A stretch of DNA of 64,000 bases from Armatimonadota bacterium (GTDB lineage: Bacteria > Armatimonadota > Fimbriimonadia > Fimbriimonadales > Fimbriimonadaceae), in the NCBI GenBank assembly GCA_016789105.1, contig JAEURN010000006.1, positions 310,001 to 374,000 on the forward strand, in the 5' to 3' direction. Made by a program: the position numbers and the translations under genes. This document shows, piece by piece, positions 1-64,000 of the stretch; within the stretch, counting starts at the first letter, position 1; every line of letters starts with the position of its first letter. A model generated the notes under the pieces. The model searched no databases. It was not told the origin of the DNA and worked only from the letters and a program-made list of their open reading frames with translations.

Positions 1-1
1 G

Positions 2-253
2 GTGGAAGGCGGGGACAAACTGATGCTGACCAACACCCGGGTTTACTTTGATTGGCTTCCCGCCGAGCCAGAGGCCGTCCAAGGCATCCTGAAAATCATG
101 AACCCGGTTGTGGACCTCCGCAAAGATTTGGGGCTCTATGATGCTGTCGAAGTCCAAAAGGTGAAGATTCGGGGCGGATTCTTGACCGCCTGGGGCAAGA
201 CCAAAATCCCAATCCGGCCAACTGACGAAGAACCGCCAGACTTCCGAAAATAG
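2..253 (+). CDS. C-terminal fragment of a DUF2993 (LmeA-like) protein
   Basis: The reading frame is open from the window edge to a TAG at 251-253, so this is the 3' end of a longer gene. The 83 visible residues contain a hydrophobic stretch followed by an NPVVDLRKDLGL segment and a final 'v.kv.i.gG.l...G' pattern, which resembles the end of DUF2993 / LmeA-like lipid-binding proteins. The next gene starts 5 nt later, so the two probably share an operon. Family assignment is tentative because the N-terminal part is missing. Confidence 0.5.
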   Translation: MEGGDKLMLTNTRVYFDWLPAEPEAVQGILKIMNPVVDLRKDLGLYDAVEVQKVKIRGGFLTAWGKTKIPIRPTDEEPPDFRK

Positions 254-258
254 GGAAG

Positions 259-1029
259 ATGGTGGCAGCAACCCTGGCAATTTTGGGATCGGCCTTTGGG
301 GAAGGGCCGATTGCCGAGCAAGTAGAAATAGGCAAGCGGGCTGCCGGCCGGTTCGACCAAGAGCATTGGCAAAGGCAGTTGCATATTGCCCCAACCGGCC
401 AAAGGGCAGACATCAGCACGATTTTCGGCGACGACCGCAAACCGATTGGCCGATGGAACGAAGGAGTCCGAAAACTGGATGTGGAATGGGTTTTCCGCCT
501 TTCGCCCGAGTTGATGTCCCGGTGGCTCGGATTCCTTTCGATGCGGGAAGGTTGGCTGGACGGCGAAATCGAGCGCCGTTGGTATGAACTCCGCCAACAG
601 CTGGCCGGGAGGCCGGTCTTTGTCGTTGTCTTGTCATCGTTCCCCAAAAAGGAGCTTTTTGGGCTCGATGACGACACTCCCTCTGACCCCGCTACACTTG
701 ACAACCTGGTTTTCCGGTTCGAACAAGGCGGTCGCAACATCGGCGCGACGGGTATCGAAATTCTGCGGATGCGGGCGCAGACACGGTCTGAATTGGATAT
801 GGTGCCGTGGTGGCAATTCACCCGGCTCAAACCGGTTTTGGGCAGCCTTTTCGAGTCAGATTTCGAGCCGCCAATCGTCCAGCGCGGCGACTACCACCGC
901 TCTTGGCGGTGGGTGACCCCGGACGTTGACCTTGCGGATGGGGAAGTGGCAGTCAAAGTGATGGATGCCCGGAAAACGAGGGTCGCAACTTTTTTCACCG
1001 GCGCCAAGCCCGGTACTTCCAAAGGGTGA
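259..1029 (+). CDS. Hypothetical exported protein
   Basis: A 256-residue protein I do not recognise. It starts with ATG 259, preceded by a good AGGGAAG ribosome-binding site that overlaps the stop of the upstream gene. The N-terminus (MVAATLAILGSAFG) is hydrophobic and could be a short signal peptide, though it lacks basic residues. The body is rich in Trp and Arg, with several WRW/EWVFR-type segments, and has no motif I can name. Its last 35 nt overlap the convergent glycosyltransferase gene. Likely co-transcribed with the preceding DUF2993-like gene. Confidence 0.6.
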   Translation: MVAATLAILGSAFGEGPIAEQVEIGKRAAGRFDQEHWQRQLHIAPTGQRADISTIFGDDRKPIGRWNEGVRKLDVEWVFRLSPELMSRWLGFLSMREGWLDGEIERRWYELRQQLAGRPVFVVVLSSFPKKELFGLDDDTPSDPATLDNLVFRFEQGGRNIGATGIEILRMRAQTRSELDMVPWWQFTRLKPVLGSLFESDFEPPIVQRGDYHRSWRWVTPDVDLADGEVAVKVMDARKTRVATFFTGAKPGTSKG

Positions 1030-1696
1030 GGAACGCCTCTGGCGCATCGGTCCACCGGATCTTTTTCCCAGCTTCTTTTGACCTGGGTTCGTAGCTGATG
1101 GGCAGTTCTTTGATCGTCTCGCCCATCCGGATGGCTTTCGCTGTGGCCTCAGGGCAGAATTCGAACCGTTGGCATTGGAGTCCCATGTCAACCAGCAGGT
1201 TGCGTCGGAATGCCTTGTAGCACGTAGCTTCGTCGGTCAGCTTTTGACCGTAAAGGAGCTTCACGGCATACCTGAGCATGAGGTTGACTAGCTTATTGGG
1301 CCAAGCCATGCCGCGGATCAATCCGCGGGTGAAGCGGCTGCCATAAACGACATTTGCCTGCCCCTCGAGGATTGGGGCAACCAAGGCCGGGATTTCCTCG
1401 GGGCGGTATTCCAGGTCGGCATCTTGGATGATCACAACTTCGCCCGTGCACGACGGGAGCCCGGTCCGAATGGCGTTGCCTTTACCGCCGGGTTCCGGGT
1501 TGGTGATTAACTTAATCCTTTCGCCGAATTCCGCAAGGATCTGGCCCGTGCGGTCTTTGCTTCCGTCATTCACAACCACAACTTCGAGGCTCAAAGGGAG
1601 CGCGAGGAGCCGGTCGACAACCTCGCGGATCGTGTCCTCCTCATTGTAGGCCGGCACGATCACAGAGACGGCCAATGCAGGATCAGGGGCGGACAT
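995..1696 (-). CDS. Family 2 glycosyltransferase (dolichol-phosphate-mannose synthase type)
   Basis: A GT-A glycosyltransferase of about 233 residues. Near the N-terminus it has VSVIVPAYNEEDTI, then VVNDGSKDRTG and QDADLEYRPEE. These are the nucleotide-sugar and metal-binding (DXD-like) motifs of GT2 enzymes of the DPM1-like group, which transfer sugars to polyprenyl phosphate or similar lipid acceptors. No transmembrane segment is evident, so it probably acts at the cytoplasmic membrane face. I chose ATG 1696 (MSAPDPALAVS) because the 20 residues before it, from ATG 1756, do not look like protein and would overlap the divergent dihydroorotase start. Its 3' end overlaps the upstream gene's 3' end by 35 nt. 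Confidence 0.85.
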   Translation of the reverse strand: MSAPDPALAVSVIVPAYNEEDTIREVVDRLLALPLSLEVVVVNDGSKDRTGQILAEFGERIKLITNPEPGGKGNAIRTGLPSCTGEVVIIQDADLEYRPEEIPALVAPILEGQANVVYGSRFTRGLIRGMAWPNKLVNLMLRYAVKLLYGQKLTDEATCYKAFRRNLLVDMGLQCQRFEFCPEATAKAIRMGETIKELPISYEPRSKEAGKKIRWTDAPEAFLTLWKYRAWRR

Positions 1697-1747
1697 CGAC
1701 CCCAAGAGGATACCTGCCAGCCCCCGGCGCGGATAAGATGCAAAGGG

Positions 1748-3079
1748 ATGGAGCATTTCGACCTTGTTGTCCGCGGAGGGACATTGGTATCGCCTCGCGG
1801 CCTGAATCGCGGCGACGTGGGCATCCGGGCCGGAAAAGTCGCCGCTGTCGGCGATCTCGCGGGATCATCCAGGACGACCGAAGTCAACGCATCTGGACTC
1901 CACGTTTTCCCAGGGGCAATCGACACTCAGGTCCATTTCCGTGAGCCCGGGATGGAGCACAAAGAGGATCTTGCCACCGGGACGCTTGCCGCAATCTGCG
2001 GCGGGGTCACTACGATTTTTGAAATGCCCAATACCAATCCGGCGACAACCACCGCCGATGCCCTGGCCGACAAACTCGACCGGGCCAAAGGCCGGTGCCA
2101 CTGCGATTACGGGTTTTTTGTGGGAGCCTCAGGTTCAAACATCCGCGACCTGCCCCAATTGGAAATGTTGCCCGGCACGCCGGGGGTCAAAATGTTTGCC
2201 GGCAGTTCGACCGGTGACTTGCTGGTGGAATCGTTAGAAGACCAACTCGGAGTCATGCAGCATGGAAAGCGCCCAATGGCGATCCATTCCGAGCTGGAGA
2301 GCCGATTGAGGGAGCGGAAGTCCCTCTTTGGCGAATCTCCCCATGTGCGGATGCATCCAGAAATTCGCGATGCCGAAGCGGCCCGGCTCAGCACGCAAAG
2401 GCTCATTGCCCTTTGCGAGGAGTCCAAGAGGCCAATCCACATCCTGCACATCTCGACGATGGAGGAGTTACCGCTTTTGGCCGATGCCAAAAAGCGGGGG
2501 CTCCCCGTGACCTGCGAGGTCACTCCGCACCACCTGACCCTCAACGACGCGGCGTATGAAACCTTGGGCACCCTCGTGCAAATGAACCCGCCGGTCCGGT
2601 CCGAGTCACACCGGCTCGCACTCTGGAAGGCGGTGAAAGAGGGCCTCTTCGACGTTTTTGGGAGCGACCACGCCCCGCACACGCTCGAAGAGAAATCAAA
2701 ATCCTATCCCCTTTCTCCAAGCGGCATGCCGGGTGTGCAAACGTTGTTCCCCGTCATGGTGGACTGGGCCCTGAAAGGGGAGGTTGAATTGACCCAGCTC
2801 TGCCACATGCTTATGGAACGGCCGGCCGAGCTCTACGGGATCAAAGGAAAGGGCCGGATCGAGGCTGGTTATGACGCAGACTTGGTCATTGTGGACACCC
2901 GCGCCAAATCGATTGTCAGGAATTTGGACATGAAGAGCAAATGCGGATGGACCCCTTACGATGGAATGGAACTCCACGGTCGGATCGAGCACGTTTTTTT
3001 GAGGGGACAGGCTCAAGTGATGGATGGAGAATGCCTTGCCAAGGCCATTGGAGAGCCGGCCACCTACATTTGGAAGTGA
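1748..3079 (+). CDS. pyrC: Dihydroorotase
   Basis: A 443-residue amidohydrolase of the class I dihydroorotase type, which cyclises carbamoyl-aspartate to dihydroorotate in pyrimidine synthesis. The metal-binding signature DTQVHFREPG lies near residue 58, followed by GGVTTIFEMPNT, a HILHIST segment with metal His, EVTPHHL, and the catalytic GSDHAPH near residue 310. A GIKGKGRIEAGYDADLVIVD tail is typical. ATG 1748 has an AAAGGG ribosome site directly upstream; a TAAGAT box 8 nt before the start suggests a very short leader. Other pyr genes are absent nearby. A related cyclic amidohydrolase (allantoinase) is the alternative, less likely. Confidence 0.9.
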   Translation: MEHFDLVVRGGTLVSPRGLNRGDVGIRAGKVAAVGDLAGSSRTTEVNASGLHVFPGAIDTQVHFREPGMEHKEDLATGTLAAICGGVTTIFEMPNTNPATTTADALADKLDRAKGRCHCDYGFFVGASGSNIRDLPQLEMLPGTPGVKMFAGSSTGDLLVESLEDQLGVMQHGKRPMAIHSELESRLRERKSLFGESPHVRMHPEIRDAEAARLSTQRLIALCEESKRPIHILHISTMEELPLLADAKKRGLPVTCEVTPHHLTLNDAAYETLGTLVQMNPPVRSESHRLALWKAVKEGLFDVFGSDHAPHTLEEKSKSYPLSPSGMPGVQTLFPVMVDWALKGEVELTQLCHMLMERPAELYGIKGKGRIEAGYDADLVIVDTRAKSIVRNLDMKSKCGWTPYDGMELHGRIEHVFLRGQAQVMDGECLAKAIGEPATYIWK

Positions 3080-3634
3080 TTGGGCCGTCTAAACATTAAA
3101 GACGTGGAGATCGGGCCTGGATTCAAAGAAACCTTGGTGCTTGCAGACGGGGGAGAGGTGCAACTCCGACTGGTCGCCGAGACCGATGGACCGGCCTTCG
3201 TTGCCGGACTCGAGCTTTGTAGCGACCGAACGATCTACAACCGGTTTATGGGTACCAAGCCCCGTTTCAGCGACTCAGAGCTGCGGTACCTGACGCGGGT
3301 TGACCCCGATCACCACGTGGCCATCGTCGGGTTCCAAACCGGAAAGCTTGTCGCCGTCGGTCGCATGGTCAGGTACGCGCACCGGGCCGATGCCGCGGAT
3401 TTCGGGTTGATCGTGGCCGACGCTTGGCAAGGGAACGGCTTGGGCAAACACCTGCTGAACCGGTTGACTGATGCAGCAAAGGAACGCGGGATTTCTTACC
3501 TTTGCGGGGAGATGTTCGCCACGAACACGGCCATGTTTGCCCTTGTCGATGGCCACCCCTATTATACGGACTGGATTTTGGATGGGTCGACCGCATCGTT
3601 TGAAATCGACTTGCGGTCGCCAAAATCAGGGTGA
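3080..3634 (+). CDS. GNAT family N-acetyltransferase
   Basis: A single GNAT domain fills the 184 residues. The acetyl-CoA binding segment reads DFGLIVADAWQGNGLGKHLLNRL (a Q-x-x-G-x-G/A loop), preceded by a strand with VAIVGFQTGKLVAVGRMVR. The C-terminal region holds the usual late strand. The likely start is TTG 3080, immediately after the dihydroorotase stop; a GTG at about 3102 is an alternative. Substrate unknown. The TGA stop lies inside the -35 box of the next gene's promoter. Confidence 0.8.
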   Translation: MGRLNIKDVEIGPGFKETLVLADGGEVQLRLVAETDGPAFVAGLELCSDRTIYNRFMGTKPRFSDSELRYLTRVDPDHHVAIVGFQTGKLVAVGRMVRYAHRADAADFGLIVADAWQGNGLGKHLLNRLTDAAKERGISYLCGEMFATNTAMFALVDGHPYYTDWILDGSTASFEIDLRSPKSG

Positions 3635-3660
3635 CAATCGGCGCCGAGACTGCGTATGAT
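3631..3660 (+). promoter_or_regulatory. Sigma-70 type promoter of the S9 peptidase gene (leaderless)
   Basis: A GTGACA box (3631-3636), an 18-nt spacer and TATGAT (3655-3660) match TTGACA/TATAAT at 5 of 6 positions each. The ATG at 3668 follows after 7 nt, so transcription should start at or within a base or two of the start codon, giving a leaderless mRNA. The ATG inside TATGAT (3656) is therefore not the likely translation start. Confidence 0.7.
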
Positions 3661-3667
3661 CGCGGGT

Positions 3668-6034
3668 ATGCGTTGCCATCGATGCTTGGCCCTGCTTTTA
3701 GCCGGCCTTTCCGCAATCGTCTTTGCCGATACAGGCTTGGAACTTGCCACCCAGAGGGAAACTGACCTCCGCTTTGACGATCTGTTTCCTCGGCGTTCGG
3801 CGTTTGGTTCAACTGCCCGGCTCCTTGGTTGGTCTCACGACGACCGGTACCTTGCCTACGCGTGGAATCCGTTCCGGGTCATCGGGAACGATTTGTGGCT
3901 TTACGATTCAAAGACCGGTAAATCGATCCAGGTCACCAGCCCCCAGACCTTCCTGCCGTTCGATGGGGACATCCCGGATGCGCTCAAGCAGTTCGAAGAA
4001 GACGAGAAGCGCTGGCAAGAGTGGGAAAAACTATCCGACACCGAATTCCGCCAAGCCCAACAGGATTACCAGGAAAAGCAGCAGAAGGAGCGGACTCCTC
4101 GCAAATCCTATGGTGGCCCTTCCTCGATCGAGTGGGCCCACAACTCTGATGAGTTCTTGATGACCTACAAGGGTGACATCTATCGGTGGAAAGTTGGAGA
4201 AAAGTCGCCCGTCCGGCTCACCGACACGAGTGACGGCGAAACCAATGTCGAATACCTCCCCGATGACAAGGGGTTCGTCTTCCAGCGGGGTTCCGCCGTG
4301 TACCGAATGCGCTTCGACGGCCCGTCGGTGGTGCAGCTTTCGCCGAGCCTCGATGGCGGCAAAGCGTTTGGCGGATACCGCATTTCCCCCGACGGAAACT
4401 GGATGATGGTGTTTGCCAGCAAAGATGTGCCAGGTACCCGGATGGTCGATTACATCACCTACCGAGGGAGGTTCGCCGAAGCCAAAAAAACCGAGCGTGG
4501 CGTGGCCGATGACGACTTCCTCGGCGAAAGCTACCTGTACCTTTACGATATTCGCGAATCCACGATTGCAGACAAATCCAAGAAAAACGAACCGTTTGAG
4601 ATCTGGAAATGGAAAGGTGGCGAGCAATGGGAGGAAACATCCATCGCCGACAAGCCTTGGAGCAAGGACGGCAAGAGGTTTGTGTTCGGATCTTGGAAGC
4701 GGGACGAGAAGGAACTCAAAATCAATGAAGTCGACATCGATGCCAAAAAGGTAACCGAAATCTACAAGGGCACGAGCGATGGGGAACATCGCACGCCCAG
4801 TATGGCCGACCCCTTCTACGCCCCAGATGACAAATCCGTGGTTTGCCTCCTTGATAAATCCGGGTGGCGGCAAATGCACCTCTTGGACGGAAAGGGTGGA
4901 GAGCGCCAACTCACGTTCGGCGAGTTCGAAACGTATCCCTTGCAAATCTCAGCCGACGGGAAAGGCGTACTGGCGACTTCCAGTAAGGAAGAGCTCTCCC
5001 GCGCCGACGTTTACCGGATCGACCTGGCATCTTTGGAGATGCGGAGGCTTTCGACGATGGACGGTGTTCACACCACCCCGGTGTTTGCGCACAAATCTGA
5101 CCGTTACGGAAGCATTTTCAGCTCCTGGAGCCAGATGCGTGAAATGGTTGTCCACGACGGGAAGCAAGAACAGATCGTCACGGATTCGCACGACAAAGCC
5201 AAGTTCTGGGCGATGATCAAAGAAAAGCCCACTTTGTTCACCTACAAAAACCGCCACGGCGATACGATCCACGGGTACCAGATGGTTCCCAAAGACATGA
5301 AACCGGGCGAGAAACGCCCCTTGTTCATCTATGTGTACGGGGGGCCATTGGGGACCGGGAACTCGGTCGTGGACGGTTCGTTCAACTCCACCGCCTACCT
5401 GTTTGCCGAGTATCTGACCCACACCCTGGGCTACATCACGGTGACGATCGACCCCCGCGGCCAAAGCGGTTACAGCGCAGCTTTTGGCCGGGCCAACTGG
5501 GATGCGCCCGGTGTTGCCCAAACGGAAGACCTCGTCGATTTGGTCAAATACTATGACGAGATGGGGATGGTTGACCGGTCGCGGGTTGGAATCAACGGGT
5601 GGTCTTTCGGGGGATTCCAAACCCAGATGTGCATGTACACGGCGCCGGAATACTTCACTTTGGGTATTGCAGGGGCCGGGCCGACCGAGTGGCAAAACTA
5701 CAACACCTGGTATTCAGGTGGGGTCATCGGCAATGCGCCAAAGGGGAAAGTGGATGAAATCGACAAGTTCTCGCTGACCCACATCGCTAAAAACCTCCAA
5801 AGCCCCTTGTTGCTGTTGCATGGCATGGAAGACACGAATGTCTTGTTCCAAGACACGGTCCACGTCTACCGCAAACTGCTGCAAGCGGGCAAAGGGCCGC
5901 TTGTGGAGCTGTGCTTGGATCCAACGGGCAGCCACGGCCTTGGCGGGGATGTCAACACCAAAGACCGGCATGCGGTTTATTTGGCGTTCATCCTCAAACA
6001 TTGGGAAGCTGGCCGCGCGCCTGCTCCGAACTAG
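3668..6034 (+). CDS. Exported S9 family prolyl-oligopeptidase / DPP-IV-like serine peptidase
   Basis: 788 residues from ATG 3668. The N-terminus MRCHRCLALLLAGLSAIVFA is a signal peptide ending near residue 20, so the enzyme acts outside the cytoplasm. The middle is a beta-propeller with TolB/DPP-IV style repeats (for example ISPDGNWMMVFAS). The C-terminal alpha/beta-hydrolase domain carries the triad: Ser646 in GWSFGGFQ, Asp722 in GMEDTNVLF and His756 in GSHGLGG. Such peptidases cleave short peptides, often after proline or small residues. I preferred ATG 3668 over ATG 3656 because the latter lies in the promoter -10 box. Expressed from its own promoter. Confidence 0.9.
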   Translation: MRCHRCLALLLAGLSAIVFADTGLELATQRETDLRFDDLFPRRSAFGSTARLLGWSHDDRYLAYAWNPFRVIGNDLWLYDSKTGKSIQVTSPQTFLPFDGDIPDALKQFEEDEKRWQEWEKLSDTEFRQAQQDYQEKQQKERTPRKSYGGPSSIEWAHNSDEFLMTYKGDIYRWKVGEKSPVRLTDTSDGETNVEYLPDDKGFVFQRGSAVYRMRFDGPSVVQLSPSLDGGKAFGGYRISPDGNWMMVFASKDVPGTRMVDYITYRGRFAEAKKTERGVADDDFLGESYLYLYDIRESTIADKSKKNEPFEIWKWKGGEQWEETSIADKPWSKDGKRFVFGSWKRDEKELKINEVDIDAKKVTEIYKGTSDGEHRTPSMADPFYAPDDKSVVCLLDKSGWRQMHLLDGKGGERQLTFGEFETYPLQISADGKGVLATSSKEELSRADVYRIDLASLEMRRLSTMDGVHTTPVFAHKSDRYGSIFSSWSQMREMVVHDGKQEQIVTDSHDKAKFWAMIKEKPTLFTYKNRHGDTIHGYQMVPKDMKPGEKRPLFIYVYGGPLGTGNSVVDGSFNSTAYLFAEYLTHTLGYITVTIDPRGQSGYSAAFGRANWDAPGVAQTEDLVDLVKYYDEMGMVDRSRVGINGWSFGGFQTQMCMYTAPEYFTLGIAGAGPTEWQNYNTWYSGGVIGNAPKGKVDEIDKFSLTHIAKNLQSPLLLLHGMEDTNVLFQDTVHVYRKLLQAGKGPLVELCLDPTGSHGLGGDVNTKDRHAVYLAFILKHWEAGRAPAPN

Positions 6035-6052
6035 GTCCCGGAACGCGATGCC

Positions 6053-6094
6053 GCGATCCTCTGTCTAAACGGGTGTGAGCAGACAGAGGATCGC
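6053..6094 (+). promoter_or_regulatory. Perfect 14-bp inverted repeat enclosing a start codon
   Basis: GCGATCCTCTGTCT (6053-6066) is exactly complementary to AGACAGAGGATCGC (6081-6094), with a 14-nt loop that contains the GTG start (6075) of the DUF4230 gene and the GGG before it. The right arm is coding sequence. CTTTGTT follows, so it could also act as a weak terminator for the peptidase gene. It could equally regulate translation of the downstream gene. Confidence 0.7.
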
Positions 6095-6689
6095 CTTTGT
6101 TGCGGCTGGTGTGGCGGCAATACTCTTGGTCGGGTTCGGCGTTGGTCGGATCTCGGCACCGCAGGCTGGTTCAAGGTCCGCACCGCTGATCCTCAAAGAG
6201 GTGAGGCTTCTGGGGGATTTGCACCTGGTGGAACACCGGTATCAAACCGTGATCTCGGTCGAAAGCCACCGGGAAGCGCCTCCGTGGACGCAAGGCGTGC
6301 CCATTGTCAGCCAGGCTGTTGGAGGATTGGTGGAATCCGCCACAAAGAACAACGCCCTCGTCACCGTTCAGGGATCGGTCGAAGCAGGTGTGGATCTCTC
6401 CAAAGCCGAAATTTCCGGCAACGGCAGCGAAATTGCCGTGAAGCTCCCCAGAGCCAGGATCTATCCCGCCAATGTCGATGCCGAACTCCACTCCCAAACT
6501 CATTCCATTGGGTGGGATGACCGCAATTTGGCCCTCAAAGCCCGCCGGGTCGGGGCAGAACGGTTTGAAGCCGCCAGTCTGAAGGCCGGCATCTTGGCCG
6601 CCGCCGAAGATAGGGCCAAAGATCAGGTCGCCAAGATGTTCCGTTCGTCGGGAGTAGAATCCGTCCGAATCGAGTTTGTGGATTTGTGA
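6075..6689 (+). CDS. DUF4230 family membrane-anchored protein
   Basis: A 204-residue protein with one N-terminal transmembrane helix (about residues 7-24) and an external domain. The pattern ILKEVRLLGDLHLVEHRYQTVI, then VTVQGSVEAGVDLSKAEI and VKLPRARIYPANVDAEL, matches DUF4230 proteins, whose role is unknown. The C-terminal helix (AEDRAKDQVAKMFRSSGVESVRIEF) is also typical. The start is GTG 6075, inside the loop of a 14-bp inverted repeat. It follows the peptidase gene by 40 nt and is followed 56 nt later by the L,D-transpeptidase gene. Confidence 0.75.
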   Translation: MSRQRIAFVAAGVAAILLVGFGVGRISAPQAGSRSAPLILKEVRLLGDLHLVEHRYQTVISVESHREAPPWTQGVPIVSQAVGGLVESATKNNALVTVQGSVEAGVDLSKAEISGNGSEIAVKLPRARIYPANVDAELHSQTHSIGWDDRNLALKARRVGAERFEAASLKAGILAAAEDRAKDQVAKMFRSSGVESVRIEFVDL

Positions 6690-6745
6690 AGAGTTGCACA
6701 TAATCTGAGTGGAAATGCCAAATGGCAACCGAGCATAGATAAAAG

Positions 6746-7516
6746 ATGAAAGGCCTTGGACTGATCGCAATCGCCGCTTTGGCTCCGTTCGCCTATTGCC
6801 AAAAGGGCCCCACGGTGGTCATGCCGTCGGAAGGGGATATCGAAGGGGTCACCTTTGACTCGGCACGAGGGGCTGTCTATGTCCCGATCTTGGAGTTTAG
6901 CGATGCTTTTGGTTTGGATGCCCATTACGATAGCAAGGGCAAACAATACACGCTGGAAGGAGTCAAGATCGCCAGCAAAATCACGAAGGTCTTGTTCGAC
7001 GGATCCATCTTGGTCGACATCAAAAGCTTGGATATCCCCAATATCCATGTCCAGTGGGATGAGGAGTCAAATTCTTATCAAATCGACACCGAAACCCATT
7101 TCGGGATTGTCACAGTCCCCGAACAATGGGTTGAAGTCAACCTGACGGCCCAGCGGCTCCGCGCCTACCAAGGCAACCGATTGGTCATGGAAACAAAGGT
7201 CAGCACAGGTAAGCGGGGGTATTCCACGCCAACCGGGGAATATACGGCTGGCCCCGAAAAAAGCCGATACCGCACCAGTGCCAAATACGAAAACGCGCCG
7301 ATGCCATTCAGCGTCCAACTCCGTGGAGGGTATTTCATCCACGGTTCGTCGAGCGTCCCCAACTACCCGGCTTCCCATGGTTGCGTGCGAATGCCGCTGA
7401 CCGGGATGAATGCCGCCCGATACTTCTACGAATGGGTTGGGGTCGGGGCTCCCATCACGCTCCGTTATGGGTGGTCCGAAAGGGTTGCCGCCCTAGATTC
7501 AGCAGCTAAAAACTGA
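6746..7516 (+). CDS. Exported L,D-transpeptidase (YkuD domain)
   Basis: 256 residues. A signal peptide (MKGLGLIAIAALAPFAYC) precedes a domain of about 90 residues (VVMPSEGDIEG...VDIKSLDI) that resembles the copper-amine-oxidase-like N-terminal fold used as a wall-binding module. The YkuD catalytic domain follows: WVEVNLTAQRLRAYQGN, STPTGEY, and the active-site block HGSSSVPN...SHGCVRMP with nucleophile Cys213. The enzyme would make 3-3 cross-links or attach proteins to peptidoglycan in the periplasm. Its last 11 nt overlap a small gene predicted on the other strand. Confidence 0.9.
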   Translation: MKGLGLIAIAALAPFAYCQKGPTVVMPSEGDIEGVTFDSARGAVYVPILEFSDAFGLDAHYDSKGKQYTLEGVKIASKITKVLFDGSILVDIKSLDIPNIHVQWDEESNSYQIDTETHFGIVTVPEQWVEVNLTAQRLRAYQGNRLVMETKVSTGKRGYSTPTGEYTAGPEKSRYRTSAKYENAPMPFSVQLRGGYFIHGSSSVPNYPASHGCVRMPLTGMNAARYFYEWVGVGAPITLRYGWSERVAALDSAAKN

Positions 7517-7679
7517 ATCCCGGCCGGAAACGGCTTCCTACTGCCCCCCGCCGGAAAATCTGGCCGAGTTTCAAGACGAGGCTCCAGGCAAACCGGGCGA
7601 TCCGGATCAATGTTTCAATCGATGTAGCAAGCGCTGCCAGCGTGATCAAGGCTTTTATGAGTTTTGCGATCCCAGCCAT
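7506..7679 (-). CDS. Possible 57-residue membrane-associated small protein
   Basis: Reading from ATG 7679 gives MAGIAKLIKALITLAALA followed by TSIETLIRIARFAWSLVLKLGQIF and a basic, aromatic tail. A hydrophobic helix is followed by an amphipathic one, a pattern that is unlikely by chance. AGGGG sits just before the ATG. It lies 39 nt downstream of the nitrilase gene on the same strand, so it may be the third gene of that operon. It overlaps the end of the L,D-transpeptidase gene by 11 nt. I know no family for it. The short SD spacing lowers confidence. Confidence 0.4.
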   Translation of the reverse strand: MAGIAKLIKALITLAALATSIETLIRIARFAWSLVLKLGQIFRRGAVGSRFRPGFSF

Positions 7680-7718
7680 ACCCCTATTGACGGCAGATCG
7701 TCGTTTGGGTTGCAGGGG

Positions 7719-8567
7719 TCAGGTCAAGATCTGCCAATTACCCTTGTCGCGGTCGTGCCAATTCCGGACATCGTCCCGATCCCGCGCTTCCTCAATCAAC
7801 CCGATTGGGAGGTCGGCTACGGCGATTGACTCTTCGTTGAATGGCGTCTGAGCCAAAATTCCGTCTTCGCGGAATGGCTCGACCGGTGGGCAAAGGATGG
7901 CGCTTGAGCCATATGTCCGGCTAACGGGCTCCCGGCCCAAGGATCCCACCAACGCCGAATGGATGACGAATACTTGGCATTCCACCGACCTGGCGTGGCA
8001 CGACCACCGAACCCGGTGGAACCCACGGGGGAACTCATTGTAGGCAGGCACGGCCAGTATTTTTGCCCCGGCTTCGCAAAGAGCCCTCGCCGAGCCGGGA
8101 AACTCGCTGTCGTAGCAGACAAGTGTCCCGAGCCTCTGATCCTCCGCCAACTTCAGCCCTTGTCCTTCGGAGATCCGCCACTCTTCAAGTTCCCACTGGG
8201 TCAGCACATTCTTTGGCTGGAGAAAGGACGAATCCGGCGTGCAAACCAAGGCTGAATTGAAATACTGCCCCTCGACCTCGTGAAGGTGGCTGCCGGCGAC
8301 CAATGTGATGCCATAGTCACGAGCAAGTGACTCGCAATGGGCCCTGACCTGCGGGAACTCTGAGGCCAGGGTCGCCGCAACGTCCTCTTGTGGGATCGGC
8401 CCATGGTACGAAATCCGTTCCAAGTCGATGGACTCGGGCAGGACGACGAGTTCGGCACCGAGCCTGGCCGCGCGTCCGACCAAGTCGGCGGCATGCCCCA
8501 AAAAGGCGTCGGGCGAAGCGCATTCCTGGATCGCCCAACTCACGGCCGCGGCCCTCACGGTTTCCAT
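7719..8567 (-). CDS. Carbon-nitrogen hydrolase (nitrilase superfamily)
   Basis: 282 residues from ATG 8567. The nitrilase triad is visible: Glu45 (VVLPES), Lys119 (FLQPKNVLTQWE) and Cys151 (VCYDSEFPGSARALCEAGA). Family members hydrolyse amides or nitriles in small molecules; the substrate cannot be told here. The gene overlaps the end of the upstream GNAT gene by 13 nt, so the two are translationally coupled. The order GNAT then hydrolase repeats the domain order of fused GNAT-nitrilase proteins such as Bacillus YhcX, and this pair looks like the split version. Confidence 0.88.
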   Translation of the reverse strand: METVRAAAVSWAIQECASPDAFLGHAADLVGRAARLGAELVVLPESIDLERISYHGPIPQEDVAATLASEFPQVRAHCESLARDYGITLVAGSHLHEVEGQYFNSALVCTPDSSFLQPKNVLTQWELEEWRISEGQGLKLAEDQRLGTLVCYDSEFPGSARALCEAGAKILAVPAYNEFPRGFHRVRWSCHARSVECQVFVIHSALVGSLGREPVSRTYGSSAILCPPVEPFREDGILAQTPFNEESIAVADLPIGLIEEARDRDDVRNWHDRDKGNWQILT

Positions 8568-9154
8568 TCGAGAATTGCTCCCGCATTGCCGCTTTCTTGG
8601 TCTTCCATGTATTCCATGATGACCCCTTTGTATGCCAGGCCCATCCTGAGGAGCGGCGTGAGGGTCGCATCGGTCAAAGTTCCTCCCAAGACCAACTCGG
8701 CATAGTGGGTGGGGTCGGATTCTCCGCTTGCCGAGTAACCCGGCATCCGGCAAACCGTGCCATACCTATCGAGTTTGTTGAATCGGACGAACCCGAACCG
8801 CGACTGGTAGAGCAGGCGGGCCAATCCTTTCCGCCGATGGCCGGGATGCACGGAGATATCGATGCCATAGAGCACAGTCCCACCCGCGACGTGGCCTTCC
8901 AACCCCAAGCTGCCCGCGATTTCGTGGAACGGCTTGTGCGATTCCCAGTCGCTTTCCCGGCAAAGAATATTCGAGCAGCTGGCAACAACCTGCCCATCCA
9001 ACTGCACGACCCACTGGCCCCCTGGAAACTGGGAGAGGTGGCGTCGGATGTGGCTGGCTTGCCACAGCAGTTCCGCTGGGAACGGCTCGGGGAAACAAGC
9101 CCGCTGCAAACCCGCGACCGACTCAACATGGCATTCTGCCATTGATTCCACCAT
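8555..9154 (-). CDS. GNAT family protein paired with the nitrilase
   Basis: 199 residues from ATG 9154, chosen because GGGAGG lies 4 nt upstream; GTG 9166 is the alternative. The GNAT core is seen in GIDISVHPGHRRKGLARLLYQ (acetyl-CoA loop). The C-terminal part, with DPTHYAELVLGGTLTDATLTP and YKGVIMEYMEDQESGNAGA, is not standard GNAT but resembles the linker end of the N-terminal half of GNAT-nitrilase fusion proteins. It precedes the nitrilase gene with a 13-nt overlap. The natural inference is one two-subunit enzyme or a two-step modification and hydrolysis pathway. Confidence 0.8.
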   Translation of the reverse strand: MVESMAECHVESVAGLQRACFPEPFPAELLWQASHIRRHLSQFPGGQWVVQLDGQVVASCSNILCRESDWESHKPFHEIAGSLGLEGHVAGGTVLYGIDISVHPGHRRKGLARLLYQSRFGFVRFNKLDRYGTVCRMPGYSASGESDPTHYAELVLGGTLTDATLTPLLRMGLAYKGVIMEYMEDQESGNAGAILEWKP

Positions 9155-9247
9155 ATAGCCTCCCACGCCGGCGTTTTACCGCCGCACACCGGGCATCCGC
9201 AAATCGCGCAAACAGATTCTAGGATTCTGTTGTATCCAATAAGGGTC

Positions 9248-10156
9248 ATGTCGAACCTGGTTGAGCTGCTTGTGGGTCGGGAACTCCCAATGGACCTCCG
9301 CGAAGGCGTCAAGTTTTACGCCGAATGTGCTCAAGGCACGGTGCGGGCAGCCGGCAGCCGCTCGGGGACAGTTGCAATCTGGTCGGGGGACGGCCCTCCG
9401 GCCTACATGAACTTGCAGCCGCTGAAGCGGAAAAAACGCAGCGAAGCTGAATTGCAAGGCCTCTGGTTGAGCGAAACGGGGGACATCCTCTATGCTGCCA
9501 CTTCGGTCGACCTCCTTGCTGTGAATACTTCCACCCGAATGTTGGCCTGGGATTACCAGCAAAAGCGGCAATGGGGGTTCCTTGCCAGCATCCCCCAAGG
9601 CGGCTTTCTAGGCAAGGGAGACATCCTCACGTTGCTTTACTCCAGCGGGGAAGAAATCCAAATCGACCGGCACTCCCGGGTCTTGCGGCAAACCGATAGC
9701 GGCTATTCGCCGAGGTTGGTTGCCAAATCGGCGCAGTCGGATCGGGTTTTTGGCTCGGATGGGCACGCAGTCTGGGTATGGGATGCCGTAGCTGGGTTTG
9801 AATCCCGGGAATTGATGATCCGAAAGCCTTGCTATTCCTTGACCCTATCCGGAGATGGGCGGCAGTTGGCCATGCGGTCGCTGAACGAGGTTTCGATCTT
9901 CGATACCGAAACCTTTGACGTGCTGGGACAGTTCACGGTTGACCCGGGCCTCCCGCAGTTGGCGCTTGATTCCTCTGGAAATCAGCTGGCCCACATGACA
10001 GGCCCCCGGATTGTCTTCCGGTCGGTGGATGGCGAAGTCACCGGAGCCTATGATGCCGGCGCCGACTTCCCGATTTCAGTGCACTCATCCGTTTCGGGTC
10101 AACTCATTGCGGGTTTGCGCGGCGGGCTGGCTCAATCGCTGGCTTGGCCGGCATAG
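9248..10156 (+). CDS. Beta-propeller (WD40-like) protein of unknown function
   Basis: 302 residues from ATG 9248, which has AAGGG 4 nt upstream; TTG 9230 is a weaker alternative. Repeated units such as GTVAIWSGDG, AVWVWDAVAGFESRELM, SLTLSGDGRQLAMRSLNEVSIFD and LALDSSGNQLAHM are WD40-like blades. There is no signal peptide, so it is probably cytoplasmic and may be a scaffold. It is divergent from the GNAT/nitrilase operon and its end overlaps the convergent flavoprotein gene by 25 nt. Confidence 0.65.
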   Translation: MSNLVELLVGRELPMDLREGVKFYAECAQGTVRAAGSRSGTVAIWSGDGPPAYMNLQPLKRKKRSEAELQGLWLSETGDILYAATSVDLLAVNTSTRMLAWDYQQKRQWGFLASIPQGGFLGKGDILTLLYSSGEEIQIDRHSRVLRQTDSGYSPRLVAKSAQSDRVFGSDGHAVWVWDAVAGFESRELMIRKPCYSLTLSGDGRQLAMRSLNEVSIFDTETFDVLGQFTVDPGLPQLALDSSGNQLAHMTGPRIVFRSVDGEVTGAYDAGADFPISVHSSVSGQLIAGLRGGLAQSLAWPA

Positions 10157-10818
10157 AACGTCGAGATCGCTTCCAGAGGCTTACGGTGCAAATCCGGTAC
10201 CCGGCAGTCTCCGGATGGGTACCCGACGGGGATGAGCATAAACGGCTTCTCGTTCTGAGGCCGGCCGCACACTTCGCGCAGGAACGTCATTGGGGCGGGC
10301 GTGTGGGTGAGCGTGGCAAGCCCGGCACGGTGGAGGGCTTGGATCAAAAACCCCACCGCGATGCCCACGCTTTCCGTCATGTAGTAGTTTTTTGCCCGTG
10401 AGCCATCAGGCAATACTTCGTAATCCTGGCGGAACACCGCAATCAGCCAAGGGGCATCTGTGATGTGCGTCTTCACAAAGTCTGTGCCAAACGGGGCCAG
10501 GGCCGCTCGCCACTCGGGTGTGATCTTTTCGGCATAAAACCTCCTTTCTTCGGCTTCTGCTGCGTCGCGGATCTGGGATTTGAGTTCCGGATCGGCTATT
10601 GCTACGAAATGCCATGGTTGCTTGTGTGCCCCGCTGGGCGCGGTTCCGGCAAGGCGGATTGCCCATTCGATTGCTTCTCGCGGAACCGGATCCGTCGAAA
10701 AGTGTCGGACTGTCCTCCGCCCATCGGCCACCCGGTAATCCTCTTTGAGAGACTCGACCACGCTTTCGGCCGTTTTTCTCGCTGGCTGGTAGGGAATGGT
10801 CGGAAAAGACTCGGGCAT
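10132..10818 (-). CDS. Nitroreductase-fold flavoprotein, iodotyrosine-deiodinase-like
   Basis: 228 residues from ATG 10818; longer in-frame sequence upstream is antisense to the next gene. FMN-binding motifs RRTVRHF and APSGAHKQPWHF are present. The C-terminus, with GRPQNEKPFMLIPVGYPS then VPDLHRKPL, closely follows the iodotyrosine deiodinase (IYD) subgroup rather than ordinary nitroreductases. In IYD a Glu-Tyr-Lys set grips the halotyrosine; here Glu91 and Tyr95 keep the E-x3-Y spacing, but the aligned Lys appears replaced by Ala/Pro. Substrate may therefore differ. Its end overlaps the convergent propeller gene. Confidence 0.82.
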   Translation of the reverse strand: MPESFPTIPYQPARKTAESVVESLKEDYRVADGRRTVRHFSTDPVPREAIEWAIRLAGTAPSGAHKQPWHFVAIADPELKSQIRDAAEAEERRFYAEKITPEWRAALAPFGTDFVKTHITDAPWLIAVFRQDYEVLPDGSRAKNYYMTESVGIAVGFLIQALHRAGLATLTHTPAPMTFLREVCGRPQNEKPFMLIPVGYPSGDCRVPDLHRKPLEAISTFYAGQASD

Positions 10819-10893
10819 GAGGCCGAATCTACCAGGTAAACCCAATCCTCGAAATTGGATTCCCCGCACAGATTCCCACGGCAAGACATCGGA

Positions 10894-11772
10894 ATGACAC
10901 AGATCTGCTCCGATGCGTTGGAGTTTGCCCAGATCGTGTTCCCAGATGAAGGCATCTCGGCGGAATCTGTCCATATCGCCGTTGTCCGGCTGGATCGCAC
11001 CGCCCGGGAGTTCCAGTTGGGCGGGGTTGGTTTGGATGCGCCAATCTATCCGGCCAGCGTCGTCAAGGTGTTCTACTTGGCGTTTGCAGCCCATTTGCTC
11101 GACTCCGGAAGCCTGGCCATGTCGCCTGAACTCAACCGGGCTTCGCGGGATATGGTCAAGGATTCCAATAATGATGCAACCGGCTACATTGTCGATTTGG
11201 TCTGCGGCACGACGCCGGGTCCTGAACTTGGCCCGGCTGACCTTGCCAGGTTCATTGAACAAAGAGGGGCTGTCAACCGGTTTTTCTCGGGCTTGGGTTA
11301 CCAAGGCGTGAACGCCGTCAACCGAACCTTCAACGAAGGGCCCTATGGCCGGGAATCCCAATTGCTGGGTAAAGACATGTCCAACCGGAACCGGGTCACG
11401 GCGTCTGCAGTTTGCCGACTGATGGCCGAGATCGCCTTGGGAACGCATTGGAGCGGCGATTCGGTGTCCTGGATGCAGGGATTGTTGCGCCGGGCCAATC
11501 CGCAAGACGAACCGGATGCCGCCGATGCCCAGGCCTCTGGGTTCATCGGCAAGGCCATTCCGCGTGCGGCAATACTATATTCAAAAGCCGGTTGGACATC
11601 GGACACCCGGCATGATGCGGCCTGGGTCGTTCTGCCAGACGGCAGGGAATTCGCAATCGCGATCCTGACCAAACATGGGTCGAACCTCGGATTGGTCGGA
11701 GCCATCGCCGGACATTTATTCCAGGGTCTCGGCTATGCCAAGGCCGAGTCAAGTGGAGAGACCTCTGGCTAA
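10894..11772 (+). CDS. Class A beta-lactamase-like serine hydrolase
   Basis: 292 residues from ATG 10894; TTG 10855 would add 13 residues. Penicillin-recognising motifs are visible in order: Ser55-x-x-Lys58 in YPASVVKVFY, an SDN-like DSNNDATG, and KAGWTSD in place of the KTG box. There is no clear signal peptide, which is unusual for a beta-lactamase, so it may be a cytoplasmic esterase-like relative or the start may be wrong. Function against beta-lactams is not established. Its last 4 nt overlap the convergent SIS-domain gene. Confidence 0.75.
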   Translation: MTQICSDALEFAQIVFPDEGISAESVHIAVVRLDRTAREFQLGGVGLDAPIYPASVVKVFYLAFAAHLLDSGSLAMSPELNRASRDMVKDSNNDATGYIVDLVCGTTPGPELGPADLARFIEQRGAVNRFFSGLGYQGVNAVNRTFNEGPYGRESQLLGKDMSNRNRVTASAVCRLMAEIALGTHWSGDSVSWMQGLLRRANPQDEPDAADAQASGFIGKAIPRAAILYSKAGWTSDTRHDAAWVVLPDGREFAIAILTKHGSNLGLVGAIAGHLFQGLGYAKAESSGETSG

Positions 11773-12713
11773 AGGGTTTCGGTCACTTTGCTCAGGTTTT
11801 GGGCCGTATCCGGATCGATTCCCCTGGCCCGGGACGCTAACAACGCCAGCCACTGCCCAAAAAAGATCGTCCAAAGCGGCGACCATGGCCCAAAATCGGC
11901 CTGTGGAGCTTCAACGACCGTTGCGCCGGTCGCCCGCAAGTCGACTGGCACTTCACCGAACAACACGCAGGCCGTGTTCGGCCCGGCCAACGCCTTGGGT
12001 CCATGGTGGAAATCCGCAATGCTATAGCTTTTGCAGGGGATCAGGGCACATTCCATCAACTTGAGGGCTGTTTCAACAGCAGTGCAATAGCTGTAGCCCC
12101 GGCCGAGCGAGAACACCGGGCTACACCGGACGATATGTCCGGAAGCCGATTCTGCAGCTTCACGGCTCGACTCCAGCCAACTGCGGTCGGGGAGCACCGG
12201 CTCGCCGAGGTTGCCGCCGAGGGCACGGACCAATTGGGCTGACGCCAACAAGGATGCCGAATAGGTCTTTGTCGCGGCGATGCTGCGTTCGGGGCCTGCC
12301 TCCAGAATCAAACTGCGGCTAGCTGCTTCGGTGAGGCGGCTATCGGCGGTATTGGTGATGCCCAGCGTGTCGTGGCCCAGTCCGCGCGCATACGCCAAGA
12401 CCTCGCTGACATCCGGGGCGGCCCCACTTTGGCTGATCCCGACAAACAACGACTTTGGATACCGCATCGCGGTCTTGTGCTGGGTAATGACCGAAGGTGC
12501 GGCCAGAGAGACCGGGATCCCGAGATGGATCTCGACTAAGTAGCGCAGGTAGAGCGCGGCATTGTCGCTGGAACCCCGGGCGGTCAAAACAACTAAGTCA
12601 TACGATTTGCCAGAAAAAGCCGCGGAGAGCTCAGTAAAGTACCGATCGCTTTGGCGGGCCAACAAGTCCGGTTGCTCGCAGACCTCCCTTTCCATCCACT
12701 CGCCTAGGGCCAT
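11769..12713 (-). CDS. Double SIS-domain phosphosugar isomerase/deaminase (GlmS-C / NagB-II-like)
   Basis: 314 residues with two SIS domains. The N-terminus EWMEREVCEQPDLLAR matches the opening of GlmS isomerase-domain and NagB-II type proteins. Sugar-phosphate binding segments include TARGSSDNAALYLRYL, GISQSGAAPDVSEVLAYA, and in the second domain LGRGYSYCTAVETALKLME and SYSIADFHHGPKAL. No glutaminase domain is present, so it is more likely an amino-sugar phosphate deaminase or isomerase than a synthase. It stands alone; the amidase and ROK kinase elsewhere in the window could fit amino-sugar recycling, but that is speculation. Confidence 0.83.
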   Translation of the reverse strand: MALGEWMEREVCEQPDLLARQSDRYFTELSAAFSGKSYDLVVLTARGSSDNAALYLRYLVEIHLGIPVSLAAPSVITQHKTAMRYPKSLFVGISQSGAAPDVSEVLAYARGLGHDTLGITNTADSRLTEAASRSLILEAGPERSIAATKTYSASLLASAQLVRALGGNLGEPVLPDRSWLESSREAAESASGHIVRCSPVFSLGRGYSYCTAVETALKLMECALIPCKSYSIADFHHGPKALAGPNTACVLFGEVPVDLRATGATVVEAPQADFGPWSPLWTIFFGQWLALLASRARGIDPDTAQNLSKVTETL

Positions 12714-12809
12714 AGCCCGCAGGGTACCTGGCTTCGGGTAGGTTCAACCATCGGTCGTTTGGGGCCGCCAGGGAAGCGGCGGGACGAAGTCGGCCGTCTG
12801 GAAACTACA

Positions 12810-13841
12810 ATGATGATCCTCCCAGCCGTCGCAGCGGTGCTGATGGCACAGGCATCCACGAAAGAGTGGACAAATCCGACAACCGATATCAAATTGAAAT
12901 ACCCCTCGGCATGGGCGTTGCGGCGGGACAAGTATGTCGACGAGTTGAAGTTCGAAATCAGCGGCAAAACCGTCCGCATCGAACTGACCGGCATTGAGAT
13001 GAATTTTCCGCCGGCCCACTGGCAGGACGTGATGCGGGAGATCAACACCAATAACAACCGGACGGTTCTCCGGCAATGGGAAGAGGAACTCCTTGGGGTG
13101 CCGGTGATTCTCACCCGGGTGCGGGATACGTCCAAATCCGAAGCAGAAATCACCGTCACCGGCCTGTTGATGAGCGTCCGCCCCCAAAAGTTCATGTACC
13201 GGCTGTATTCCCCAGAAGGCGTTGCCGAAGAAGCGGAAAAGCAGTGGTCGGCTGTCCTCCTCACGGCTGATTCGGTTTCGGGCAAACTCCCGGGCGAAAC
13301 CCTGCCAGTCGATCCCAACGGATCGAACAACAACCAGACATCCGGCAATAACACGGCAGGATCTGGGAGCGTGCAGGTGTTGCGGCCACAAAACGGCCCG
13401 CCCAAAAAAGCGGTGCGGGGACCGTTCCGGGTTAGGCTTGATGAGCAACGGGGCACATTCCTTTACCTACCCAACGGGTGGCAACTTGGAGATTCGAAAG
13501 TATCGAACGGCTCGGTGGAAGTGGCGTTTGGGAATGGCTTGGGGGATGCGAAAGCTGCAGGATCCGCCTGGCTCAAGGTCTGTGGCCAGGGGCTCTCTCG
13601 ACTAGACCGGGTGACCAGCCGGACGGAACCGGAAGTCAAGTGGTTTTCCAGCGGATTCAAAGGCACCTACCTGGAACGAAAAGGGATTGCCAACGGGGAA
13701 GAGGAGGTTCAGTGGGTGGCCTATGGTTCGTCGGCGGGGTTCTATTTCACCTACAGTTGGACGGGGACTGAATCGGCCTACAAAGATGCCAAGGACCGCC
13801 TCCTCGAGTTGCTCTACCTGACGGCGATCGCTGCCGAATGA
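12810..13841 (+). CDS. Hypothetical exported protein
   Basis: 343 residues from ATG 12810. MMILPAVAAVLMAQAST looks like a short signal peptide. The first domain (EWTNPTTDIKLKYPSAW..., to about residue 140) and the last (YLPNGWQLGDSKVSNGSVEVAFG..., to the end) both look like the sandwich domains seen in proteins that measure residual 'photosystem II PsbP-like' or DUF1795-like folds, joined by an Asn/Gly-rich linker near residue 180. I cannot assign a function. The stop overlaps the ATG of tsaB by 4 nt, implying translational coupling. Confidence 0.6.
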   Translation: MMILPAVAAVLMAQASTKEWTNPTTDIKLKYPSAWALRRDKYVDELKFEISGKTVRIELTGIEMNFPPAHWQDVMREINTNNNRTVLRQWEEELLGVPVILTRVRDTSKSEAEITVTGLLMSVRPQKFMYRLYSPEGVAEEAEKQWSAVLLTADSVSGKLPGETLPVDPNGSNNNQTSGNNTAGSGSVQVLRPQNGPPKKAVRGPFRVRLDEQRGTFLYLPNGWQLGDSKVSNGSVEVAFGNGLGDAKAAGSAWLKVCGQGLSRLDRVTSRTEPEVKWFSSGFKGTYLERKGIANGEEEVQWVAYGSSAGFYFTYSWTGTESAYKDAKDRLLELLYLTAIAAE

Positions 13842-14395
13842 CGCTGGCAATATCCACTTCCGGGCCTTATGTGACCGTCGCGCTGTTCGATGGGGGCGTG
13901 CTCGCCTGTCGTGGGATCCGTGAAGGCAAACGGGCGGCCTCAGCCGCCGTGCTTGGCTTGGTTGAAGAACTCGGGATCTCAGGCTACAGCCAAATCCTTG
14001 TGGATGTCGGGCCGGGCAGCTTCACGGGGGTGAGGGTCGGCGTTGCCATGGCCAAGACATGGGCCCACATGGCGTTGATCCCCCTCTTTCAGACCACGGT
14101 TTTCGACTTAATCAGCGAGGGCCCGGTGGCCGTCCCTTCAAAAAAGGGGGAAGTCTTTGCCCGTCTTCCTGGTCGCACACCGATTTCTATGACCTTGGAC
14201 GAAGCACATGCCGTGGACGGATTGTTGATTGCCGGAGAACCCGAATTCAAAAGCCTTCTGCAGACATGGCCCTCCGCGATCCGAGAGGTGGCACCCGTTT
14301 CTTGCGTCCCGCTCTACTGCGCCCCACCGGCAATCAGCGTGGCCAAGCAGAGCCACATCATGGGCGAGACTTTCGGGGGGCGTCGGGATGTTTGA
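13838..14395 (+). CDS. tsaB: tRNA threonylcarbamoyladenosine biosynthesis protein TsaB
   Basis: 185 residues. MTLAISTSGPYVTVALFDGG and the signature LVDVGPGSFTGVRVGVAMAKTWA identify TsaB, the ASKHA-fold partner of TsaD and TsaE that helps make t6A37 in ANN-decoding tRNAs. It is shorter than the usual 210-230 residues, mainly in the C-terminal half. The ATG overlaps the preceding stop by 4 nt, and its end overlaps murB by 8 nt, so it sits in a tightly coupled operon. Confidence 0.88.
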   Translation: MTLAISTSGPYVTVALFDGGVLACRGIREGKRAASAAVLGLVEELGISGYSQILVDVGPGSFTGVRVGVAMAKTWAHMALIPLFQTTVFDLISEGPVAVPSKKGEVFARLPGRTPISMTLDEAHAVDGLLIAGEPEFKSLLQTWPSAIREVAPVSCVPLYCAPPAISVAKQSHIMGETFGGRRDV

Positions 14396-15341
14396 AGAGA
14401 ACGTGCCGCTAGCTCTTTACACGACTTTGAAAGCGGGAGGCGCCGCCAGGCGCCTTGGAATCGCGCGCAATCGAGAAGACCTAGCCCTGGTTTCCCAGGT
14501 TGCCGCCGAGAACGGGTGGCCGCACCAGATCCTCGGCTGGGGAAGCAACGTTTTGCCCTCCGACCGAGGTGTCGAGGGACTTGTGACCATCAACCGGGCA
14601 AGGCGGATCGATATCAAAGCGGGCGGTATCGTCGAAGCCGACTGCGGGGCCGGTTTCCAGGACTTGTTCCTCAGGACCGCCCAATCAGGGCTGGGCGGAT
14701 TTGAATTCGCCGTCGGAATCCCAGGTTCGGTCGGAGGAGCATTGGTGAGCAACGCCGGTGCCTATAGGAACGAAGTTAGCACCCACCTGCAGGCCATCGA
14801 GGTCTGGTGGGAGGGAGAGCGGCGCTGGCTCGACGCATCCTTTATGGAGTTCAGCTACCGAGACTCCGTATTGCGGCGCGAAAACCCGCCCGCCATCACA
14901 CTGCTTGGGGTCAGGTTCCAGTTAAACCCCCGTGCGCCCAAACAAATCTACGACGATGCGCGTGAATACCAGCGGCAAAGGATTTCCAAGCAGCCACCCC
15001 CGGCCAGCGCCGGGAGTTTCTTCAAGAACGTCGTCGATGCCGAACTGGCAAAGCGGATACCCGGGCTGACCGAGGGGATGGTCGCTTCTGGAGTGGTGCC
15101 CGCAGGATTCCTCATCCAAGAGTGCGGTTTGAAAGGGAAAAGGTTTGGCGGGGCGATGATCGGCAGCCGGCACGCCAATTTCATCCTCAATGTGGGCGGG
15201 GCGTCGGCCAGCGAAATTCGGAGGTTGGCAGAATATGCGGCCAGCCAGGTGCGCAAACAATTTGGGGCGAATCTGGAAGAGGAGGCACTCTACATCGGAG
15301 ACTGGGACGGTTGGGAAGCCACGGGTCTCCTCGCTCACTAA
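14388..15341 (+). CDS. murB: UDP-N-acetylenolpyruvoylglucosamine reductase
   Basis: 317 residues from ATG 14388; sequence before it in frame is tsaB antiframe. The enzyme reduces UDP-GlcNAc-enolpyruvate to UDP-MurNAc in peptidoglycan synthesis. FAD-binding motifs include LGWGSNVLPSDRGVEGLV and GFEFAVGIPGSVGGALVSNAGAY; FSYRDSVLR holds the active-site Arg, ASAGSFFKNV the catalytic Ser, and LIQECGLKGKRFGGAMIGSRHANFILN the substrate region. NADPH is the expected reductant. It is translationally coupled to tsaB. Confidence 0.93.
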   Translation: MFEENVPLALYTTLKAGGAARRLGIARNREDLALVSQVAAENGWPHQILGWGSNVLPSDRGVEGLVTINRARRIDIKAGGIVEADCGAGFQDLFLRTAQSGLGGFEFAVGIPGSVGGALVSNAGAYRNEVSTHLQAIEVWWEGERRWLDASFMEFSYRDSVLRRENPPAITLLGVRFQLNPRAPKQIYDDAREYQRQRISKQPPPASAGSFFKNVVDAELAKRIPGLTEGMVASGVVPAGFLIQECGLKGKRFGGAMIGSRHANFILNVGGASASEIRRLAEYAASQVRKQFGANLEEEALYIGDWDGWEATGLLAH

Positions 15342-15384
15342 CGCCGGCAGCCACCACCCTGTGGACAACTCAAAGCCATGACCG

Positions 15385-15414
15385 TCGACCACACCGTGGA
15401 ATTGCGGGTATAAT
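15385..15414 (+). promoter_or_regulatory. Promoter of glnA
   Basis: TCGACC (15385-15390), an 18-nt spacer and a perfect TATAAT (15409-15414) lie in the 177-nt gap between murB and glnA. Transcription should start near 15421, leaving a leader of about 98 nt before the glnA ATG at 15519. Confidence 0.7.
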
Positions 15415-15454
15415 GGAATTCCGTAAGGCGAAGACGCTGATGCGGTGCAATGTG

Positions 15455-15479
15455 GCCCCCCGAGCGAAACTCAGGGGGC
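15455..15479 (+). promoter_or_regulatory. Stable hairpin in the glnA 5' leader
   Basis: GCCCCCCGAG pairs with CTCAGGGGGC around a CGAAA loop (one C-A mismatch), making a strong 10-bp stem. It lies between the promoter and the glnA start, about 40 nt before the ATG. No T-run follows, so it is not a simple terminator. It does not match the glutamine riboswitch consensus I know. Its role, perhaps mRNA stability, is unknown. Confidence 0.6.
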
Positions 15480-15518
15480 TATTGTCTTTCAAGTCAGCCT
15501 TCTGCCCGGGATTCCATC

Positions 15519-16928
15519 ATGACGGCAAGCGAAGCACTTGAATTTCTTGAAACGAACGAAGCACAGTTCGTAGACATCCGGTTTACCGACCCTTTCGGCA
15601 TGTGGCACCACTTCACGGTGCCCAGCCACGCCGTCGATGAAGAGTGGCTGGCGGAGGGGGTCGCGTTCGACGGATCGAGCATCCGGGGTTTCAAGGCCAT
15701 CAATGAATCCGATATGTGGTTGCGGCCGGATGCCAGCACCTTGTTCATGGATCCGTTTATGGAGCATTCGACCGCGGTGATCATCTGCGACATCGAAGAC
15801 CCGATCACCCACGAGCCCTACTCCCGCGATCCACGCTACACAGCCCGCAAAGGCATGGAGTACCTCAAGTCCACCGGGATTGCCGACACCGCGTTCTTTG
15901 GGCCAGAAGCCGAATTCTTTGTCTTCGACAAGATGTCTTACGAGGTCAGCCCCAACAAGTCGTTTTACGAAATCGACAGCATGGAAGCCAGCTGGAACAG
16001 CGGCATGGCCGATGCCACTGGATACACCATGCGCACCAAGGGCGGATATTTCCCCTGCGCTCCGGCCGACAAGCTCCACGACATGCGCAGCAACATGATC
16101 CTCACCCTGGAAGAAGTCGGGATCCAAACCGAAATCCATCACCACGAGGTCGGTGGTGCCGGGCAGTGCGAAATCGACATCCGGTTCGATGAACTGTTGG
16201 TCGTTGCCGACAAGATCATGAAGTACAAGTACGTGGTCAAGAATGTTGCCGCGCAATATGGATGCGCCGCCACGTTCATGCCCAAGCCCTTGTTCGGCGA
16301 CAATGGCAGCGGCATGCACGTCCACCAATCCCTGTGGAAGGACGGGGAGAACACCTTCTATGACCCCAACGGCTATGCCGGGCTCAGCGACAATGCCCGC
16401 TGGTACATCGGCGGAATCTTGAAGCATGCCCCGGCCTTGCTCGCTTTCACCAACCCCAGCACGAACAGCTACCGCCGCTTGGTGCCGGGCTACGAAGCAC
16501 CGATCAACCTCGTTTATTCGGCCCGCAACCGTTCCGCCTGCATCCGCATCCCGATGGCCGGTAGCTCACCCAAAGCCAAACGAATCGAATTCCGGGCCCC
16601 AGACCCAAGCGCAAACCCGTACTTTGCCTTCACCGCGATGCTGATGGCCGGGCTTGACGGGATCCAGAACAAGATCGAGCCGCCCGCCCCGATCGACAAG
16701 GACCTTTACGAACTTCCGCCCGAAGAGCGCAAAGACATCCAGCAAACCCCCGGCGACCTGCGCTCAGTGTTGGAAGCGTTGCGCGCCGACCATGAGTTCC
16801 TGACCCGGGGCGATGTGTTCACAACCGACCTGATCGAGACTTATATCGAGTTCAAGTTGTTGCACGAATGCGATGCGTTGGCCTTGCGCCCGCACCCCAT
16901 GGAGTTCTTCCTGTACAACGATTGCTGA
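15519..16928 (+). CDS. glnA: Type I glutamine synthetase
   Basis: 469 residues from ATG 15519, preceded by GGGA. Makes glutamine from glutamate, ammonia and ATP. GSI signatures: FDGSSIRGF near residue 55, the metal/ATP region FFGPEAEFFVFD, EIHHHEVGGAGQCEID, the NGSGMHVHQSLWKDG loop and RIPMAGSSPKAKRIEFRAPD. DKDLYELPPEE carries the Tyr of the adenylylation site, so it looks like the GSI-beta type that can be switched off by adenylylation. Own promoter, leader hairpin and terminator make it monocistronic. Confidence 0.96.
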   Translation: MTASEALEFLETNEAQFVDIRFTDPFGMWHHFTVPSHAVDEEWLAEGVAFDGSSIRGFKAINESDMWLRPDASTLFMDPFMEHSTAVIICDIEDPITHEPYSRDPRYTARKGMEYLKSTGIADTAFFGPEAEFFVFDKMSYEVSPNKSFYEIDSMEASWNSGMADATGYTMRTKGGYFPCAPADKLHDMRSNMILTLEEVGIQTEIHHHEVGGAGQCEIDIRFDELLVVADKIMKYKYVVKNVAAQYGCAATFMPKPLFGDNGSGMHVHQSLWKDGENTFYDPNGYAGLSDNARWYIGGILKHAPALLAFTNPSTNSYRRLVPGYEAPINLVYSARNRSACIRIPMAGSSPKAKRIEFRAPDPSANPYFAFTAMLMAGLDGIQNKIEPPAPIDKDLYELPPEERKDIQQTPGDLRSVLEALRADHEFLTRGDVFTTDLIETYIEFKLLHECDALALRPHPMEFFLYNDC

Positions 16929-16942
16929 CGAAAGGCTCCAAG

Positions 16943-16988
16943 GCCCTCCCCGATTGCCAAACGCGGCGGTGGGGGGGGGCTTTTTTTT
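16943..16988 (+). terminator. Rho-independent terminator of glnA
   Basis: GCCCTCCCC (16943-16951) pairs with GGGGGGGGC (16972-16980, one G-U) across a 20-nt loop, followed by eight T. It sits 15 nt after the glnA stop. Confidence 0.8.
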
Positions 16989-17268
16989 GTTTTGCCCACA
17001 TGCAAAATCCGCTACCTCTAGGAAAGTAGGATCCCCGGTTCATAAATCCGTCGGTGGAAAACATCCGCATCGGTTTGATGCCTTCCGGTGCCGCGTCGGG
17101 CCTGTTTTTGCAACCGGATGCTGTAACCTGTTTTCCGGTTCTGGCGCGCCGCGCAACTCCAATGGGAAAATTTCCGGAAGGTGCCGATTTTGGCTGTTGC
17201 CGCGTGGTAGAACCAGACGGGCGTCTATGCATCCCTCAATGGCGCACTCATCTCGGACAAAAGAACGA
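16989..17268 (+). other. 280-nt gap between the glnA terminator and nrdB
   Basis: No convincing protein gene fills this gap. It should hold the nrdB promoter and a leader, but I cannot pick a strong -35/-10 pair. I found no NrdR-box palindrome of the ACACAATATATTGTGT type and no B12-box. A GTG-started reading frame from 17054 to 17281 exists but has no protein-like features and overlaps the nrdB start. Confidence 0.4.
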
Positions 17269-18357
17269 ATGGACACCATAACGATCAAGATCGGCGAAAG
17301 GAATTTTGTGCTTGACCGCGAAAAGGCGGAAGCAGCGCAGGCCGGTAAGGCCGTCATCAACGGCCGGGAGACGATGACTTTCAACCTCCTCCCGCTCAAA
17401 TACACCTGGGCTTACACGCTTTACCGGACCATGAAGGCCAACCATTGGGAGCCAGAGGACATCCCTATGCAAAAAGACATCGAGCAATGGCGCAGCGACA
17501 CCGCGCTCAGCGAAGTCGACCGCTGGATCATCCGGATGGCCATCGGTTACTTTAGCGCCGCCGAAGGCATCGTCGGCGACAATATCCTCCATGTCGTGCG
17601 AGAAGCCGTCACCGCCTCGGAACTCAAATTGGTCTTGGGCCGGCACGCCCACGAAGAGAACATCCACGCCGACAGCCTGCTCTACATGATCTCAAGCCTG
17701 GGGATCAACCCCCACGAATGCGAGGCGATGTTTGAAGACGTGCCCACGATTAAGCGCAAAAACGAGTTTGTGACCAGCAACAGCTACGATATGCGGCGGG
17801 GTGTAGACCTGAGCGACACGCGCAACAAGCAAAAACTGGCCAAGAACATCTTTCTGTTTGGTCAATGCATGGAAGGGACGCAGTTCTACGGCCTATTCGG
17901 CATGGTGCTGAGCCTATACCGCCAAGGCAAGTTCCCGGGCATCGGGCAGATGTTCCGCTACACCTTGCGCGACGAAAGCAACCATATCGAACTGTTCCGC
18001 CAGCTCCTGATGGAACTCGTTGACGAGAACCCCGACATGTGGACCGAAAGTTTCAAACTCGAGCTAGTGGACACGATGCGCGAGGCCGTTTCACTTGAAA
18101 AGGAATTCATCCGGGACTGCCTGCCGGTGGCGGGGGTCGGGCTTTCTGCCGAAGAGTTCATGCAGTACATCGACTACATCGCCGACCGCCGACTGGAAGG
18201 ATGCGGGTTGCCGGAACTAAACCCCGGCGTCACCAACCCCCTGCCATGGCTCGCCGAGCTGATGGACATGAAGAAGGAGCAGAACTTCTTTGAAGGGCGG
18301 GTCACGGAGTACCAGAAGTCTTCGGCTCTCTCCGCCGTAGATGACGACGAGTTGTAA
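17269..18357 (+). CDS. nrdB: Class I ribonucleotide reductase beta subunit, class Ic-like
   Basis: 362 residues from ATG 17269. It houses the dimetal cofactor that starts radical chemistry for NDP reduction by the alpha subunit. Aligning by spacing to E. coli NrdB gives ligands Glu99 (E. coli Asp84), Glu130, His133, Glu202, Glu236 and His239. The residue four after His133, where E. coli has the radical Tyr122, is Leu137. Glu for the first Asp plus loss of the Tyr is the class Ic (Mn/Fe, Chlamydia-type) signature. The acidic C-terminal tail (SAVDDDEL) is expected for binding the alpha subunit. No nrdA is adjacent. Confidence 0.92.
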   Translation: MDTITIKIGERNFVLDREKAEAAQAGKAVINGRETMTFNLLPLKYTWAYTLYRTMKANHWEPEDIPMQKDIEQWRSDTALSEVDRWIIRMAIGYFSAAEGIVGDNILHVVREAVTASELKLVLGRHAHEENIHADSLLYMISSLGINPHECEAMFEDVPTIKRKNEFVTSNSYDMRRGVDLSDTRNKQKLAKNIFLFGQCMEGTQFYGLFGMVLSLYRQGKFPGIGQMFRYTLRDESNHIELFRQLLMELVDENPDMWTESFKLELVDTMREAVSLEKEFIRDCLPVAGVGLSAEEFMQYIDYIADRRLEGCGLPELNPGVTNPLPWLAELMDMKKEQNFFEGRVTEYQKSSALSAVDDDEL

Positions 18358-18364
18358 ATTTGCC

Positions 18365-18390
18365 CTCCCTCCCCAATTCTGGTCAGGGAG
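18365..18390 (+). repeat. Diverged REP-like palindrome before the RAYT-like gene
   Basis: CTCCCT...AGGGAG forms an imperfect inverted repeat sharing the CTCCCTCCCCAA-TCTGG core with the two perfect repeats downstream of the gene. Its right arm AGGGAG also serves as the ribosome-binding site for ATG 18397. Confidence 0.6.
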
Positions 18391-18396
18391 ATGCGG

Positions 18397-18903
18397 ATGG
18401 CCACACTGCGAGAGCTGGCCAAACTTGACATGGCTAAGTGGCAGAACTTCAACATCTGGCGGGGGAGGTTGCCGCATTGGCGGGCCGACGACGTGCGGTA
18501 CTACGCCACGTTCCGGCACAAGCGCGAACTCACCGACCCCGAGCGCACGGTGCTCTACATCAAGCTGATGCGGGCGCAGCGGCGCAAGTTCGATTACCTG
18601 ATCCTGTGCGTGCTGCCCGAGAAAACCGAAATGTGCTTCACCGTCAACCCCGGGCCGGACGGGGAGCCGTACGAACTCAGCGACGTTCTGGAAAAAGCCA
18701 AACGCCAGGCCGGAGCGGCGATCATCAAAAGGAGCGGGGAACGGTGGCCGCCGTTTTCGGGCGAGAGCTACGACCGCATCATCCGTGACGAGGCAGAGTT
18801 CGGGGATACGTGGGACAAGATATTGGCTTCGCCGGTGGATGCGGAGTTGTGCGAAGACCCGGCGGAGTGGGACACATTGTTCGTGCCCGACGCGCCGGAG
18901 TGA
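18397..18903 (+). CDS. RAYT-like (Y1 transposase family) protein with degenerate HUH motif
   Basis: 168 residues from ATG 18397; ATG 18391 sits too close to the SD. The order of elements follows REP-associated tyrosine transposases: RGRLPHWRADDVRYYATFRHKRE at the start, a strand YLILCVL, and the C-terminal ESYDRIIRDEAEFGDTW...ILASPV...W block with the candidate catalytic Tyr (SYDRI). However, the metal-binding MPNHVH motif is LPEKTE, so both His are lost. Single-strand DNA cleavage is therefore unlikely, although DNA binding could remain. REP-like palindromes lie on both sides. Cellular domestication or decay are both possible. Confidence 0.72.
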   Translation: MATLRELAKLDMAKWQNFNIWRGRLPHWRADDVRYYATFRHKRELTDPERTVLYIKLMRAQRRKFDYLILCVLPEKTEMCFTVNPGPDGEPYELSDVLEKAKRQAGAAIIKRSGERWPPFSGESYDRIIRDEAEFGDTWDKILASPVDAELCEDPAEWDTLFVPDAPE

Positions 18904-18907
18904 CCAA

Positions 18908-18953
18908 TCTCCCTCCCCAAGTCTGGGGAGGGTGGGGAGGGGTTGCCGCAACG
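18908..18953 (+). repeat. REP-like repeat, copy 1 (46 bp)
   Basis: First copy of a 46-bp unit that is identical in copy 2. It contains the palindrome CCCTCCCC-AAGTCT-GGGGAGGG, a GTGGGGAGGGG extension and a terminal TTGCCGCAACG. The end pairs with CGTTGCGG in the spacer (18954-18971) to form a second hairpin. It starts 5 nt after the RAYT-like stop codon. Confidence 0.85.
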
Positions 18954-18971
18954 TCACGTTGCGGGGGAAAC

Positions 18972-19017
18972 TCTCCCTCCCCAAGTCTGGGGAGGGTGGG
19001 GAGGGGTTGCCGCAACG
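18972..19017 (+). repeat. REP-like repeat, copy 2 (46 bp)
   Basis: Exact second copy of the 46-bp unit, 18 nt after copy 1. Its terminal GCCGCAACG again faces an inverted partner (CGTTCGGC at 19023-19030, one bulge), so each unit consists of two hairpins. The array ends before the convergent DUF1801 gene. Confidence 0.85.
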
Positions 19018-19091
19018 CACCACGTTCGGCTAGTCTCCACCAGCCCCCGATCAAGGCACTCCGCATCGGCAGCTCGGCACGCCGGCAAGCT

Positions 19092-19550
19092 TCATCCGGC
19101 CATGGGCCGTCGCTTCGGCCCTTTCATCACAATAACCTTGATCAGGTTCTCCGGCGGATCGTCGGACCGAATCGCCTGGGCCACCGCTTGGTCGATCAGC
19201 CCCCGGATGTACTCGTCGTCCAGTTGCTCGCTAGAAGTCAGCCGGATATGCCGGACCCGTGCACCATTTCCTTGCAACCGGCCTTCGGGGTCATCGAGCG
19301 CGGCCCCGTGGTTGAACCCCAGATTCACGTAGTTAGTGTAGACCGGCAGGTGGATGAAGTGCTCCAAGGGTTTTTGGGTGAATCCGAAGCCGGTCGTCAC
19401 CGCTTGGGTGGCATCGTAGATGAATTCGTTGCACGGCGGGAGGATTTCCCGCATCCGCAAGCGCAGCGCCCGGTGCAACGTTTGGGTCGCTTCGGGATAG
19501 GGAGAAAGGAACGACAGATATTCCGCGGGCTCAAGGCGTTCCATTGACAT
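19092..19550 (-). CDS. DUF1801 domain protein
   Basis: 152 residues from ATG 19550 (ATG 19544 also possible). The layout YLSFLSPYPEATQTLHRALRLRMREILP..EFIYDATQAVTTGFGF..FIHLPVYTNYVNLGF follows the DUF1801 (YdhG-like) fold; the function of the family is unknown. An acidic and hydrophobic C-terminal helix (DDEYIRGLIDQAVAQA) and the basic end KGPKRRPMAG complete it. It follows leuA by 16 nt on the same strand and is probably co-transcribed. Confidence 0.7.
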   Translation of the reverse strand: MSMERLEPAEYLSFLSPYPEATQTLHRALRLRMREILPPCNEFIYDATQAVTTGFGFTQKPLEHFIHLPVYTNYVNLGFNHGAALDDPEGRLQGNGARVRHIRLTSSEQLDDEYIRGLIDQAVAQAIRSDDPPENLIKVIVMKGPKRRPMAG

Positions 19551-19566
19551 CCGTATGCCGCCGCAA

Positions 19567-20709
19567 CTAACGTTTGACGAGTTCGTACAAGTCGTCGTCG
19601 CCGACTTCGGTTTTTGTGTCCGCCATTTCCAAGAAGTACGTGTACAGTTCCTCAAAACGGGCTTCAGGGAAGCTGAACCCCAGTTCTGAGAGGCGGTGCT
19701 TTAACCCATGCCGGCCCGAACGGGCCGTCAGGATAATCTCACTTTTCTCAGCCCCGACAAGGTGGGGGTCGATGATCTCGTAGGTGGACCTTTCTTTCAG
19801 CACTCCGTCTTGGTGAATCCCGCTGCTGTGGGCATAGGCGTTGGCCCCAACCACCGCTTTGTTACGTTGCACGAGCATGCCGGTGCGGGCACTGACCAAT
19901 TTTGAAACAGCAAGGAGTTTTTCGGTATGGACGGACGTCTCCAGGCCAAATTTGTCTTTGCGGATGCGCAGGGCCATCACGACCTCCTCAAGAGAGGTGT
20001 TGCCAGCTCGCTCCCCAATACCATTGACAGTGACTTCCACTTGCCGCGCCCCGCCCATGACCCCGCCCAAAGTGTTAGCGGTGGCCATACCCAAGTCGTT
20101 GTGGCAATGGCAGCTGAAAATGGCTTTGTCGCTGTTGGGCACGTTGCTGATGATGTCGGCAAATAGGCTTTGATACTCATCTGGCGTGGTGTAGCCGGTG
20201 GTGTCGGGGACGTTGATGACGGTCGCCCCGGCGGCGATCACGCTTTCGACCACTCGGTAGATGTACTCGCGCCGGGCCCGGCCCGAATCTTCCATGAAGT
20301 ATTCGACATCGTCCACAAACTGCCGGGCGAGTTTCACGGCGGCAACTCCCTTTTCAAGGGCTTGGTCTTCCGTCATTTTCAGTTTGTGTTGGAGGTGGTT
20401 ATCGCTGACTCCCAGCCCGGTGTGGATCCGGGGGCGCTCCGCTGGCTTAAGCGCTTCGGCCGCACACTCGATGTCCTTGCTGACGGCGCGGGTCAGGCCG
20501 CACACCGTGACCCCTTTTAGCTCGGTCGCCAATGTCTGCACGCTTTCAAAATCCCCGGGAGACGAGATCGGGAAACCCGCCTCGATGATGTTGACCCCGA
20601 GATCCACCAACGCGTGGCCGATTTCCAGCTTTTGATCCATGTTGAGGCGCACCCCCGGCGATTGCTCGCCGTCGCGCAACGTGGTGTCAAAGACATGGAC
20701 TTGGTTCAT
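19567..20709 (-). CDS. leuA: 2-isopropylmalate synthase without regulatory domain
   Basis: 380 residues. Condenses acetyl-CoA with 2-ketoisovalerate in leucine synthesis. The HMGL-type TIM barrel opens with VHVFDTTLRDGEQSPG, has metal-binding CHCHNDLGMA and the GNTSLEEVVMAL stretch, and continues into the SGIHQDGVLK linker region. It ends at KTEVGDDDLYELVKR, just where full-length LeuA (about 510 residues) begins the leucine-binding C-terminal domain. The stop is not followed by leftover coding sequence. A homocitrate or citramalate synthase relative cannot be excluded, but LeuA fits best. Confidence 0.85.
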   Translation of the reverse strand: MNQVHVFDTTLRDGEQSPGVRLNMDQKLEIGHALVDLGVNIIEAGFPISSPGDFESVQTLATELKGVTVCGLTRAVSKDIECAAEALKPAERPRIHTGLGVSDNHLQHKLKMTEDQALEKGVAAVKLARQFVDDVEYFMEDSGRARREYIYRVVESVIAAGATVINVPDTTGYTTPDEYQSLFADIISNVPNSDKAIFSCHCHNDLGMATANTLGGVMGGARQVEVTVNGIGERAGNTSLEEVVMALRIRKDKFGLETSVHTEKLLAVSKLVSARTGMLVQRNKAVVGANAYAHSSGIHQDGVLKERSTYEIIDPHLVGAEKSEIILTARSGRHGLKHRLSELGFSFPEARFEELYTYFLEMADTKTEVGDDDLYELVKR

Positions 20710-20825
20710 GGTCAGCCTTGGGATGCCGGCGGAATATCCGGCCCGATGGACTAAGGGTACTCACAATTCCCCGAGAAATGTATGCCCAACCGGGCCTAAT
20801 CCCGCTCAAGGTAAATTACGGATCT

Positions 20826-21077
20826 ATGACGGCCATCGATGTAAACCTGACTGCGCGCGACAACCAAGTCGGCGAGCCTTGGATGTGCCGACTCTGCCGG
20901 GATTTCGATATCCGGGCCACCATCACCAAAGCCAACATCGATGCCGACTTTGGATGGATGCAGGTCAGGCTGGAAGGCCCGATCGAGGAAGTGCAGCGGG
21001 CCATCACCTGGTTGATGACTACCGGACTGCATGTCGATGCTGAACAGCGGTCGGTCGGCGCCACCCCGACAGCCTGA
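20826..21077 (+). CDS. NIL domain protein
   Basis: 83 residues from ATG 20826; ATG 20778 would add 16 residues. The whole protein is one NIL-type ferredoxin-like domain: VNLTARDNQVGEPWMCRLCRDFDIRATITKANID...GWMQVRLEGPIEEVQRAITWL. NIL domains occur at the end of the methionine transporter ATPase MetN and in small ferredoxins, where they sense or bind sulphur compounds. A CRLC pair is present. Its stop overlaps the next start by one base (TGATG). Divergent from leuA. Confidence 0.75.
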   Translation: MTAIDVNLTARDNQVGEPWMCRLCRDFDIRATITKANIDADFGWMQVRLEGPIEEVQRAITWLMTTGLHVDAEQRSVGATPTA

Positions 21078-21991
21078 TGGGGTACGAATCGGACCTCTTG
21101 CGCCCCTACGTCCCGCCTTGGTTTGAGGACTTTTGGTCGGAGGCGGTTCGTGAAGCAGATGAGGCCCCGCTCCAGTTCGAGTTATCTTCCCAGTCCGAAT
21201 TCTTGCTCGAATCTCACACGGTCGAGGTTTTCAACTTTCGTGGGGTCGATGGCCAGATCCGCCACGGATGGGTGGCCCGCCCGCACCTTGCAGACCTGGC
21301 ACCGGGATTTTTGTGGCTCGCGCCTTATTCGCGGTGGTCCATGCTCCCCAACCGTTATGGGGTTCGGGCCGGCATGGCGAGTATCAGTTTCAATTTCCAC
21401 GGCGAGACCGCTTTCCACCGCGAGGAGTACCGGGTCGAGCGGGGATACATGGCCGAAGGTGTGCAGAGCCGGGACACATGGATCTTCCGCCGGATGTTCC
21501 AGGATGCGGTCGTTGTCGGCCGCATCTTCCGGCAATTGGAGAGGGTTGATCCGAACCGGGTTGCCGCAATGGGCATGAGCCAGGGCGGTGGGATCGCCAT
21601 CTGGATGGGGGCGTGGGTGCCCTGGATCCGCGCGGTTGTGGCCGACGAGCCGTTTTTGGCGGGGGTTCCGTGGATCCTTGATGCCAAATACTTTCGTTAC
21701 CCCCTGAAGGAATTGACCGATGTGGCCTTTTCGAGCCCTGAGGCGGAAGCGCAAGTGAGATTGACCCTTTCATACTTCGACACGGTTAACCAAGCCGCGT
21801 TTTGCGAAGTGCCGACCAGGGTGACATTGGGCTTGAAAGACCCAAGTGTTCGACCCGCTCAGGTTCGGGCCGTTTACGAGACCCTCCCCGGCATCAAGGA
21901 ACTAGAGGAGATTGATTGGGGCCACGATTGGCACCCCAGGATGATTGAAGGGGCAGATGAGTTCCTGCGGGGAAAAGCCCGGTTTTTGTAG
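21077..21991 (+). CDS. Acetylxylan-esterase-like alpha/beta hydrolase (CE7 group)
   Basis: 304 residues. The family nucleophile motif GMSQGGGIAIW (Ser near residue 172), an Asp in GLKDPSVRP and a His in DWGHDWHP match the CE7 cephalosporin-C deacetylase / acetylxylan esterase triad. The conserved RGQ motif of CE7 enzymes is replaced by SFNFHGETAF, so substrate range may differ. No signal peptide, so it acts in the cytoplasm on small acetylated sugars or esters. The ATG overlaps the stop of the NIL gene, implying coupling. Confidence 0.8.
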   Translation: MGYESDLLRPYVPPWFEDFWSEAVREADEAPLQFELSSQSEFLLESHTVEVFNFRGVDGQIRHGWVARPHLADLAPGFLWLAPYSRWSMLPNRYGVRAGMASISFNFHGETAFHREEYRVERGYMAEGVQSRDTWIFRRMFQDAVVVGRIFRQLERVDPNRVAAMGMSQGGGIAIWMGAWVPWIRAVVADEPFLAGVPWILDAKYFRYPLKELTDVAFSSPEAEAQVRLTLSYFDTVNQAAFCEVPTRVTLGLKDPSVRPAQVRAVYETLPGIKELEEIDWGHDWHPRMIEGADEFLRGKARFL

Positions 21992-22117
21992 ATTGAGGCA
22001 GTAGCCGCCGCCGCGGCTTGTTTGAGCAGCGAAGATGCCAGTCCAACATCCTGGTTTTCTCGAAAGATTGGGCCGGACTCGCAACCAAATCTCTCAATCC
22101 TCGTCAAAATAGTCAAT

Positions 22118-22822
22118 ATGAAAGGCGCGCTCGCACTTGTTGCCCTGCTCTCGTTTGCCCCCGCCCAAGAAGAGGTCACTCTCAAATGGAAGCCGAAGGT
22201 CGGGGAACCCGTCAATCTGCAGATGAAACTGTCGATGGCGATTACCGGGGCTGGTGATGTGGATGTCAATTTTATCGTCCATAGCAAGGTCACCAAGATG
22301 GACTCCGAAACCGTCACCACCGAAAGCAAGATCAGCGATTTCAAGCTGATGTTCAACGGCCAAGAAATGGACATGGGTGGCCAAGGCGGCCCTGACATGA
22401 GCCAGACCTCCACAATGGTTCAGAAACTCAACGGGGAGATCGTCAGCATGTCTGGCGCCGAGATGCAAGGTGGGGAACGCACCAGCCGCATGAACGCCTT
22501 TCACTGGCCGGACAAACCGGTGAAGATCGGAGACAGCTGGACCAAAGAGTGGCAAGCGGAAAAGGAAAAGCAACTCCCGCATTCAAAAGCCAAATGGACG
22601 TTAGCTGCCCACGAAATGAAGAACGGGGTTGACACCTACCGGGTCGATTACGTCTTTGCCGAAATGGATGACCCCAACGGCATCAGCGCCAGCGGGTCGG
22701 TTTGGCTGGCAACCACCGATGGAACCATCCAATATGGAACCTATCAGTTCAACAACGTCTCGTTCCAAGAAGGGATGCCGCCGACAAGTGGCACCGGCCA
22801 AATCATCCGCCTCAAGAACTAG
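22118..22822 (+). CDS. Hypothetical exported protein
   Basis: 234 residues from ATG 22118. MKGALALVALLSFAPAQ is a signal peptide. The mature part alternates beta-strand-like segments (EEVTLKWKPKVGEPVNLQMKLSM, DVNFIVHSKVTKMDSETVTTESKISDFKL), is Met and Lys rich and has a KPVKIGDSWTKEW turn. It resembles periplasmic beta-rich proteins of the DUF6263 kind, but I cannot be sure. A rho-independent terminator follows directly. A CAAAAT box 7 nt before the ATG could give a leaderless transcript. Confidence 0.6.
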   Translation: MKGALALVALLSFAPAQEEVTLKWKPKVGEPVNLQMKLSMAITGAGDVDVNFIVHSKVTKMDSETVTTESKISDFKLMFNGQEMDMGGQGGPDMSQTSTMVQKLNGEIVSMSGAEMQGGERTSRMNAFHWPDKPVKIGDSWTKEWQAEKEKQLPHSKAKWTLAAHEMKNGVDTYRVDYVFAEMDDPNGISASGSVWLATTDGTIQYGTYQFNNVSFQEGMPPTSGTGQIIRLKN

Positions 22823-23697
22823 GCTTGCACTTCAACGGGGCAGCCCCCATCGGTTGCCCCGTTTTTTTGTGTCAAAAGCCCAAGCGTCCGTTTGTATTCA
22901 GCCACGATCACGAGGCTGACTGTCATCAAAAGGCTCCAACTCACCATTTTCGTGAGGTGGACCGGTTGCCAACCTCCAGACTGGTACGGATACATCCACG
23001 CGCCAAAGAACGTCGCCAGGTTTTCTGCGATGTAGATCATCGAACCAATCAACAGGAAAGCGAGAGGCATCGGCATCCAATATCGGCAGCGGTTTACCGT
23101 GTAGTGGACTTTGCTCTTGGCAAACAGCAAAATCACGATGGCTAGCGTGATAAGACGATACTTGGGGCCATCGATCGGAATGAAGAACAACGTGTAAAGG
23201 GTGCCCGCCACGCCCCAAGTGACCCAGGCCGAAGGCCAGCCCGAGCTCCGAAGTCCGAACCTCTTCCACGCCAAACACATGAAACTGGCCACGCTGCCAT
23301 GCATGAACCCGGCATAGAGGGGGGCTCCGGCAATTTTGAGGATCCCGGGTTCCGGATAGCTCCAGCTGCCTTGGTTGACTTTGTAAATCTCGAGCCCGAT
23401 ACCGAGAAGGTGGAAGACACCGACGACAGCCGCATCCCGCCACGTTTCGAGATTCTTCCACACCATCAATCCCTGGATCGCCAAGCAGAGGAAGAACAAC
23501 AGGTCGTATCGGGCGATGCCCAATATGGGTAAAGCCTTGGTGAGGGCAAGGCACCCGACCAGCGCAAAAGGGAAGGTACACGCATGCGCGTTATTGAGGG
23601 CGAAATGCCACAAAAATCTGCCCCACTCACCCTTTGCGGGCCACGGCCGCTCCACCATTGAGGACATCAACAGACGGTGCCGGGCCGGCGTTCCCAT
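22819..23697 (-). CDS. DUF817 family integral membrane protein
   Basis: Up to 292 residues with about eight transmembrane helices. Segments such as FALNNAHACTFPFALVGCLALTK, KNLETWRDAAVVGVFHLLGIGLEIYKV, SWSYPEPGILKIAGAPLYAGFMHGSVASF and WMYPYQSGGWQPVHLTKMVSWSLLM match the DUF817 (YoaT) family, whose role is unknown. Start is uncertain: ATG 23697, 23667 and 23658 are all possible and none has a strong ribosome site. The end runs through the opposing terminator. It lies 27 nt downstream of the acyl-CoA dehydrogenase gene. Confidence 0.82.
   Translation of the reverse strand: MGTPARHRLLMSSMVERPWPAKGEWGRFLWHFALNNAHACTFPFALVGCLALTKALPILGIARYDLLFFLCLAIQGLMVWKNLETWRDAAVVGVFHLLGIGLEIYKVNQGSWSYPEPGILKIAGAPLYAGFMHGSVASFMCLAWKRFGLRSSGWPSAWVTWGVAGTLYTLFFIPIDGPKYRLITLAIVILLFAKSKVHYTVNRCRYWMPMPLAFLLIGSMIYIAENLATFFGAWMYPYQSGGWQPVHLTKMVSWSLLMTVSLVIVAEYKRTLGLLTQKNGATDGGCPVEVQA
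22834..22869 (+). terminator. Rho-independent terminator
   Basis: AACGGGGCA (22834-22842) pairs with TGCCCCGTT (22855-22863) and runs into seven T. It ends the exported-protein gene on the plus strand. The same bases encode the last 16 or so residues of the convergent DUF817 gene. Confidence 0.85.
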
Positions 23698-23724
23698 CCG
23701 GGATGGAGCCCGGGCCGTCTGGGA

Positions 23725-25308
23725 TCAAAACCGCAAGGGGCCGCCAGCTTTGTACACCGCTTCCGCTAGCAATCCCGATTCCTGTGGGAAGGGGGCGGGG
23801 ATGGCCACAGATTCCCCGGTGAGCTCGGCATATTTGGCCGCGCCAGCGGCATTGGCCCAATTGGCAAACCTCCGGTGGGCCGCCTGGCCGAGTTCGCCAG
23901 TTTTGGCTGCGCGGAGCCGGGCAGATTGTTCGGCATAGCACAGCAGAGTCAAATCGCTAATCGCGCCGAGCACTTCTTGGTCTTTGCCAAACCTCTTATA
24001 GGCTTTGCCCGTGAGATCATTGAGGAAGGAATCACCCGATGCCTCCAGCGAGCATTTGCCCTCATTGGCCCGGCGGACCATCCGGTCGGCTAGGAAGATC
24101 CGGTTGATCTCGTTCGTCCCTTCGTAAATCCGGCTTACCCGCGCATCCCGGTAGATCCGGGCAACGGGGAACTCTTCAGTAAAGCCATACCCCCCATAAA
24201 CCTGAATGCATTCGTCAACGATTTTTGCCTCCAATTCGGTCGCCAAAATTTTGCAGGCGCTGCATTCGACGGCAAACTCTTCGGCAGCGAGCCGGTTTTG
24301 GTCGAGGGAGCCGTCGCTTTTGTCGAACGCGGCATCGATGTTTGCTCCGGTGCGGTAAAGGACAGACTCGATGGCAAAATAGAAGGCCGCCATGTCGGCG
24401 AATTTGGCGCGGATAAGGCCGAAATCGGCAATCGGTTGCCCAAACTGCTTCCGGTCTAAGGCATAGGCCGCGGCGTGGCCCATGGCTTGGCGCGCAGGGC
24501 CAGCCGACATTGCCCCCAGTTTGAAACGGCCAATGTTCAGAGCGTTGAAAGCCACATGGTGCCCTTTGCCAGGTAGGTAAAGCAGGTTTTCTTTGGGGAC
24601 GACGGCGTTTTCGAGAACCAACCTCGCCGTCGAAGAACCTTTAAGGCCCATTTTGTGCTCCTCGCGGGCAATGCTAACGCCGGGGAACCCCTTTTCGACC
24701 AAGAATGCCGAAACATGCTCCCCGTCGATCTTGGCCATCACCAAAAAGAAATCCGCCCACTTGGCGTTGCTGATCCACATCTTGGTGCCATTCAGAACGT
24801 AATGGTCGCCTTTGTCTTCGGCGCGAGTGGACATGCTGAGGGCATCCGAACCCGAGTTCGGTTCGCTGAGGGCGTAGGCCCCGATCCACTCCCCACCCGT
24901 GAGCCGGGGAAGGTATTTCTGCTTTTGCTCTTCGGAACCGAAGGCGATGAGGCCGAAAAGCGATATCCCACTCGTGATGCCGACCGTGACGCTAAAAGAG
25001 GCGTCCATGCTCAGGAACTCGAGGATCCGGGCAGCCACGTTCTTCCCGAGCCCCAACCCCCCATAGGCTTCGGGGGCGTCGATTCCGCAAAAGCCCAGTT
25101 GGCCTGCCTTCCGGATCAATGACGGCATCAGGCCATCTTCTTGTTTTTCAAGCCGCTCGACCAAGGGCAAAACTTCCTTTCGGCTGAAGTCTTCGGCCAT
25201 CTGGACCATCAACTGCTCATCGGATCCAAAGTCCTCCGGCGAAAAGGCCGAGCCCGGCGTTTGGGAAAGGAAAGAGCCACCATGCTCCGTCGATCCAGAG
25301 ACCATCAT
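23725..25308 (-). CDS. Acyl-CoA dehydrogenase with C-terminal extension
   Basis: 527 residues. FAD-dependent oxidation of acyl-CoA. Motifs include GFCGIDAPEAYGGLG, YALSEPNSGSDALSM, KMWISNAKWADFF, and IYEGTNEINRIF, where the Glu of YEGTNE is the catalytic base. It has an extra 130-residue helical C-terminal domain (from about residue 400), as in very-long-chain type enzymes. A partner electron-transfer flavoprotein is not in the window. Start may also be ATG 25305. A second, shorter acyl-CoA dehydrogenase lies at 33-34 kb. Confidence 0.92.
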   Translation of the reverse strand: MMVSGSTEHGGSFLSQTPGSAFSPEDFGSDEQLMVQMAEDFSRKEVLPLVERLEKQEDGLMPSLIRKAGQLGFCGIDAPEAYGGLGLGKNVAARILEFLSMDASFSVTVGITSGISLFGLIAFGSEEQKQKYLPRLTGGEWIGAYALSEPNSGSDALSMSTRAEDKGDHYVLNGTKMWISNAKWADFFLVMAKIDGEHVSAFLVEKGFPGVSIAREEHKMGLKGSSTARLVLENAVVPKENLLYLPGKGHHVAFNALNIGRFKLGAMSAGPARQAMGHAAAYALDRKQFGQPIADFGLIRAKFADMAAFYFAIESVLYRTGANIDAAFDKSDGSLDQNRLAAEEFAVECSACKILATELEAKIVDECIQVYGGYGFTEEFPVARIYRDARVSRIYEGTNEINRIFLADRMVRRANEGKCSLEASGDSFLNDLTGKAYKRFGKDQEVLGAISDLTLLCYAEQSARLRAAKTGELGQAAHRRFANWANAAGAAKYAELTGESVAIPAPFPQESGLLAEAVYKAGGPLRF

Positions 25309-25337
25309 GGAACAGATTATACGGCCCGGGGCAATCG

Positions 25338-25739
25338 CTACCTGGCCGACTTGGGCGGCGGCTGTACACCGACCTTCACAAACACCAGCGGGTCGTTGTT
25401 GTCTTCCATCAACTCCGTCCCGTCGGAACTGACCGAGAAGGCATTTGTTTCTTTGCTCTCTTTGTCGGTCAACAGCAACTTGCCATCTTTAAGTTGCCAG
25501 CCTCCGGTACTTTCTTCTTTGTCGATGACAAGGCGGAAAAATCCTTTGTCGATCACAAGGAGGGGCAGGTTGTCCAGCCCGCCGGACTCGGCCACTTCAT
25601 CGGGAGTCGCTTTTAAGCGGTAACTCCCGATGAGCTTGTCGGCATCGGAAAACTTCGCCGGAGATTCGGGCTCGGTCGCTGATTGGCAACCGGCCAGAAA
25701 CAACACCAACAATGAGAGGAGCGCGCCTCGTTTGGCCAC
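25338..25739 (-). CDS. Putative lipoprotein
   Basis: 133 residues. MAKRGALLSLLVLFLAGCQS is a lipoprotein signal with the LAGC lipobox, so Cys17 or Cys18 would be lipidated. The mature part (KFSDADKLIGSYRLKATPDEVAES..., ending FVKVGVQPPPKSAR) looks like a small beta-barrel of lipocalin-like type (GSYRL..., LLLTDKESKETNAF), which I do not recognise. It sits alone between the acyl-CoA dehydrogenase and mnmE. Confidence 0.7.
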   Translation of the reverse strand: MAKRGALLSLLVLFLAGCQSATEPESPAKFSDADKLIGSYRLKATPDEVAESGGLDNLPLLVIDKGFFRLVIDKEESTGGWQLKDGKLLLTDKESKETNAFSVSSDGTELMEDNNDPLVFVKVGVQPPPKSAR

Positions 25740-25772
25740 AGGTTCATTCTACACGGCAAGTAGAATTAGCAT

Positions 25773-27083
25773 GTGGATGGCGTGACAGGATGGGCTGAAA
25801 CCATTGCGGCCTGCATCACGCCGCCTGGACGGGGGGCGGTGGCGGTGGTTCGGGTCAGCGGCCCAAACGCCTTTAGTGTCGCGCGGCGGGTTGCCCCATT
25901 CATCGGTGAAGTAACAAGACACGCTTACTACGGGAGGTTCGCGACCGGGGATGACGGGCTTTGCACGTTGTTTGCCGAGGGTGCCAGCTTCACCGGCGAG
26001 CCCACGGCCGAAATCAGTGGGCACGGCTCCCCGGTTTGCGTGGCCCAATTGCTCGAATCCTGCTACGCATCGGGGGCCAGGCCTGCAAAGCCCGGCGAGT
26101 TCACGCTCCGGGCGTTCCTCAACGGTCAAATCGACCTTGCCCAAGCTGAAGGGATCCGCGAGACCATCGAAGCCGTATCCGCCCGGCAACTTGACCAAGC
26201 CAACCGGCTGCGCCAAGGCCGCTTGGCGTCCGAACTCGCCCCTGTCGTCGAAGCGCTGCGGCACACGCTCACAACGGTTGAGGCTTCGACAGATTTCAGC
26301 GAGGAGATTGGCGAACTTACCGAAGCGCAGAGGACTGGGGCCCTGGTCCAAGCCCTTTCAGATATCGACCGGTTCTTAGCGACGGAGGATTTGGCGAGGC
26401 GGATCAAATCGGGGGCCCTCGTCGTCCTGGCTGGGCAGCCGAATGCCGGCAAAAGTTCACTGTTGAACGCCTTGCTCAAATCCGACCGAGCCATTGTCAA
26501 CCCGATTGCCGGGACAACCCGCGATACGATTGAAGAACAAATGGAGTTGGATGGCATTCCGATCCGTTTGGTGGATACTGCGGGGCTCAGAAACTCTCAA
26601 GATGAAGTCGAGCAATCGGGCATCGATCGGACATGGCAGGCCGTGCGCGAAGCGGATTTGGTGCTTTACCTGTACGATGCGGATTCCGGTTGGCAAGAAG
26701 CAGATTCGGAGAATGTGGGCGGCCTGGCCAGCACGCACGAAATCGTGGCGACCAAATCCGACCTCGCAACGGGTGGCCGGGGCCTGCCAGTCTCATCGGT
26801 GACCGGCGACGGCTTGGCGGATCTCGTCGCGCTGATCCGCAGATCGATTGTCGACAGTGGCGTTGAACCGCCATCGCTTGTCGAGCGGCACTATGCCGTG
26901 ATGCGCGAAGTACGGGATCTTGCCCAAGAATCGCTCGCCACTTTACGCAGTGAAAGCATCCCGGACGACTTGGCCGCCGTCACCCTGCGTTCAGCCCTCC
27001 GAAAACTCGGGGAAATCACCGGCGAATCCGCCCCGGCTGATGTGCTGGAGCGGATATTCAGCCAGTTTTGCATCGGCAAATAA
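25773..27083 (+). CDS. mnmE: tRNA uridine-5-carboxymethylaminomethyl synthesis GTPase MnmE
   Basis: 436 residues. The N-terminal folate-binding domain reads TIAACITPPGRGAVAVVRVSGPNAF. The G domain has GQPNAGKSSLLNALL, GTTRDTIEEQ, DTAGLR and TKSD. The C-terminal FCIGK is the conserved C-x-G-K used in tRNA modification. With MnmG it modifies U34 of wobble tRNAs. GTG 25773 is preceded by TAGAAT 6 nt upstream (possible leaderless start); GTG 25782 is an alternative. It ends 2 nt before the convergent tandem-GNAT gene. Confidence 0.95.
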   Translation: MDGVTGWAETIAACITPPGRGAVAVVRVSGPNAFSVARRVAPFIGEVTRHAYYGRFATGDDGLCTLFAEGASFTGEPTAEISGHGSPVCVAQLLESCYASGARPAKPGEFTLRAFLNGQIDLAQAEGIRETIEAVSARQLDQANRLRQGRLASELAPVVEALRHTLTTVEASTDFSEEIGELTEAQRTGALVQALSDIDRFLATEDLARRIKSGALVVLAGQPNAGKSSLLNALLKSDRAIVNPIAGTTRDTIEEQMELDGIPIRLVDTAGLRNSQDEVEQSGIDRTWQAVREADLVLYLYDADSGWQEADSENVGGLASTHEIVATKSDLATGGRGLPVSSVTGDGLADLVALIRRSIVDSGVEPPSLVERHYAVMREVRDLAQESLATLRSESIPDDLAAVTLRSALRKLGEITGESAPADVLERIFSQFCIGK

Positions 27084-27085
27084 CC

Positions 27086-28042
27086 CTAGATCTCTCGCGA
27101 GTAAGAGTTCCACACCCAATAGGGCCGGAACCCGAGCTCGTAATTGAGTTGGAGCATCGGGTTATTTTCCTCGTTGTCACAGGTGATTTGGATTCCGCCT
27201 GCATCTTTGGCCAATTGGAAGTTGATGGCCTTGAGAGCCTTTGCAATCCCCCGCCTGCGGTAATTCCGGTCGACGCCAGTCAGCCCTGTCCAATAGTAGT
27301 CTGGCGCATCTTCGTTGCGGAACAGCATGGAGGTTGCAACAAGAAAGTCGCCGTCGGCGGCAATTTGGATGGTGGCAAACGAAGCCCGTTGGACTTCGAA
27401 CTGTTTGACGAACGACTCCAATGGCTCGCCGGTGAACTCATAGGGCAGGGGGACATCCCGGGTAAGCCGCAGATCCAACTCATGGTAGCGGGCCCAACCG
27501 CCGGCAGGATCTTCCGCTAACAGGTCTTGCAGAGAGAGAACCCGAAGGTCTGAGGCTTTGAGCGATGCGATGGCCGGTTGGAACGCATCCAGATCCAGTT
27601 GATCGAGCTTCAGGATGGATTCGGGGTTGGCTTGGTCGAACTTGAATCCACTTTCTAGCAAGGAATCATGGAACGCCCCATAGTGGGTGGGAGCCCACGT
27701 GTTGACCTTTTTCCCTCCTGAATCTCGGATGGCTTCCAACGCAAACCCGATCATGGCATCGCATCCCGGTCGGTCCAATCCACGGGGTAGGTTCGGCCAG
27801 AACTGGTAGAGGGTGAGGTCGCCGGACCAGTAGGTCGGCATGATGCCAAAATCGCCGACTGCGACGCCATCTTGAATCACCAAGAACCGTTGGATGGCGT
27901 GCGGGCGCGCCGCATCTTCTTGTTTGGTGCGGGCAAGCGTGGAAGCGCGGTCGGGCCGGTCTTCGGCATTGAGGTCCAGATAGGTTTGAAGTTCCGCGTC
28001 CGTTTCGACGCGTTGAAATCGAATGTTCGTTGGGTTTTCCAT
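27086..28042 (-). CDS. Tandem GNAT acetyltransferase
   Basis: 318 residues with two GNAT-like halves. The N-terminal half (to about residue 140) includes YWSGDLTLYQFWPNLPR and lacks a clean acetyl-CoA loop. The C-terminal half has YWTGLTGVDRNYRRRGIAKALK, the R-x-x-G-x-A loop, then GGIQITCDNEENNPMLQLNYELGF, a full catalytic GNAT domain. This two-domain layout is like mycothiol-synthase-type and related proteins, but the substrate is unknown. It has a strong promoter and a 140-nt leader (see 28122-28216). No SD is obvious before ATG 28042. Confidence 0.8.
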   Translation of the reverse strand: MENPTNIRFQRVETDAELQTYLDLNAEDRPDRASTLARTKQEDAARPHAIQRFLVIQDGVAVGDFGIMPTYWSGDLTLYQFWPNLPRGLDRPGCDAMIGFALEAIRDSGGKKVNTWAPTHYGAFHDSLLESGFKFDQANPESILKLDQLDLDAFQPAIASLKASDLRVLSLQDLLAEDPAGGWARYHELDLRLTRDVPLPYEFTGEPLESFVKQFEVQRASFATIQIAADGDFLVATSMLFRNEDAPDYYWTGLTGVDRNYRRRGIAKALKAINFQLAKDAGGIQITCDNEENNPMLQLNYELGFRPYWVWNSYSREI

Positions 28043-28121
28043 AGCGGTGCCGCGCAGAGCCTTCGGGCGTACTGCGGCCAGGTTCAGTCAAAAGATGGGA
28101 GTCAGCGTAGCGAGTGATGCG

Positions 28122-28157
28122 CTACGGGATTCGGGAAAGGGAGGCGTATTTATTCAT
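28122..28157 (-). other. Short leader open reading frame upstream of the tandem GNAT gene
   Basis: ATG 28157 is placed 8 nt after a perfect GGAGG and opens an 11-codon frame reading MNKYASLSRIP, ending in a TAG. The stop lies in the left arm of a hairpin (GTAGCG...CGCTAC). A leader peptide or attenuator is possible; no T-run follows the hairpin. Confidence 0.4.
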
Positions 28158-28187
28158 GCGGCATACCTCCGATGGCGGAATTCGGAA

Positions 28188-28216
28188 ATTATATCCGATG
28201 GGTCTGCCCTTGGCAA
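28188..28216 (-). promoter_or_regulatory. Strong sigma-70 type promoter
   Basis: On the minus strand TTGCCA (28216-28211), a 17-nt spacer and TATAAT (28193-28188) point at the tandem GNAT gene. Start of transcription should be near 28181, about 140 nt before the GNAT ATG. Confidence 0.75.
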
Positions 28217-28245
28217 GCAGGCCCAGGAAGAGACTCAACCAGGGC

Positions 28246-28587
28246 TCAGCGGATGCTGCCGGCGGTGAACCAGACGATCCAGATTAGGGCATAGGCGGCC
28301 GAGCCGGCAAGGGCGGCACGTCGGACAAAAACTTGGTGGGTTTGGTAGTAGCGGGCCATGACGGCATAAGCCAACAGCAGGGTCATCCCCTTGACGGCGG
28401 CAAAAAGCCATTCGCTTCGCTCGATAACCGGGCGCATGATCGGATTCAATTCGACAATCAGTCCCCGGCTGTGCAAAACGGCAGTGACGACCAGATCAAT
28501 AAAGCCAATGGCCATCAACAGGATCAGGGCCCGGGAGGGGAACACCTTGTCCCACTCGATCACACCAGTTCGCATCTCGGATTGCAT
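28246..28587 (-). CDS. DUF5658 family membrane protein
   Basis: 113 residues with three hydrophobic helices. The block LMAIGFIDLVVTAVLHSRGLIVELNPIMRP is typical of DUF5658 small membrane proteins (D and ELNP are conserved), of unknown function. ATG 28587 lies inside the end of dacB, overlapping it by 92 nt in another frame. It is the last gene before the promoter at 28.2 kb. Confidence 0.7.
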   Translation of the reverse strand: MQSEMRTGVIEWDKVFPSRALILLMAIGFIDLVVTAVLHSRGLIVELNPIMRPVIERSEWLFAAVKGMTLLLAYAVMARYYQTHQVFVRRAALAGSAAYALIWIVWFTAGSIR

Positions 28588-29860
28588 GTTCGTTCTCGCG
28601 CATTGACAACGAATCGTGGATGGCTTGGATCAAGGCATCCTGCAACTTTCTCGCTTCGGCGGCGGTTGTGGTGTAGTGGTTCATCATGATGCTGAACACC
28701 ACCGTTTTCCCGCCGGGGAGGCCAAGAAAGCCGGACAGGCATGAAACCGAATCCAGCGTTCCCGTCTTCGCGGTCACATCCAACCCGGTCAGCCTGACCC
28801 TCATCGTGCCTTCGCCGCTGTGGGCCATGGCTCGGATGAAGTCATCCCGGTAGGGTTGTGAATAAGCGTGGCGCAACAACTGTGCCAACGCAAAGGGAGT
28901 CGCGAGATTATGCCGGCTCATTCCACTGCCGTCCTCTGGCCGTATGGCCCCGGGACGCAGCTGTAACAGGTTTGTGTGGTACTCCGCCATAGATTTGGCG
29001 GCATCGGGCCAGTTCCCCTTGCCGCTTCCGGAGAGCAACAAGCTTTCGGCTAGCAGGTTGTCGGAAGGTTCCAGGCAGAGCCGGGCGTAGTCCCTCAGGG
29101 GCACGCTCAGGATCTCAGCATCGGGCTCGCGGTCTGGCACCTTTTGCGTTGGGACAAACTGCATTCCCAGGATGCGAGAAGCGGCTAGGTCGGGGTCGCG
29201 GAGGGCGAATGTGGCCAAGACCCCCGGTTTTTCGTCGATATTCCCGCGGATCGTCACCTCCGCATGGGTGCGGTCATATTCCACGGTGGCCGGCAGGGCC
29301 CCGCCGATGTGCCGGATCGTCACGCCGCACCAATCGGGAACTGTCGGGATGCCTCCGGAGATGCTGACGTCGAACTGCGCTCGGTCAACGCTAAAAGCCG
29401 TGCAAGCCGGTGCATACCGGAACGGCTTGTCGTCGTCTTCCCAACTCGGGCCGAAATCGAACCGGTATGCCTGGCGGACATGAACCACGCCCCTCCCCGA
29501 GACGCCAAGCCTTCGTTTGACATCAAACAACTGGCTTGATGTCATCGTTTGGTCGCCTGGCGCATCGACCCACACGTCGTCGCCATCTCGCCAAAATCGG
29601 GTCCGGAACCGGAAGTCGGAGCCCAACCGGTCGAAAGCCAAAACCGAACTCAAAATCTTTTCATTGCTGGCCGGGACGAACCGGGTGTCCGCCATTCGGC
29701 TATAGAGCACTTTGCCATCTGGTTGGCAAATGTAGATTCCCACCATCGTTCCATTTTCGACTTCGGCTTGAATCAGGGAATCGATGGCCATCCCCAAATC
29801 GGGTGCCGGGGCGGGCGCACGGAGGCCGATCAACGAGGCCAGAAGCACCGGGACGACCAT
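28496..29860 (-). CDS. dacB: D-alanyl-D-alanine carboxypeptidase/endopeptidase (PBP4, S13)
   Basis: 454 residues. Penicillin-binding protein 4 family with signal-like N-terminus (MVVPVLLASLIGLRAPAPAP). Motifs: Ser65-x-x-Lys68 in FVPASNEKIL, SDNLLAES (S-x-N) and TAKTGTLDSVS (KTG). It trims peptidoglycan side chains and cross-bridges in the periplasm. The usual S13 fold should end near KLQDALIQAIHDSL; the frame continues for about 33 more residues inside the DUF5658 gene, without family-like sequence. A frameshift or a true overlap are possible. Confidence 0.88.
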   Translation of the reverse strand: MVVPVLLASLIGLRAPAPAPDLGMAIDSLIQAEVENGTMVGIYICQPDGKVLYSRMADTRFVPASNEKILSSVLAFDRLGSDFRFRTRFWRDGDDVWVDAPGDQTMTSSQLFDVKRRLGVSGRGVVHVRQAYRFDFGPSWEDDDKPFRYAPACTAFSVDRAQFDVSISGGIPTVPDWCGVTIRHIGGALPATVEYDRTHAEVTIRGNIDEKPGVLATFALRDPDLAASRILGMQFVPTQKVPDREPDAEILSVPLRDYARLCLEPSDNLLAESLLLSGSGKGNWPDAAKSMAEYHTNLLQLRPGAIRPEDGSGMSRHNLATPFALAQLLRHAYSQPYRDDFIRAMAHSGEGTMRVRLTGLDVTAKTGTLDSVSCLSGFLGLPGGKTVVFSIMMNHYTTTAAEARKLQDALIQAIHDSLSMRENEHAIRDANWCDRVGQGVPLPGPDPVDGHWLY

Positions 29861-29934
29861 TCCCCAAAGTTACCCGCCAAGCCAGGTACCGCGGGGAGCC
29901 TGCGGGTAAGCCGGGCCTGAATTCATCGAGAAAC

Positions 29935-31749
29935 TCAAACTTCGAGCGGCTCTTGGCCCTCTTGGGTCTGCCGCGCGGCGATTTGCTCGCTGTAAAGCTT
30001 TGCGTAGAGCCCGCCAGCTGCCAGCAAGTCGGAGTGTTTGCCCGATTCGACGATCCGCCCATTTTCCAACACCAAGATTTGGTCGGCATGCAGGATGGTG
30101 CTCAGGCGGTGGGCAATCGCAAACGTCGTGCGGCCCGCCATGAGGGTGGCCAGAGAATCTTGGATGAGCCTTTCTGAACGGGTGTCCAAAGCGGAAGTCG
30201 CCTCATCTAGAATCAGGATCTTAGGGTTCTTCAGAATCGCGCGGGCAATTGCCAGACGCTGTTTCTCACCGCCGCTGAGCTTGTAGCCCCGCTCACCGAC
30301 GATGGTCTCGTATCCGTTTTCAAGACTTGCCACGTGGTCGTGGATGGCCGCGAGTTTGCAGGCTTCTTCCAGTTCAGATTGAGTCGCATTCGGTTTGGCG
30401 ACCCGCAGGTTCTCGGCAACCGTCGTGTGCATCAAGTAAGTTTCTTGCGTGACGGCGCCGACCACTTTGGCCAAGTCGTCGAGCTTAATATCCTTGACAT
30501 TTTTCCCGTCGATCAGGACTTCGCCGGAATCCGCATCGTAAAGCCGGGGAATCAGATAGGTCAGCGTTGTTTTTCCCGCACCGGATGGACCGACCAAGGC
30601 GATGAGTTGGCCTGGTTCGGCTCGGAAGCTGATGTCCGAAAGCGTGTCGCGGTCAGACTCCAGGTCATATTTGAACCCGACATTCCGGAACTCAACCGCG
30701 CCCGGGGTGTCGGAGGAGATTGACGCCGCATTGGGCTTGTCTTTGATGTCCAACGGGTAATCGGTGTACTCGAAAATCCGTTCGAACAAGGCAAATGACT
30801 TCATGATTTCGATCTGCGCGCCAAAAAGCGCCGTCATCGGGAAGTACAGCCGAATTTGCAAACCCGTAAAGGCCACTAGGAGGCCGATCGTGATGTATTT
30901 ATCCCCCTGCTTGATCAGCAGCCATCCGGCCAACAGATAAACGAGGGCCGGCGCCACTTGCGTGATCAACCGGATCATGCCGAAAAAGATGTACTGAATG
31001 ACCGACGCTTTCACCTGCCAACCTGCAAGCTTCTGGTTTTCAGTATCGAATCGCTCCGAAAGCGTGTGGTGTTGGCCGACGGCCTTGGTCAACAAAATCC
31101 CGGAAACCGATAGGGTCTCCTGCATCATGGCGTTCAACTCGGCGGTTTGCTCCTGGGTGCCTTTGCTGACGTTGCGGGCAAAGTCCCCAACCGACTTACC
31201 AATCACCATGAACAAGGGCACCAGCACGATACTAAGCAGCGTGAGACGCCAATCCATCACCACCATTGCGATCAACGTGCTGATGACGATCCCGATGTTG
31301 CTGATTTGGTCGACCAGCGTGTTGCTGACCACCGTTTGCACTCCCTGCACATCGCTGATCAGTCGCGTTTGAATTTCACCCGTGCGTGCATTGGTGAAAA
31401 ACCGCAACGACATCTTTTGCAAGTGGTCAAAGAGTTGTTGTCGCAGATCGCACATGATGCGTTGGCCAACAACCACGCCCCAATAGCCGTAAAGGAGAGT
31501 CATGCCGGCACCGGCCAGCACGGAAATCAGAATGTAGGCGGAATATTCGCCTATGATGGGGAAGTTCTTTTGGGCGATCCCCACATCGATAACCGTCTTG
31601 ATCAAATACGGCGGCACGATGCCCAAAACCACCCCGAGCAAAACGGCCCCGCACGTCAGCCAAACCATCTTGGCGTGCGGTTTGAACAGACCGATGATCC
31701 GCCGAATCATGGCCCGGTCCAACTGCTTCTTGTCGGCGGTTTCTTCCAC
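29935..31749 (-). CDS. ABC transporter, fused permease and ATPase (MsbA-like exporter)
   Basis: 604 residues. Six transmembrane helices lie in the first ~320 residues (VWLTCGAVLLGVVLGIVPPYLIKTVIDVGI onward). The ATPase domain has Walker A GPSGAGKTT, Q-loop TQETYLMHTT, signature LSGGEKQR, Walker B ILILDEATSALD and H-loop IAHRLST. Such half-transporters dimerise to export lipids, peptides or drugs. Cargo unknown. It is transcribed alone; a 74-nt gap separates it from dacB. Confidence 0.92.
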   Translation of the reverse strand: MEETADKKQLDRAMIRRIIGLFKPHAKMVWLTCGAVLLGVVLGIVPPYLIKTVIDVGIAQKNFPIIGEYSAYILISVLAGAGMTLLYGYWGVVVGQRIMCDLRQQLFDHLQKMSLRFFTNARTGEIQTRLISDVQGVQTVVSNTLVDQISNIGIVISTLIAMVVMDWRLTLLSIVLVPLFMVIGKSVGDFARNVSKGTQEQTAELNAMMQETLSVSGILLTKAVGQHHTLSERFDTENQKLAGWQVKASVIQYIFFGMIRLITQVAPALVYLLAGWLLIKQGDKYITIGLLVAFTGLQIRLYFPMTALFGAQIEIMKSFALFERIFEYTDYPLDIKDKPNAASISSDTPGAVEFRNVGFKYDLESDRDTLSDISFRAEPGQLIALVGPSGAGKTTLTYLIPRLYDADSGEVLIDGKNVKDIKLDDLAKVVGAVTQETYLMHTTVAENLRVAKPNATQSELEEACKLAAIHDHVASLENGYETIVGERGYKLSGGEKQRLAIARAILKNPKILILDEATSALDTRSERLIQDSLATLMAGRTTFAIAHRLSTILHADQILVLENGRIVESGKHSDLLAAGGLYAKLYSEQIAARQTQEGQEPLEV

Positions 31750-31835
31750 TAAGTTGCAGGATACCGCTGGTCAAAAGGCAAGCCAGGAGACTCGGTCCGT
31801 CCGCCGGTTGATTGCCGTTCCAACATGCCCGACAA

Positions 31836-31880
31836 TAAAAAAGGGGCCAGGATCGTCACTTGCGCTTTGATCCTGACCCC
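31836..31880 (-). terminator. Rho-independent terminator of the prepilin/lipoprotein pair
   Basis: On the minus strand GGGGTCAGGATC (31880-31869) pairs with GATCCTGGCCCC (31854-31843), with one T-G pair and a 14-nt loop, followed by TTTTTT. It lies 10 nt after the small lipoprotein stop. Confidence 0.85.
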
Positions 31881-31890
31881 GCTTGCGGAG

Positions 31891-32049
31891 TTACTTGCCG
31901 GTGTCGATGTCTCCAGCCGACAACTGCTGCTGGGCGGCATCCTGCTCAGACTTTTCCTTGCTTTGGGGTGCCTCGGAAGATGCCGAGCACCCCGCAAGGG
32001 CAAGGATGGCGGCCGCCAAGGCGATTGCTCCCAGTTTTAGTTTGTCCAA
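31891..32049 (-). CDS. Small putative lipoprotein paired with a prepilin gene
   Basis: 52 residues from TTG 32049. [24 protein letters not shown] is a lipoprotein signal with LAGC. The mature part is Gln/Glu/Lys rich and ends GDIDTGK. The start overlaps the prepilin stop by 13 nt, with AGGA just before it, implying coupling. A similar 50-residue lipoprotein follows the second prepilin gene (57560-57712), with a matching acidic-basic tail ending GEIGR, so the pair is a repeated unit. The terminator follows at once. Function unknown. Confidence 0.7.
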
Positions 32050-32885
32050 GTCCTGGCCCAGCCTTTGTTCGTCGCCGCGCTACCACTCCAAGACGGCGTG
32101 TTGTAACCGACCGGATAGAGGGTGCTGGTGGTGACGACCTTGACATGGGAGTCTGCGTAGCTGACAGCCGTCTTGGCGCCGCAGAGCAGCCTCATGATGT
32201 TGCCCGGTGCCGTAGAAGCGGTGTTGGCTTCGTTGGTGATCGGGGTTTTGCCAGACATGTCATAGGGGCCGTAAACCCCGATGTTCCGAGGGTCGCCACC
32301 CGGGAACGCCGTCCGGTACTGGGGCGGGCGGCTCAGCTGGGCACCGTCAGAAAAGACGATGGTCGACGCCACATCTTGCAATCCGGTCGAAGAGGCCGGA
32401 TAGTTGTAAGCGGTGTCAGCGAACTCGCCATATTGGGCAACCGTGCGCGTTCCGCAACTTGCCGGAGGAACCGGTTGCGCACAGGTGGAAAATCCACCGA
32501 GCGACCAGTAGTTGTACGCCCAAGTGTTGCTGATGTTGGACAACAGCTCTTTGGACATCGGGCTGGCCCAAACTCCGTTCAATTCACCGGTTGTGGTGTT
32601 GACCCCGTTCTTGATATACGGGTTGATCAAACCGGGATACATGTATTGAAGGCTGAACAAAGTCGCTGAATTGGCCATGCTCGCCGACCAGACGGGGAGG
32701 ACATCGTCGTAGTCACCCATGTAGAGCTGGGTTGCGGTGCCAATGTTTTTGAGGTTCGAAATAGATTGCGTCTTCTTGGCTGCCACCTTGGCCTGGGCGA
32801 AGACAGGGAAGAGGATCGCCGCCAGGATGGCGATGATCGCGATCACGACCAGCAGTTCAATGAGTGTAAATGCATGTTTCCGCAT
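32037..32885 (-). CDS. Prepilin-like protein with type IV N-terminus
   Basis: 282 residues from ATG 32885, with GGGGGA 5 nt upstream. [29 protein letters not shown] is a class III signal cleaved before Phe6; the -1 residue is Ala, not the usual Gly. A linker [21 protein letters not shown] then leads to a large external domain with GDYDDVLP and a late ADSHVK motif, as in the abundant DUF1559-like prepilins. It is a pseudopilin or surface fibre subunit exported by a type IV pilus or type II machine not in the window. Followed by the small lipoprotein gene. Confidence 0.85.
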
Positions 32886-32944
32886 AGGAATCCCCCTGGC
32901 ACAATTCGGGCCTAGGTTGGTTGACTTTATCACAAAACCCGCCC

Positions 32945-32962
32945 AACTGTCTCTAAACAGTT
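32945..32962 (-). promoter_or_regulatory. Operator-like palindrome upstream of prepilin gene 1
   Basis: AACTGT (32945-32950) and ACAGTT (32957-32962) form a perfect inverted repeat with a 6-nt spacer, 60 nt upstream of the prepilin ATG. It could be a regulator site; I cannot place a confident promoter beside it. Confidence 0.35.
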
Positions 32963-33023
32963 CGGATTTGACTCAAATGCTGGCGTCATCCCCGGCATGG
33001 TTCACCGGGGAATTTGCTCCTCG

Positions 33024-34214
33024 TCATTCGAACGGATAGGGCGGCAGCATATTGGCGATCGGCTTGTCCGACCGGTATCCCAGCGCATATTCCGCCTGGA
33101 CGAGCGTGTGGATCTCGTGGGTGCCTTCGTAGATCATGGCCCCTCGCGAGTTGCGGAAGTACCGCTCAACCGGGAATTCGTCGCTAAATCCGTATGCCCC
33201 GTGAACCTCAATGGCCTTGTTCGCCGCATCAAAAGCCGCTTCGCAGTTCACCCATTTGGCCATGCTGACTTCCCGGGTGTGGCGTTGGCCGGTGTTCTTC
33301 ATCCAGCCGACCTGATAGTAGAGCAAGCGCCCGATGTCGCGTCCCCGGGCCATGCTGGCAATGAGCTGCTGGACGAGTTGTTTCTTGCCGATCACCTCTT
33401 CGCCGACTTTACGCTCATTGGCGTACTTGACGCAGGCTTCCAGCGAAGCGGTGATGATGCCGACGGCACCGGCCGCGACGGTATACCGTCCGTGATCCAG
33501 CGCCGACATGGCAACTTTGAACCCGTCACCTTCGGCTCCGATCATGTCGGATGCCGGAACCCGCACATTTTCAAAGAAGATTTCTCCTGTGTTGCCGGCC
33601 CGCACTCCGAGCTTGCCTTTCAGTGGCCGGCTACTGAACCCCGCGGCTTCCCGGGGGATGATAAATGCCGCATAGGGCGCTTTGGCTTCGGTTTCGGCCA
33701 GCTTTGTGATCACCAAGAAGTGGGTGGCATAGTCGGCAAGGCTGATCCAGGTTTTTGAACCGTTGATCACGTAGTGGTCCCCATCCATGCGCGCCGTTGT
33801 TTTGATGTTCACGGCGTCGGAACCGGCATTGGGTTCCGTCAGCCCGAACGCCCCAAGGTGCTCGCCCGAGGCCAGCTTGGGAAGCCAACGCTGCTTTTGT
33901 TCTTCGGTGCCCCATTGCATCAACGTCATGCAGTGGAGCCCGCTGTGGACGCTCATTGCGACGCGGGCCGAGGTGTCGGCCTTTTCTAACTCCTCGCACA
34001 CGATCCCAAGGGAAATGTAATCGGTGTCGGTCCCCCCGTATTTTGCCGGGATGGAGATCCCTAACAAACCGGCCTCGCCCATTTTCTTAAGTGTCTCAGG
34101 ATTGGAAGTGTGGGCTCGGTCGAGTTCGCGAACCGTCGGGAGGATATGTTGTTCGGCAAATTTCGAAGCCGATTCCCGAATCAATTCGTGCTCTTGCGTC
34201 AGGGCAAAGTCCAT
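33024..34214 (-). CDS. Acyl-CoA dehydrogenase
   Basis: 396 residues from ATG 34214 (MDFALTQEHEL); further in-frame sequence upstream is not protein-like. A standard-length acyl-CoA dehydrogenase: LGISIPAKYGGTD, GLTEPNAGSDA, SKTWISLADYAT and the catalytic Glu in MIYEGTHEIHTL. The C-terminal arrangement resembles short-chain and glutaryl-CoA enzymes. Separate from the longer enzyme at 23.7-25.3 kb. A hairpin (32990-33010) follows the stop but lacks a T-run. Confidence 0.93.
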   Translation of the reverse strand: MDFALTQEHELIRESASKFAEQHILPTVRELDRAHTSNPETLKKMGEAGLLGISIPAKYGGTDTDYISLGIVCEELEKADTSARVAMSVHSGLHCMTLMQWGTEEQKQRWLPKLASGEHLGAFGLTEPNAGSDAVNIKTTARMDGDHYVINGSKTWISLADYATHFLVITKLAETEAKAPYAAFIIPREAAGFSSRPLKGKLGVRAGNTGEIFFENVRVPASDMIGAEGDGFKVAMSALDHGRYTVAAGAVGIITASLEACVKYANERKVGEEVIGKKQLVQQLIASMARGRDIGRLLYYQVGWMKNTGQRHTREVSMAKWVNCEAAFDAANKAIEVHGAYGFSDEFPVERYFRNSRGAMIYEGTHEIHTLVQAEYALGYRSDKPIANMLPPYPFE

Positions 34215-34353
34215 GGTTTGGAGTGTACGGGCTTTGGGGAACCGTCCCATGGACACCCCATTTGGCATAACTCCCGTTCGACCCAGGGCATATCTCAACC
34301 GAGGTTGTTTCCGCCGGCAATGAAATTTCGGCACTCCCCGCATTCGGATTAAG

Positions 34354-34359
34354 TAAAGT
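34354..34359 (+). promoter_or_regulatory. -10 box of the BNR-repeat gene (leaderless arrangement)
   Basis: TAAAGT (34354-34359) lies 7 nt before ATG 34367, the same distance as TATGAT before the S9 peptidase start. A -35 box is not clear. No ribosome site precedes the ATG, which fits a leaderless mRNA. Confidence 0.5.
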
Positions 34360-34366
34360 CACCGGT

Positions 34367-36925
34367 ATGGTTCTCACCCGAGCTCGCCAGGCCCTGTTCT
34401 TGGCCCTGGCTTTATCTGCTTCGGCCGCATTGGCGCAAACCGATCTGTGGGCCCCCCAGTTGCAGGCCCTCAAACCCCGCAACATTGGCCCGACATCGAT
34501 GGGGGGGCGCACGGTCAACCTCGCCGTGTACGAAAAAGACCCCAGGATCTTCTACGTGGCAACGGCCGGGGGAGGGCTCTGGAAAACCACCAGTGCCGGC
34601 ACGACGTTCAAGCCGGTTTTCCAATATGAAAGCTCGGTCGCCCTGGGCGCAGTCACGGTGGATCAAGAAGACCCGAACACCGTGTATGTCGGTACCGGGG
34701 AAGAGAACAGCCGGAACTCCACCAGTTGGGGCGACGGCGTCTACCGATCCAAAGATGGTGGGCTGACTTGGCAGCACCTTGGCCTTGCCAAGACCCGCCA
34801 AATCTCGTCGATCCGCATCAACCCAAAAAGCAAAGACATCCTCTACGTCGGCGCACTCGGCGATCTCTGGGGGCCGAGCGAAGACCGCGGGGTTTACAAA
34901 TCTACGGACGGCGGCAAGAGCTGGAACAAAGTGCTTGCCGGCGCCAACAACATGACGGGATGCATCGAGCTGCTGATGGATCCGCGGAACCCCGATGTCC
35001 TTATTGCCGCCATGTGGGAAAAATCACGGACCGCCTACAGTTTTTCCAGCGGCGGGCCGGGGAGCGGCCTCTTCAAATCAACCGATGGGGGGAAGACCTG
35101 GAAAAAAATCACCAAGGGCTTGCCTGCCAGCACAACGGGTCGGATCGGCATCTCCAGGTTTGCCGCAAAACCAGATGTCTTGATCGCTTCTGTTGAAAGC
35201 CAAGACGACCGCGGGATCTACAAGTCCACTGACAACGGGGAAAGCTGGACCTTCCTCAACAACCTCAACCCGCGACCGTTCTATTTCAGCACCCCGATGA
35301 TCGACCCGGTCGACGAAAACCGGATCTACCTTCCGGCTGTGAACTTCCACTACTCCGACGACGGCGGAAAAACGTGGAAAGTGATGCAATCGGACATCCA
35401 CGTCGATTACCACACAATCTGGGTCAACCCGAAAGACAACAATACGATCTTAGTCGGTGAAGACGGCGGCTTGGCGGTCACCCGCGACCGCGGAGAGACC
35501 TGGGAACACCTTAACAACTTGCCGATCGGCCAATTCTATGCCGTGACGGCCGATATGCGCCGCCCCTATTACGTCTACGGCGGATTGCAAGACAATGGCA
35601 CTTGGGGCGGCCCGACCCAAACCGACAAGGGCACCGTCACATTCGCCGATTGGCGGTTCATTCTGGGCGGCGACGGGTTCCACGCCCAAGTCGACCCCAG
35701 CGACTGGAGGATCCTCTATTGCGAAAGCCAAGGAGGGGCCATTTCGCGACAGAACCTGGAGACTGGGGAGCAGGCGTTCATTCGGCCCCGTGCCCCCCAA
35801 GGCGAAACCTACCGGTTCAACTGGTCGGCACCAATCCTGCTGAGCCCGCACAACCCCAAAACGATCTGGTTCGGGGGTAACAAGTTGTTCAAGAGCGTCA
35901 ATATGGGCGATTCGTGGATCGAAGCCAGCCCAGACCTCACCACCAACAATCCGGCCAAGATCGGTGTCAAAGCCGGCGTGAGCCCGGAAAGCACCGGGGC
36001 AGAAAACCACTGCACGATCATCACGATCGGGGAATCCCCGATGAAGCCAGGCGTCGTATGGGTCGGAACCGACGACGGCAACGTTCAACTCACCCAAGAC
36101 GACGGCAAGAACTGGGAAAAGATCACCGTGCCGGGCGTGCCGGAGTTCACCTGGGTCAGCCGCGTCATGCCCTCGCGCTATGTCCTCGGCCGGTGCTATG
36201 TCACATTCGACGGGCATCGCAACAACGACTACTCCAGCTATGTCTTCGTGACGGAAGACTTCGGCAAAACTTGGAAGAAGCTCAGTGACAGCTTGGGCGA
36301 AAACCGGGTCGCCTACACGATCGTCGAAGGACGGCAAAACTCAAACCTCCTTTTCCTCGGTACAGAAATGGGCCTGTTTGCCAGCCTGGATCGGGGTGAG
36401 AACTGGACACCGATCCATAAAGCCGTTGGATTCCCAACCGTGAGGGTCGATGACTTGCTCATCCACCCGCGCGAGCTTGACCTGATCGTCGCCACCCACG
36501 GCCGCTCGTTCTGGACAATCCCCGTCGGGGCCTTGGAACAACTGACCAAGGAAAACCTGGATAAGGACGTGTACCTTTGCAAGCCGGCCGACGCCTACAG
36601 CTTTGGCCGTGTCTTTGACGGTTGGTTTGAAGGGAACCGGATCTGGGGCAGCCCCAACACCCAACCCGGAACATCGGTCTACTACCACCTGAAAGCGGCA
36701 ACCGATCAGAAGGTGGAAGTGACCATCACGACCGTGGATGGGCAAGAACTAGCTCGACTCAGCGGGACCGGCAAGCAGGGCCTGAATGCCGTGGATTGGC
36801 AAGCTCGGGGTCGGCGTGGCGTCACGCTCGTCACCGGAGACTATTTGGTGACCCTCAAAATCGGTGATCAAGAGTACAAGACCACCCTCCGTTACGAAGA
36901 CCTTTCCAGCCGAGCCAAGGGGTAA
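34367..36925 (+). CDS. Exported sortilin-like / BNR-repeat beta-propeller protein
   Basis: 852 residues. MVLTRARQALFLALALSASAALAQ is a signal peptide. Many Asp-box (BNR) units are visible: GVYRSKDGGLTWQHLG, VYKSTDGGKSWNKV, LFKSTDGGKTWKKI, IYKSTDNGESWTFL, VTRDRGETWEHL. This is the Vps10/sortilin-type double propeller architecture, found in secreted bacterial proteins of unknown role. The C-terminal ~110 residues (SVYYHLKAATDQKVEVTITTVDG...) form a small beta domain resembling FlgD-like/CARDB-like modules. A strong terminator follows. Confidence 0.85.
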   Translation: MVLTRARQALFLALALSASAALAQTDLWAPQLQALKPRNIGPTSMGGRTVNLAVYEKDPRIFYVATAGGGLWKTTSAGTTFKPVFQYESSVALGAVTVDQEDPNTVYVGTGEENSRNSTSWGDGVYRSKDGGLTWQHLGLAKTRQISSIRINPKSKDILYVGALGDLWGPSEDRGVYKSTDGGKSWNKVLAGANNMTGCIELLMDPRNPDVLIAAMWEKSRTAYSFSSGGPGSGLFKSTDGGKTWKKITKGLPASTTGRIGISRFAAKPDVLIASVESQDDRGIYKSTDNGESWTFLNNLNPRPFYFSTPMIDPVDENRIYLPAVNFHYSDDGGKTWKVMQSDIHVDYHTIWVNPKDNNTILVGEDGGLAVTRDRGETWEHLNNLPIGQFYAVTADMRRPYYVYGGLQDNGTWGGPTQTDKGTVTFADWRFILGGDGFHAQVDPSDWRILYCESQGGAISRQNLETGEQAFIRPRAPQGETYRFNWSAPILLSPHNPKTIWFGGNKLFKSVNMGDSWIEASPDLTTNNPAKIGVKAGVSPESTGAENHCTIITIGESPMKPGVVWVGTDDGNVQLTQDDGKNWEKITVPGVPEFTWVSRVMPSRYVLGRCYVTFDGHRNNDYSSYVFVTEDFGKTWKKLSDSLGENRVAYTIVEGRQNSNLLFLGTEMGLFASLDRGENWTPIHKAVGFPTVRVDDLLIHPRELDLIVATHGRSFWTIPVGALEQLTKENLDKDVYLCKPADAYSFGRVFDGWFEGNRIWGSPNTQPGTSVYYHLKAATDQKVEVTITTVDGQELARLSGTGKQGLNAVDWQARGRRGVTLVTGDYLVTLKIGDQEYKTTLRYEDLSSRAKG

Positions 36926-36939
36926 CGCGCAAAAATTGG

Positions 36940-36980
36940 ATCGGGCCGCCGCACTAATTATGCGGCGGCCCGATTTTATT
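36940..36980. terminator. Bidirectional rho-independent terminator
   Basis: ATCGGGCCGCCGCA and TGCGGCGGCCCGAT form a perfect 14-bp stem with a 7-nt loop. TTTTATT follows on the plus strand and AAAAATT precedes it, so it can end both the BNR gene and the convergent DUF1801 gene. Confidence 0.9.
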
Positions 36981-37063
36981 CAGCATGCAAGGGAACACCG
37001 TGCTTCAGTTCTAATTTGTCATAATATTGATTATCAGAAAATAGGAATCCGCTTCCCCGGGGA

Positions 37064-37513
37064 TTACTTCCGGATGTGGGCCTCGTAATGGGCGATCCAC
37101 TTTTTCACGGGGATTTTGGCGATGAGTTGTCCGATTAGCTCAAACGGGATCTGTTCCGGCTTTTTGAATCGGATGCACGATTTGCCCATGTCCAGCTTGC
37201 GGCCCGTCTTGGCAAACTCCTCAACAAACCACGTCCGTAACTCCTCGTCGCCGGCAAAGTTCGCATAAAAGTTGATCGAGTTCTTTTGGCTCGCGACGGC
37301 CGTGTAATACAGCGGGAGTTTGGGATCGCAGTGGTATCCGGCCGGATAGAGGGATTTGGGGACGAACCAAGACGGCATGCCGTAAAGCATCCCTTCTTCA
37401 AACCCAGCCGGAAGGTTGCTGTTGATCGCCTCCCTCAGTCTTTGGACGGCGGCCCTGCGGTCGGGGGGGATCTCGGCCAAGTAGTCGTCCACGGTAGCGG
37501 CGGCACTCGTCAT
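37064..37513 (-). CDS. DUF1801 domain protein
   Basis: 149 residues. VDDYLAEIPPDRRAAVQRLREAINSNLPAGFEEGMLYGMPSWFVP is the DUF1801 core; LYYTAVASQKNSINFYANF, KLDMGKSCIRFKKPEQIPFELIGQLI follow. Family function is not known. It belongs to a different subtype from the DUF1801 protein at 19.1-19.6 kb (this one is closer to the 'DUF1801, iron-chaperone-like' pattern). The small membrane-protein gene lies 15 nt upstream on the same strand. Confidence 0.78.
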   Translation of the reverse strand: MTSAAATVDDYLAEIPPDRRAAVQRLREAINSNLPAGFEEGMLYGMPSWFVPKSLYPAGYHCDPKLPLYYTAVASQKNSINFYANFAGDEELRTWFVEEFAKTGRKLDMGKSCIRFKKPEQIPFELIGQLIAKIPVKKWIAHYEAHIRK

Positions 37514-37528
37514 GCCCCCATTATGAAT

Positions 37529-37759
37529 CTAGCCGGCTTGACGGGAATGCTCGGCGAACAGGATTTCGTCCAAACGCGCGGCGGCGGCATCGCAAGCCTG
37601 AATGATGCGTTCGGGATCCAAAGCGATTTTTGCCTTGTGGCGGCGGGTCAGGAACCAAGCAGCGGCCCCCAGACCAATGGCGAGTCCGGCCGCCCCCATC
37701 ACCCAAGTAGTCGGTGCGGCGGTATTGGTGCCCTTATCGGCGATAGATCGTTTGGACAT
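37529..37759 (-). CDS. Small membrane protein of unknown function
   Basis: 76 residues. One transmembrane helix (WVMGAAGLAIGLGAAAWFL) is followed by TRRHKAKIALDPERIIQACDAAAARLDEILF, a basic turn and an amphipathic helix, resembling small YtxH-like membrane proteins, though not convincingly. Probably the first gene of a pair with the DUF1801 gene. The start ATG is at 37759. Confidence 0.55.
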   Translation of the reverse strand: MSKRSIADKGTNTAAPTTWVMGAAGLAIGLGAAAWFLTRRHKAKIALDPERIIQACDAAAARLDEILFAEHSRQAG

Positions 37760-37907
37760 TGTTTGGACTCCTATCAGTTCTTTCGACTCGCAATATTTAT
37801 TCTTGGTTTGTTAAGAACAGAGTTTCAGGTCGAAATACCGGGTTTTCCACCGACATGCCTGCGCCCGGCGGGGCTAGTTCCCAGGCGGTATCCTGTCCCC
37901 TTCCCCC

Positions 37908-39233
37908 ATGCTCGACAACCTGACCCGCCGGCTCGGAAGCATCTTTTCTGGCATCCGCAAAAAGGGGCGCCTGACCGAAGACGATGTCAAAGAGGTGATG
38001 CGGGAGATCCGGGTCGCCCTTTTGGAGGCCGACGTGAATTTCCAAGTCGCCAAGGAGTTTATGGCCCGGGTCAAGGAAAAGGCCGTTGGCGAAGAGGTGT
38101 TCGGGAGCCTGACGGCGGATCAGACCATTGTCAAAATCGTCCGGGACGAACTGGTCGGGTTGCTCGGGCCGGAAGAAACTCCGATGAACTGGGGGTCTTC
38201 CCCACCCGCTGTCATTTTGATGTGTGGACTGCAAGGGAGCGGGAAAACAACCACAACCGCCAAGTTGGCCGTTTGGATGAAGGCGCGCGGCAAGAAGCCG
38301 CTCCTTGCGGCATGCGACCTGCAGCGCCCGGCCGCAATCAAACAACTCCAGGTTTTGGGCGAGCAGGTCGATTGTCCGGTATTCGCAGGGGAGCCCGGAG
38401 GCGACCCCGTGCAAGTCGCCAAAGACGCCCTGGCCCGGGCCAAGCACCTGTTCTGCGATGTCCTGATTTTGGACACCGCCGGACGCCTGGCCATCGACGA
38501 AGCATTAATGCAGGAGTTGGCCCAGGTAAAGAAGGCCGTTCCGCCCAACGAGGTTTTCCTCGTCGTGGATTCTACAACCGGCCAAGAGGCGGTGAATGTC
38601 GCCCAAGCGTTCCACGAACGGCTCGGGGTCACCGGGGCCATCTTTACCAAGATGGATGGCGACGCCCGGGGCGGGGCCGTCCTCAGCGTGCGCGAGGCGA
38701 CCGGGGTTCCCGTGCGATTCCTTGGGGTTGGTGAGCAAACCGAGGCCCTCGACGCCTTCCAAGCCGTCCGCATGGCCGAGCGGATCATCGGCATGGGCGA
38801 CGTCATGGGCATCATCGAAAAGGCTGAACAGGCCTTTGCCAACGAAGACGTCGAAGCGCTGGAATCCCGGATGCGCACCGGCAAACTGGACTTCCATGAC
38901 TTCTTAGACCAAATGCGGATGGTCCGCAAGATGGGCCCGATCAAGAACGTCATGAAAATGATCCCTGGCGTGGCCAGCCAGATCCCGGAAGAGGCGCTAG
39001 ATTCGATCGACGATCGGCAGGTCGACCGGCTGGAAGCCATCGTGCTCAGCATGACGCCAAAAGAACGGTCTAATCCGGACATCCTAAACGGTTCCCGGCG
39101 CAAGCGGATCGCCCTTGGTTCGGGGACCTCGGTGCAAGAGGTCAACAAACTGGTCGAACAACTCTATGGGATGCGCCGGGGCATGAAAGAAATGGCGAAA
39201 ATGCAAAAGCAGTTCAAAAAATTCCGCCGCTGA
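37908..39233 (+). CDS. ffh: Signal recognition particle protein Ffh
   Basis: 441 residues. SRP54-type GTPase that targets nascent membrane proteins to the Sec translocon. N domain from MLDNLTRRLGSIFSGIRKKGRLTEDDV; G domain with GLQGSGKTTTTAKLA, LLAACDLQRPAAIKQL, DTAGRLAIDEAL and TKMDGDARGGA; M domain, Met rich, with RMRTGKLDFHDFLDQMRMVRKMGPIKNVMKMIPG. Ends with MKEMAKMQKQFKKFRR. It precedes the rpsP operon by 151 nt, which holds a promoter. Confidence 0.97.
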   Translation: MLDNLTRRLGSIFSGIRKKGRLTEDDVKEVMREIRVALLEADVNFQVAKEFMARVKEKAVGEEVFGSLTADQTIVKIVRDELVGLLGPEETPMNWGSSPPAVILMCGLQGSGKTTTTAKLAVWMKARGKKPLLAACDLQRPAAIKQLQVLGEQVDCPVFAGEPGGDPVQVAKDALARAKHLFCDVLILDTAGRLAIDEALMQELAQVKKAVPPNEVFLVVDSTTGQEAVNVAQAFHERLGVTGAIFTKMDGDARGGAVLSVREATGVPVRFLGVGEQTEALDAFQAVRMAERIIGMGDVMGIIEKAEQAFANEDVEALESRMRTGKLDFHDFLDQMRMVRKMGPIKNVMKMIPGVASQIPEEALDSIDDRQVDRLEAIVLSMTPKERSNPDILNGSRRKRIALGSGTSVQEVNKLVEQLYGMRRGMKEMAKMQKQFKKFRR

Positions 39234-39277
39234 GTCCGCTCAATCCCGGGCCATTGGCCCAATTGCCGCCCCAGTCC

Positions 39278-39306
39278 CTCACCATGGCAAAGGCTCGGGC
39301 TATAAT
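39278..39306 (+). promoter_or_regulatory. Promoter of the rpsP operon
   Basis: CTCACC (39278-39283), a 17-nt spacer and a perfect TATAAT (39301-39306) precede the GTG start of rpsP (39385) by 78 nt. The -35 is weak (3 of 6). Confidence 0.55.
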
Positions 39307-39384
39307 TGCTAGTCCGCGTCCGTTCACGTGCGCAAACCCCCGCTGCCGGTACCGGCGGCACCCCAAAAGGAATTCCAAACAACC

Positions 39385-39855
39385 GTGGTCAAAATCCGTC
39401 TGAAGAGAATGGGCAACAAGCACCGGCCGTTTTATCGGATCGTCGTTGCAAAAAGCGCCAGCGCACGAGATAGCGCGGCGATCGAATACCTGGGTTCATA
39501 CAACCCGATCAGCAAGCCCTCCACCGTCGAAATCAAGGGCGACCGCGCGTTGCATTGGTTGCTCGAAGGCGCCCAGCCAACCGAAACCGTTGCAATCCTG
39601 CTGAAGCGTCAAGGCATTCTCGACGAATTCTTTGCCCAGCGCCCCGCCGCCAAAAAGAAGTACGGCTTCTTGGATAAACGCACGCGGGCTATGACTGTCG
39701 AATCTGCCGTCAGCCAAGTCGCCGCCGCGCCGGCGGAAGAAGCCCCGGCGGCTGAAACCAAGGAAGAACCGGTCGCTGCAGCCCCGGCCGAAGAAACCAC
39801 CGAGTCCATTGCTGTCGAACCGGCCGCCGAAGAACCCGCAGGGGAAACCGAATAA
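39385..39855 (+). CDS. rpsP: 30S ribosomal protein S16 with acidic Ala/Glu-rich tail
   Basis: 156 residues from GTG 39385 (VKIRLKRMGNKHRPFYRIVVAKS). The S16 core ends about residue 92 with KKYGFLDKRTRAM. After that an Ala/Pro/Glu tail (VAAAPAEEAPAAETKEEPV...) of roughly 60 residues is present, longer than the usual S16 (80-90 residues). An upstream AAAGGA is 13 nt from the GTG. Its stop overlaps the khpA ATG by one base. First gene of the rpsP-khpA-rimM-obgE operon. Confidence 0.93.
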   Translation: MVKIRLKRMGNKHRPFYRIVVAKSASARDSAAIEYLGSYNPISKPSTVEIKGDRALHWLLEGAQPTETVAILLKRQGILDEFFAQRPAAKKKYGFLDKRTRAMTVESAVSQVAAAPAEEAPAAETKEEPVAAAPAEETTESIAVEPAAEEPAGETE

Positions 39856-40100
39856 TGGAAACCGTTGTCGCCTTTGTCGAAGAAGCGGTCAAGCAATTGG
39901 TCAACGAGCCCGGCCAAGTCAAAGTCGAAACCGTGGCGGATCGCCATGGCAAGATCATCAAAGTCACCGTCGCCCCGGGAGACGTGGGACGGGTCATCGG
40001 CAAAGATGGAAGGGTGATCACTAACCTCCGGACGATGTCCAATGCCGTGGCCGCAAAAGCCCGGGTCAAGGCCGTCGTCAAAGTCCAGTCGGAAGACTAA
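39855..40100 (+). CDS. khpA: KH-domain RNA-binding protein KhpA
   Basis: 81 residues. A single KH domain, with the GXXG loop in VGRVIGKDGRVITNLRTM, preceded by KIIKVTVAPGD. KhpA binds RNA and often lies between rpsP and rimM, as here. Starts on the stop of rpsP with one base overlap. Confidence 0.92.
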   Translation: METVVAFVEEAVKQLVNEPGQVKVETVADRHGKIIKVTVAPGDVGRVIGKDGRVITNLRTMSNAVAAKARVKAVVKVQSED

Positions 40101-40109
40101 ACGAATTCA

Positions 40110-40613
40110 ATGCCGGGCCGGCGAACCCGTCCATCGCACGTTACGATCGGAAGGGTTGTCGGCCCGCATGGCATTCTGGGAGGGTTGAAAATCGTCCCGG
40201 CAACCGACTTCCTCGAGCGGTTTGAACCTGGACGCACGATCTACCTGAATGGGCAGCCGGTCACCATCAAAAGGTTGGGATTCCACAAGACACAAGTGAG
40301 AATTGAAACCAACGAAATCCGCGACCGCAACCGGGCTGAAGAATTGAAATGGGCGGAAGTCACCGTGCCAAGCGACGAAATGCCCGACTTGGAGGAAGAT
40401 GAATTCTATACAGCCGACCTCATCGGCCTCGAAGTGATGGATGGATGCGGAAACAAACTTGGAAAGGTTGACAGCGTGTTTGCCAGCCCCGCCCACGATA
40501 TCCTGGTTGTTGGAAAGGCGATGGTGCCAGCCGTGAAAGAATTTGTCAAGGAGATCGATTTTGACCGCAAAGTCGTGGTGATCGCCCCCATTGCGGGGAT
40601 GTTTGAGGATTAG
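40110..40613 (+). CDS. rimM: Ribosome maturation factor RimM
   Basis: 167 residues. N-terminal beta domain (TIGRVVGPHGILGGLKIVPATDF) followed by a PRC-barrel (EFYTADLIGLEVMDGCGNKLGKVDSVF, AHDILVVG). RimM binds S19 and helps 30S maturation. trmD and rplS, which usually follow, are missing; obgE is next instead, 2 nt after the stop. Confidence 0.94.
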   Translation: MPGRRTRPSHVTIGRVVGPHGILGGLKIVPATDFLERFEPGRTIYLNGQPVTIKRLGFHKTQVRIETNEIRDRNRAEELKWAEVTVPSDEMPDLEEDEFYTADLIGLEVMDGCGNKLGKVDSVFASPAHDILVVGKAMVPAVKEFVKEIDFDRKVVVIAPIAGMFED

Positions 40614-40615
40614 AC

Positions 40616-41881
40616 GTGCAATTCATTGATGAAGCTGAAGTCCGGTTCATGTCTGGACGCGGGGGCGACGGCGCCGCGACATTCCACCGGGAAAAGCACG
40701 TCCCGAGGGGCGGGCCGAACGGGGCCAATGGGGGCCGAGGCGGTGATATCGTCTTATTGGCAGACCGCAATAAGCGCACGCTCTACGACTTCAAACTCCG
40801 CGACAACTACAAAGCCAACGACGGTGAGCGCGCCCACGGCAACCAAACCGGCAAAGACGCCAAGGATGTCGTGATCCGCGTCCCCGTTGGCACGGTTGTC
40901 ACCGATGCTGAAGATGGCGAGACTGTTGTCGACCTCTCGGTTGAGGGGATGAAGTACGTCGTTTGCCGGGGAGGGCGCGGCGGGATGGGCAACCTCTACT
41001 ACACAAACAGCGTCCGCCAAGCCCCGACGTTTGCCCAGCGCGGCGCCCCCGGTGAAGTACTGGAGGCCAAGCTTGAACTCAAACTCATCGCGGATGTCGG
41101 ACTCATCGGGCTTCCCAACGCAGGGAAATCCACTTTGTTAAGTGTCCTCAGCGCAGCCAAACCCAAAATTGCCGACTACCCGTTCACGACCCTTGCCCCA
41201 AACCTTGGGGTCGTTACCGTCGGCGACCATTCGTTCGTCATCGCCGACCTCCCGGGACTCATTGAAGGGGCAAGCGAGGGAGTTGGCCTGGGGCACCAAT
41301 TTTTGCGGCACGCCGAAAGGAACAAGGTCTTACTGCACGTGGTCGATGCCTACCCGCCCGACGACAGCGACCCGGTCGGAAATTTCCAGTTGATCGAAGA
41401 AGAGCTCCGACGATACAGTGAAGAGCTGAGCGCCCGCCCCCGGATCATTGCCTTGAACAAATCCGATCTGGGTATCCCCGAAGCTGAAGAGGAGATCGTT
41501 GCCAGACTTCAGGAAACCGGGTTCCCGGTCTTCATCATCTCTGCCGCCACAAACAAGGGGCTGGATCCGCTCAAGTGGGCGCTATGGAAGGAGATCGAAG
41601 TCAGTTCGCAAGAAGAGGCCGTGCCGATCTTGATCCCAACCTATCGCAATGAATCCGACTCAGCATGGGATATCGAGGCCGTCCACGACGGGTACCGGGT
41701 ATCCGGTAAAAGGATCGAACGTTTGGTCGAGATGACAAACCTCGGCAACCGTGACGCCATCCACTACCTTTACCGTAAGCTGAAGCGGATCGGCGTGATC
41801 GAAAAATTGGAAGAACTGGGGGCCGGCCCGGGCGACAATGTGTACATAGGAGAATTCGAGTTCCAATATGAAGAGTGGTGA
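40616..41881 (+). CDS. obgE: Obg GTPase
   Basis: 421 residues from GTG 40616. Glycine-rich Obg domain (VRFMSGRGGDGAATFHREKHVPRGGPNGANGGRGGD). G domain motifs: GLPNAGKSTLLSVLS, TTLAPNLG, DLPGLIEGA, NKSD. C-terminal OCT domain from about residue 340. Obg acts in 50S assembly and stress. The ATG of nadD lies 14 nt before its stop codon. Confidence 0.96.
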   Translation: MQFIDEAEVRFMSGRGGDGAATFHREKHVPRGGPNGANGGRGGDIVLLADRNKRTLYDFKLRDNYKANDGERAHGNQTGKDAKDVVIRVPVGTVVTDAEDGETVVDLSVEGMKYVVCRGGRGGMGNLYYTNSVRQAPTFAQRGAPGEVLEAKLELKLIADVGLIGLPNAGKSTLLSVLSAAKPKIADYPFTTLAPNLGVVTVGDHSFVIADLPGLIEGASEGVGLGHQFLRHAERNKVLLHVVDAYPPDDSDPVGNFQLIEEELRRYSEELSARPRIIALNKSDLGIPEAEEEIVARLQETGFPVFIISAATNKGLDPLKWALWKEIEVSSQEEAVPILIPTYRNESDSAWDIEAVHDGYRVSGKRIERLVEMTNLGNRDAIHYLYRKLKRIGVIEKLEELGAGPGDNVYIGEFEFQYEEW

Positions 41882-42470
41882 ATACCGTTATGCGCTGTTC
41901 GGGGGCTCCTTCGACCCTCCCCACTTGGGCCATCTTGCCGTTGCCAAAGCCTGCCTTTCGGCACTGGACTTAAAGGAAGTCGTGTGGGTGCCCAACTTCC
42001 GGAACCCCTTGCGGCGGAAATCGTTCGCCACCGCCACCAACCGACTGCAGATGTGCCAATTGGCCATCGAAGGCCACCCAGGCATGGCCGTCAGCGACAT
42101 AGAAGTCACCCGGGGGACGAAGAGCTACACCTATGAGACCGTGGAAGAGATCCTCATGGTCAAGCCCGGAAAGTTGTGGATCATTGTTGGGGCGGACGCC
42201 TTGGAGCACTTCCGGGAATGGAAGGAGCCGGCAAAACTAGTCCGCCTTTGCCGCATCGCCGCCGTCGCCCGGCCCGGGCACGAGATCGAAAGGGCGCTTG
42301 CCTATTTGGATGAGGAAATGCGGGATGCCGTCGATTTTGTCCGGATGGATCCCAGCCGCGCCAGCAGCTCAGCCGTCCGGGACGACATTGCCCGGGGCCA
42401 CTCTCCCGAGTTGATGATTGAACCCAAAGTATGGGAATATATCCAAGAACGTGGACTCTACAGTGACTGA
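41868..42470 (+). CDS. nadD: Nicotinate-nucleotide adenylyltransferase
   Basis: 200 residues. Nucleotidyltransferase motifs: ALFGGSFDPPHLGHLAVAK with the HxGH box, WIIVGADALEHFREWKEP, and RASSSAVRDDIARG (SSSxVR). Converts NaMN and ATP to deamido-NAD. It overlaps obgE by 14 nt, a common gene order with obgE and rsfS. Confidence 0.94.
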   Translation: MKSGEYRYALFGGSFDPPHLGHLAVAKACLSALDLKEVVWVPNFRNPLRRKSFATATNRLQMCQLAIEGHPGMAVSDIEVTRGTKSYTYETVEEILMVKPGKLWIIVGADALEHFREWKEPAKLVRLCRIAAVARPGHEIERALAYLDEEMRDAVDFVRMDPSRASSSAVRDDIARGHSPELMIEPKVWEYIQERGLYSD

Positions 42471-42471
42471 A

Positions 42472-42879
42472 ATGACCGCCAAAAGCCCAATGGACTCGCA
42501 AGAGAAAGCCGCCCTCATTATGGAGTTCGCGGACGATATCAAAGCCCAAGACATCCAACTCCTCGATGTCCGGGCAAAGACTTCGATCGCCGACTTTTTC
42601 GTCGTGTGCACGGGCACCAGCGACACCCACGTTCGCTCGATTTGCGAGCGCGTCGCCGAAAAACTTCGGGAAATCGGCATCCGGCCCCTCCGGCAGTCGG
42701 ATAACGGGCGGGCCGGCGGCGGGTGGGTGTTGTTCGATTACGGGGATGTTGTCCTGCACGTGATGTTGGAAGAAAAACGGCAGTTCTACGATTTGGAGAG
42801 TTTTTGGTCGAACCTGCCCAGTGACCCCAACCTGATGTTTGGGTCGGATGCACCGGCAACGCCAGAAAACCCGTCCTAA
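42472..42879 (+). CDS. rsfS: Ribosomal silencing factor RsfS
   Basis: 135 residues from ATG 42472 (ATG 42490 also possible). AQDIQLLDVRAKTSIADFFVVCTGTSDTHVRSI, then GWVLFDYGDVVLHVMLEEKRQFYDLESFW, is the RsfS signature. It binds L14 and blocks subunit joining in starvation. It starts one base after the nadD stop. Confidence 0.94.
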   Translation: MTAKSPMDSQEKAALIMEFADDIKAQDIQLLDVRAKTSIADFFVVCTGTSDTHVRSICERVAEKLREIGIRPLRQSDNGRAGGGWVLFDYGDVVLHVMLEEKRQFYDLESFWSNLPSDPNLMFGSDAPATPENPS

Positions 42880-42888
42880 CAACTACTT

Positions 42889-43617
42889 GTGAGTGACCAC
42901 GACCATGAACCGTCGGCACCCCTCCCTGCCGGACAGGATGCCGAATCCGAGTTGACCGGCGAATCGGCCCAACCGGCCGTTGCCGACGACCCGGTCAAGG
43001 TGGAGCAGGCCGAACGCATGTTGCGCGAAGCAAACCTGGCCAGGGTCAGGGGCAACGCCACGGTCGCCGACCGGTTGCTCAAAGAAGCGGCAGATCTCGC
43101 CCCCAACACGCCTTCCGTCCTTGCCGCTTTGGGCGACGACATGGTTGCCCGGGGGCAATTCCGCCGCGCCAAAGAATTTTTTGCCCGTGCCCACCAATTG
43201 GATCCCACCAATGCCGTGATCGAAAACAAATTCGGCGAGATGGTTCTCAAGGTCGATCTCCACATCGACCCGTTCGCCCACAATCAGGAGTTCGATTCCT
43301 TTGCAAGGCCGGGGATCCTCATGTTCCTCAGCGCAATCCTGCCTGGCACGGGGCAGATGATCGTCGAACGGTACGTCAAAGGCGGGATCATGTTGGCCAT
43401 CTTCGCCGCTTGCATGGGAGGTATCGCCATGCTGCCAGGTGGGTTCAAGCTCATCGGGACGCTGTTCACCGGAAAAGGCGAATATGACCCCATGGCTGCG
43501 ATCCTGCTTGGCGTATCGGGGATCGATGCCATGTGGTCGGTCGTCGACCTGGCTTCACTCAAAAAGGCGCACGAGAAAAAGATTGGCCGGCCAACCCCTC
43601 CGGTCGATGGCTTTTAG
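42889..43617 (+). CDS. TPR-containing membrane protein
   Basis: 242 residues from GTG 42889. The first half has TPR-like helices (VEQAERMLREANLARVRGNATVADRLLKEAADLAP, RAKEFFARAHQLDPTNAVIENKFG). The second half has a hydrophobic region, GILMFLSAILPGTGQMIVERYVKGGIMLAIFAACMGGIAM, resembling DUF5683/TM2-like PG-x-GQ membrane hairpins. Last gene of the operon; its stop overlaps the convergent E2 gene by 3 nt. Function unknown. Confidence 0.7.
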   Translation: MSDHDHEPSAPLPAGQDAESELTGESAQPAVADDPVKVEQAERMLREANLARVRGNATVADRLLKEAADLAPNTPSVLAALGDDMVARGQFRRAKEFFARAHQLDPTNAVIENKFGEMVLKVDLHIDPFAHNQEFDSFARPGILMFLSAILPGTGQMIVERYVKGGIMLAIFAACMGGIAMLPGGFKLIGTLFTGKGEYDPMAAILLGVSGIDAMWSVVDLASLKKAHEKKIGRPTPPVDGF

Positions 43618-44837
43618 CTCAGCAACCGCGTTGGGTTTTCCAGGTACGAGCGGACAACGTTCATGAACTGGGCGCCCACCGCCCCGTCGACGACGCGGTG
43701 ATCGAACGAACCGGTGATGTTCATGCGCCACCGGATCTCCAGTTCGTCGGATTCGTTGACCACGACTTTCCTTTGGGCCGTGCTGATGGCGATGATGGCG
43801 GCATTCGGCTCGTTGATGATCGCACTGAAGACATCGACGTTTAGCATGCCCATGTTGCTAATGCTGAATGTGCTGCCTTGCATCTCGTTGGGCGTCAGCT
43901 TCCCTTCCCTGGCTTTGGCGACCAGACGCTTGCTTTCTTCGCTGAGCTGTCTCAAGGTCATGTTTTGCGCCCCATGGATCGTGGGCACCAGCAACCCGTC
44001 ATCGACTGCGGCCGCAACCCCAATGTTGATGGATCCATGTTGGAGGAGGTGGTCGCCCTTGAACGAGCTGTTGACGACCGGCATATCCTGCAAGGCCAAC
44101 ACGCAGGCCCGGATCACGAAATCGTTGACGCTGACTTTGCCGCCGTCTTCCTCCTTGAACATCTCGCGGATGGCATGGATTTTTTCAATGTCCACCTCCA
44201 GCGTCACATAAAAATGCGGCACGGTCGATTTGGCATGTTGCGTCCGTTCTGCAATGATGCCGCGCAAAAAGTTGAGCGGAACCTTGACGTCTTCCGCGCT
44301 GGCCACGGGGGCAAATGCCGGTGCCGGGATCTTTGTGCCTTGGCGTTCGATCGCCGCACGAACATCTTTTTCCACGATGCGGCCACCGGGCCCCGTTCCC
44401 GCAACGGTGCCAAGGTCAACGCCGGCTTCTGCGGCGATTCTTTTGGCGAGCGGGCTGGCTTTGACCCTTTGGCCCGATGCCGGGGCAGGCTCGGCAGCCG
44501 GCGCGGGGCTCATTGCGGCGGGTGCTTCGGATTCGGCGGGCGCGGCGGACGTTTGGGCGGGTTTTGCTTCCCCGCTGCCCCAATTTGCCGGCAGTTCTTC
44601 CCCGCTCTTGAGGATAGCGGCAATCGGTTGCCCGACGGGCACGGTTGTCCCAGGCTGGATCAAAATGCCGGCGAGTTTGCCTTTGCCTGGTGCTTCCAAC
44701 TCCAGGATCGCCTTGTCGGTTTGGATGTTGCCGATCACCTCTCCCGACTTAACGTCGTCGCCTTCTTTCTTAAGCCATTCGAGGAGCGTCCCCTCTTCCA
44801 TGCCGTCGCCCATTTTGGGCATGATCACTTCCGTCAT
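43614..44837 (-). CDS. Dihydrolipoamide acyltransferase, E2 of a 2-oxoacid dehydrogenase
   Basis: 407 residues. A lipoyl domain with Lys42 in IQTDKAILELE, a linker rich in Ala/Pro, a peripheral subunit-binding domain (ASPLAKRIAAEAGVDLGTVAGTGPGGRIVEKDV) and the catalytic domain ending with SFDHRVVDGA, where His and Asp act. Transfers acyl groups to CoA. E1 and E3 genes are not adjacent, so I cannot say whether pyruvate or branched-chain 2-oxoacids are used; pyruvate is most likely. Confidence 0.9.
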   Translation of the reverse strand: MTEVIMPKMGDGMEEGTLLEWLKKEGDDVKSGEVIGNIQTDKAILELEAPGKGKLAGILIQPGTTVPVGQPIAAILKSGEELPANWGSGEAKPAQTSAAPAESEAPAAMSPAPAAEPAPASGQRVKASPLAKRIAAEAGVDLGTVAGTGPGGRIVEKDVRAAIERQGTKIPAPAFAPVASAEDVKVPLNFLRGIIAERTQHAKSTVPHFYVTLEVDIEKIHAIREMFKEEDGGKVSVNDFVIRACVLALQDMPVVNSSFKGDHLLQHGSINIGVAAAVDDGLLVPTIHGAQNMTLRQLSEESKRLVAKAREGKLTPNEMQGSTFSISNMGMLNVDVFSAIINEPNAAIIAISTAQRKVVVNESDELEIRWRMNITGSFDHRVVDGAVGAQFMNVVRSYLENPTRLLS

Positions 44838-44932
44838 ATCCGAAACTTCCGTTGGGTGGGAAACGCCCTTGTCTCCAGCCGCGTTAGTCTACGCGGAAAT
44901 GCACTTTGAATTCCCGGCCCGTCCCGGATCGG

Positions 44933-45946
44933 TCACCGAATGGCTTCGAGCGCCAAGGCGGCTCCGCCAAGGATCCCGGCGTTCTCCACTTGCTCCGCGA
45001 TCATGATTTCACAGTCCCGGCCCAAAGTCGGGGCGGCAATGTTCCGAGATTCCGCCAATAGGTGCGGCATAAAGTGCTTTCCGGCCTTGCTCACCTGGCC
45101 ACCGATCGCCAAAACGTCGGGAGCGAAAATGTTGATCAGGCTCCCCACCGAAATCCCCAGGAATTGCCCGAACTCCCGCCAGATCTCCAAGGCGAGCCCA
45201 TCCCCATGGTCGGCAGCTTGGCTGATGGTGGCCGGCGTGATCTTGCCCCATTCACCCTCAACTAATTCGCCGATGAGGGATTTGTATCCCCGGTTCAGCC
45301 GGTGTTGGGCCCGGCGGATGATCGCATCCCGTTGGCAATACGCCTCCAGGGTGCCATAGGCTCCACCCGAAGAATCCAACCCATTCATTGAGAGGATTGT
45401 GTGGCCCAACTCGGCCCCGCCAAGGTTGCCCCCCAGCATCAGCAGCGGCCCCTCGGCTTTCCCGAAAACCGTGTCGCCCGACATCACGATCCCCCCGCCG
45501 ATACCCGTTCCCAGGGTCAGCATCACCAGGCATTTCGCCGAGTTGCGGCCAACCCCGAACTTGTATTCGCCCAAGGCAGCCGCGTTGGCGTCATTGCCCA
45601 TGGCCACTTTCAGGCCAGATTGCTCTTCTATAGGCCGCTTGAGTTGCACATCCTGCCAGTAACGGAAAACGCCATCAATCGTCTGGCCGAAGTTGGGAGC
45701 CCACTTGACCAACCCGGATCGGTCGTCGATGTGTCCGGGAACGGCCAGACCGACAGCAGACACGTCGGCGCCGCAATTAGCGGCCGCCTCGGCAATCACA
45801 TGGGAAACCGCTTGGATGACGGGATCCACCCCGCTCTGGGCATCCGATGGGTGTTGGACCCGCTCACCCAACAACTGACCGTCTTCCAAAACCGCCTGGG
45901 CCCGGACATTCGTCCCGCCCAAATCCACCCCAATGACACATTTCAT
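44933..45946 (-). CDS. ROK family sugar kinase (glucokinase-like) lacking the zinc cysteines
   Basis: 337 residues. Phosphate-binding VIGVDLGGTNVRAQAV, catalytic Asp119 in MGNDANAAALGE, and TLGTGIGGGIV are ROK motifs for ATP-dependent phosphorylation of glucose or related sugars. In ROK kinases a C-x-C-G-x2-G-C-L-E motif binds zinc; here the positions are Ser192, Gly194 and Thr199 (DSSGGAYGTLE), while the His (ELGHT) remains. Kinase function may persist without zinc. Divergent from moxR. Confidence 0.88.
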   Translation of the reverse strand: MKCVIGVDLGGTNVRAQAVLEDGQLLGERVQHPSDAQSGVDPVIQAVSHVIAEAAANCGADVSAVGLAVPGHIDDRSGLVKWAPNFGQTIDGVFRYWQDVQLKRPIEEQSGLKVAMGNDANAAALGEYKFGVGRNSAKCLVMLTLGTGIGGGIVMSGDTVFGKAEGPLLMLGGNLGGAELGHTILSMNGLDSSGGAYGTLEAYCQRDAIIRRAQHRLNRGYKSLIGELVEGEWGKITPATISQAADHGDGLALEIWREFGQFLGISVGSLINIFAPDVLAIGGQVSKAGKHFMPHLLAESRNIAAPTLGRDCEIMIAEQVENAGILGGAALALEAIR

Positions 45947-46061
45947 CGTCCGGGAGCATTATGGCCTGCCATTAGTGGCTGTATTGAAACATCTGGACCT
46001 ACGGGTAACGTAGTGAAACCAAGCCGCGCTGCCGGCTTCATAAAAGAGGAGTCTGAGCGTT

Positions 46062-47021
46062 TTGTCACCGCAACCCATCCGTAAAACCGCCGAGGCTGTC
46101 ATCAGCGAGATCGGCAAAGTCATCGTTGGCAAAGACGAAACGATCGAACAAGTCGTCCTCGCCCTGTTTTGCGGGGGGCACGTGCTGATTGAAGACGTCC
46201 CCGGGGTCGGCAAAACCACCTTGGCAAAGGCCGTTGCCAAAGCGATCGGCGGGGATTTCCGGCGAGTCCAATTCACACCAGACCTGCTCCCAAGCGACAT
46301 CACAGGATCTTCCATCTTCAATTCAGAAACGCGGGAGTTCGAGTTTCGACCTGGCCCCCTGTTTGCCAATATCGTGCTCGTCGATGAAGTCAACCGGGCG
46401 ACGCCGAAGACTCAATCCGCCCTGCTGGAAGCCATGGAAGAACACCAAGTGACCAGCGACGGGGTCACCCGGCCCCTCCCCGAGCCATTTTTCGTCCTCG
46501 CTACCCAGAACAACATTGAAATGACGGGCACCTACCCGTTGCCCGAGGCCCAACTCGACCGGTTCTTCAGCCGGGTCGCCATCGGCTACCCGGGCAAGGA
46601 GTCCGAGACCGACATCCTCCGCAACCAACAAACCAGCCATCCGGTCGACAACATGGTTCAAGTCACATCGCTGGATGAGATCAGCACCGTTCAGGCGGCG
46701 GTTCGGCAAATCCACGTCCACGAAAGCATTCGGGAATACATCGTCGATGTCGTGAGGTCTACGCGGGACAACAACCAGTTGATCATCGGTTCCTCTCCCC
46801 GGGGCAGCCTCTATCTCATGCAAGCGGCCCAAGCCCAGGCCGCCCTCCATGGGCTTGATTACGTCCGGCCCGACGACGTAAAGGCCGTGGCACCGTTTGT
46901 TTTGGGGCACCGGCTGATCTTACGGGGCGAGGTCCGGGCAAAAGGTGTCACAGGGCCTGATGTGATTCGTCAAATCTTGGCTTCCGTCCCTGCACCCAAC
47001 GTCAGCGTCGCCACCGCTTAG
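46062..47021 (+). CDS. MoxR family AAA+ ATPase
   Basis: 319 residues. AAA+ motifs: HVLIEDVPGVGKTTLAKAVA (Walker A), NIVLVDEVNRA (Walker B), ATQNNIEMTGTYPLPEAQLDRF (sensor 1 and Arg finger region). MoxR proteins act as chaperones for metal or complex assembly and usually sit with DUF58 proteins, as here. Start TTG 46062 has AGAGGAG about 11 nt upstream; a TTGAAA-N16-TAACGT promoter-like pair is at 45984-46011. First gene of moxR-DUF58-transglutaminase-holA. Confidence 0.92.
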   Translation: MSPQPIRKTAEAVISEIGKVIVGKDETIEQVVLALFCGGHVLIEDVPGVGKTTLAKAVAKAIGGDFRRVQFTPDLLPSDITGSSIFNSETREFEFRPGPLFANIVLVDEVNRATPKTQSALLEAMEEHQVTSDGVTRPLPEPFFVLATQNNIEMTGTYPLPEAQLDRFFSRVAIGYPGKESETDILRNQQTSHPVDNMVQVTSLDEISTVQAAVRQIHVHESIREYIVDVVRSTRDNNQLIIGSSPRGSLYLMQAAQAQAALHGLDYVRPDDVKAVAPFVLGHRLILRGEVRAKGVTGPDVIRQILASVPAPNVSVATA

Positions 47022-47028
47022 GTTCACT

Positions 47029-48240
47029 GTGAGGATCACCCGCTACGCAGGAATCGCCCTCACCTGGTCTGCAGTGTTCCTGTTGGTCATGGCGGTTTTG
47101 GTGTATTCGCCCATGCTGTTTTACATGGCGACGGCGATCATCGTCACGATCGCCGCGGCAAGGTTGCAAGCCTGGCTGGCTGTCCGCTATCTACGGTTTG
47201 AACGGTATGCCCCGCCTGCCGTCCGAGTCGGGGAACCCGTCACGGTGGAAATCATCGTGTGGTCCGAAAGGGAGTTGAAACGGCCGCTGATCACCGTGCG
47301 CGACCATTTGCCATCCCGGCTTGTCGTCAAGAACCGCACCCACAGCCTGCCCGTCGCGCCAAGCTTTGACCAACCGATCCGGACGAGGTATTCGTTCATC
47401 CCCACCCGCCGAGGGAGGTATTCGTGGGAGCGCCTCACGGCCATTGGAACCGACGCCCTCGGGCTCGTGACCATGGAACGCAGCTACCACACGGACAAGG
47501 TCGAACTCGAGGTGTATCCAACTCCGTTGCCGGTCAATATCGAGTTGCAACCTCTGCTCGGCTGGGGGGCCAGTGACTTCGACAGCGGGGCCAGCATGGG
47601 TGCCGGTTTGGATCCGCGCGGCGTGCGTGAATTCTCATTTGGGGATCCGCTCCGATACATCCATTGGCGGACAAGCGCCAAACGCGACAAGCTTATGGTC
47701 AAGGAGTTCGAAACGGGTTCCGGCGTCTCCATCAACCTCATCCTCCAACGGACTGAGGGCACCGACATCGGCGACACAGAAACGAGCACCTTTGAAGCCA
47801 TGTGCAGCCATGCGCTTTATTTGGCGGCGACTTACGCCGAGCGGGGGGCGACGGTCGCCTTCCCGGTGCATGAACCAATCGAAGCCGCGGCGCTAGACCA
47901 CCCAGAAGCCCGGGTGAGGAACATCCGCAGCCTGCTCACTGACCTTATCCCCAATAGCCGGACAACCCTCAGCGAAGATCTGTTTTCGCTCCGTGGCCGG
48001 CTCCGGGAAGGGGAGACGGTCGTCCTGTTCGTCAGTTGCCAAGACCCGGCCCTGCCTGATTCGCTTTTGGGATGGCCCGGAGTGCAATTTACGGCCTTGG
48101 TTTATAACCCGTCCGAATACGCTGGGACAGTCGCGAACCTGCGTGGGTCGGCCCCAGCCAGCGATCCCGCCTACATTGCCCAGCTTGAGCGGGCCGGAGC
48201 CCGGGTCTGCTTTTTGACCAGGGAGGAGAAAGTCCGGTGA
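47029..48240 (+). CDS. DUF58 domain protein
   Basis: 403 residues from GTG 47029. Two N-terminal transmembrane helices (TWSAVFLLVMAVLVYSPML, FYMATAIIVTIAAARLQAW) then an external/vWA-like part. The DUF58 signature VREFSFGDPLRYIHWRTSAKRDKLMVKEFE is present. It works with the MoxR ATPase. Its stop overlaps the transglutaminase start (GTGA). Confidence 0.9.
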   Translation: MRITRYAGIALTWSAVFLLVMAVLVYSPMLFYMATAIIVTIAAARLQAWLAVRYLRFERYAPPAVRVGEPVTVEIIVWSERELKRPLITVRDHLPSRLVVKNRTHSLPVAPSFDQPIRTRYSFIPTRRGRYSWERLTAIGTDALGLVTMERSYHTDKVELEVYPTPLPVNIELQPLLGWGASDFDSGASMGAGLDPRGVREFSFGDPLRYIHWRTSAKRDKLMVKEFETGSGVSINLILQRTEGTDIGDTETSTFEAMCSHALYLAATYAERGATVAFPVHEPIEAAALDHPEARVRNIRSLLTDLIPNSRTTLSEDLFSLRGRLREGETVVLFVSCQDPALPDSLLGWPGVQFTALVYNPSEYAGTVANLRGSAPASDPAYIAQLERAGARVCFLTREEKVR

Positions 48241-50303
48241 AACGGATTCCGGTTGAACGGTTTTGGCTTGACCACTTGCTTGCCACGGCGGCAGGTGTGA
48301 TGGCTGTGTTCTCGGTTGGGAGGTCGGTCGGCGACGGCAATCTTCCTCTTGTTTTGGCGGCGGCCGTCTTCCTCGCCGGGCTCACCGGGTTCGGGCTCTC
48401 GTTGATTGTCGAAGACACTCCTTTCCAAAAGGCCGATGCCTGGCTGTTTGCCATTGGGGCGATCGTCGGAGTGCTGCAAACCCGGACGGTCAACGGGATG
48501 TTGCCCGAAGAGGGGTTTCCATTTGCGATCATCGCGGCGACCATGATGTTCATCCTCCTGGTGGTCGGAGGGGTGTTTTCGTGGTCGGACCCGACCCTTC
48601 TCTTCACAAGTCTGCCGTCACTGGTCGTCTTCGGATTGGTCGGCACAATCGATTCGTGGCGGCCGGGGCTGTTCCTGTTTTGCGGGTTGATCCTTTGCAT
48701 CGCTTTGCTCTATGCACGGGTTCACCAGCGGACGATGGTTCGATGGGCGGAAGAGGGGGGAGCCGACCGCCGCACCCTGAATCGGGATGCCTGGCGGTGG
48801 GTGGCTGGTCCGGAATATGCCTTTGCGGCGGCAGGGACGATCATTTTGCTGAGCTTCGTCGGGGCACCCGTCGTTCAGACCTCCCTCAGCGGGGTCTCCG
48901 ACGCGGTTCGGGTCAACGTCCGGCAACAGATCCCTACAAATCCAAACCGCAGCCAGGCGTCAAACAGTCAGAAATCTGATTCGCCCATTGGGACCGGCCC
49001 GGTCGAACTTTCGGATAAAGAGATCGCCCGGGTGTCTATGCCCCGCCCGCTGTATTTGCGCAAATCCACCTACATCCAATATTCCGGGAGGGGTTGGAAC
49101 ACGGGTTCGCAATCCGGAAACAAGCCTTATGCTTTTGAACCCGGGGGCAAAACCCTTCCGTACCGGCGAACAAGCCCGCTATCTCTGGAGGATTCCGCGA
49201 AAACAGAGGAAATCCCTTACCGGTACCTTGGAAAATCCTGGATCGGCGCGGTGGTGCCAACTCCGGGCCAGGTTGTTGAGGTGAAGTCGAACCAGGGCAA
49301 CCCCACCGAAACCCCAGCGGGATCTTATGTCCTCCAAACGGACTCGGCGGCCAGCAATCTGGATGCCGTCGTCCGGGTGCCCAAGGAGATTGCGGTCGAT
49401 TCCCAGGCGCGGTTCCCGGGCCTCAATCCAGATGACCCTTCCGTCCGCGGATACTACGCGTTGCCGCAAAGGGCCGGTTGGGATTCAAATCCCGCCTTGG
49501 CCAGGGTTGACCTCAGCGACTACGAACGCCTTGCGCTACTGGCTCGGTCAATCGGCGGATCGTGCAAATACAACACCCAAACACCGCCGGTGCCCCAAGG
49601 CAAGGATCCGGTCGATTACTTTTTGAACACATCCAAGGTCGGTTATTGCGACCTTTTTGCCTCATCCTTTGCCCTTGAAGCGCGGAGGATGGGATTTCCC
49701 AGCCGGTACGTGACCGGGTACATCGTCGAATCCGGCCAACTCCAAAAAGACGGCACCTACTTGATCCAGGAAAAGCACAGCCACGCCTGGGCTGAAGTTT
49801 ATTTTGAAGGCTTTGGCTGGATCCCGTTCGATGCGACATCCGGGGCGGAGGACATCACCCCCAAGGACAGCTCCGACCCGGGCGCGGGACTGTTCCAAAA
49901 AATCCGCGCATGGGCAATCAAGAACATGGCCGGGATTCTGGCTGCCTTGGCCGTCGGTCTCATTGCTTCGGTCTACCTCCTTGCCAAGTCGCGCGGGGTC
50001 GCGCTGCTTGGGGCCGATGCTAACCGCCCTCTGCGGTTAGCCGCCAACCGGTTCCAAATGGGCATGGAAAGACTGGCCGGGACGCCGAGGCGGTTCAGCC
50101 AGACCCTGCGAGAGTTCGCAGAGATCCACGCCGATGCCCTCCACCCGGTGAAAACCGAAGTGGAAGGCCTCCTAACTGTGATTGAATCGGCCATGTTCGG
50201 GCCGGTTGCCCCCGATGCCGAAACCATGGCGGCCATCTCGAAGCAAGCCGTCGCTTTTGACCAGGAAACCCGGCGGATCGCCAAAGCCCGCCGGAAGCCA
50301 TAA
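48237..50303 (+). CDS. Membrane transglutaminase-like protein (TgpA type)
   Basis: 688 residues from GTG 48237. Several transmembrane helices occupy the first ~220 residues. After a Ser/Pro-rich linker a transglutaminase fold follows with Cys in GYCDLFASSFALEARRMGFPSRYVTGYI, His in SHAWAEVYFEGFGW and Asp in PFDATSG. A final transmembrane helix (GILAALAVGLIASVYLL) precedes a cytoplasmic tail. TgpA-type proteins always accompany MoxR/DUF58; a role in envelope maintenance is inferred. Confidence 0.88.
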   Translation: MKRIPVERFWLDHLLATAAGVMAVFSVGRSVGDGNLPLVLAAAVFLAGLTGFGLSLIVEDTPFQKADAWLFAIGAIVGVLQTRTVNGMLPEEGFPFAIIAATMMFILLVVGGVFSWSDPTLLFTSLPSLVVFGLVGTIDSWRPGLFLFCGLILCIALLYARVHQRTMVRWAEEGGADRRTLNRDAWRWVAGPEYAFAAAGTIILLSFVGAPVVQTSLSGVSDAVRVNVRQQIPTNPNRSQASNSQKSDSPIGTGPVELSDKEIARVSMPRPLYLRKSTYIQYSGRGWNTGSQSGNKPYAFEPGGKTLPYRRTSPLSLEDSAKTEEIPYRYLGKSWIGAVVPTPGQVVEVKSNQGNPTETPAGSYVLQTDSAASNLDAVVRVPKEIAVDSQARFPGLNPDDPSVRGYYALPQRAGWDSNPALARVDLSDYERLALLARSIGGSCKYNTQTPPVPQGKDPVDYFLNTSKVGYCDLFASSFALEARRMGFPSRYVTGYIVESGQLQKDGTYLIQEKHSHAWAEVYFEGFGWIPFDATSGAEDITPKDSSDPGAGLFQKIRAWAIKNMAGILAALAVGLIASVYLLAKSRGVALLGADANRPLRLAANRFQMGMERLAGTPRRFSQTLREFAEIHADALHPVKTEVEGLLTVIESAMFGPVAPDAETMAAISKQAVAFDQETRRIAKARRKP

Positions 50304-50314
50304 TCGGGGTGCCC

Positions 50315-51373
50315 ATGCCTTTTGATGCCGTCGCTGCGCTCAATCACCGGCTGATCTTGATTGAAGGGGACTATGCCTCCGAGAGATTGCGCGCATTGGA
50401 AGCCATCATCGCTGCCGCCGGCCTGGACGAACCCGACGCGTTTGACCGGGAAACCGTGATTGCGAGTGAAAAGCCGTTCGCCGAATGGGTTGCCGCTGTC
50501 GAAACCGTTCCATTCATGGCCGAGCGGCGGTGTGTGGTTGTCCGCAACGTCAACCGGGTTTCGCCAGAAGATGCCAGTGAATCCCTGAATCTGGACTGCC
50601 TCAAGACGTTGCCAGAAAGTGCGCTTTTGATTCTTGTTGCCGATGACGAAACGAAGGTCAAGGATGACAATAGCCGAGCAGAAAGGGCCTCGCCATGGCG
50701 GAAAATCGTCCAGGCTTCCAAGGGGATGGTGGCCATTTTCACGGTCAAAGAGGGCGCATCCTCCCGGAGCCTCCCGGAATTAGCCAAGGCGTCAGGCAAG
50801 AAACTGTCCCCAAGGACGGCCAGCCTCCTCACCGAGATGGTGGCGGGTCGCCACGACCGGGCCGAAGAGGAACTCCATAAATTGATCCTTTTCGTTGGCG
50901 ATGCACCGGAAATCACCCCAGAACACCTCAAACTATCCGTTTCCCCAGAACCGGAGCACAACGTCTTTCAAATGCTCGATGCCTGTTGGTTTGGCGACGC
51001 CCGCGGCGCATTGACGCAGCTCCACCGGTTGCGGGACAGATCCCGCGATTTCGATGGTGAGGCCCGCCGGCTGCTTGGACTGGTTGCCAGCCAACTCCGG
51101 GTGCTTTGGCAAGCCCGCAATTCGGTAGAAAAGGCCAGCCCCGAATGGGAACCCGAGGAACGGAATCTCACCAAGATGAAGGACTACCCCCGGCGACTTG
51201 CCTTGCAAACGGCTCGGAGGCTCGATTTTCCTACATTGCTCGAGTGCATGGAGGCAGTGCGGGAAGCCAACCGGCTTTTGACGGCCGGATCGCAGGGGGT
51301 GGAACCGGTTGAAATCGTGGAGCAAGCGGTTTTGAAAATATGCCAAACCGCCCGCAGCCGCCGGTCAGCCTAA
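50315..51373 (+). CDS. holA: DNA polymerase III delta subunit
   Basis: 352 residues from ATG 50315 (CGGGG 5 nt upstream); GTG 50309 is an alternative. Delta opens the beta clamp in the clamp loader. LNHRLILIEGDYASERLRALEAIIAAA is the start of the ATPase-like fold, with FMAERRCVVVRNV, then a helical region typical of the subunit (VFQMLDACWFGDARGALTQLHRL, LLGLVASQLRVLWQAR). It is the last gene of the moxR cluster and overlaps the convergent dnaB by 4 nt. Confidence 0.85.
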   Translation: MPFDAVAALNHRLILIEGDYASERLRALEAIIAAAGLDEPDAFDRETVIASEKPFAEWVAAVETVPFMAERRCVVVRNVNRVSPEDASESLNLDCLKTLPESALLILVADDETKVKDDNSRAERASPWRKIVQASKGMVAIFTVKEGASSRSLPELAKASGKKLSPRTASLLTEMVAGRHDRAEEELHKLILFVGDAPEITPEHLKLSVSPEPEHNVFQMLDACWFGDARGALTQLHRLRDRSRDFDGEARRLLGLVASQLRVLWQARNSVEKASPEWEPEERNLTKMKDYPRRLALQTARRLDFPTLLECMEAVREANRLLTAGSQGVEPVEIVEQAVLKICQTARSRRSA

Positions 51374-52794
51374 TCGTCGTTCGGCTGCTTCCGTAAGTTC
51401 CGCTGATACTCTTCCTTGCTTTGCTCATCCAACAGGGTGAACCGGGTGTATGCCGGTTGAAAGCCCAATAGCACGGTTCCGGTCGGGCCGTTCCGGTGCT
51501 TGCCGATGATCAGCTCGGCAACTTCTGCAGAATGGGGGTTGAATTCGTGCTCCTTGCCGGCTTCTTTCCGCTGATAGTATTCGTTGCGGTAAATAAACAT
51601 AACCATGTCGGCATCGGCCTCGATCGAACCGGATTCGCGGATATCGGCAAGCATGGGGCGCTTGTCGTCCCGCGATTCGACACCGCGGTTGAGCTGGCTG
51701 AGCGCGATGACGGGAACATCCAACTCCTTGGCCAGGACTTTGAGGCTCCGGGCGATCTCACCAATTTCTTGGGTGCGGTTCTCGTTCCGCTTCCCGCTCC
51801 CCCGCATCAACTGTAAGTAGTCAACAATGACCAAGCTCAGTCCGTGCTCAGCCTTGAGCCGGCGGCATTTCCCGCGCATTTCTAATGGGGAGACATCGGA
51901 CGTGTCGTCGATGTAGATCGGGAGGTTGTACATGTCCTCACAGGCATCGGCGAGCTTCTGGTAGTCGTTGGGGTGGAGGTTCGCCTGTTTGAGGGCCCCC
52001 ATCGGGACTTGGGCCAAGGTCGCAATCATCCGCCTGGCCAATTGCTTGCCGCTCATTTCCAGGTTGAATACGGCAACCGCCCCCTCTTCGGCCCGCGCGA
52101 CATTGATCGCGAAGTTCATTACCAAAGACGTCTTGCCCATCGCCGGACGGGACGCCACGATCACCAGGTCGCCGCCATAAAATCCGGTTGTCACGCGGTC
52201 CAAATCCGTGTATCCCGTCAATGTCCCCAAGGCCGGTTCCCCACCTTCGAACAACTCGTCGACGTCGATGAAGAATTCCTTTGCCAGCGAGCGGACGGAT
52301 TCGAAATACTTGCCCATCCGCTTGCGGCCGACTTCAAACACCTTGCTTTCCGCCAGATCAACCTTCTCGTCCGCCGAATGCTCCGACTCGCGGGCGATCT
52401 TAACAATCTCGTGGCCCGCTTCTTCCAAGTTGCGCAAAGTCGACTTGTCTTGAACGATCCCTGCGTAATAGGCCGCATTCGAAGCGCTCGGCACGGTCTC
52501 GGCAATTTGGACCAGATACTCGATCCCGCCGACCTGCTCCAGTTTTCCCCGGACGGTCAGTTCATCCCGCAGCGTCACTAAGTCGATGGCCTTTGAATTG
52601 CGCATCAACTGGTAGGCGGCCTTGAAGATTTCCCGGTGCGCCGGTACATAGAAATCCTCCTCGCTGACGGTCTCCACGACTTCCATCGCCGCTTTCTCGC
52701 TCAAGAGCATTGCGCCGAGCGCAGACATCTCCGCTTCCGTACTTTGAGGGGGGACGAAATCGTCCATTGTCGAAAACCGGCTTTTGACAGACAT
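51370..52794 (-). CDS. dnaB: Replicative DNA helicase DnaB
   Basis: 474 residues from ATG 52794; ATG 52767 (MDDFVPPQSTEAEMSALGAML) is the other likely start. N-terminal primase-interacting domain, then a RecA-like core with SRPAMGKTSLVMNFAIN (Walker A), LVIVDYLQLM (Walker B) and a sensor ALSQLNRGVESR. No intein. Unwinds the fork ahead of the polymerase. Confidence 0.96.
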   Translation of the reverse strand: MSVKSRFSTMDDFVPPQSTEAEMSALGAMLLSEKAAMEVVETVSEEDFYVPAHREIFKAAYQLMRNSKAIDLVTLRDELTVRGKLEQVGGIEYLVQIAETVPSASNAAYYAGIVQDKSTLRNLEEAGHEIVKIARESEHSADEKVDLAESKVFEVGRKRMGKYFESVRSLAKEFFIDVDELFEGGEPALGTLTGYTDLDRVTTGFYGGDLVIVASRPAMGKTSLVMNFAINVARAEEGAVAVFNLEMSGKQLARRMIATLAQVPMGALKQANLHPNDYQKLADACEDMYNLPIYIDDTSDVSPLEMRGKCRRLKAEHGLSLVIVDYLQLMRGSGKRNENRTQEIGEIARSLKVLAKELDVPVIALSQLNRGVESRDDKRPMLADIRESGSIEADADMVMFIYRNEYYQRKEAGKEHEFNPHSAEVAELIIGKHRNGPTGTVLLGFQPAYTRFTLLDEQSKEEYQRNLRKQPNDD

Positions 52795-52868
52795 TTGAGG
52801 GTTTCGATTATCTCCCTTCTGCACCAGAGTGAGTGGGATATTGCCCACCGGTTTTCAACCTGGCAAGA

Positions 52869-53516
52869 CTACTTGGCCAAAGCAGCGATCCGGTCGGCCA
52901 CTTCAATCGGGGTCAGCGCAAAGGTCTCGACGATAACGGCATCCTCGGCCAGCATGAGCGGGCTGTCTGCGCGGGTGTAGTCGCGGTGGTCTCGCTCCAC
53001 CACCTCCTTCACCACTTCCTGCAGGCTAGGGGCTGAGGGGTGCACTGCTAGGTCGACCCAACGGCGGCGAGCGCGTTCTTCGATGCTCGCGGTTAAAAAG
53101 ACTTTGACATCCGCGCCCGGGGCGACAACGGTTGTGACATCCCGACCTTCCAAAACCCAATTGCCCTCCCGGATGATCCGCTGTTGCGCGGCCACCAATT
53201 GCCGCCGGACTGGCGAGAAGGTGCTCAGCCGACTGGCCAACTGAGAAACTTCCAAGGTGCGGATCAATGAACCAACTTCCTCGCCATTCAGCAAGATTTC
53301 TGGCGGGCGGCCAGGCCCGAACCCGATTTCAATCTCATCCATCAACTGATCAATAGCCGAATCGTTTTCTGGGCTGACAGAACTACGCAATGCGGCTAAG
53401 GCGACAGCTCGGTACATCGCCCCCGTGTCCAAAATCTCCAGCCCCAAGCGGTCGGCAACCAGCCGCGCCACGGTTGATTTTCCTGCCCCAGCCGGGCCAT
53501 CTATCGCAACAATCAC
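52869..53516 (-). CDS. cmk: Cytidylate kinase
   Basis: 215 residues from GTG 53516, overlapping the aroA stop (GTGA), with GGAGGGG 5 nt upstream. VIVAIDGPAGAGKSTVARLVADRLG holds the P loop, then LDTGAMYRAVAL, VLEGRDVTTVVAPGADVKVFLTAS, and ERDHRDYTRADSPL. Makes CDP/dCDP. A longer in-frame N-terminus read from 53843 is aroA antiframe. Confidence 0.95.
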   Translation of the reverse strand: MIVAIDGPAGAGKSTVARLVADRLGLEILDTGAMYRAVALAALRSSVSPENDSAIDQLMDEIEIGFGPGRPPEILLNGEEVGSLIRTLEVSQLASRLSTFSPVRRQLVAAQQRIIREGNWVLEGRDVTTVVAPGADVKVFLTASIEERARRRWVDLAVHPSAPSLQEVVKEVVERDHRDYTRADSPLMLAEDAVIVETFALTPIEVADRIAALAK

Positions 53517-54826
53517 CCTTGCCCCTCCAAGACAATCCCGCTGAGCTGCTCGAAATGGCGAGCAAACCCTGGGTAACTGGTGTCGATGGCGTGCGCGTTC
53601 TCGATCACCGTCTCTCCATGCGCTAGCGAACCGGCAATTGCAAACGCCATGCCGATCCGGTGATCGCCGGCACTGTCGACTTCGGCCCCCTGCAGCTGGG
53701 TCGGGCCCCGCACCACCATTCCGTCCGGCATGGCTTCGATATCGGCCCCCATGGCCGAAAGATACTGGGTGACCACGGCGATCCGGTCTGTTTCTTTCAC
53801 TCGCAATTCCTGTGCGTCGCGGATGACGGTTGTGCCATCGCATTGCGTCGCCAAGACGGCGAGGACGGGGATTTCGTCAATCAAGCGCGGCACTAAGTCG
53901 CCTTGGATTGTGAACGCTGGCAACCGCCCGGGTGACTGGATTTTGAGGCGGCACACGGGTTCCCCCAATTCCTCGGTTTCTCCCGTAATGTCGATTGGTG
54001 ACTCATTTCCAAACATGGCGCCGAGCAAATCCAAAACGCCCGTGCGGGAGGGATTGACCCCAAGCCCCTCGAATACGACTTCGGAACCTTCGTGGGCTAG
54101 AGCGGCGACCATCCAAAATGCCGCGCTGCTGATATCCCCGGGCACATCGAATTCAAATGCATCCCACTCTTGGCCCCCTTGCACCGAAGCGCTGTTCCCA
54201 ACGCAATCGATTTGCACACCGAGGGCGGTGAGCATCCGCTCGGTGTGGTCTCGGCTCGGGAAAGGTTCCGTGACAGTGGTCTGGCCCGATGCCCGCAATC
54301 CCGCAAGCAAGATTGCGCTCTTGACCTGGGCGCTGGCCACCGGGCTGTGGTAGTCGATTGCCTCTAACCGGCTTCCCCGGATGCGGATCGGGGCGGTTTC
54401 GCCTTCGATTTCGGCCCCCATGCGGCGGAGTGGTTCGGCAACGCGTCCCATTGGCCGTTTGGCCAAGCTCGCGTCGCCAACCAAGGTGGCTTCGACGCCA
54501 TCTCGACCCGCGAGGATCCCGCACAATAGCCGCATGGTCGTCCCACTATTGCCGCAATCCAAAGTGACGGGATGGCCAACCCAATCGTTGACCGCGCCAA
54601 TGCGGACTTCGGTTTCCGATACCCGCTGAATCGATGCGCCGAGTGCCTCCAGGCAACCCAGGGTGGATTCGCAATCTTCGCCGGTCAGCGGGTGCTTGAC
54701 GATTGAAATCCCTTGCCGCGCCAATGCAGCGAACATATAGGCCCGATGGGTCAGGGATTTGTCGCTGGGGGGGCGGATCGTCCCGCGAAAAGAACTGCAG
54801 GGTCGGACACTCAACCGGTGGGACAT
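53513..54826 (-). CDS. aroA: 3-phosphoshikimate 1-carboxyvinyltransferase (EPSP synthase)
   Basis: 437 residues. Sixth step of chorismate synthesis. PPSDKSLTHRAYMFAALARQG, LDCGNSGTTMRLLCGILAG, HSPVASAQVKSAILLAGL and KETDRIAVVTQYLSAMGADIE carry the phosphate and PEP-binding residues. The ordering DKS...H in the N-terminus and NSGTT fit class I/II enzymes; I cannot judge glyphosate sensitivity. aroA and cmk are translationally coupled. Confidence 0.96.
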   Translation of the reverse strand: MSHRLSVRPCSSFRGTIRPPSDKSLTHRAYMFAALARQGISIVKHPLTGEDCESTLGCLEALGASIQRVSETEVRIGAVNDWVGHPVTLDCGNSGTTMRLLCGILAGRDGVEATLVGDASLAKRPMGRVAEPLRRMGAEIEGETAPIRIRGSRLEAIDYHSPVASAQVKSAILLAGLRASGQTTVTEPFPSRDHTERMLTALGVQIDCVGNSASVQGGQEWDAFEFDVPGDISSAAFWMVAALAHEGSEVVFEGLGVNPSRTGVLDLLGAMFGNESPIDITGETEELGEPVCRLKIQSPGRLPAFTIQGDLVPRLIDEIPVLAVLATQCDGTTVIRDAQELRVKETDRIAVVTQYLSAMGADIEAMPDGMVVRGPTQLQGAEVDSAGDHRIGMAFAIAGSLAHGETVIENAHAIDTSYPGFARHFEQLSGIVLEGQG

Positions 54827-54841
54827 GGGATAGCCGCCCTT

Positions 54842-55441
54842 TTACCCTCCGACGGCCCGCTGAGACTTGCGGCCAAAGACCAACGGCACCCCCAAATCCT
54901 CAAACCGGGACCACGGGAAATCGATGGGGTCGTCCTTGCGGCCCTCTGGTTCGGCAATGAATTCGTGGCTTGTGATCTGGCGGATCGGATAGAAGTCGAT
55001 GAGGGTCTGGCACAGGGCCCGGACGGCAGAAATCTGCTCGGGCGGATAAGGATCCTTGCCGTCGCCGACATTGACGATCTCAATCCCGATAGAGAAATTG
55101 TTTACGTTCTCGCGCCCCTTGTAGTCCTTGCTGGCCCCAGCATGCCAAGCCCGGTTCACACAGCTGACCATTTGCACGATCGATCCATCTTTGCCGACGG
55201 TGAAATGGGCGCTCACCTGGCTTTCCGGCATTGTGAACCACTTCACCGTTCCCGCCAGGTTCGGGCTGGCCGTGTGGTGCAAGACGATCGTATCGACAAC
55301 GGCATCCTCTGGTCGGGCGTTGAAGTTCGGCGAATCCACCCAGGCCACGTTGTTCCGGCCTGGTGCGGTGAATTCAATCTGCTGGCTGAGGGCATTCCAA
55401 TCGATCATTGCGACCCAAGCGAGTGCGGTAAACGGCACCAT
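54842..55441 (-). CDS. N-acetylmuramoyl-L-alanine amidase (amidase_2 family)
   Basis: Up to 199 residues. TIVLHHTASP, SAHFTVGKDGSIVQMV, HAGASKDYKGRENVNNFSIGIEIVN, ITSHEFIAEPEGRKDDP are the zinc ligand and substrate motifs (two His and an Asp) of amidase_2. It cleaves the bond between MurNAc and the peptide stem. No clear signal peptide; with the start at ATG 55408 (MIDWNALSQQ) it would be cytoplasmic and act in wall recycling (AmpD-like). ATG 55441 has GGAG right before it; start uncertain. Confidence 0.88.
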   Translation of the reverse strand: MVPFTALAWVAMIDWNALSQQIEFTAPGRNNVAWVDSPNFNARPEDAVVDTIVLHHTASPNLAGTVKWFTMPESQVSAHFTVGKDGSIVQMVSCVNRAWHAGASKDYKGRENVNNFSIGIEIVNVGDGKDPYPPEQISAVRALCQTLIDFYPIRQITSHEFIAEPEGRKDDPIDFPWSRFEDLGVPLVFGRKSQRAVGG

Positions 55442-55451
55442 CTCCGCAGTT

Positions 55452-55457
55452 TATACT
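55452..55457 (+). promoter_or_regulatory. -10 box of the VOC gene (leaderless arrangement)
   Basis: TATACT lies 7 nt before ATG 55465, with no ribosome site between. The -35 is weak. The same 7-nt distance is seen at 3668 and 34367. Confidence 0.45.
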
Positions 55458-55464
55458 CATTTCC

Positions 55465-55809
55465 ATGGAGATCGTCCGAACGCAAGTGATCCATTACGTG
55501 GAGGATATGGCGGCGGCCAAACGGTTCTACGTTGAAATCCTGGGGCTCAAAATCATCCAGGATGGGGGCCCCCACTGGCTTGAGCTCGATGCTGGTGGGA
55601 CTTCCATCGCCTTGCACCCTGGTGGGACCCCAAGAGGGAGGGGGCGGACCGGTTTGTCTTTTGCCGTTGAGGACTTGGAGTCGGCAAGGGATGAAGTCAA
55701 TGCGAGGGGTGCTGGTTTTGGCGAGGTCACCAACCCCCATCCAGGCGTCACCTTTTGCGAAGCCGCCGACCCCGACGGGAACCCGGTCTTCTTAAAACCT
55801 TCCCGTTGA
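55465..55809 (+). CDS. VOC family (glyoxalase/bleomycin-resistance fold) protein
   Basis: 114 residues. One VOC domain: VIHYVEDMAAAKRFYVEILGLKII, HWLELDAGGTSIALHPGG, GLSFAVEDLESARDEV, CEAADPDGNPVFLKPS. The His, Glu and another Glu typical of metal binding are present. Substrate is not known. It lies between divergent amidase and convergent bcp. Confidence 0.85.
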   Translation: MEIVRTQVIHYVEDMAAAKRFYVEILGLKIIQDGGPHWLELDAGGTSIALHPGGTPRGRGRTGLSFAVEDLESARDEVNARGAGFGEVTNPHPGVTFCEAADPDGNPVFLKPSR

Positions 55810-55820
55810 AAGCCGGCTCA

Positions 55821-56273
55821 TCACCGATTCAGTGCGGCCAAGACCTCGGCAGCATGGCCCGCTGGCTTGACCTTGTTCCAAACTTCTAGGATCCGGCCAT
55901 CCGCGCCGACAAGATAGGTTGTTCTCTCCACACCCATGTACTTTTTGCCGTACATCGACTTTTCAACCCACAGTCCACAAGCCTCGATCAGAACTCTTTC
56001 TTCGTCGGCCAGGAGCGTCACGGCAAGGCCGTGTTTTTTTGCAAATTTTTGGTGGCTGACAACGCTATCGGGGCTGACACCAACCACCGGCACATCACCA
56101 AAATCTGGAATCGCGGCCGTGAACTCGCAAGCTTCCGTCGTGCACCCGCTGGTGTCGTCTTTAGGATAGAAATACACAACGTACGGTTTCCCTTCAAAAT
56201 CCTTGTTCTGTTTTGTCGCGCCATTTTGGTCGGGAAGCGAAAACTGGGGGAATTGGTCGCCAGGTGCGGGCAT
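55821..56273 (-). CDS. bcp: Thiol peroxidase, Bcp/PrxQ type
   Basis: 150 residues. Peroxiredoxin: PYVVYFYPKDDTSGCTTEACEF has peroxidatic Cys44 and resolving Cys49, a fast PrxQ arrangement. Reduces peroxides with thioredoxin. WNKVKPAGHAAEVLAAL is the expected C-terminal end. A TAAAGT box ends 5 nt before the ATG. Confidence 0.93.
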   Translation of the reverse strand: MPAPGDQFPQFSLPDQNGATKQNKDFEGKPYVVYFYPKDDTSGCTTEACEFTAAIPDFGDVPVVGVSPDSVVSHQKFAKKHGLAVTLLADEERVLIEACGLWVEKSMYGKKYMGVERTTYLVGADGRILEVWNKVKPAGHAAEVLAALNR

Positions 56274-56490
56274 GCTTTACTTTACGCCGCGCGGGTCGGC
56301 AAGGTCGTCAAATTTCGCCGATAAGGGGGCGTCCAACCGGTCTGACCCGTATCTCCGAGCCGACATGGAAACCGGATTGCGTCGAAACACCGCACTTCAG
56401 ACACGCTCAACCCGATGCCAAATACCTCCATAACCAGGGCATCGTGCCCAATATTGGGGAAAGGTCAGGAAACAAGTCGCGGTCCTTAAC

Positions 56491-56520
56491 TTGTTCTTAA
56501 CAGTCCGACTATCATATACT
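56491..56520 (+). promoter_or_regulatory. Promoter of prepilin gene 2
   Basis: TTGTTC (56491-56496), an 18-nt spacer and TATACT (56515-56520) lie 47 nt before ATG 56568. The rest of the 294-nt gap from bcp holds no other feature I can name. Confidence 0.6.
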
Positions 56521-56567
56521 CTGATTTGTGGGCCAAAGCCCGCAAAATCCTTTGTTCGAGCGATTCC

Positions 56568-57557
56568 ATGAAGAAAGCGTTTACCCTCATTGAGTTGCTG
56601 GTCGTCATCGCGATCATCGCGATCCTGGCCGCAATCTTGTTCCCTGTCTTTGCGCAAGCCAAAATGGCCGCCAAAAAGACTCAATCCATCAGCAACACCA
56701 AGCAAGTGAACCTCGGCCTGTTGCTCTACCTGCCCGATTACGACGACCTGTATCCCCGCAACGACGACTGCATCCTGAACAGCTCGCTGAACGCCAAGTT
56801 CAACGGCCAGCCTGCAGGCACCAACCCGGCACCGTGGTGCAACGGCACCGGTTCGCCGGCCGGCCAAGGCACCTTTGCCTTCCGCGTCAACCACTACGGG
56901 TGGCAAAAGTGGGTTCTGCCCTACATCAAAAACATCGAGATGCTGCAAGACCCCGTCTTCACCAAAGACGCGTTCAGCTGGGATCCGATCGGTGAGCTCA
57001 ATGGCGGCTACCAACTCAACGTGGCCATCACTGGTGCGTTGAACACCTGGAACACCCCCGCCCCGCACACCGGCAACTTCGCCTTCCGCGATAGCTGGCT
57101 TGGTGGTTCGCAAACCGCTGTCCCCAACACCGCCGGCGCCATGATCTTGATGATGGGCCCCTACAACCCGATCGTCCCGGCTTACAGCGCGGCTCCCAAC
57201 GCCTCCAACCTCAACCACACGACGTACTACCCGCTCGCCCTCCAAGAGCACTGGTACGGGTACTTCTACAAAGCAGGCGGCACCGGCCCCTGCAACACCA
57301 CGACGACCCTGCAACCGGCCGTCTCGCCCTACGGTAACGTGATCCCCATCGGCTACGTCGACGGCCACGTCAAGGTCATCGCCATCGGCGACTTCCTCGG
57401 CAAAACCCCGACGGCTGCCCAATTCGGCGCGACCACCACGGCATGCTTCGGCTACCCGACCCCCAACGGCGGCGTCCTGTCGAGCATCAACGGCACCAAC
57501 GGCACCACCCCCAACCTCGGGACTGTCGGTTCCTGGCCGCTCTGGGGTCTGGAATAA
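56568..57557 (+). CDS. Prepilin-like protein with type IV N-terminus
   Basis: 329 residues from ATG 56568. [28 protein letters not shown] is the class III signal; the -1 residue is Ala4. The first ~45 residues are nearly identical to prepilin 1 ([18 protein letters not shown]), then the sequences part. The external domain has PDYDDLYPRNDDC and a YVDGHVKVIAIGDF motif, as in DUF1559-like prepilins, and is rich in Asn/Thr/Gly. Small lipoprotein gene follows 2 nt later, then a terminator. Assembly needs a type IV/type II system elsewhere. Confidence 0.88.
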   Translation: MKKAFTLIELLVVIAIIAILAAILFPVFAQAKMAAKKTQSISNTKQVNLGLLLYLPDYDDLYPRNDDCILNSSLNAKFNGQPAGTNPAPWCNGTGSPAGQGTFAFRVNHYGWQKWVLPYIKNIEMLQDPVFTKDAFSWDPIGELNGGYQLNVAITGALNTWNTPAPHTGNFAFRDSWLGGSQTAVPNTAGAMILMMGPYNPIVPAYSAAPNASNLNHTTYYPLALQEHWYGYFYKAGGTGPCNTTTTLQPAVSPYGNVIPIGYVDGHVKVIAIGDFLGKTPTAAQFGATTTACFGYPTPNGGVLSSINGTNGTTPNLGTVGSWPLWGLE

Positions 57558-57559
57558 CC

Positions 57560-57712
57560 ATGAAGAAACTCCTCCTGTTCGTGATTGCCTTGGGAATCCT
57601 CGGTGCCGCCATCGGCTGCACCGGTGAACCCACCGAAAGCGACAAGAAAGCGGCTGCCGACAACTTTGAGCAGCGCAACAGCACCGCCAAAGAAGGCGAA
57701 ATCGGCCGCTAA
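57560..57712 (+). CDS. Small putative lipoprotein paired with prepilin gene 2
   Basis: 50 residues. MKKLLLFVIALGILGAAIGCTG is a lipoprotein signal with AIGC as lipobox. The mature 30 residues, GEPTESDKKAAADNFEQRNS to EGEIGR, are charged and disordered-looking. It is the counterpart of 31891-32049: both follow a prepilin gene, are about 50 residues, and have a charged tail with a closing G-D/E-I pattern. Rho-independent terminator follows. Confidence 0.75.
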   Translation: MKKLLLFVIALGILGAAIGCTGEPTESDKKAAADNFEQRNSTAKEGEIGR

Positions 57713-57729
57713 GGGTCGGAGTTGAATCG

Positions 57730-57760
57730 ACGGGGAGCCATCTGGCTCCCCGTTTTTTTT
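57730..57760 (+). terminator. Rho-independent terminator of the prepilin/lipoprotein pair 2
   Basis: ACGGGGAGCC pairs with GGCTCCCCGT around an ATCT loop, followed by a run of T (57753-57760). Confidence 0.9.
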
Positions 57761-57787
57761 GTTGCTTCGGTCGAGTATCGTTCACCT

Positions 57788-59245
57788 ATGATCTTGCAGG
57801 TCGACCACGAAGGGCACCCGCACCCCGACGCCTTGGTCTATTTCATTTTTGAAGGAGGCAACCTTCCACTCGAACTCCCTCTTGAAGCTGCGGCGGCGGC
57901 CAAACGGCCGGAATTCGGCGGAAAACTTGGGCAGGTCGCCGACTGTTTCCCACCCGAGGGGCCACGCATCGTTTTGGTGGGCTTGGGGCCGGAAGAAGGC
58001 CGCTCCGTCCTCTCCGTCCACAAGGCGGCTCTCAAACTTTCGCAATATGTCAATCGGGCCGAAGTGGATGCGACCCTCGTGACTGTCCCAGATTCCTTGG
58101 CCACCGCTTATTGGGGGCAAAATGTGGGCGTCGCGCTCAAACTTTCCAGTTTCAGTGCCAAACAGTTTCCTGGTACCCGGACCCCGTCGGATACAGCTGT
58201 GCGCTTTTCGATTAAATCGATGCAGGAAGATTTCGATAAGGGCCTCGGCCGGGGGATCGGCATCGGCGACGCCGTGAACTTTTGCCGGCGCATGGTAGGG
58301 ACGCCGCCAAACATTGCCACACCCAGCTGGATGGCTGAAGAAGCCCGGCAACTCACCGACCGGGTCACGGGATTAACGCTCCGGGTCTTCCAAGGTCAGG
58401 ATCTCATCGACGAGAGGCTTGCCGGGTTGACCACCGTTGGCAGGGCAAGCGCATCTCCCCCTTGCCTGATCCGGCTGGAATGGAACCCACCTTCGGCAAC
58501 GGGTCAGAAGCCCGTTGTCCTGCTTGGGAAAACCATTACCTACGACACCGGGGGCCTCAGCATCAAAGGCAAAACCGCCATGCCCGGCATGAAGCACGAC
58601 AAGGCCGGCGGCTGCGCCGTCCTTGCGACAATGCAGGCGGTTGCCGAAGTCATCCAGCCCCCGTTCCCCGTGGTTGCCTTGCTAACGGCTGCCGAGAACG
58701 CCGTCGATGCCAATAGTGTCCGGCCCGACGACGTCATAACCTATCGAAATGGCGTCACGGTCGAAATCACAAACACCGATGCCGAAGGCCGGTTGGTCTT
58801 GGCGGACGGTTTGTGCTGGGCGTGCGATGAAGAAGACCCAGACTGCATCGTCGACATCGCCACCCTAACCGGGGCCGTTGTCACGGCATTGGGGTGTGTA
58901 TATGGTGGGATCTTCAGCGAAGCACCGGCGTTGGTTTCAGAACTGGTCGGCGCCGGCACCCGCAGCGGCGAAGAGGTTTGGCACCTTCCGGTCAACGATG
59001 CCTACCGGGAAATGATGAAAGGCACCGTCGCCGACCTGGTTAACAGCAATCCGAGCGGCATGGGGCCTTCCAGCATGGCGGCTGCCTTCCTCACCTGTTT
59101 CTGTCAGCCGCAAATTCCTTATGCCCACATCGACATGGCCGGCCTTGCCAGTTCAAAAAGGGACGACTTCACGACCGAGGGCCCAAGCGGATGGGGCGTT
59201 CGGCTATTGACGGAGTTCTTGTCGGCCCGGTGCGGGGCAAACTAG
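57788..59245 (+). CDS. pepA: Leucyl aminopeptidase (M17)
   Basis: 485 residues from ATG 57788; longer in-frame sequence from 57722 is the terminator. The catalytic block is GKTITYDTGGLSIKG, MKHDKAGGCAVLA and NTDAEGRLVLADGL, with metal-binding Lys, Asp and Glu and the active-site Arg. Releases N-terminal residues from peptides in the cytoplasm. It is followed 4 nt later by yajQ, so both may be in one operon. TATCGT is 6 nt before the ATG. Confidence 0.93.
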   Translation: MILQVDHEGHPHPDALVYFIFEGGNLPLELPLEAAAAAKRPEFGGKLGQVADCFPPEGPRIVLVGLGPEEGRSVLSVHKAALKLSQYVNRAEVDATLVTVPDSLATAYWGQNVGVALKLSSFSAKQFPGTRTPSDTAVRFSIKSMQEDFDKGLGRGIGIGDAVNFCRRMVGTPPNIATPSWMAEEARQLTDRVTGLTLRVFQGQDLIDERLAGLTTVGRASASPPCLIRLEWNPPSATGQKPVVLLGKTITYDTGGLSIKGKTAMPGMKHDKAGGCAVLATMQAVAEVIQPPFPVVALLTAAENAVDANSVRPDDVITYRNGVTVEITNTDAEGRLVLADGLCWACDEEDPDCIVDIATLTGAVVTALGCVYGGIFSEAPALVSELVGAGTRSGEEVWHLPVNDAYREMMKGTVADLVNSNPSGMGPSSMAAAFLTCFCQPQIPYAHIDMAGLASSKRDDFTTEGPSGWGVRLLTEFLSARCGAN

Positions 59246-59249
59246 GGCC

Positions 59250-59741
59250 ATGGCCACAGAATTCTCATTCGACATCGTCAGCGAAGTCGACCGGATGGAA
59301 GTCAAAAACGCGTTTCAGCAAGCTGTGAAGGAACTTGCCAACCGGTACGATTTCAAAGGATCTTCCGCCGCGATCGAGGAGTCCGGTAACGAAATCATCC
59401 TGACCGCCGAAGACGATTTCCGGCTCAGCCAAGTTCGCGACATCCTTTTCAGCAAACTGGTCAAACGAGAAATCAGCGCGAAAATGGTTGAATATGGGAC
59501 GGTTGAACCAGCCAAGGGGATGACCGTGAGGCAGGCCGTGAGTTTCAAAGAAGGCCTGAAAATGGAAGAAGCCAAAGCCCTGAGCAAGATGATCAAGGAT
59601 GAGAAGTTCAAAGTGAACTCCCAGGTGCAAGGGGAACAAGTCCGGGTTTCTGGCAAATCCAAAGACGACTTGCAAAAAGTCATGGCCTATGTCAAAGGGC
59701 TCGATTTGCCCTACGCCGTCAAGTTCACCAACTTCCGATGA
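59250..59741 (+). CDS. yajQ: YajQ family nucleotide-binding protein
   Basis: 163 residues. FSFDIVSEVDRMEVKNAFQQAVKELANRYDFKGS, VRDILFSKLVKREI and VRVSGKSKDDLQKVMAYVKGLDLPYAVKFTNFR match YajQ, which binds cyclic di-GMP in some bacteria. It follows pepA by 4 nt. Confidence 0.95.
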   Translation: MATEFSFDIVSEVDRMEVKNAFQQAVKELANRYDFKGSSAAIEESGNEIILTAEDDFRLSQVRDILFSKLVKREISAKMVEYGTVEPAKGMTVRQAVSFKEGLKMEEAKALSKMIKDEKFKVNSQVQGEQVRVSGKSKDDLQKVMAYVKGLDLPYAVKFTNFR

Positions 59742-59825
59742 TGCAGAACTTGGCCTCAGGCCGTGGTTTCGCGCAAATGGTTGGGGTAGGATTCGGTTTG
59801 CCCCTGCGGGGGCGGTGACGACCCT

Positions 59826-60233
59826 ATGCCTCCGATGAAGATTTTGGTCTGCGACGACGAGCGGCACATTGTCCGCTTGATCCAGGTGAACCTGGAGCGG
59901 GAAGGATTCAACGTGGTCACGGCCTACGACGGCAAAGACGGCCTTGAAAAAGTCAAGGCGGAAAAGCCGGACATGCTCGTCCTTGACGTCATGATGCCGT
60001 ACATGGACGGATTCGAGGTCTTAAAAGCCTTGCGCAAAGACCCGGCTACAGAAAGCCTGCCCGTCATCATGCTCACCGCCAAAGCCCAGGATAAAGACGT
60101 TTTTGAGGGCTACCACTACGGCGCGGACATGTACCTGACCAAGCCGTTCAACCCCAAGGAACTGATCAGCTTCGTCAAGCGGATCGCCCACGGTGGCAAC
60201 GATGGCGGCGGCGGTAGCCGATACGACCTCTAA
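59826..60233 (+). CDS. Stand-alone response-regulator receiver protein
   Basis: 135 residues, only a receiver domain. CDDERHIVRLIQVNLEREGF has the acidic pair; VLDVMMPYMDGFEVL has the phosphoacceptor Asp; MLTAKA and LTKPFNPKELISF have Thr/Ser and Lys. A glycine-rich tail (GGNDGGGGSRYDL) ends it. No histidine kinase or output gene is adjacent. Probably monocistronic with a strong terminator. Confidence 0.9.
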   Translation: MPPMKILVCDDERHIVRLIQVNLEREGFNVVTAYDGKDGLEKVKAEKPDMLVLDVMMPYMDGFEVLKALRKDPATESLPVIMLTAKAQDKDVFEGYHYGADMYLTKPFNPKELISFVKRIAHGGNDGGGGSRYDL

Positions 60234-60249
60234 GAAAAATATTCCAATG

Positions 60250-60283
60250 AAACGGCGGGGCCATAATGCCCCGCCGTTTCTCT
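60250..60283 (+). terminator. Rho-independent terminator
   Basis: AAACGGCGGGGC (60250-60261) pairs with GCCCCGCCGTTT (60268-60279) around a 6-nt loop, followed by CTCTTT. It ends the receiver gene. Confidence 0.85.
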
Positions 60284-60344
60284 TTGTCACGAGCACTGGC
60301 ACGCGCCTTGCGGATAAGATAAGTCCCAAGCCTTGGGGAAACCG

Positions 60345-60719
60345 ATGATCTACCTGCTCACACACCTGGATTTCGGCATGATCGACACCGCCAAAAACCT
60401 TTTTGAGCTTTTTGGCAAGGCCACTCCGGCAGTCTATGCGGCCGTACCGTCCATTTTGGGGATTGTCTTGTTCCTTTGGCTCCGCAAGGGTTCCCAGCCT
60501 CATTTGCGGTGGATTGCCACGATTCCGCTCGTCATCGGCCTTATCCTCGGCATCTTTGCGTGGATGCTCCTTGGCGACACGGTTTATATGGCGATGACCT
60601 TGCCGGGGCCCAAGACCGAACTGATCTATCGCGCCGTCCCAATCATCCCCATCGTTGCCGGGATTGCGATGTTTATCATGGATCGGTTTGTCGGGCAAAC
60701 GGCAAAATCCGAGCTCTAA
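60345..60719 (+). CDS. Hypothetical integral membrane protein
   Basis: 124 residues from ATG 60345 (GGGGA 6 nt upstream); TTG 60333 is an alternative. Three hydrophobic helices: AVYAAVPSILGIVLFLWL, WIATIPLVIGLILGIFAWMLL, AVPIIPIVAGIAMFIMDRFV. I do not recognise it. Its neighbours, a receiver protein and the LacI/amylase pair, give no clear link. Confidence 0.65.
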   Translation: MIYLLTHLDFGMIDTAKNLFELFGKATPAVYAAVPSILGIVLFLWLRKGSQPHLRWIATIPLVIGLILGIFAWMLLGDTVYMAMTLPGPKTELIYRAVPIIPIVAGIAMFIMDRFVGQTAKSEL

Positions 60720-60756
60720 CCCAATCCATGGGCCGGGCCGGGCCGCAGTTGCAGAC

Positions 60757-60834
60757 TATTCACGAAAATTATTCCAACCATATTCACAAATCTGTGATAT
60801 GATGACTGACATCTTGTGATTACGAATTCACAAG
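60757..60834 (+). promoter_or_regulatory. Promoter and palindromic operators of the lacI-type gene
   Basis: An extended -10 TGATATGAT (60795-60803) gives a start near 60810. O1, TCACA-AATC-TGTGA (60784-60797), overlaps it; O2, CTTGTGA-N8-TCACAAG (60813-60834), is a perfect 7-bp-armed palindrome between start site and ATG 60859. A half site TATTCAC repeats at 60757 and 60781. This looks like autoregulation by the LacI protein. Confidence 0.6.
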
Positions 60835-60858
60835 CCGGATGAGACGCCGTACAGGCCA

Positions 60859-61878
60859 ATGAGGGTCACGCAGCAAGATATCGCAAGAATGGCTGAAGTC
60901 AGCCAGGCCACGGTGAGCCGGGTGCTCGCCGGGGATGAGCGTGTCGAACCCGATACCCGCACCCGTGTCCTGGCCGTTATGCAAACGGCCAATTACCGGC
61001 CGGATGTCCGCGCCCAGTCCCTCCGCAAAAAGCGCACGCAACTCATAGGGATCGTGCTCAAGCGCGAGTCGGGCGACATCTCAGACGACCCGTTCGTTTC
61101 TGCCCTCATCACCGAAATCACGCAGTCGCTTGCGGACACCGGATACCACCTGTGTATCGACGTCGCTTCTTCTTCAGACCATCAAAGCCGGGTTTATGAC
61201 GACCTCTTGCGAACTCGCCGGGTCGATGGCTTGGTCTTGCTGGAGCCTGAATCTGATGACCCCCGTCTGGCCAGGCTAAATTCGGACAAATTCCCGTTCG
61301 TCGTGATCGGCAACCCACGGGTGGCCGCCTGGCACAGTGTGGACAACGACAACGTAATGGCCGGGCGGATGGCCACGCTCCACCTGATTGATGAGGGGCA
61401 CCGGGACATCATGTTCCTCAGCGGTCCCCAAGGGGTCGCCGTTTCGCAGGATCGGATCACCGGTTACGAAATGGCCATGCGCCAACACAACCTTTCTCCA
61501 CGGGTTGTCACCAGCAACTTTGGCCATGAGGCGGCCTATTGCCAAACCACTGAGATCATCGATTCCGGACGGATGCCCGAAGCCATGCTCGTCATGGACG
61601 ACTACATGGCAACTGGGGTGATCCGCGCCTGCGTCCAGCACCAAATTCAAATCCCTGGCGATTTGGCCCTGGCTTCATTCAACAATTCCATGGTCTGCCA
61701 GCTCTTGCCCCATGGGCTCACAAGCGTCAACATGAACCTGCCGATCCTGATCGCCCAGGCCGTCAAGAAGCTCATCCACCTGATTGAGGCTAAGGATGCT
61801 GTCGAGCCGAGCCGCTATGTGGTGCCGTGCGAACTCGTCGTAAGGGGTTCTTCCCGCCGGAGGGCACACCTCTCATGA
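60859..61878 (+). CDS. LacI family transcription regulator
   Basis: 339 residues. HTH: MRVTQQDIARMAEVSQATVSRVLAGDERVEPDTRTRVL, as in LacI, followed by a hinge and an effector-binding domain (DGLVLLEPES, VAVSQDRITGYEMAMRQH, DYMATGVIRACVQHQIQIPGDLALASFNNS). The TGA overlaps the ATG of the GH13 gene (ATGA), so the two are coupled. Function: likely sugar-responsive control of the amylase; sugar unknown, probably a maltodextrin. Confidence 0.92.
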   Translation: MRVTQQDIARMAEVSQATVSRVLAGDERVEPDTRTRVLAVMQTANYRPDVRAQSLRKKRTQLIGIVLKRESGDISDDPFVSALITEITQSLADTGYHLCIDVASSSDHQSRVYDDLLRTRRVDGLVLLEPESDDPRLARLNSDKFPFVVIGNPRVAAWHSVDNDNVMAGRMATLHLIDEGHRDIMFLSGPQGVAVSQDRITGYEMAMRQHNLSPRVVTSNFGHEAAYCQTTEIIDSGRMPEAMLVMDDYMATGVIRACVQHQIQIPGDLALASFNNSMVCQLLPHGLTSVNMNLPILIAQAVKKLIHLIEAKDAVEPSRYVVPCELVVRGSSRRRAHLS

Positions 61879-63962
61879 TCGCCCTCGCCCTTTCCGCCAT
61901 CCTGGCTTCTTCCCAGTCTTTTGGGCATGAATTCGTATACACGAACAGTGCCGCCTCCAAGGTCAATTTAGCTGGGAGCTTCAACGGCTGGAACAAAGAG
62001 ACCGACCCCATGGCGCGAGATGCCGACGGCAAAACCTGGCGCATTACCAAGCAACTGGGGATTGGAGAGCATCAATACAAGTTCGTTATTGATGGCGAAA
62101 CGTGGGTTACAGATCCTAACGCCAAGAGTGTCGATGACGGCAATGGCCACACCAACTCCCTGCTCCTGCTGGTGCCAGACGATTTTTCCAAGCCGGCCAA
62201 ATACAACGACAGCATCATCACCAAAAGCGTTTTGGGGCACGACGCCGGCAAGGGAGGATTAGTTTACGACCCCGCAACTAAACGCGCCAGGTTCTTGTTC
62301 ACCACCCGAAAAGGGGATGTCGCTTCCGTGCGTCTTTTGATCGAAGGGAAAAGCGTTGCGATGTACCGCGTTGGCGGAGATTCGATGACCGACCTCTTCT
62401 CCGCTTCTTCCGTGGTCAAAACCCCGCAAGCCGTGACCTACAGCTTTTTGGCTGTCGATGGCCGGGAGTCACGGGCGTTCAAGCCGGTGACCCCGGTCGA
62501 TGCCCGCCAATATTCCGATGTCCCTGTCCCCAAATGGGCTCAACGGTCGGTCTTTTACCAAATCTTCCCTGATCGATTTGCCAACGGCAACCCGGGGAAC
62601 GATCCTGCCGGAACAATCCCGTGGGGTGGCAAGCCGGAATATTTCAACTTCATGGGTGGCGACTTCGCTGGAGTCCGCCAGCATATGGATTACCTGTCTC
62701 AATTGGGCATCTCGGGAATCTATTTCAATCCCGTGTTCAAAGGGCCGAGCAACCATGGCTACGAGACGACCGACTACAAGCTCATCGAACCGCGGCTCGG
62801 CACTAACGAAGAATTCTCGTCCCTGACCCGCGACCTCCGCAAGCGCGGCATCGCCACCGTGCTCGATGGCGTGTTCAACCATACATCGGTCGACTTTTTT
62901 GCGTTCAAGGAAATCCGCGACCTCGGCGCCAAGGCAAAAACCCTCGATTGGTACACAATCCGGTCCTTTCCCGTAGAAGTCAAAGAGAACCCTAACTACG
63001 AAGCTTGGTTCGGTTTCCCTAGCATGCCAAAGCTCCACGTCATGAACCCGGACACGACCAAATACCTCCTGTCCGTTTTGGACTATTGGAACGACAACGC
63101 CGATATTGCCGGCTGGCGACTGGACGTGGCAAACGAAGTCCCCCAACCTTTCTGGCGGCTCTTTAGGAGCCATCTGAAAGAAATCCGCAGCGATGCATGG
63201 GTGATCGGGGAGAACTGGGGCGACAGCTCCCAATGGCTCAAAGGCGACCAATGGGATAGCGCCATGAACTACCCGATGCGCGAGGCCATCTTGCAACACA
63301 TCGCGTTGGGCAGCAACAAGCCGAGCCAGTTTTTGGATCAAATCATGCGGGTGTATCTGCTTTATGGGCCAAATGTGAGCAACAACATGCTCAATTCGCT
63401 CAGCACCCACGACACCCCGAGGTTTCGGTTCCTTGCCAAAGAGAGCGATGCCCTTGCCCGCATGGGAGCGGTCGCATTGTTTTCAGTTCCGGGAGTCCCG
63501 TGCATCTACTACGGCGATGAAATTGGCATGACCGGGGGGCCCGACCCCGACAACCGCCGGGGAATGGACTGGGGCAAAGCCGTTCCCAGTAACCCAACTT
63601 TCCTCCTCTATCAAAAGCTTGCGGCCGCCCGCACCGCATGCCCAGCCCTTCAATATGGCGAACCAATCCCCTTGTTCGCCGACGATCCCAAACAGGTTTC
63701 CGCATTCGCCCGAGTGGCGGGAGCGGATGTCGCCATCGCCTGCTTCAACCGGTCCGACAAGATCCAAACGGTGGAATTTGTCGTCAAACCGGGGGGGCAA
63801 GCCCCGTCCAAACCGCTGGTCGATGTTGTTTCCGGAAAGGCTTTGAATGTCTCACGGAACGGCCGCCTTCGGATCAGCCTTCCTGCACAAACCGCCATCT
63901 TGGCGGTTCCGCAGGGGCAAACCGCCCCAAAAGGGCGGCCGCAAACACAAAACACCTGGTGA
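61875..63962 (+). CDS. Exported GH13 alpha-amylase family enzyme with glycogen-binding module
   Basis: 695 residues from ATG 61875. MIALALSAILASSQSFG is a signal peptide. An early E-set/CBM48-like module (SKVNLAGSFNGWNKETDPM...YKFVIDGETWVTDPNA) is AMPK-glycogen-binding-like. The GH13 barrel has YQIFPDRFANGNPGND, Asp417 (WRLDVAN, nucleophile), Glu446 (VIGENWGD, acid/base) and Asp513 (STHDTPR). This layout fits neopullulanase/cyclomaltodextrinase-like or alpha-amylase enzymes that cut alpha-1,4-glucans outside the cell. Coupled to the LacI gene. A prepilin gene starts 8 nt after its stop. Confidence 0.9.
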   Translation: MIALALSAILASSQSFGHEFVYTNSAASKVNLAGSFNGWNKETDPMARDADGKTWRITKQLGIGEHQYKFVIDGETWVTDPNAKSVDDGNGHTNSLLLLVPDDFSKPAKYNDSIITKSVLGHDAGKGGLVYDPATKRARFLFTTRKGDVASVRLLIEGKSVAMYRVGGDSMTDLFSASSVVKTPQAVTYSFLAVDGRESRAFKPVTPVDARQYSDVPVPKWAQRSVFYQIFPDRFANGNPGNDPAGTIPWGGKPEYFNFMGGDFAGVRQHMDYLSQLGISGIYFNPVFKGPSNHGYETTDYKLIEPRLGTNEEFSSLTRDLRKRGIATVLDGVFNHTSVDFFAFKEIRDLGAKAKTLDWYTIRSFPVEVKENPNYEAWFGFPSMPKLHVMNPDTTKYLLSVLDYWNDNADIAGWRLDVANEVPQPFWRLFRSHLKEIRSDAWVIGENWGDSSQWLKGDQWDSAMNYPMREAILQHIALGSNKPSQFLDQIMRVYLLYGPNVSNNMLNSLSTHDTPRFRFLAKESDALARMGAVALFSVPGVPCIYYGDEIGMTGGPDPDNRRGMDWGKAVPSNPTFLLYQKLAAARTACPALQYGEPIPLFADDPKQVSAFARVAGADVAIACFNRSDKIQTVEFVVKPGGQAPSKPLVDVVSGKALNVSRNGRLRISLPAQTAILAVPQGQTAPKGRPQTQNTW

Positions 63963-63969
63963 TTCCAAC

Positions 63970-64000
63970 ATGAAACAACGTGCATTTACATTGATCGAAC
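63970..64000 (+). CDS. Start of a third prepilin-like gene (cut by window end)
   Basis: ATG 63970 begins MKQRAFTLIE, the class III prepilin signal, again with Ala at the -1 position before Phe. It lies 7 nt after the amylase stop, so it could be transcribed with lacI and the amylase. The window ends after 10 codons. Confidence 0.75.
   Translation, partial: MKQRAFTLIE

Follow-up and report, generated by a model that had tools for sequence, protein, structure and literature searches.

A RAYT-derived gene without catalytic residues, probably domesticated in the Fimbriimonadaceae

Can a RAYT that has lost its metal-binding residues persist as a host gene, and what ties it to the REP-like palindromes at its side? 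RAYTs are described as domesticated transposases that have remained associated with the repeats copied by them and whose exact host function is unknown (PMC8049555). In the window, the 64,000-nucleotide stretch of a Fimbriimonadaceae contig analysed here, a RAYT-like gene lies between such palindromes. A reading made from the sequence only had described the gene as a RAYT relative without its HUH motif, and the palindromes as REP-like.

A RAYT relative and its catalytic centre

The open reading frame at 18391-18903 (+ strand) is intact and offers in-frame ATG codons at 18391, 18397 and 18430, giving 170 amino acids from the first and 157 from the last. Since orthologues begin near position 18430 (MAKWQNF), this last codon may be the true start. 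The upstream neighbour is nrdB (17269-18357, + strand), in the same order in several genomes of the same genus, and a DUF1801 gene (19092-19655, − strand) is convergent with the RAYT-like gene.

The encoded protein matches the NCBIfam model NF047646 (REP-associated tyrosine transposase) with an E value of 1.5e-7 and 31.4 bits, well short of the curated 80-bit cut-off, so that it is homologous to RAYTs but is no equivalog. The same profile is matched by 25 of 29 members. For the window protein itself, a Pfam search gave no family above cut-off and no usable match, and a sequence search of the PDB returned nothing; the link to 4ER8, the E. coli RAYT with its REP hairpin, comes from the fold and from an intact relative. 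The AlphaFold model (pLDDT 83, above 90 over most of the core) has the expected order beta-alpha-beta-beta-alpha-beta-alpha. Its best PDB match is 4ER8 (Z 14.0, rmsd 3.0, 136 residues), which is also ranked first by Foldseek, and the next entry, IS608 TnpA, stands well below at Z 10.0. By its match to 4ER8, the model has the Y1 HUH (RRM-like) fold of a RAYT. The RAYT architecture proposed by the sequence-only reading, for which a predicted fold and its comparison with the E. coli protein had been suggested as a check, is thus borne out by both profile and structure: the gene is a true RAYT (TnpAREP) relative.

We compared the catalytic positions in an alignment of 83 orthologue rows, in which four same-genus loci occur twice as they came from two sources, and 39 rows of intact RAYTs. 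At 18613-18630 (+ strand) LPEKTE stands in place of the MPNHVH strand, as had been noticed before, and the metal-binding His pair of the HUH motif is replaced by K78 and E80 (K78-T79-E80). At 18817-18831 (+ strand) KILAS(P) occupies the position of Y---NP, the signature of this TnpA-Y1 class, in which N119 binds the metal (PMC6006769). Here the catalytic Tyr has become Lys143 and the metal-binding Asn S147, giving K---SP for Y---NP. Both Tyr and Asn are missing from all 83 orthologue rows, and the residues found at the four catalytic positions vary among them. The sampled intact RAYTs have the Tyr, the Asn and the first His in 39 of 39 cases, and the second His in 38 of 39. Judging from the alignment, the whole catalytic centre is lost, that is both His of the HUH motif, the catalytic Tyr and the metal-binding Asn, and we refer to the protein and its orthologues as dead. 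Homologues with an intact HUH, together with a stop or a frameshift in this copy, had been named as evidence against a HUH-less RAYT relative; the pair is intact in 0/83 dead rows and the frame in the window is open.

The tyrosine of the SYDRIIRD motif (18766-18789, + strand) had been taken for the catalytic one and described as kept. When an intact relative (L084) is aligned to 4ER8, SYDRIIRD falls on FWEHAIRN and WNYIWLNP on VDYIYINP, which contains the E. coli catalytic Y115, 16 residues beyond the SYDRI tyrosine. The SYDRI tyrosine is therefore not catalytic, and the equivalent of Y115 is the Lys143 described above. It is Phe in 25 of the 83 dead rows and variable in intact RAYTs.

Could the protein still cut single strands by means of other residues? 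It retains the fold and DNA-contact positions, as such a nuclease would. Nonetheless, all four catalytic positions are taken by varied residues, and the alignment contains no new His or Tyr that is invariant in the dead clade: H29 and Y37, which are invariant there, are common in intact RAYTs too. We consider residual nuclease activity very improbable.

Spread, age and selection

The dead orthologue is present in 80 of 85 Fimbriimonadaceae genomes and in 70 of the 70 family genomes of high quality (≥90% complete and ≤5% contaminated); the five genomes without it are 68-89% complete. Each genome carries one copy, and presence and synteny agree with vertical inheritance of a single-copy gene. 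The named relatives within the genus comprise MAGs of Fimbriimonadaceae and 'Armatimonadetes bacterium Uphvl-Ar1'; a scan for related loci returned only four close relatives. When 291 genomes of the phylum were searched with a profile, only weaker matches appeared beyond the family, and those that were aligned are intact RAYTs.

In a maximum-likelihood tree from which the duplicate rows were omitted, a branch with 100/100 support separates all 79 dead rows from the rest; this tree is midpoint-rooted and its bootstrap is not fully settled. The ratio dN/dS ranges from 0.015 to 0.18 over the 14 unsaturated pairs. Given one clade, family-wide presence and low dN/dS, the HUH loss is most simply explained as single, ancient and maintained. 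The homologue alignment and dN/dS estimates proposed by the sequence-only reading accordingly show a loss conserved among relatives, and its alternative of a recent HUH loss gives way to one ancient loss common to all Fimbriimonadaceae orthologues. As far as alignment, tree and substitution rates tell, the dead RAYT is probably an ancient, domesticated, non-catalytic protein under strong purifying selection.

A decaying relic or pseudogene would also have lost its catalytic residues, and a gene fragment with stops does lie near one orthologue (G088). The frame is open in nearly all orthologues, however, the high-quality genomes of the family all hold the gene, and the dN/dS values already refute decay, which makes this the most far-fetched of the explanations considered. 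The fragment itself (G088:C1:527161-527247; L034:4095-4178) spans 29 codons with two stops, about 0.8 kb upstream of the intact copy, and is a partial duplication.

Intact RAYTs also occur in many genomes that carry the dead gene, and hence the dead lineage coexists with live RAYTs. For the genome of the window, a second, intact RAYT had been suggested as something to look for; genome searches found no intact RAYT and no PF01797 match there.

Palindromes beside the gene

A diverged palindrome of the CCCTCCCC type lies between nrdB and the gene (18365-18390), and two dispersed repeats of the same type follow the gene at 18908-18953 and 18972-19017. The latter are 46 bp long, 64 bp apart from start to start and 100% identical; each consists of a hairpin and a G-rich tail with a G-quadruplex motif. 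The earlier description of these three elements is confirmed in coordinates and identity. It had also given each copy two hairpins: the palindrome is real, and the second hairpin is weak when a copy is folded alone. The 64-bp repeat is not called as an array by TRF, and an Rfam search of 18200-19200 found no RNA.

At their end the 46-bp units carry GGGGAGGGTGGGGAGGGG, a G-quadruplex motif whose loops are one base long, and such a motif is kept in 12 of the 18 distinct CCCTCCCC units of the genome. Within 18385-18397, the diverged palindrome has GGGAG in its right arm, a short distance ahead of the ATG at 18397; this is a possible Shine-Dalgarno site for that codon, and a hairpin at this place could hide it.

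The window contains six matches to the CCCTCCCC pattern compared to 0.2 expected from shuffling. Genome-wide, pattern searches give 48 strand matches, corresponding to about 28 sites, compared to 0 for a reversed-pattern control, so the genome-wide count proposed earlier does not turn up the few copies elsewhere that would have told against REP-like repeats. The units often form short direct arrays. Like the GTAG/CGTC-tagged REPs (PMC3733652), they are short dispersed palindromes, some of them in tandem arrays; they differ from tagged REPs in being untagged (the aligned units have no conserved GTAG-like or CGTC tag), in standing beside no tested intact RAYT and in their frequent G-quadruplex tail.

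Next, we asked whether these repeats accompany the gene. One possibility, put forward by the sequence-only reading, is that the protein is a domesticated REP binder and acts on the neighbouring CCCTCCCC palindromes by binding or maintaining them. RAYTs bind hairpins, the gene in the window has repeats both upstream and downstream, the G089 orthologue has one unit upstream and the G088 orthologue a weak one downstream. Outside the genus, however, no CCCTCCCC unit occurs within 300 bp of any orthologue. Within the genus, G090 and G091 carry the gene and only 0-1 sites, while sites are numerous in G095 and G106, two genomes of another family that lack the orthologue. No GTAG-like tag is present, and none of 76 intact RAYT places (0/76) has a CCCTCCCC unit within about 400 bp. 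We therefore find it improbable that the protein is a binder of these palindromes. The earlier proposal of a domesticated REP-binding protein survives in its first half, through the dN/dS values and the family-wide presence, and loses its second half, since the repeats are decoupled from the gene. For the same reason the palindromes can no longer be called the gene's own REPs, and the identity of the CCCTCCCC copies, once read as recent or maintained activity, says nothing on the activity of the dead protein. The units near the G089 and G088 orthologues mean that there may be a link between CCCTCCCC and the gene at the level of the genus.

Flanking hairpins also set the two groups apart. They are found on both sides of 0/77 dead orthologues compared to 29/70 intact RAYTs, and on any side of 15/77 compared to 46/70. 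No conserved target sequence was found, and hairpins are mostly absent beside the dead orthologues.

Two other sources for the repeats were considered and rejected. CCCTCCCC is not cognate to the intact RAYTs of relatives, whose flanking hairpins have other sequences (for example ggtgGCACTGG...CCAGTGC), and an intact RAYT elsewhere in the genome of the window that could have mobilised it was not found. At loci L160-L170 (genomes G086, G088, G089, G061, G062, G075, G095 and G098) most intact RAYTs are flanked by hairpins whose sequence differs per RAYT; this class may thus contain several different pairs of RAYT and REP.

Candidate role and related systems

Finally, we examined what the dead clade has conserved. 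K104, E125, D128 and R132 are near-invariant there and common in intact RAYTs. D128 and R132, both within SYDRIIRD, correspond to E. coli RAYT positions 100 and 104, which are listed among the contacts to GTAG (PMC8266576); the equivalent of Gln95, another such contact, is not retained. The dead clade has also gained near-invariants of its own, W23, R31, A32 and E101. Up to SYDRIIRD the net charge is +5 in the dead as in the intact group, and the C-terminal part carries −10 in the dead proteins compared to −3 in the intact ones, which makes the dead proteins acidic overall (median pI 5.5 compared to 8.1). A core that keeps its charge and two equivalents of GTAG contacts makes a role in nucleic-acid binding plausible, and the pattern suggests that the binding core was preserved and that the helix once used for catalysis was repurposed.

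The explanation that we favour, and hold to be fairly likely, is an anciently domesticated RAYT that lost its catalytic centre once, became a core gene and works by binding nucleic acid. A single loss of the full catalytic centre, no later than the ancestor of the Fimbriimonadaceae, would have been followed by vertical inheritance as a core gene, in single copy and with strong purifying selection. The RRM-like core, with its net positive charge and its REP-tag-contact positions, would most likely bind a folded single-stranded nucleic acid, either a DNA hairpin or RNA, and the protein would act in a structural or regulatory role, binding instead of cutting. The newly acidic C-terminal helix, at the site of the former Tyr, may serve protein contacts or autoregulation. 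The acidity of the whole protein (pI 5.5) weakens the case for a nucleic-acid role; the loss of the Gln95 equivalent, the lack of a conserved target sequence and the scarcity of flanking hairpins also speak against this explanation.

The gene neighbourhood bears on another possibility. In other genera, glnB (PII) precedes the gene at 19 loci, often within tens of bases and on the same strand, and dnaK follows it at 15 loci, again on the same strand; a sensor histidine kinase is near the gene at 38 loci, nearly always on the opposite strand. This recurrence across genera supports vertical inheritance. Together with the acidic pI and the acidic C-terminal helix, it would also fit a domesticated dead RAYT whose role is now protein-protein, for example with proteins of the PII or DnaK pathways, and whose nucleic-acid binding is lost. 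Nevertheless, the core charge and the nucleic-acid-contact positions are conserved, neighbourhood alone is weak evidence, and in several genomes of the window's own genus nrdB replaces glnB as the upstream neighbour. We see a purely protein-binding role as unlikely, and a functional link to PII or dnaK is only a lead. At L018, L020, L038, L052, L054 and other loci, the gene directly follows glnB and often precedes dnaK.

The nearest known counterpart of the dead gene is RAYT/TnpAREP of E. coli (4ER8; class 2 of the TnpA-Y1 superfamily, PMC6006769), with which it has in common the fold, the sequence profile, the retained E/D100 and R104 equivalents and the usually single-copy, vertical mode of inheritance. 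The dead gene differs in having no HUH, Tyr, Asn or cognate flanking REPs, in its acidic C-terminal helix and in the new near-invariants of the N-terminal WRGRLPHWRAD stretch. The TnpA proteins of IS200/IS605 elements (IS608, ISDra2) share the Y1 HUH fold (Z about 9-10); in contrast to them, the dead gene is not a mobile element, has no catalytic residues and shows no tnpB or element ends. A further system (PMC13418256) serves as an analogy only. It originated as a nuclease-dead TnpB. There, likewise, a catalytically dead protein of the IS200/IS605 sphere was recruited for another job, but from the TnpB lineage and not from TnpA, and for the dead RAYT no RNA guide is known. A literature search covering mostly non-subscription papers found no catalytically dead RAYTs.

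The locus thus presents a RAYT lineage that has lost catalysis and the repeats and is nonetheless kept throughout the family as a core gene, with strong purifying selection acting on it. A host-useful non-catalytic function is in this way separated from transposition and made testable. With full catalytic loss and core-gene status, the gene is of more interest than first described, and its association with the repeats of less. We give roughly even chances to the broader claim that one ancient catalytic loss turned a RAYT into an obligatory non-catalytic nucleic-acid-binding regulator as a core gene of the family. If true, selection can act on the binding function of a RAYT by itself, in the absence of both REPs and transposition.

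The gene is also found in two genomes of 1.5 Mb (G068 and G069; loci L085 and L083), in which no intact RAYT was seen and a very diverged dead orthologue (30-37% identity) is kept.
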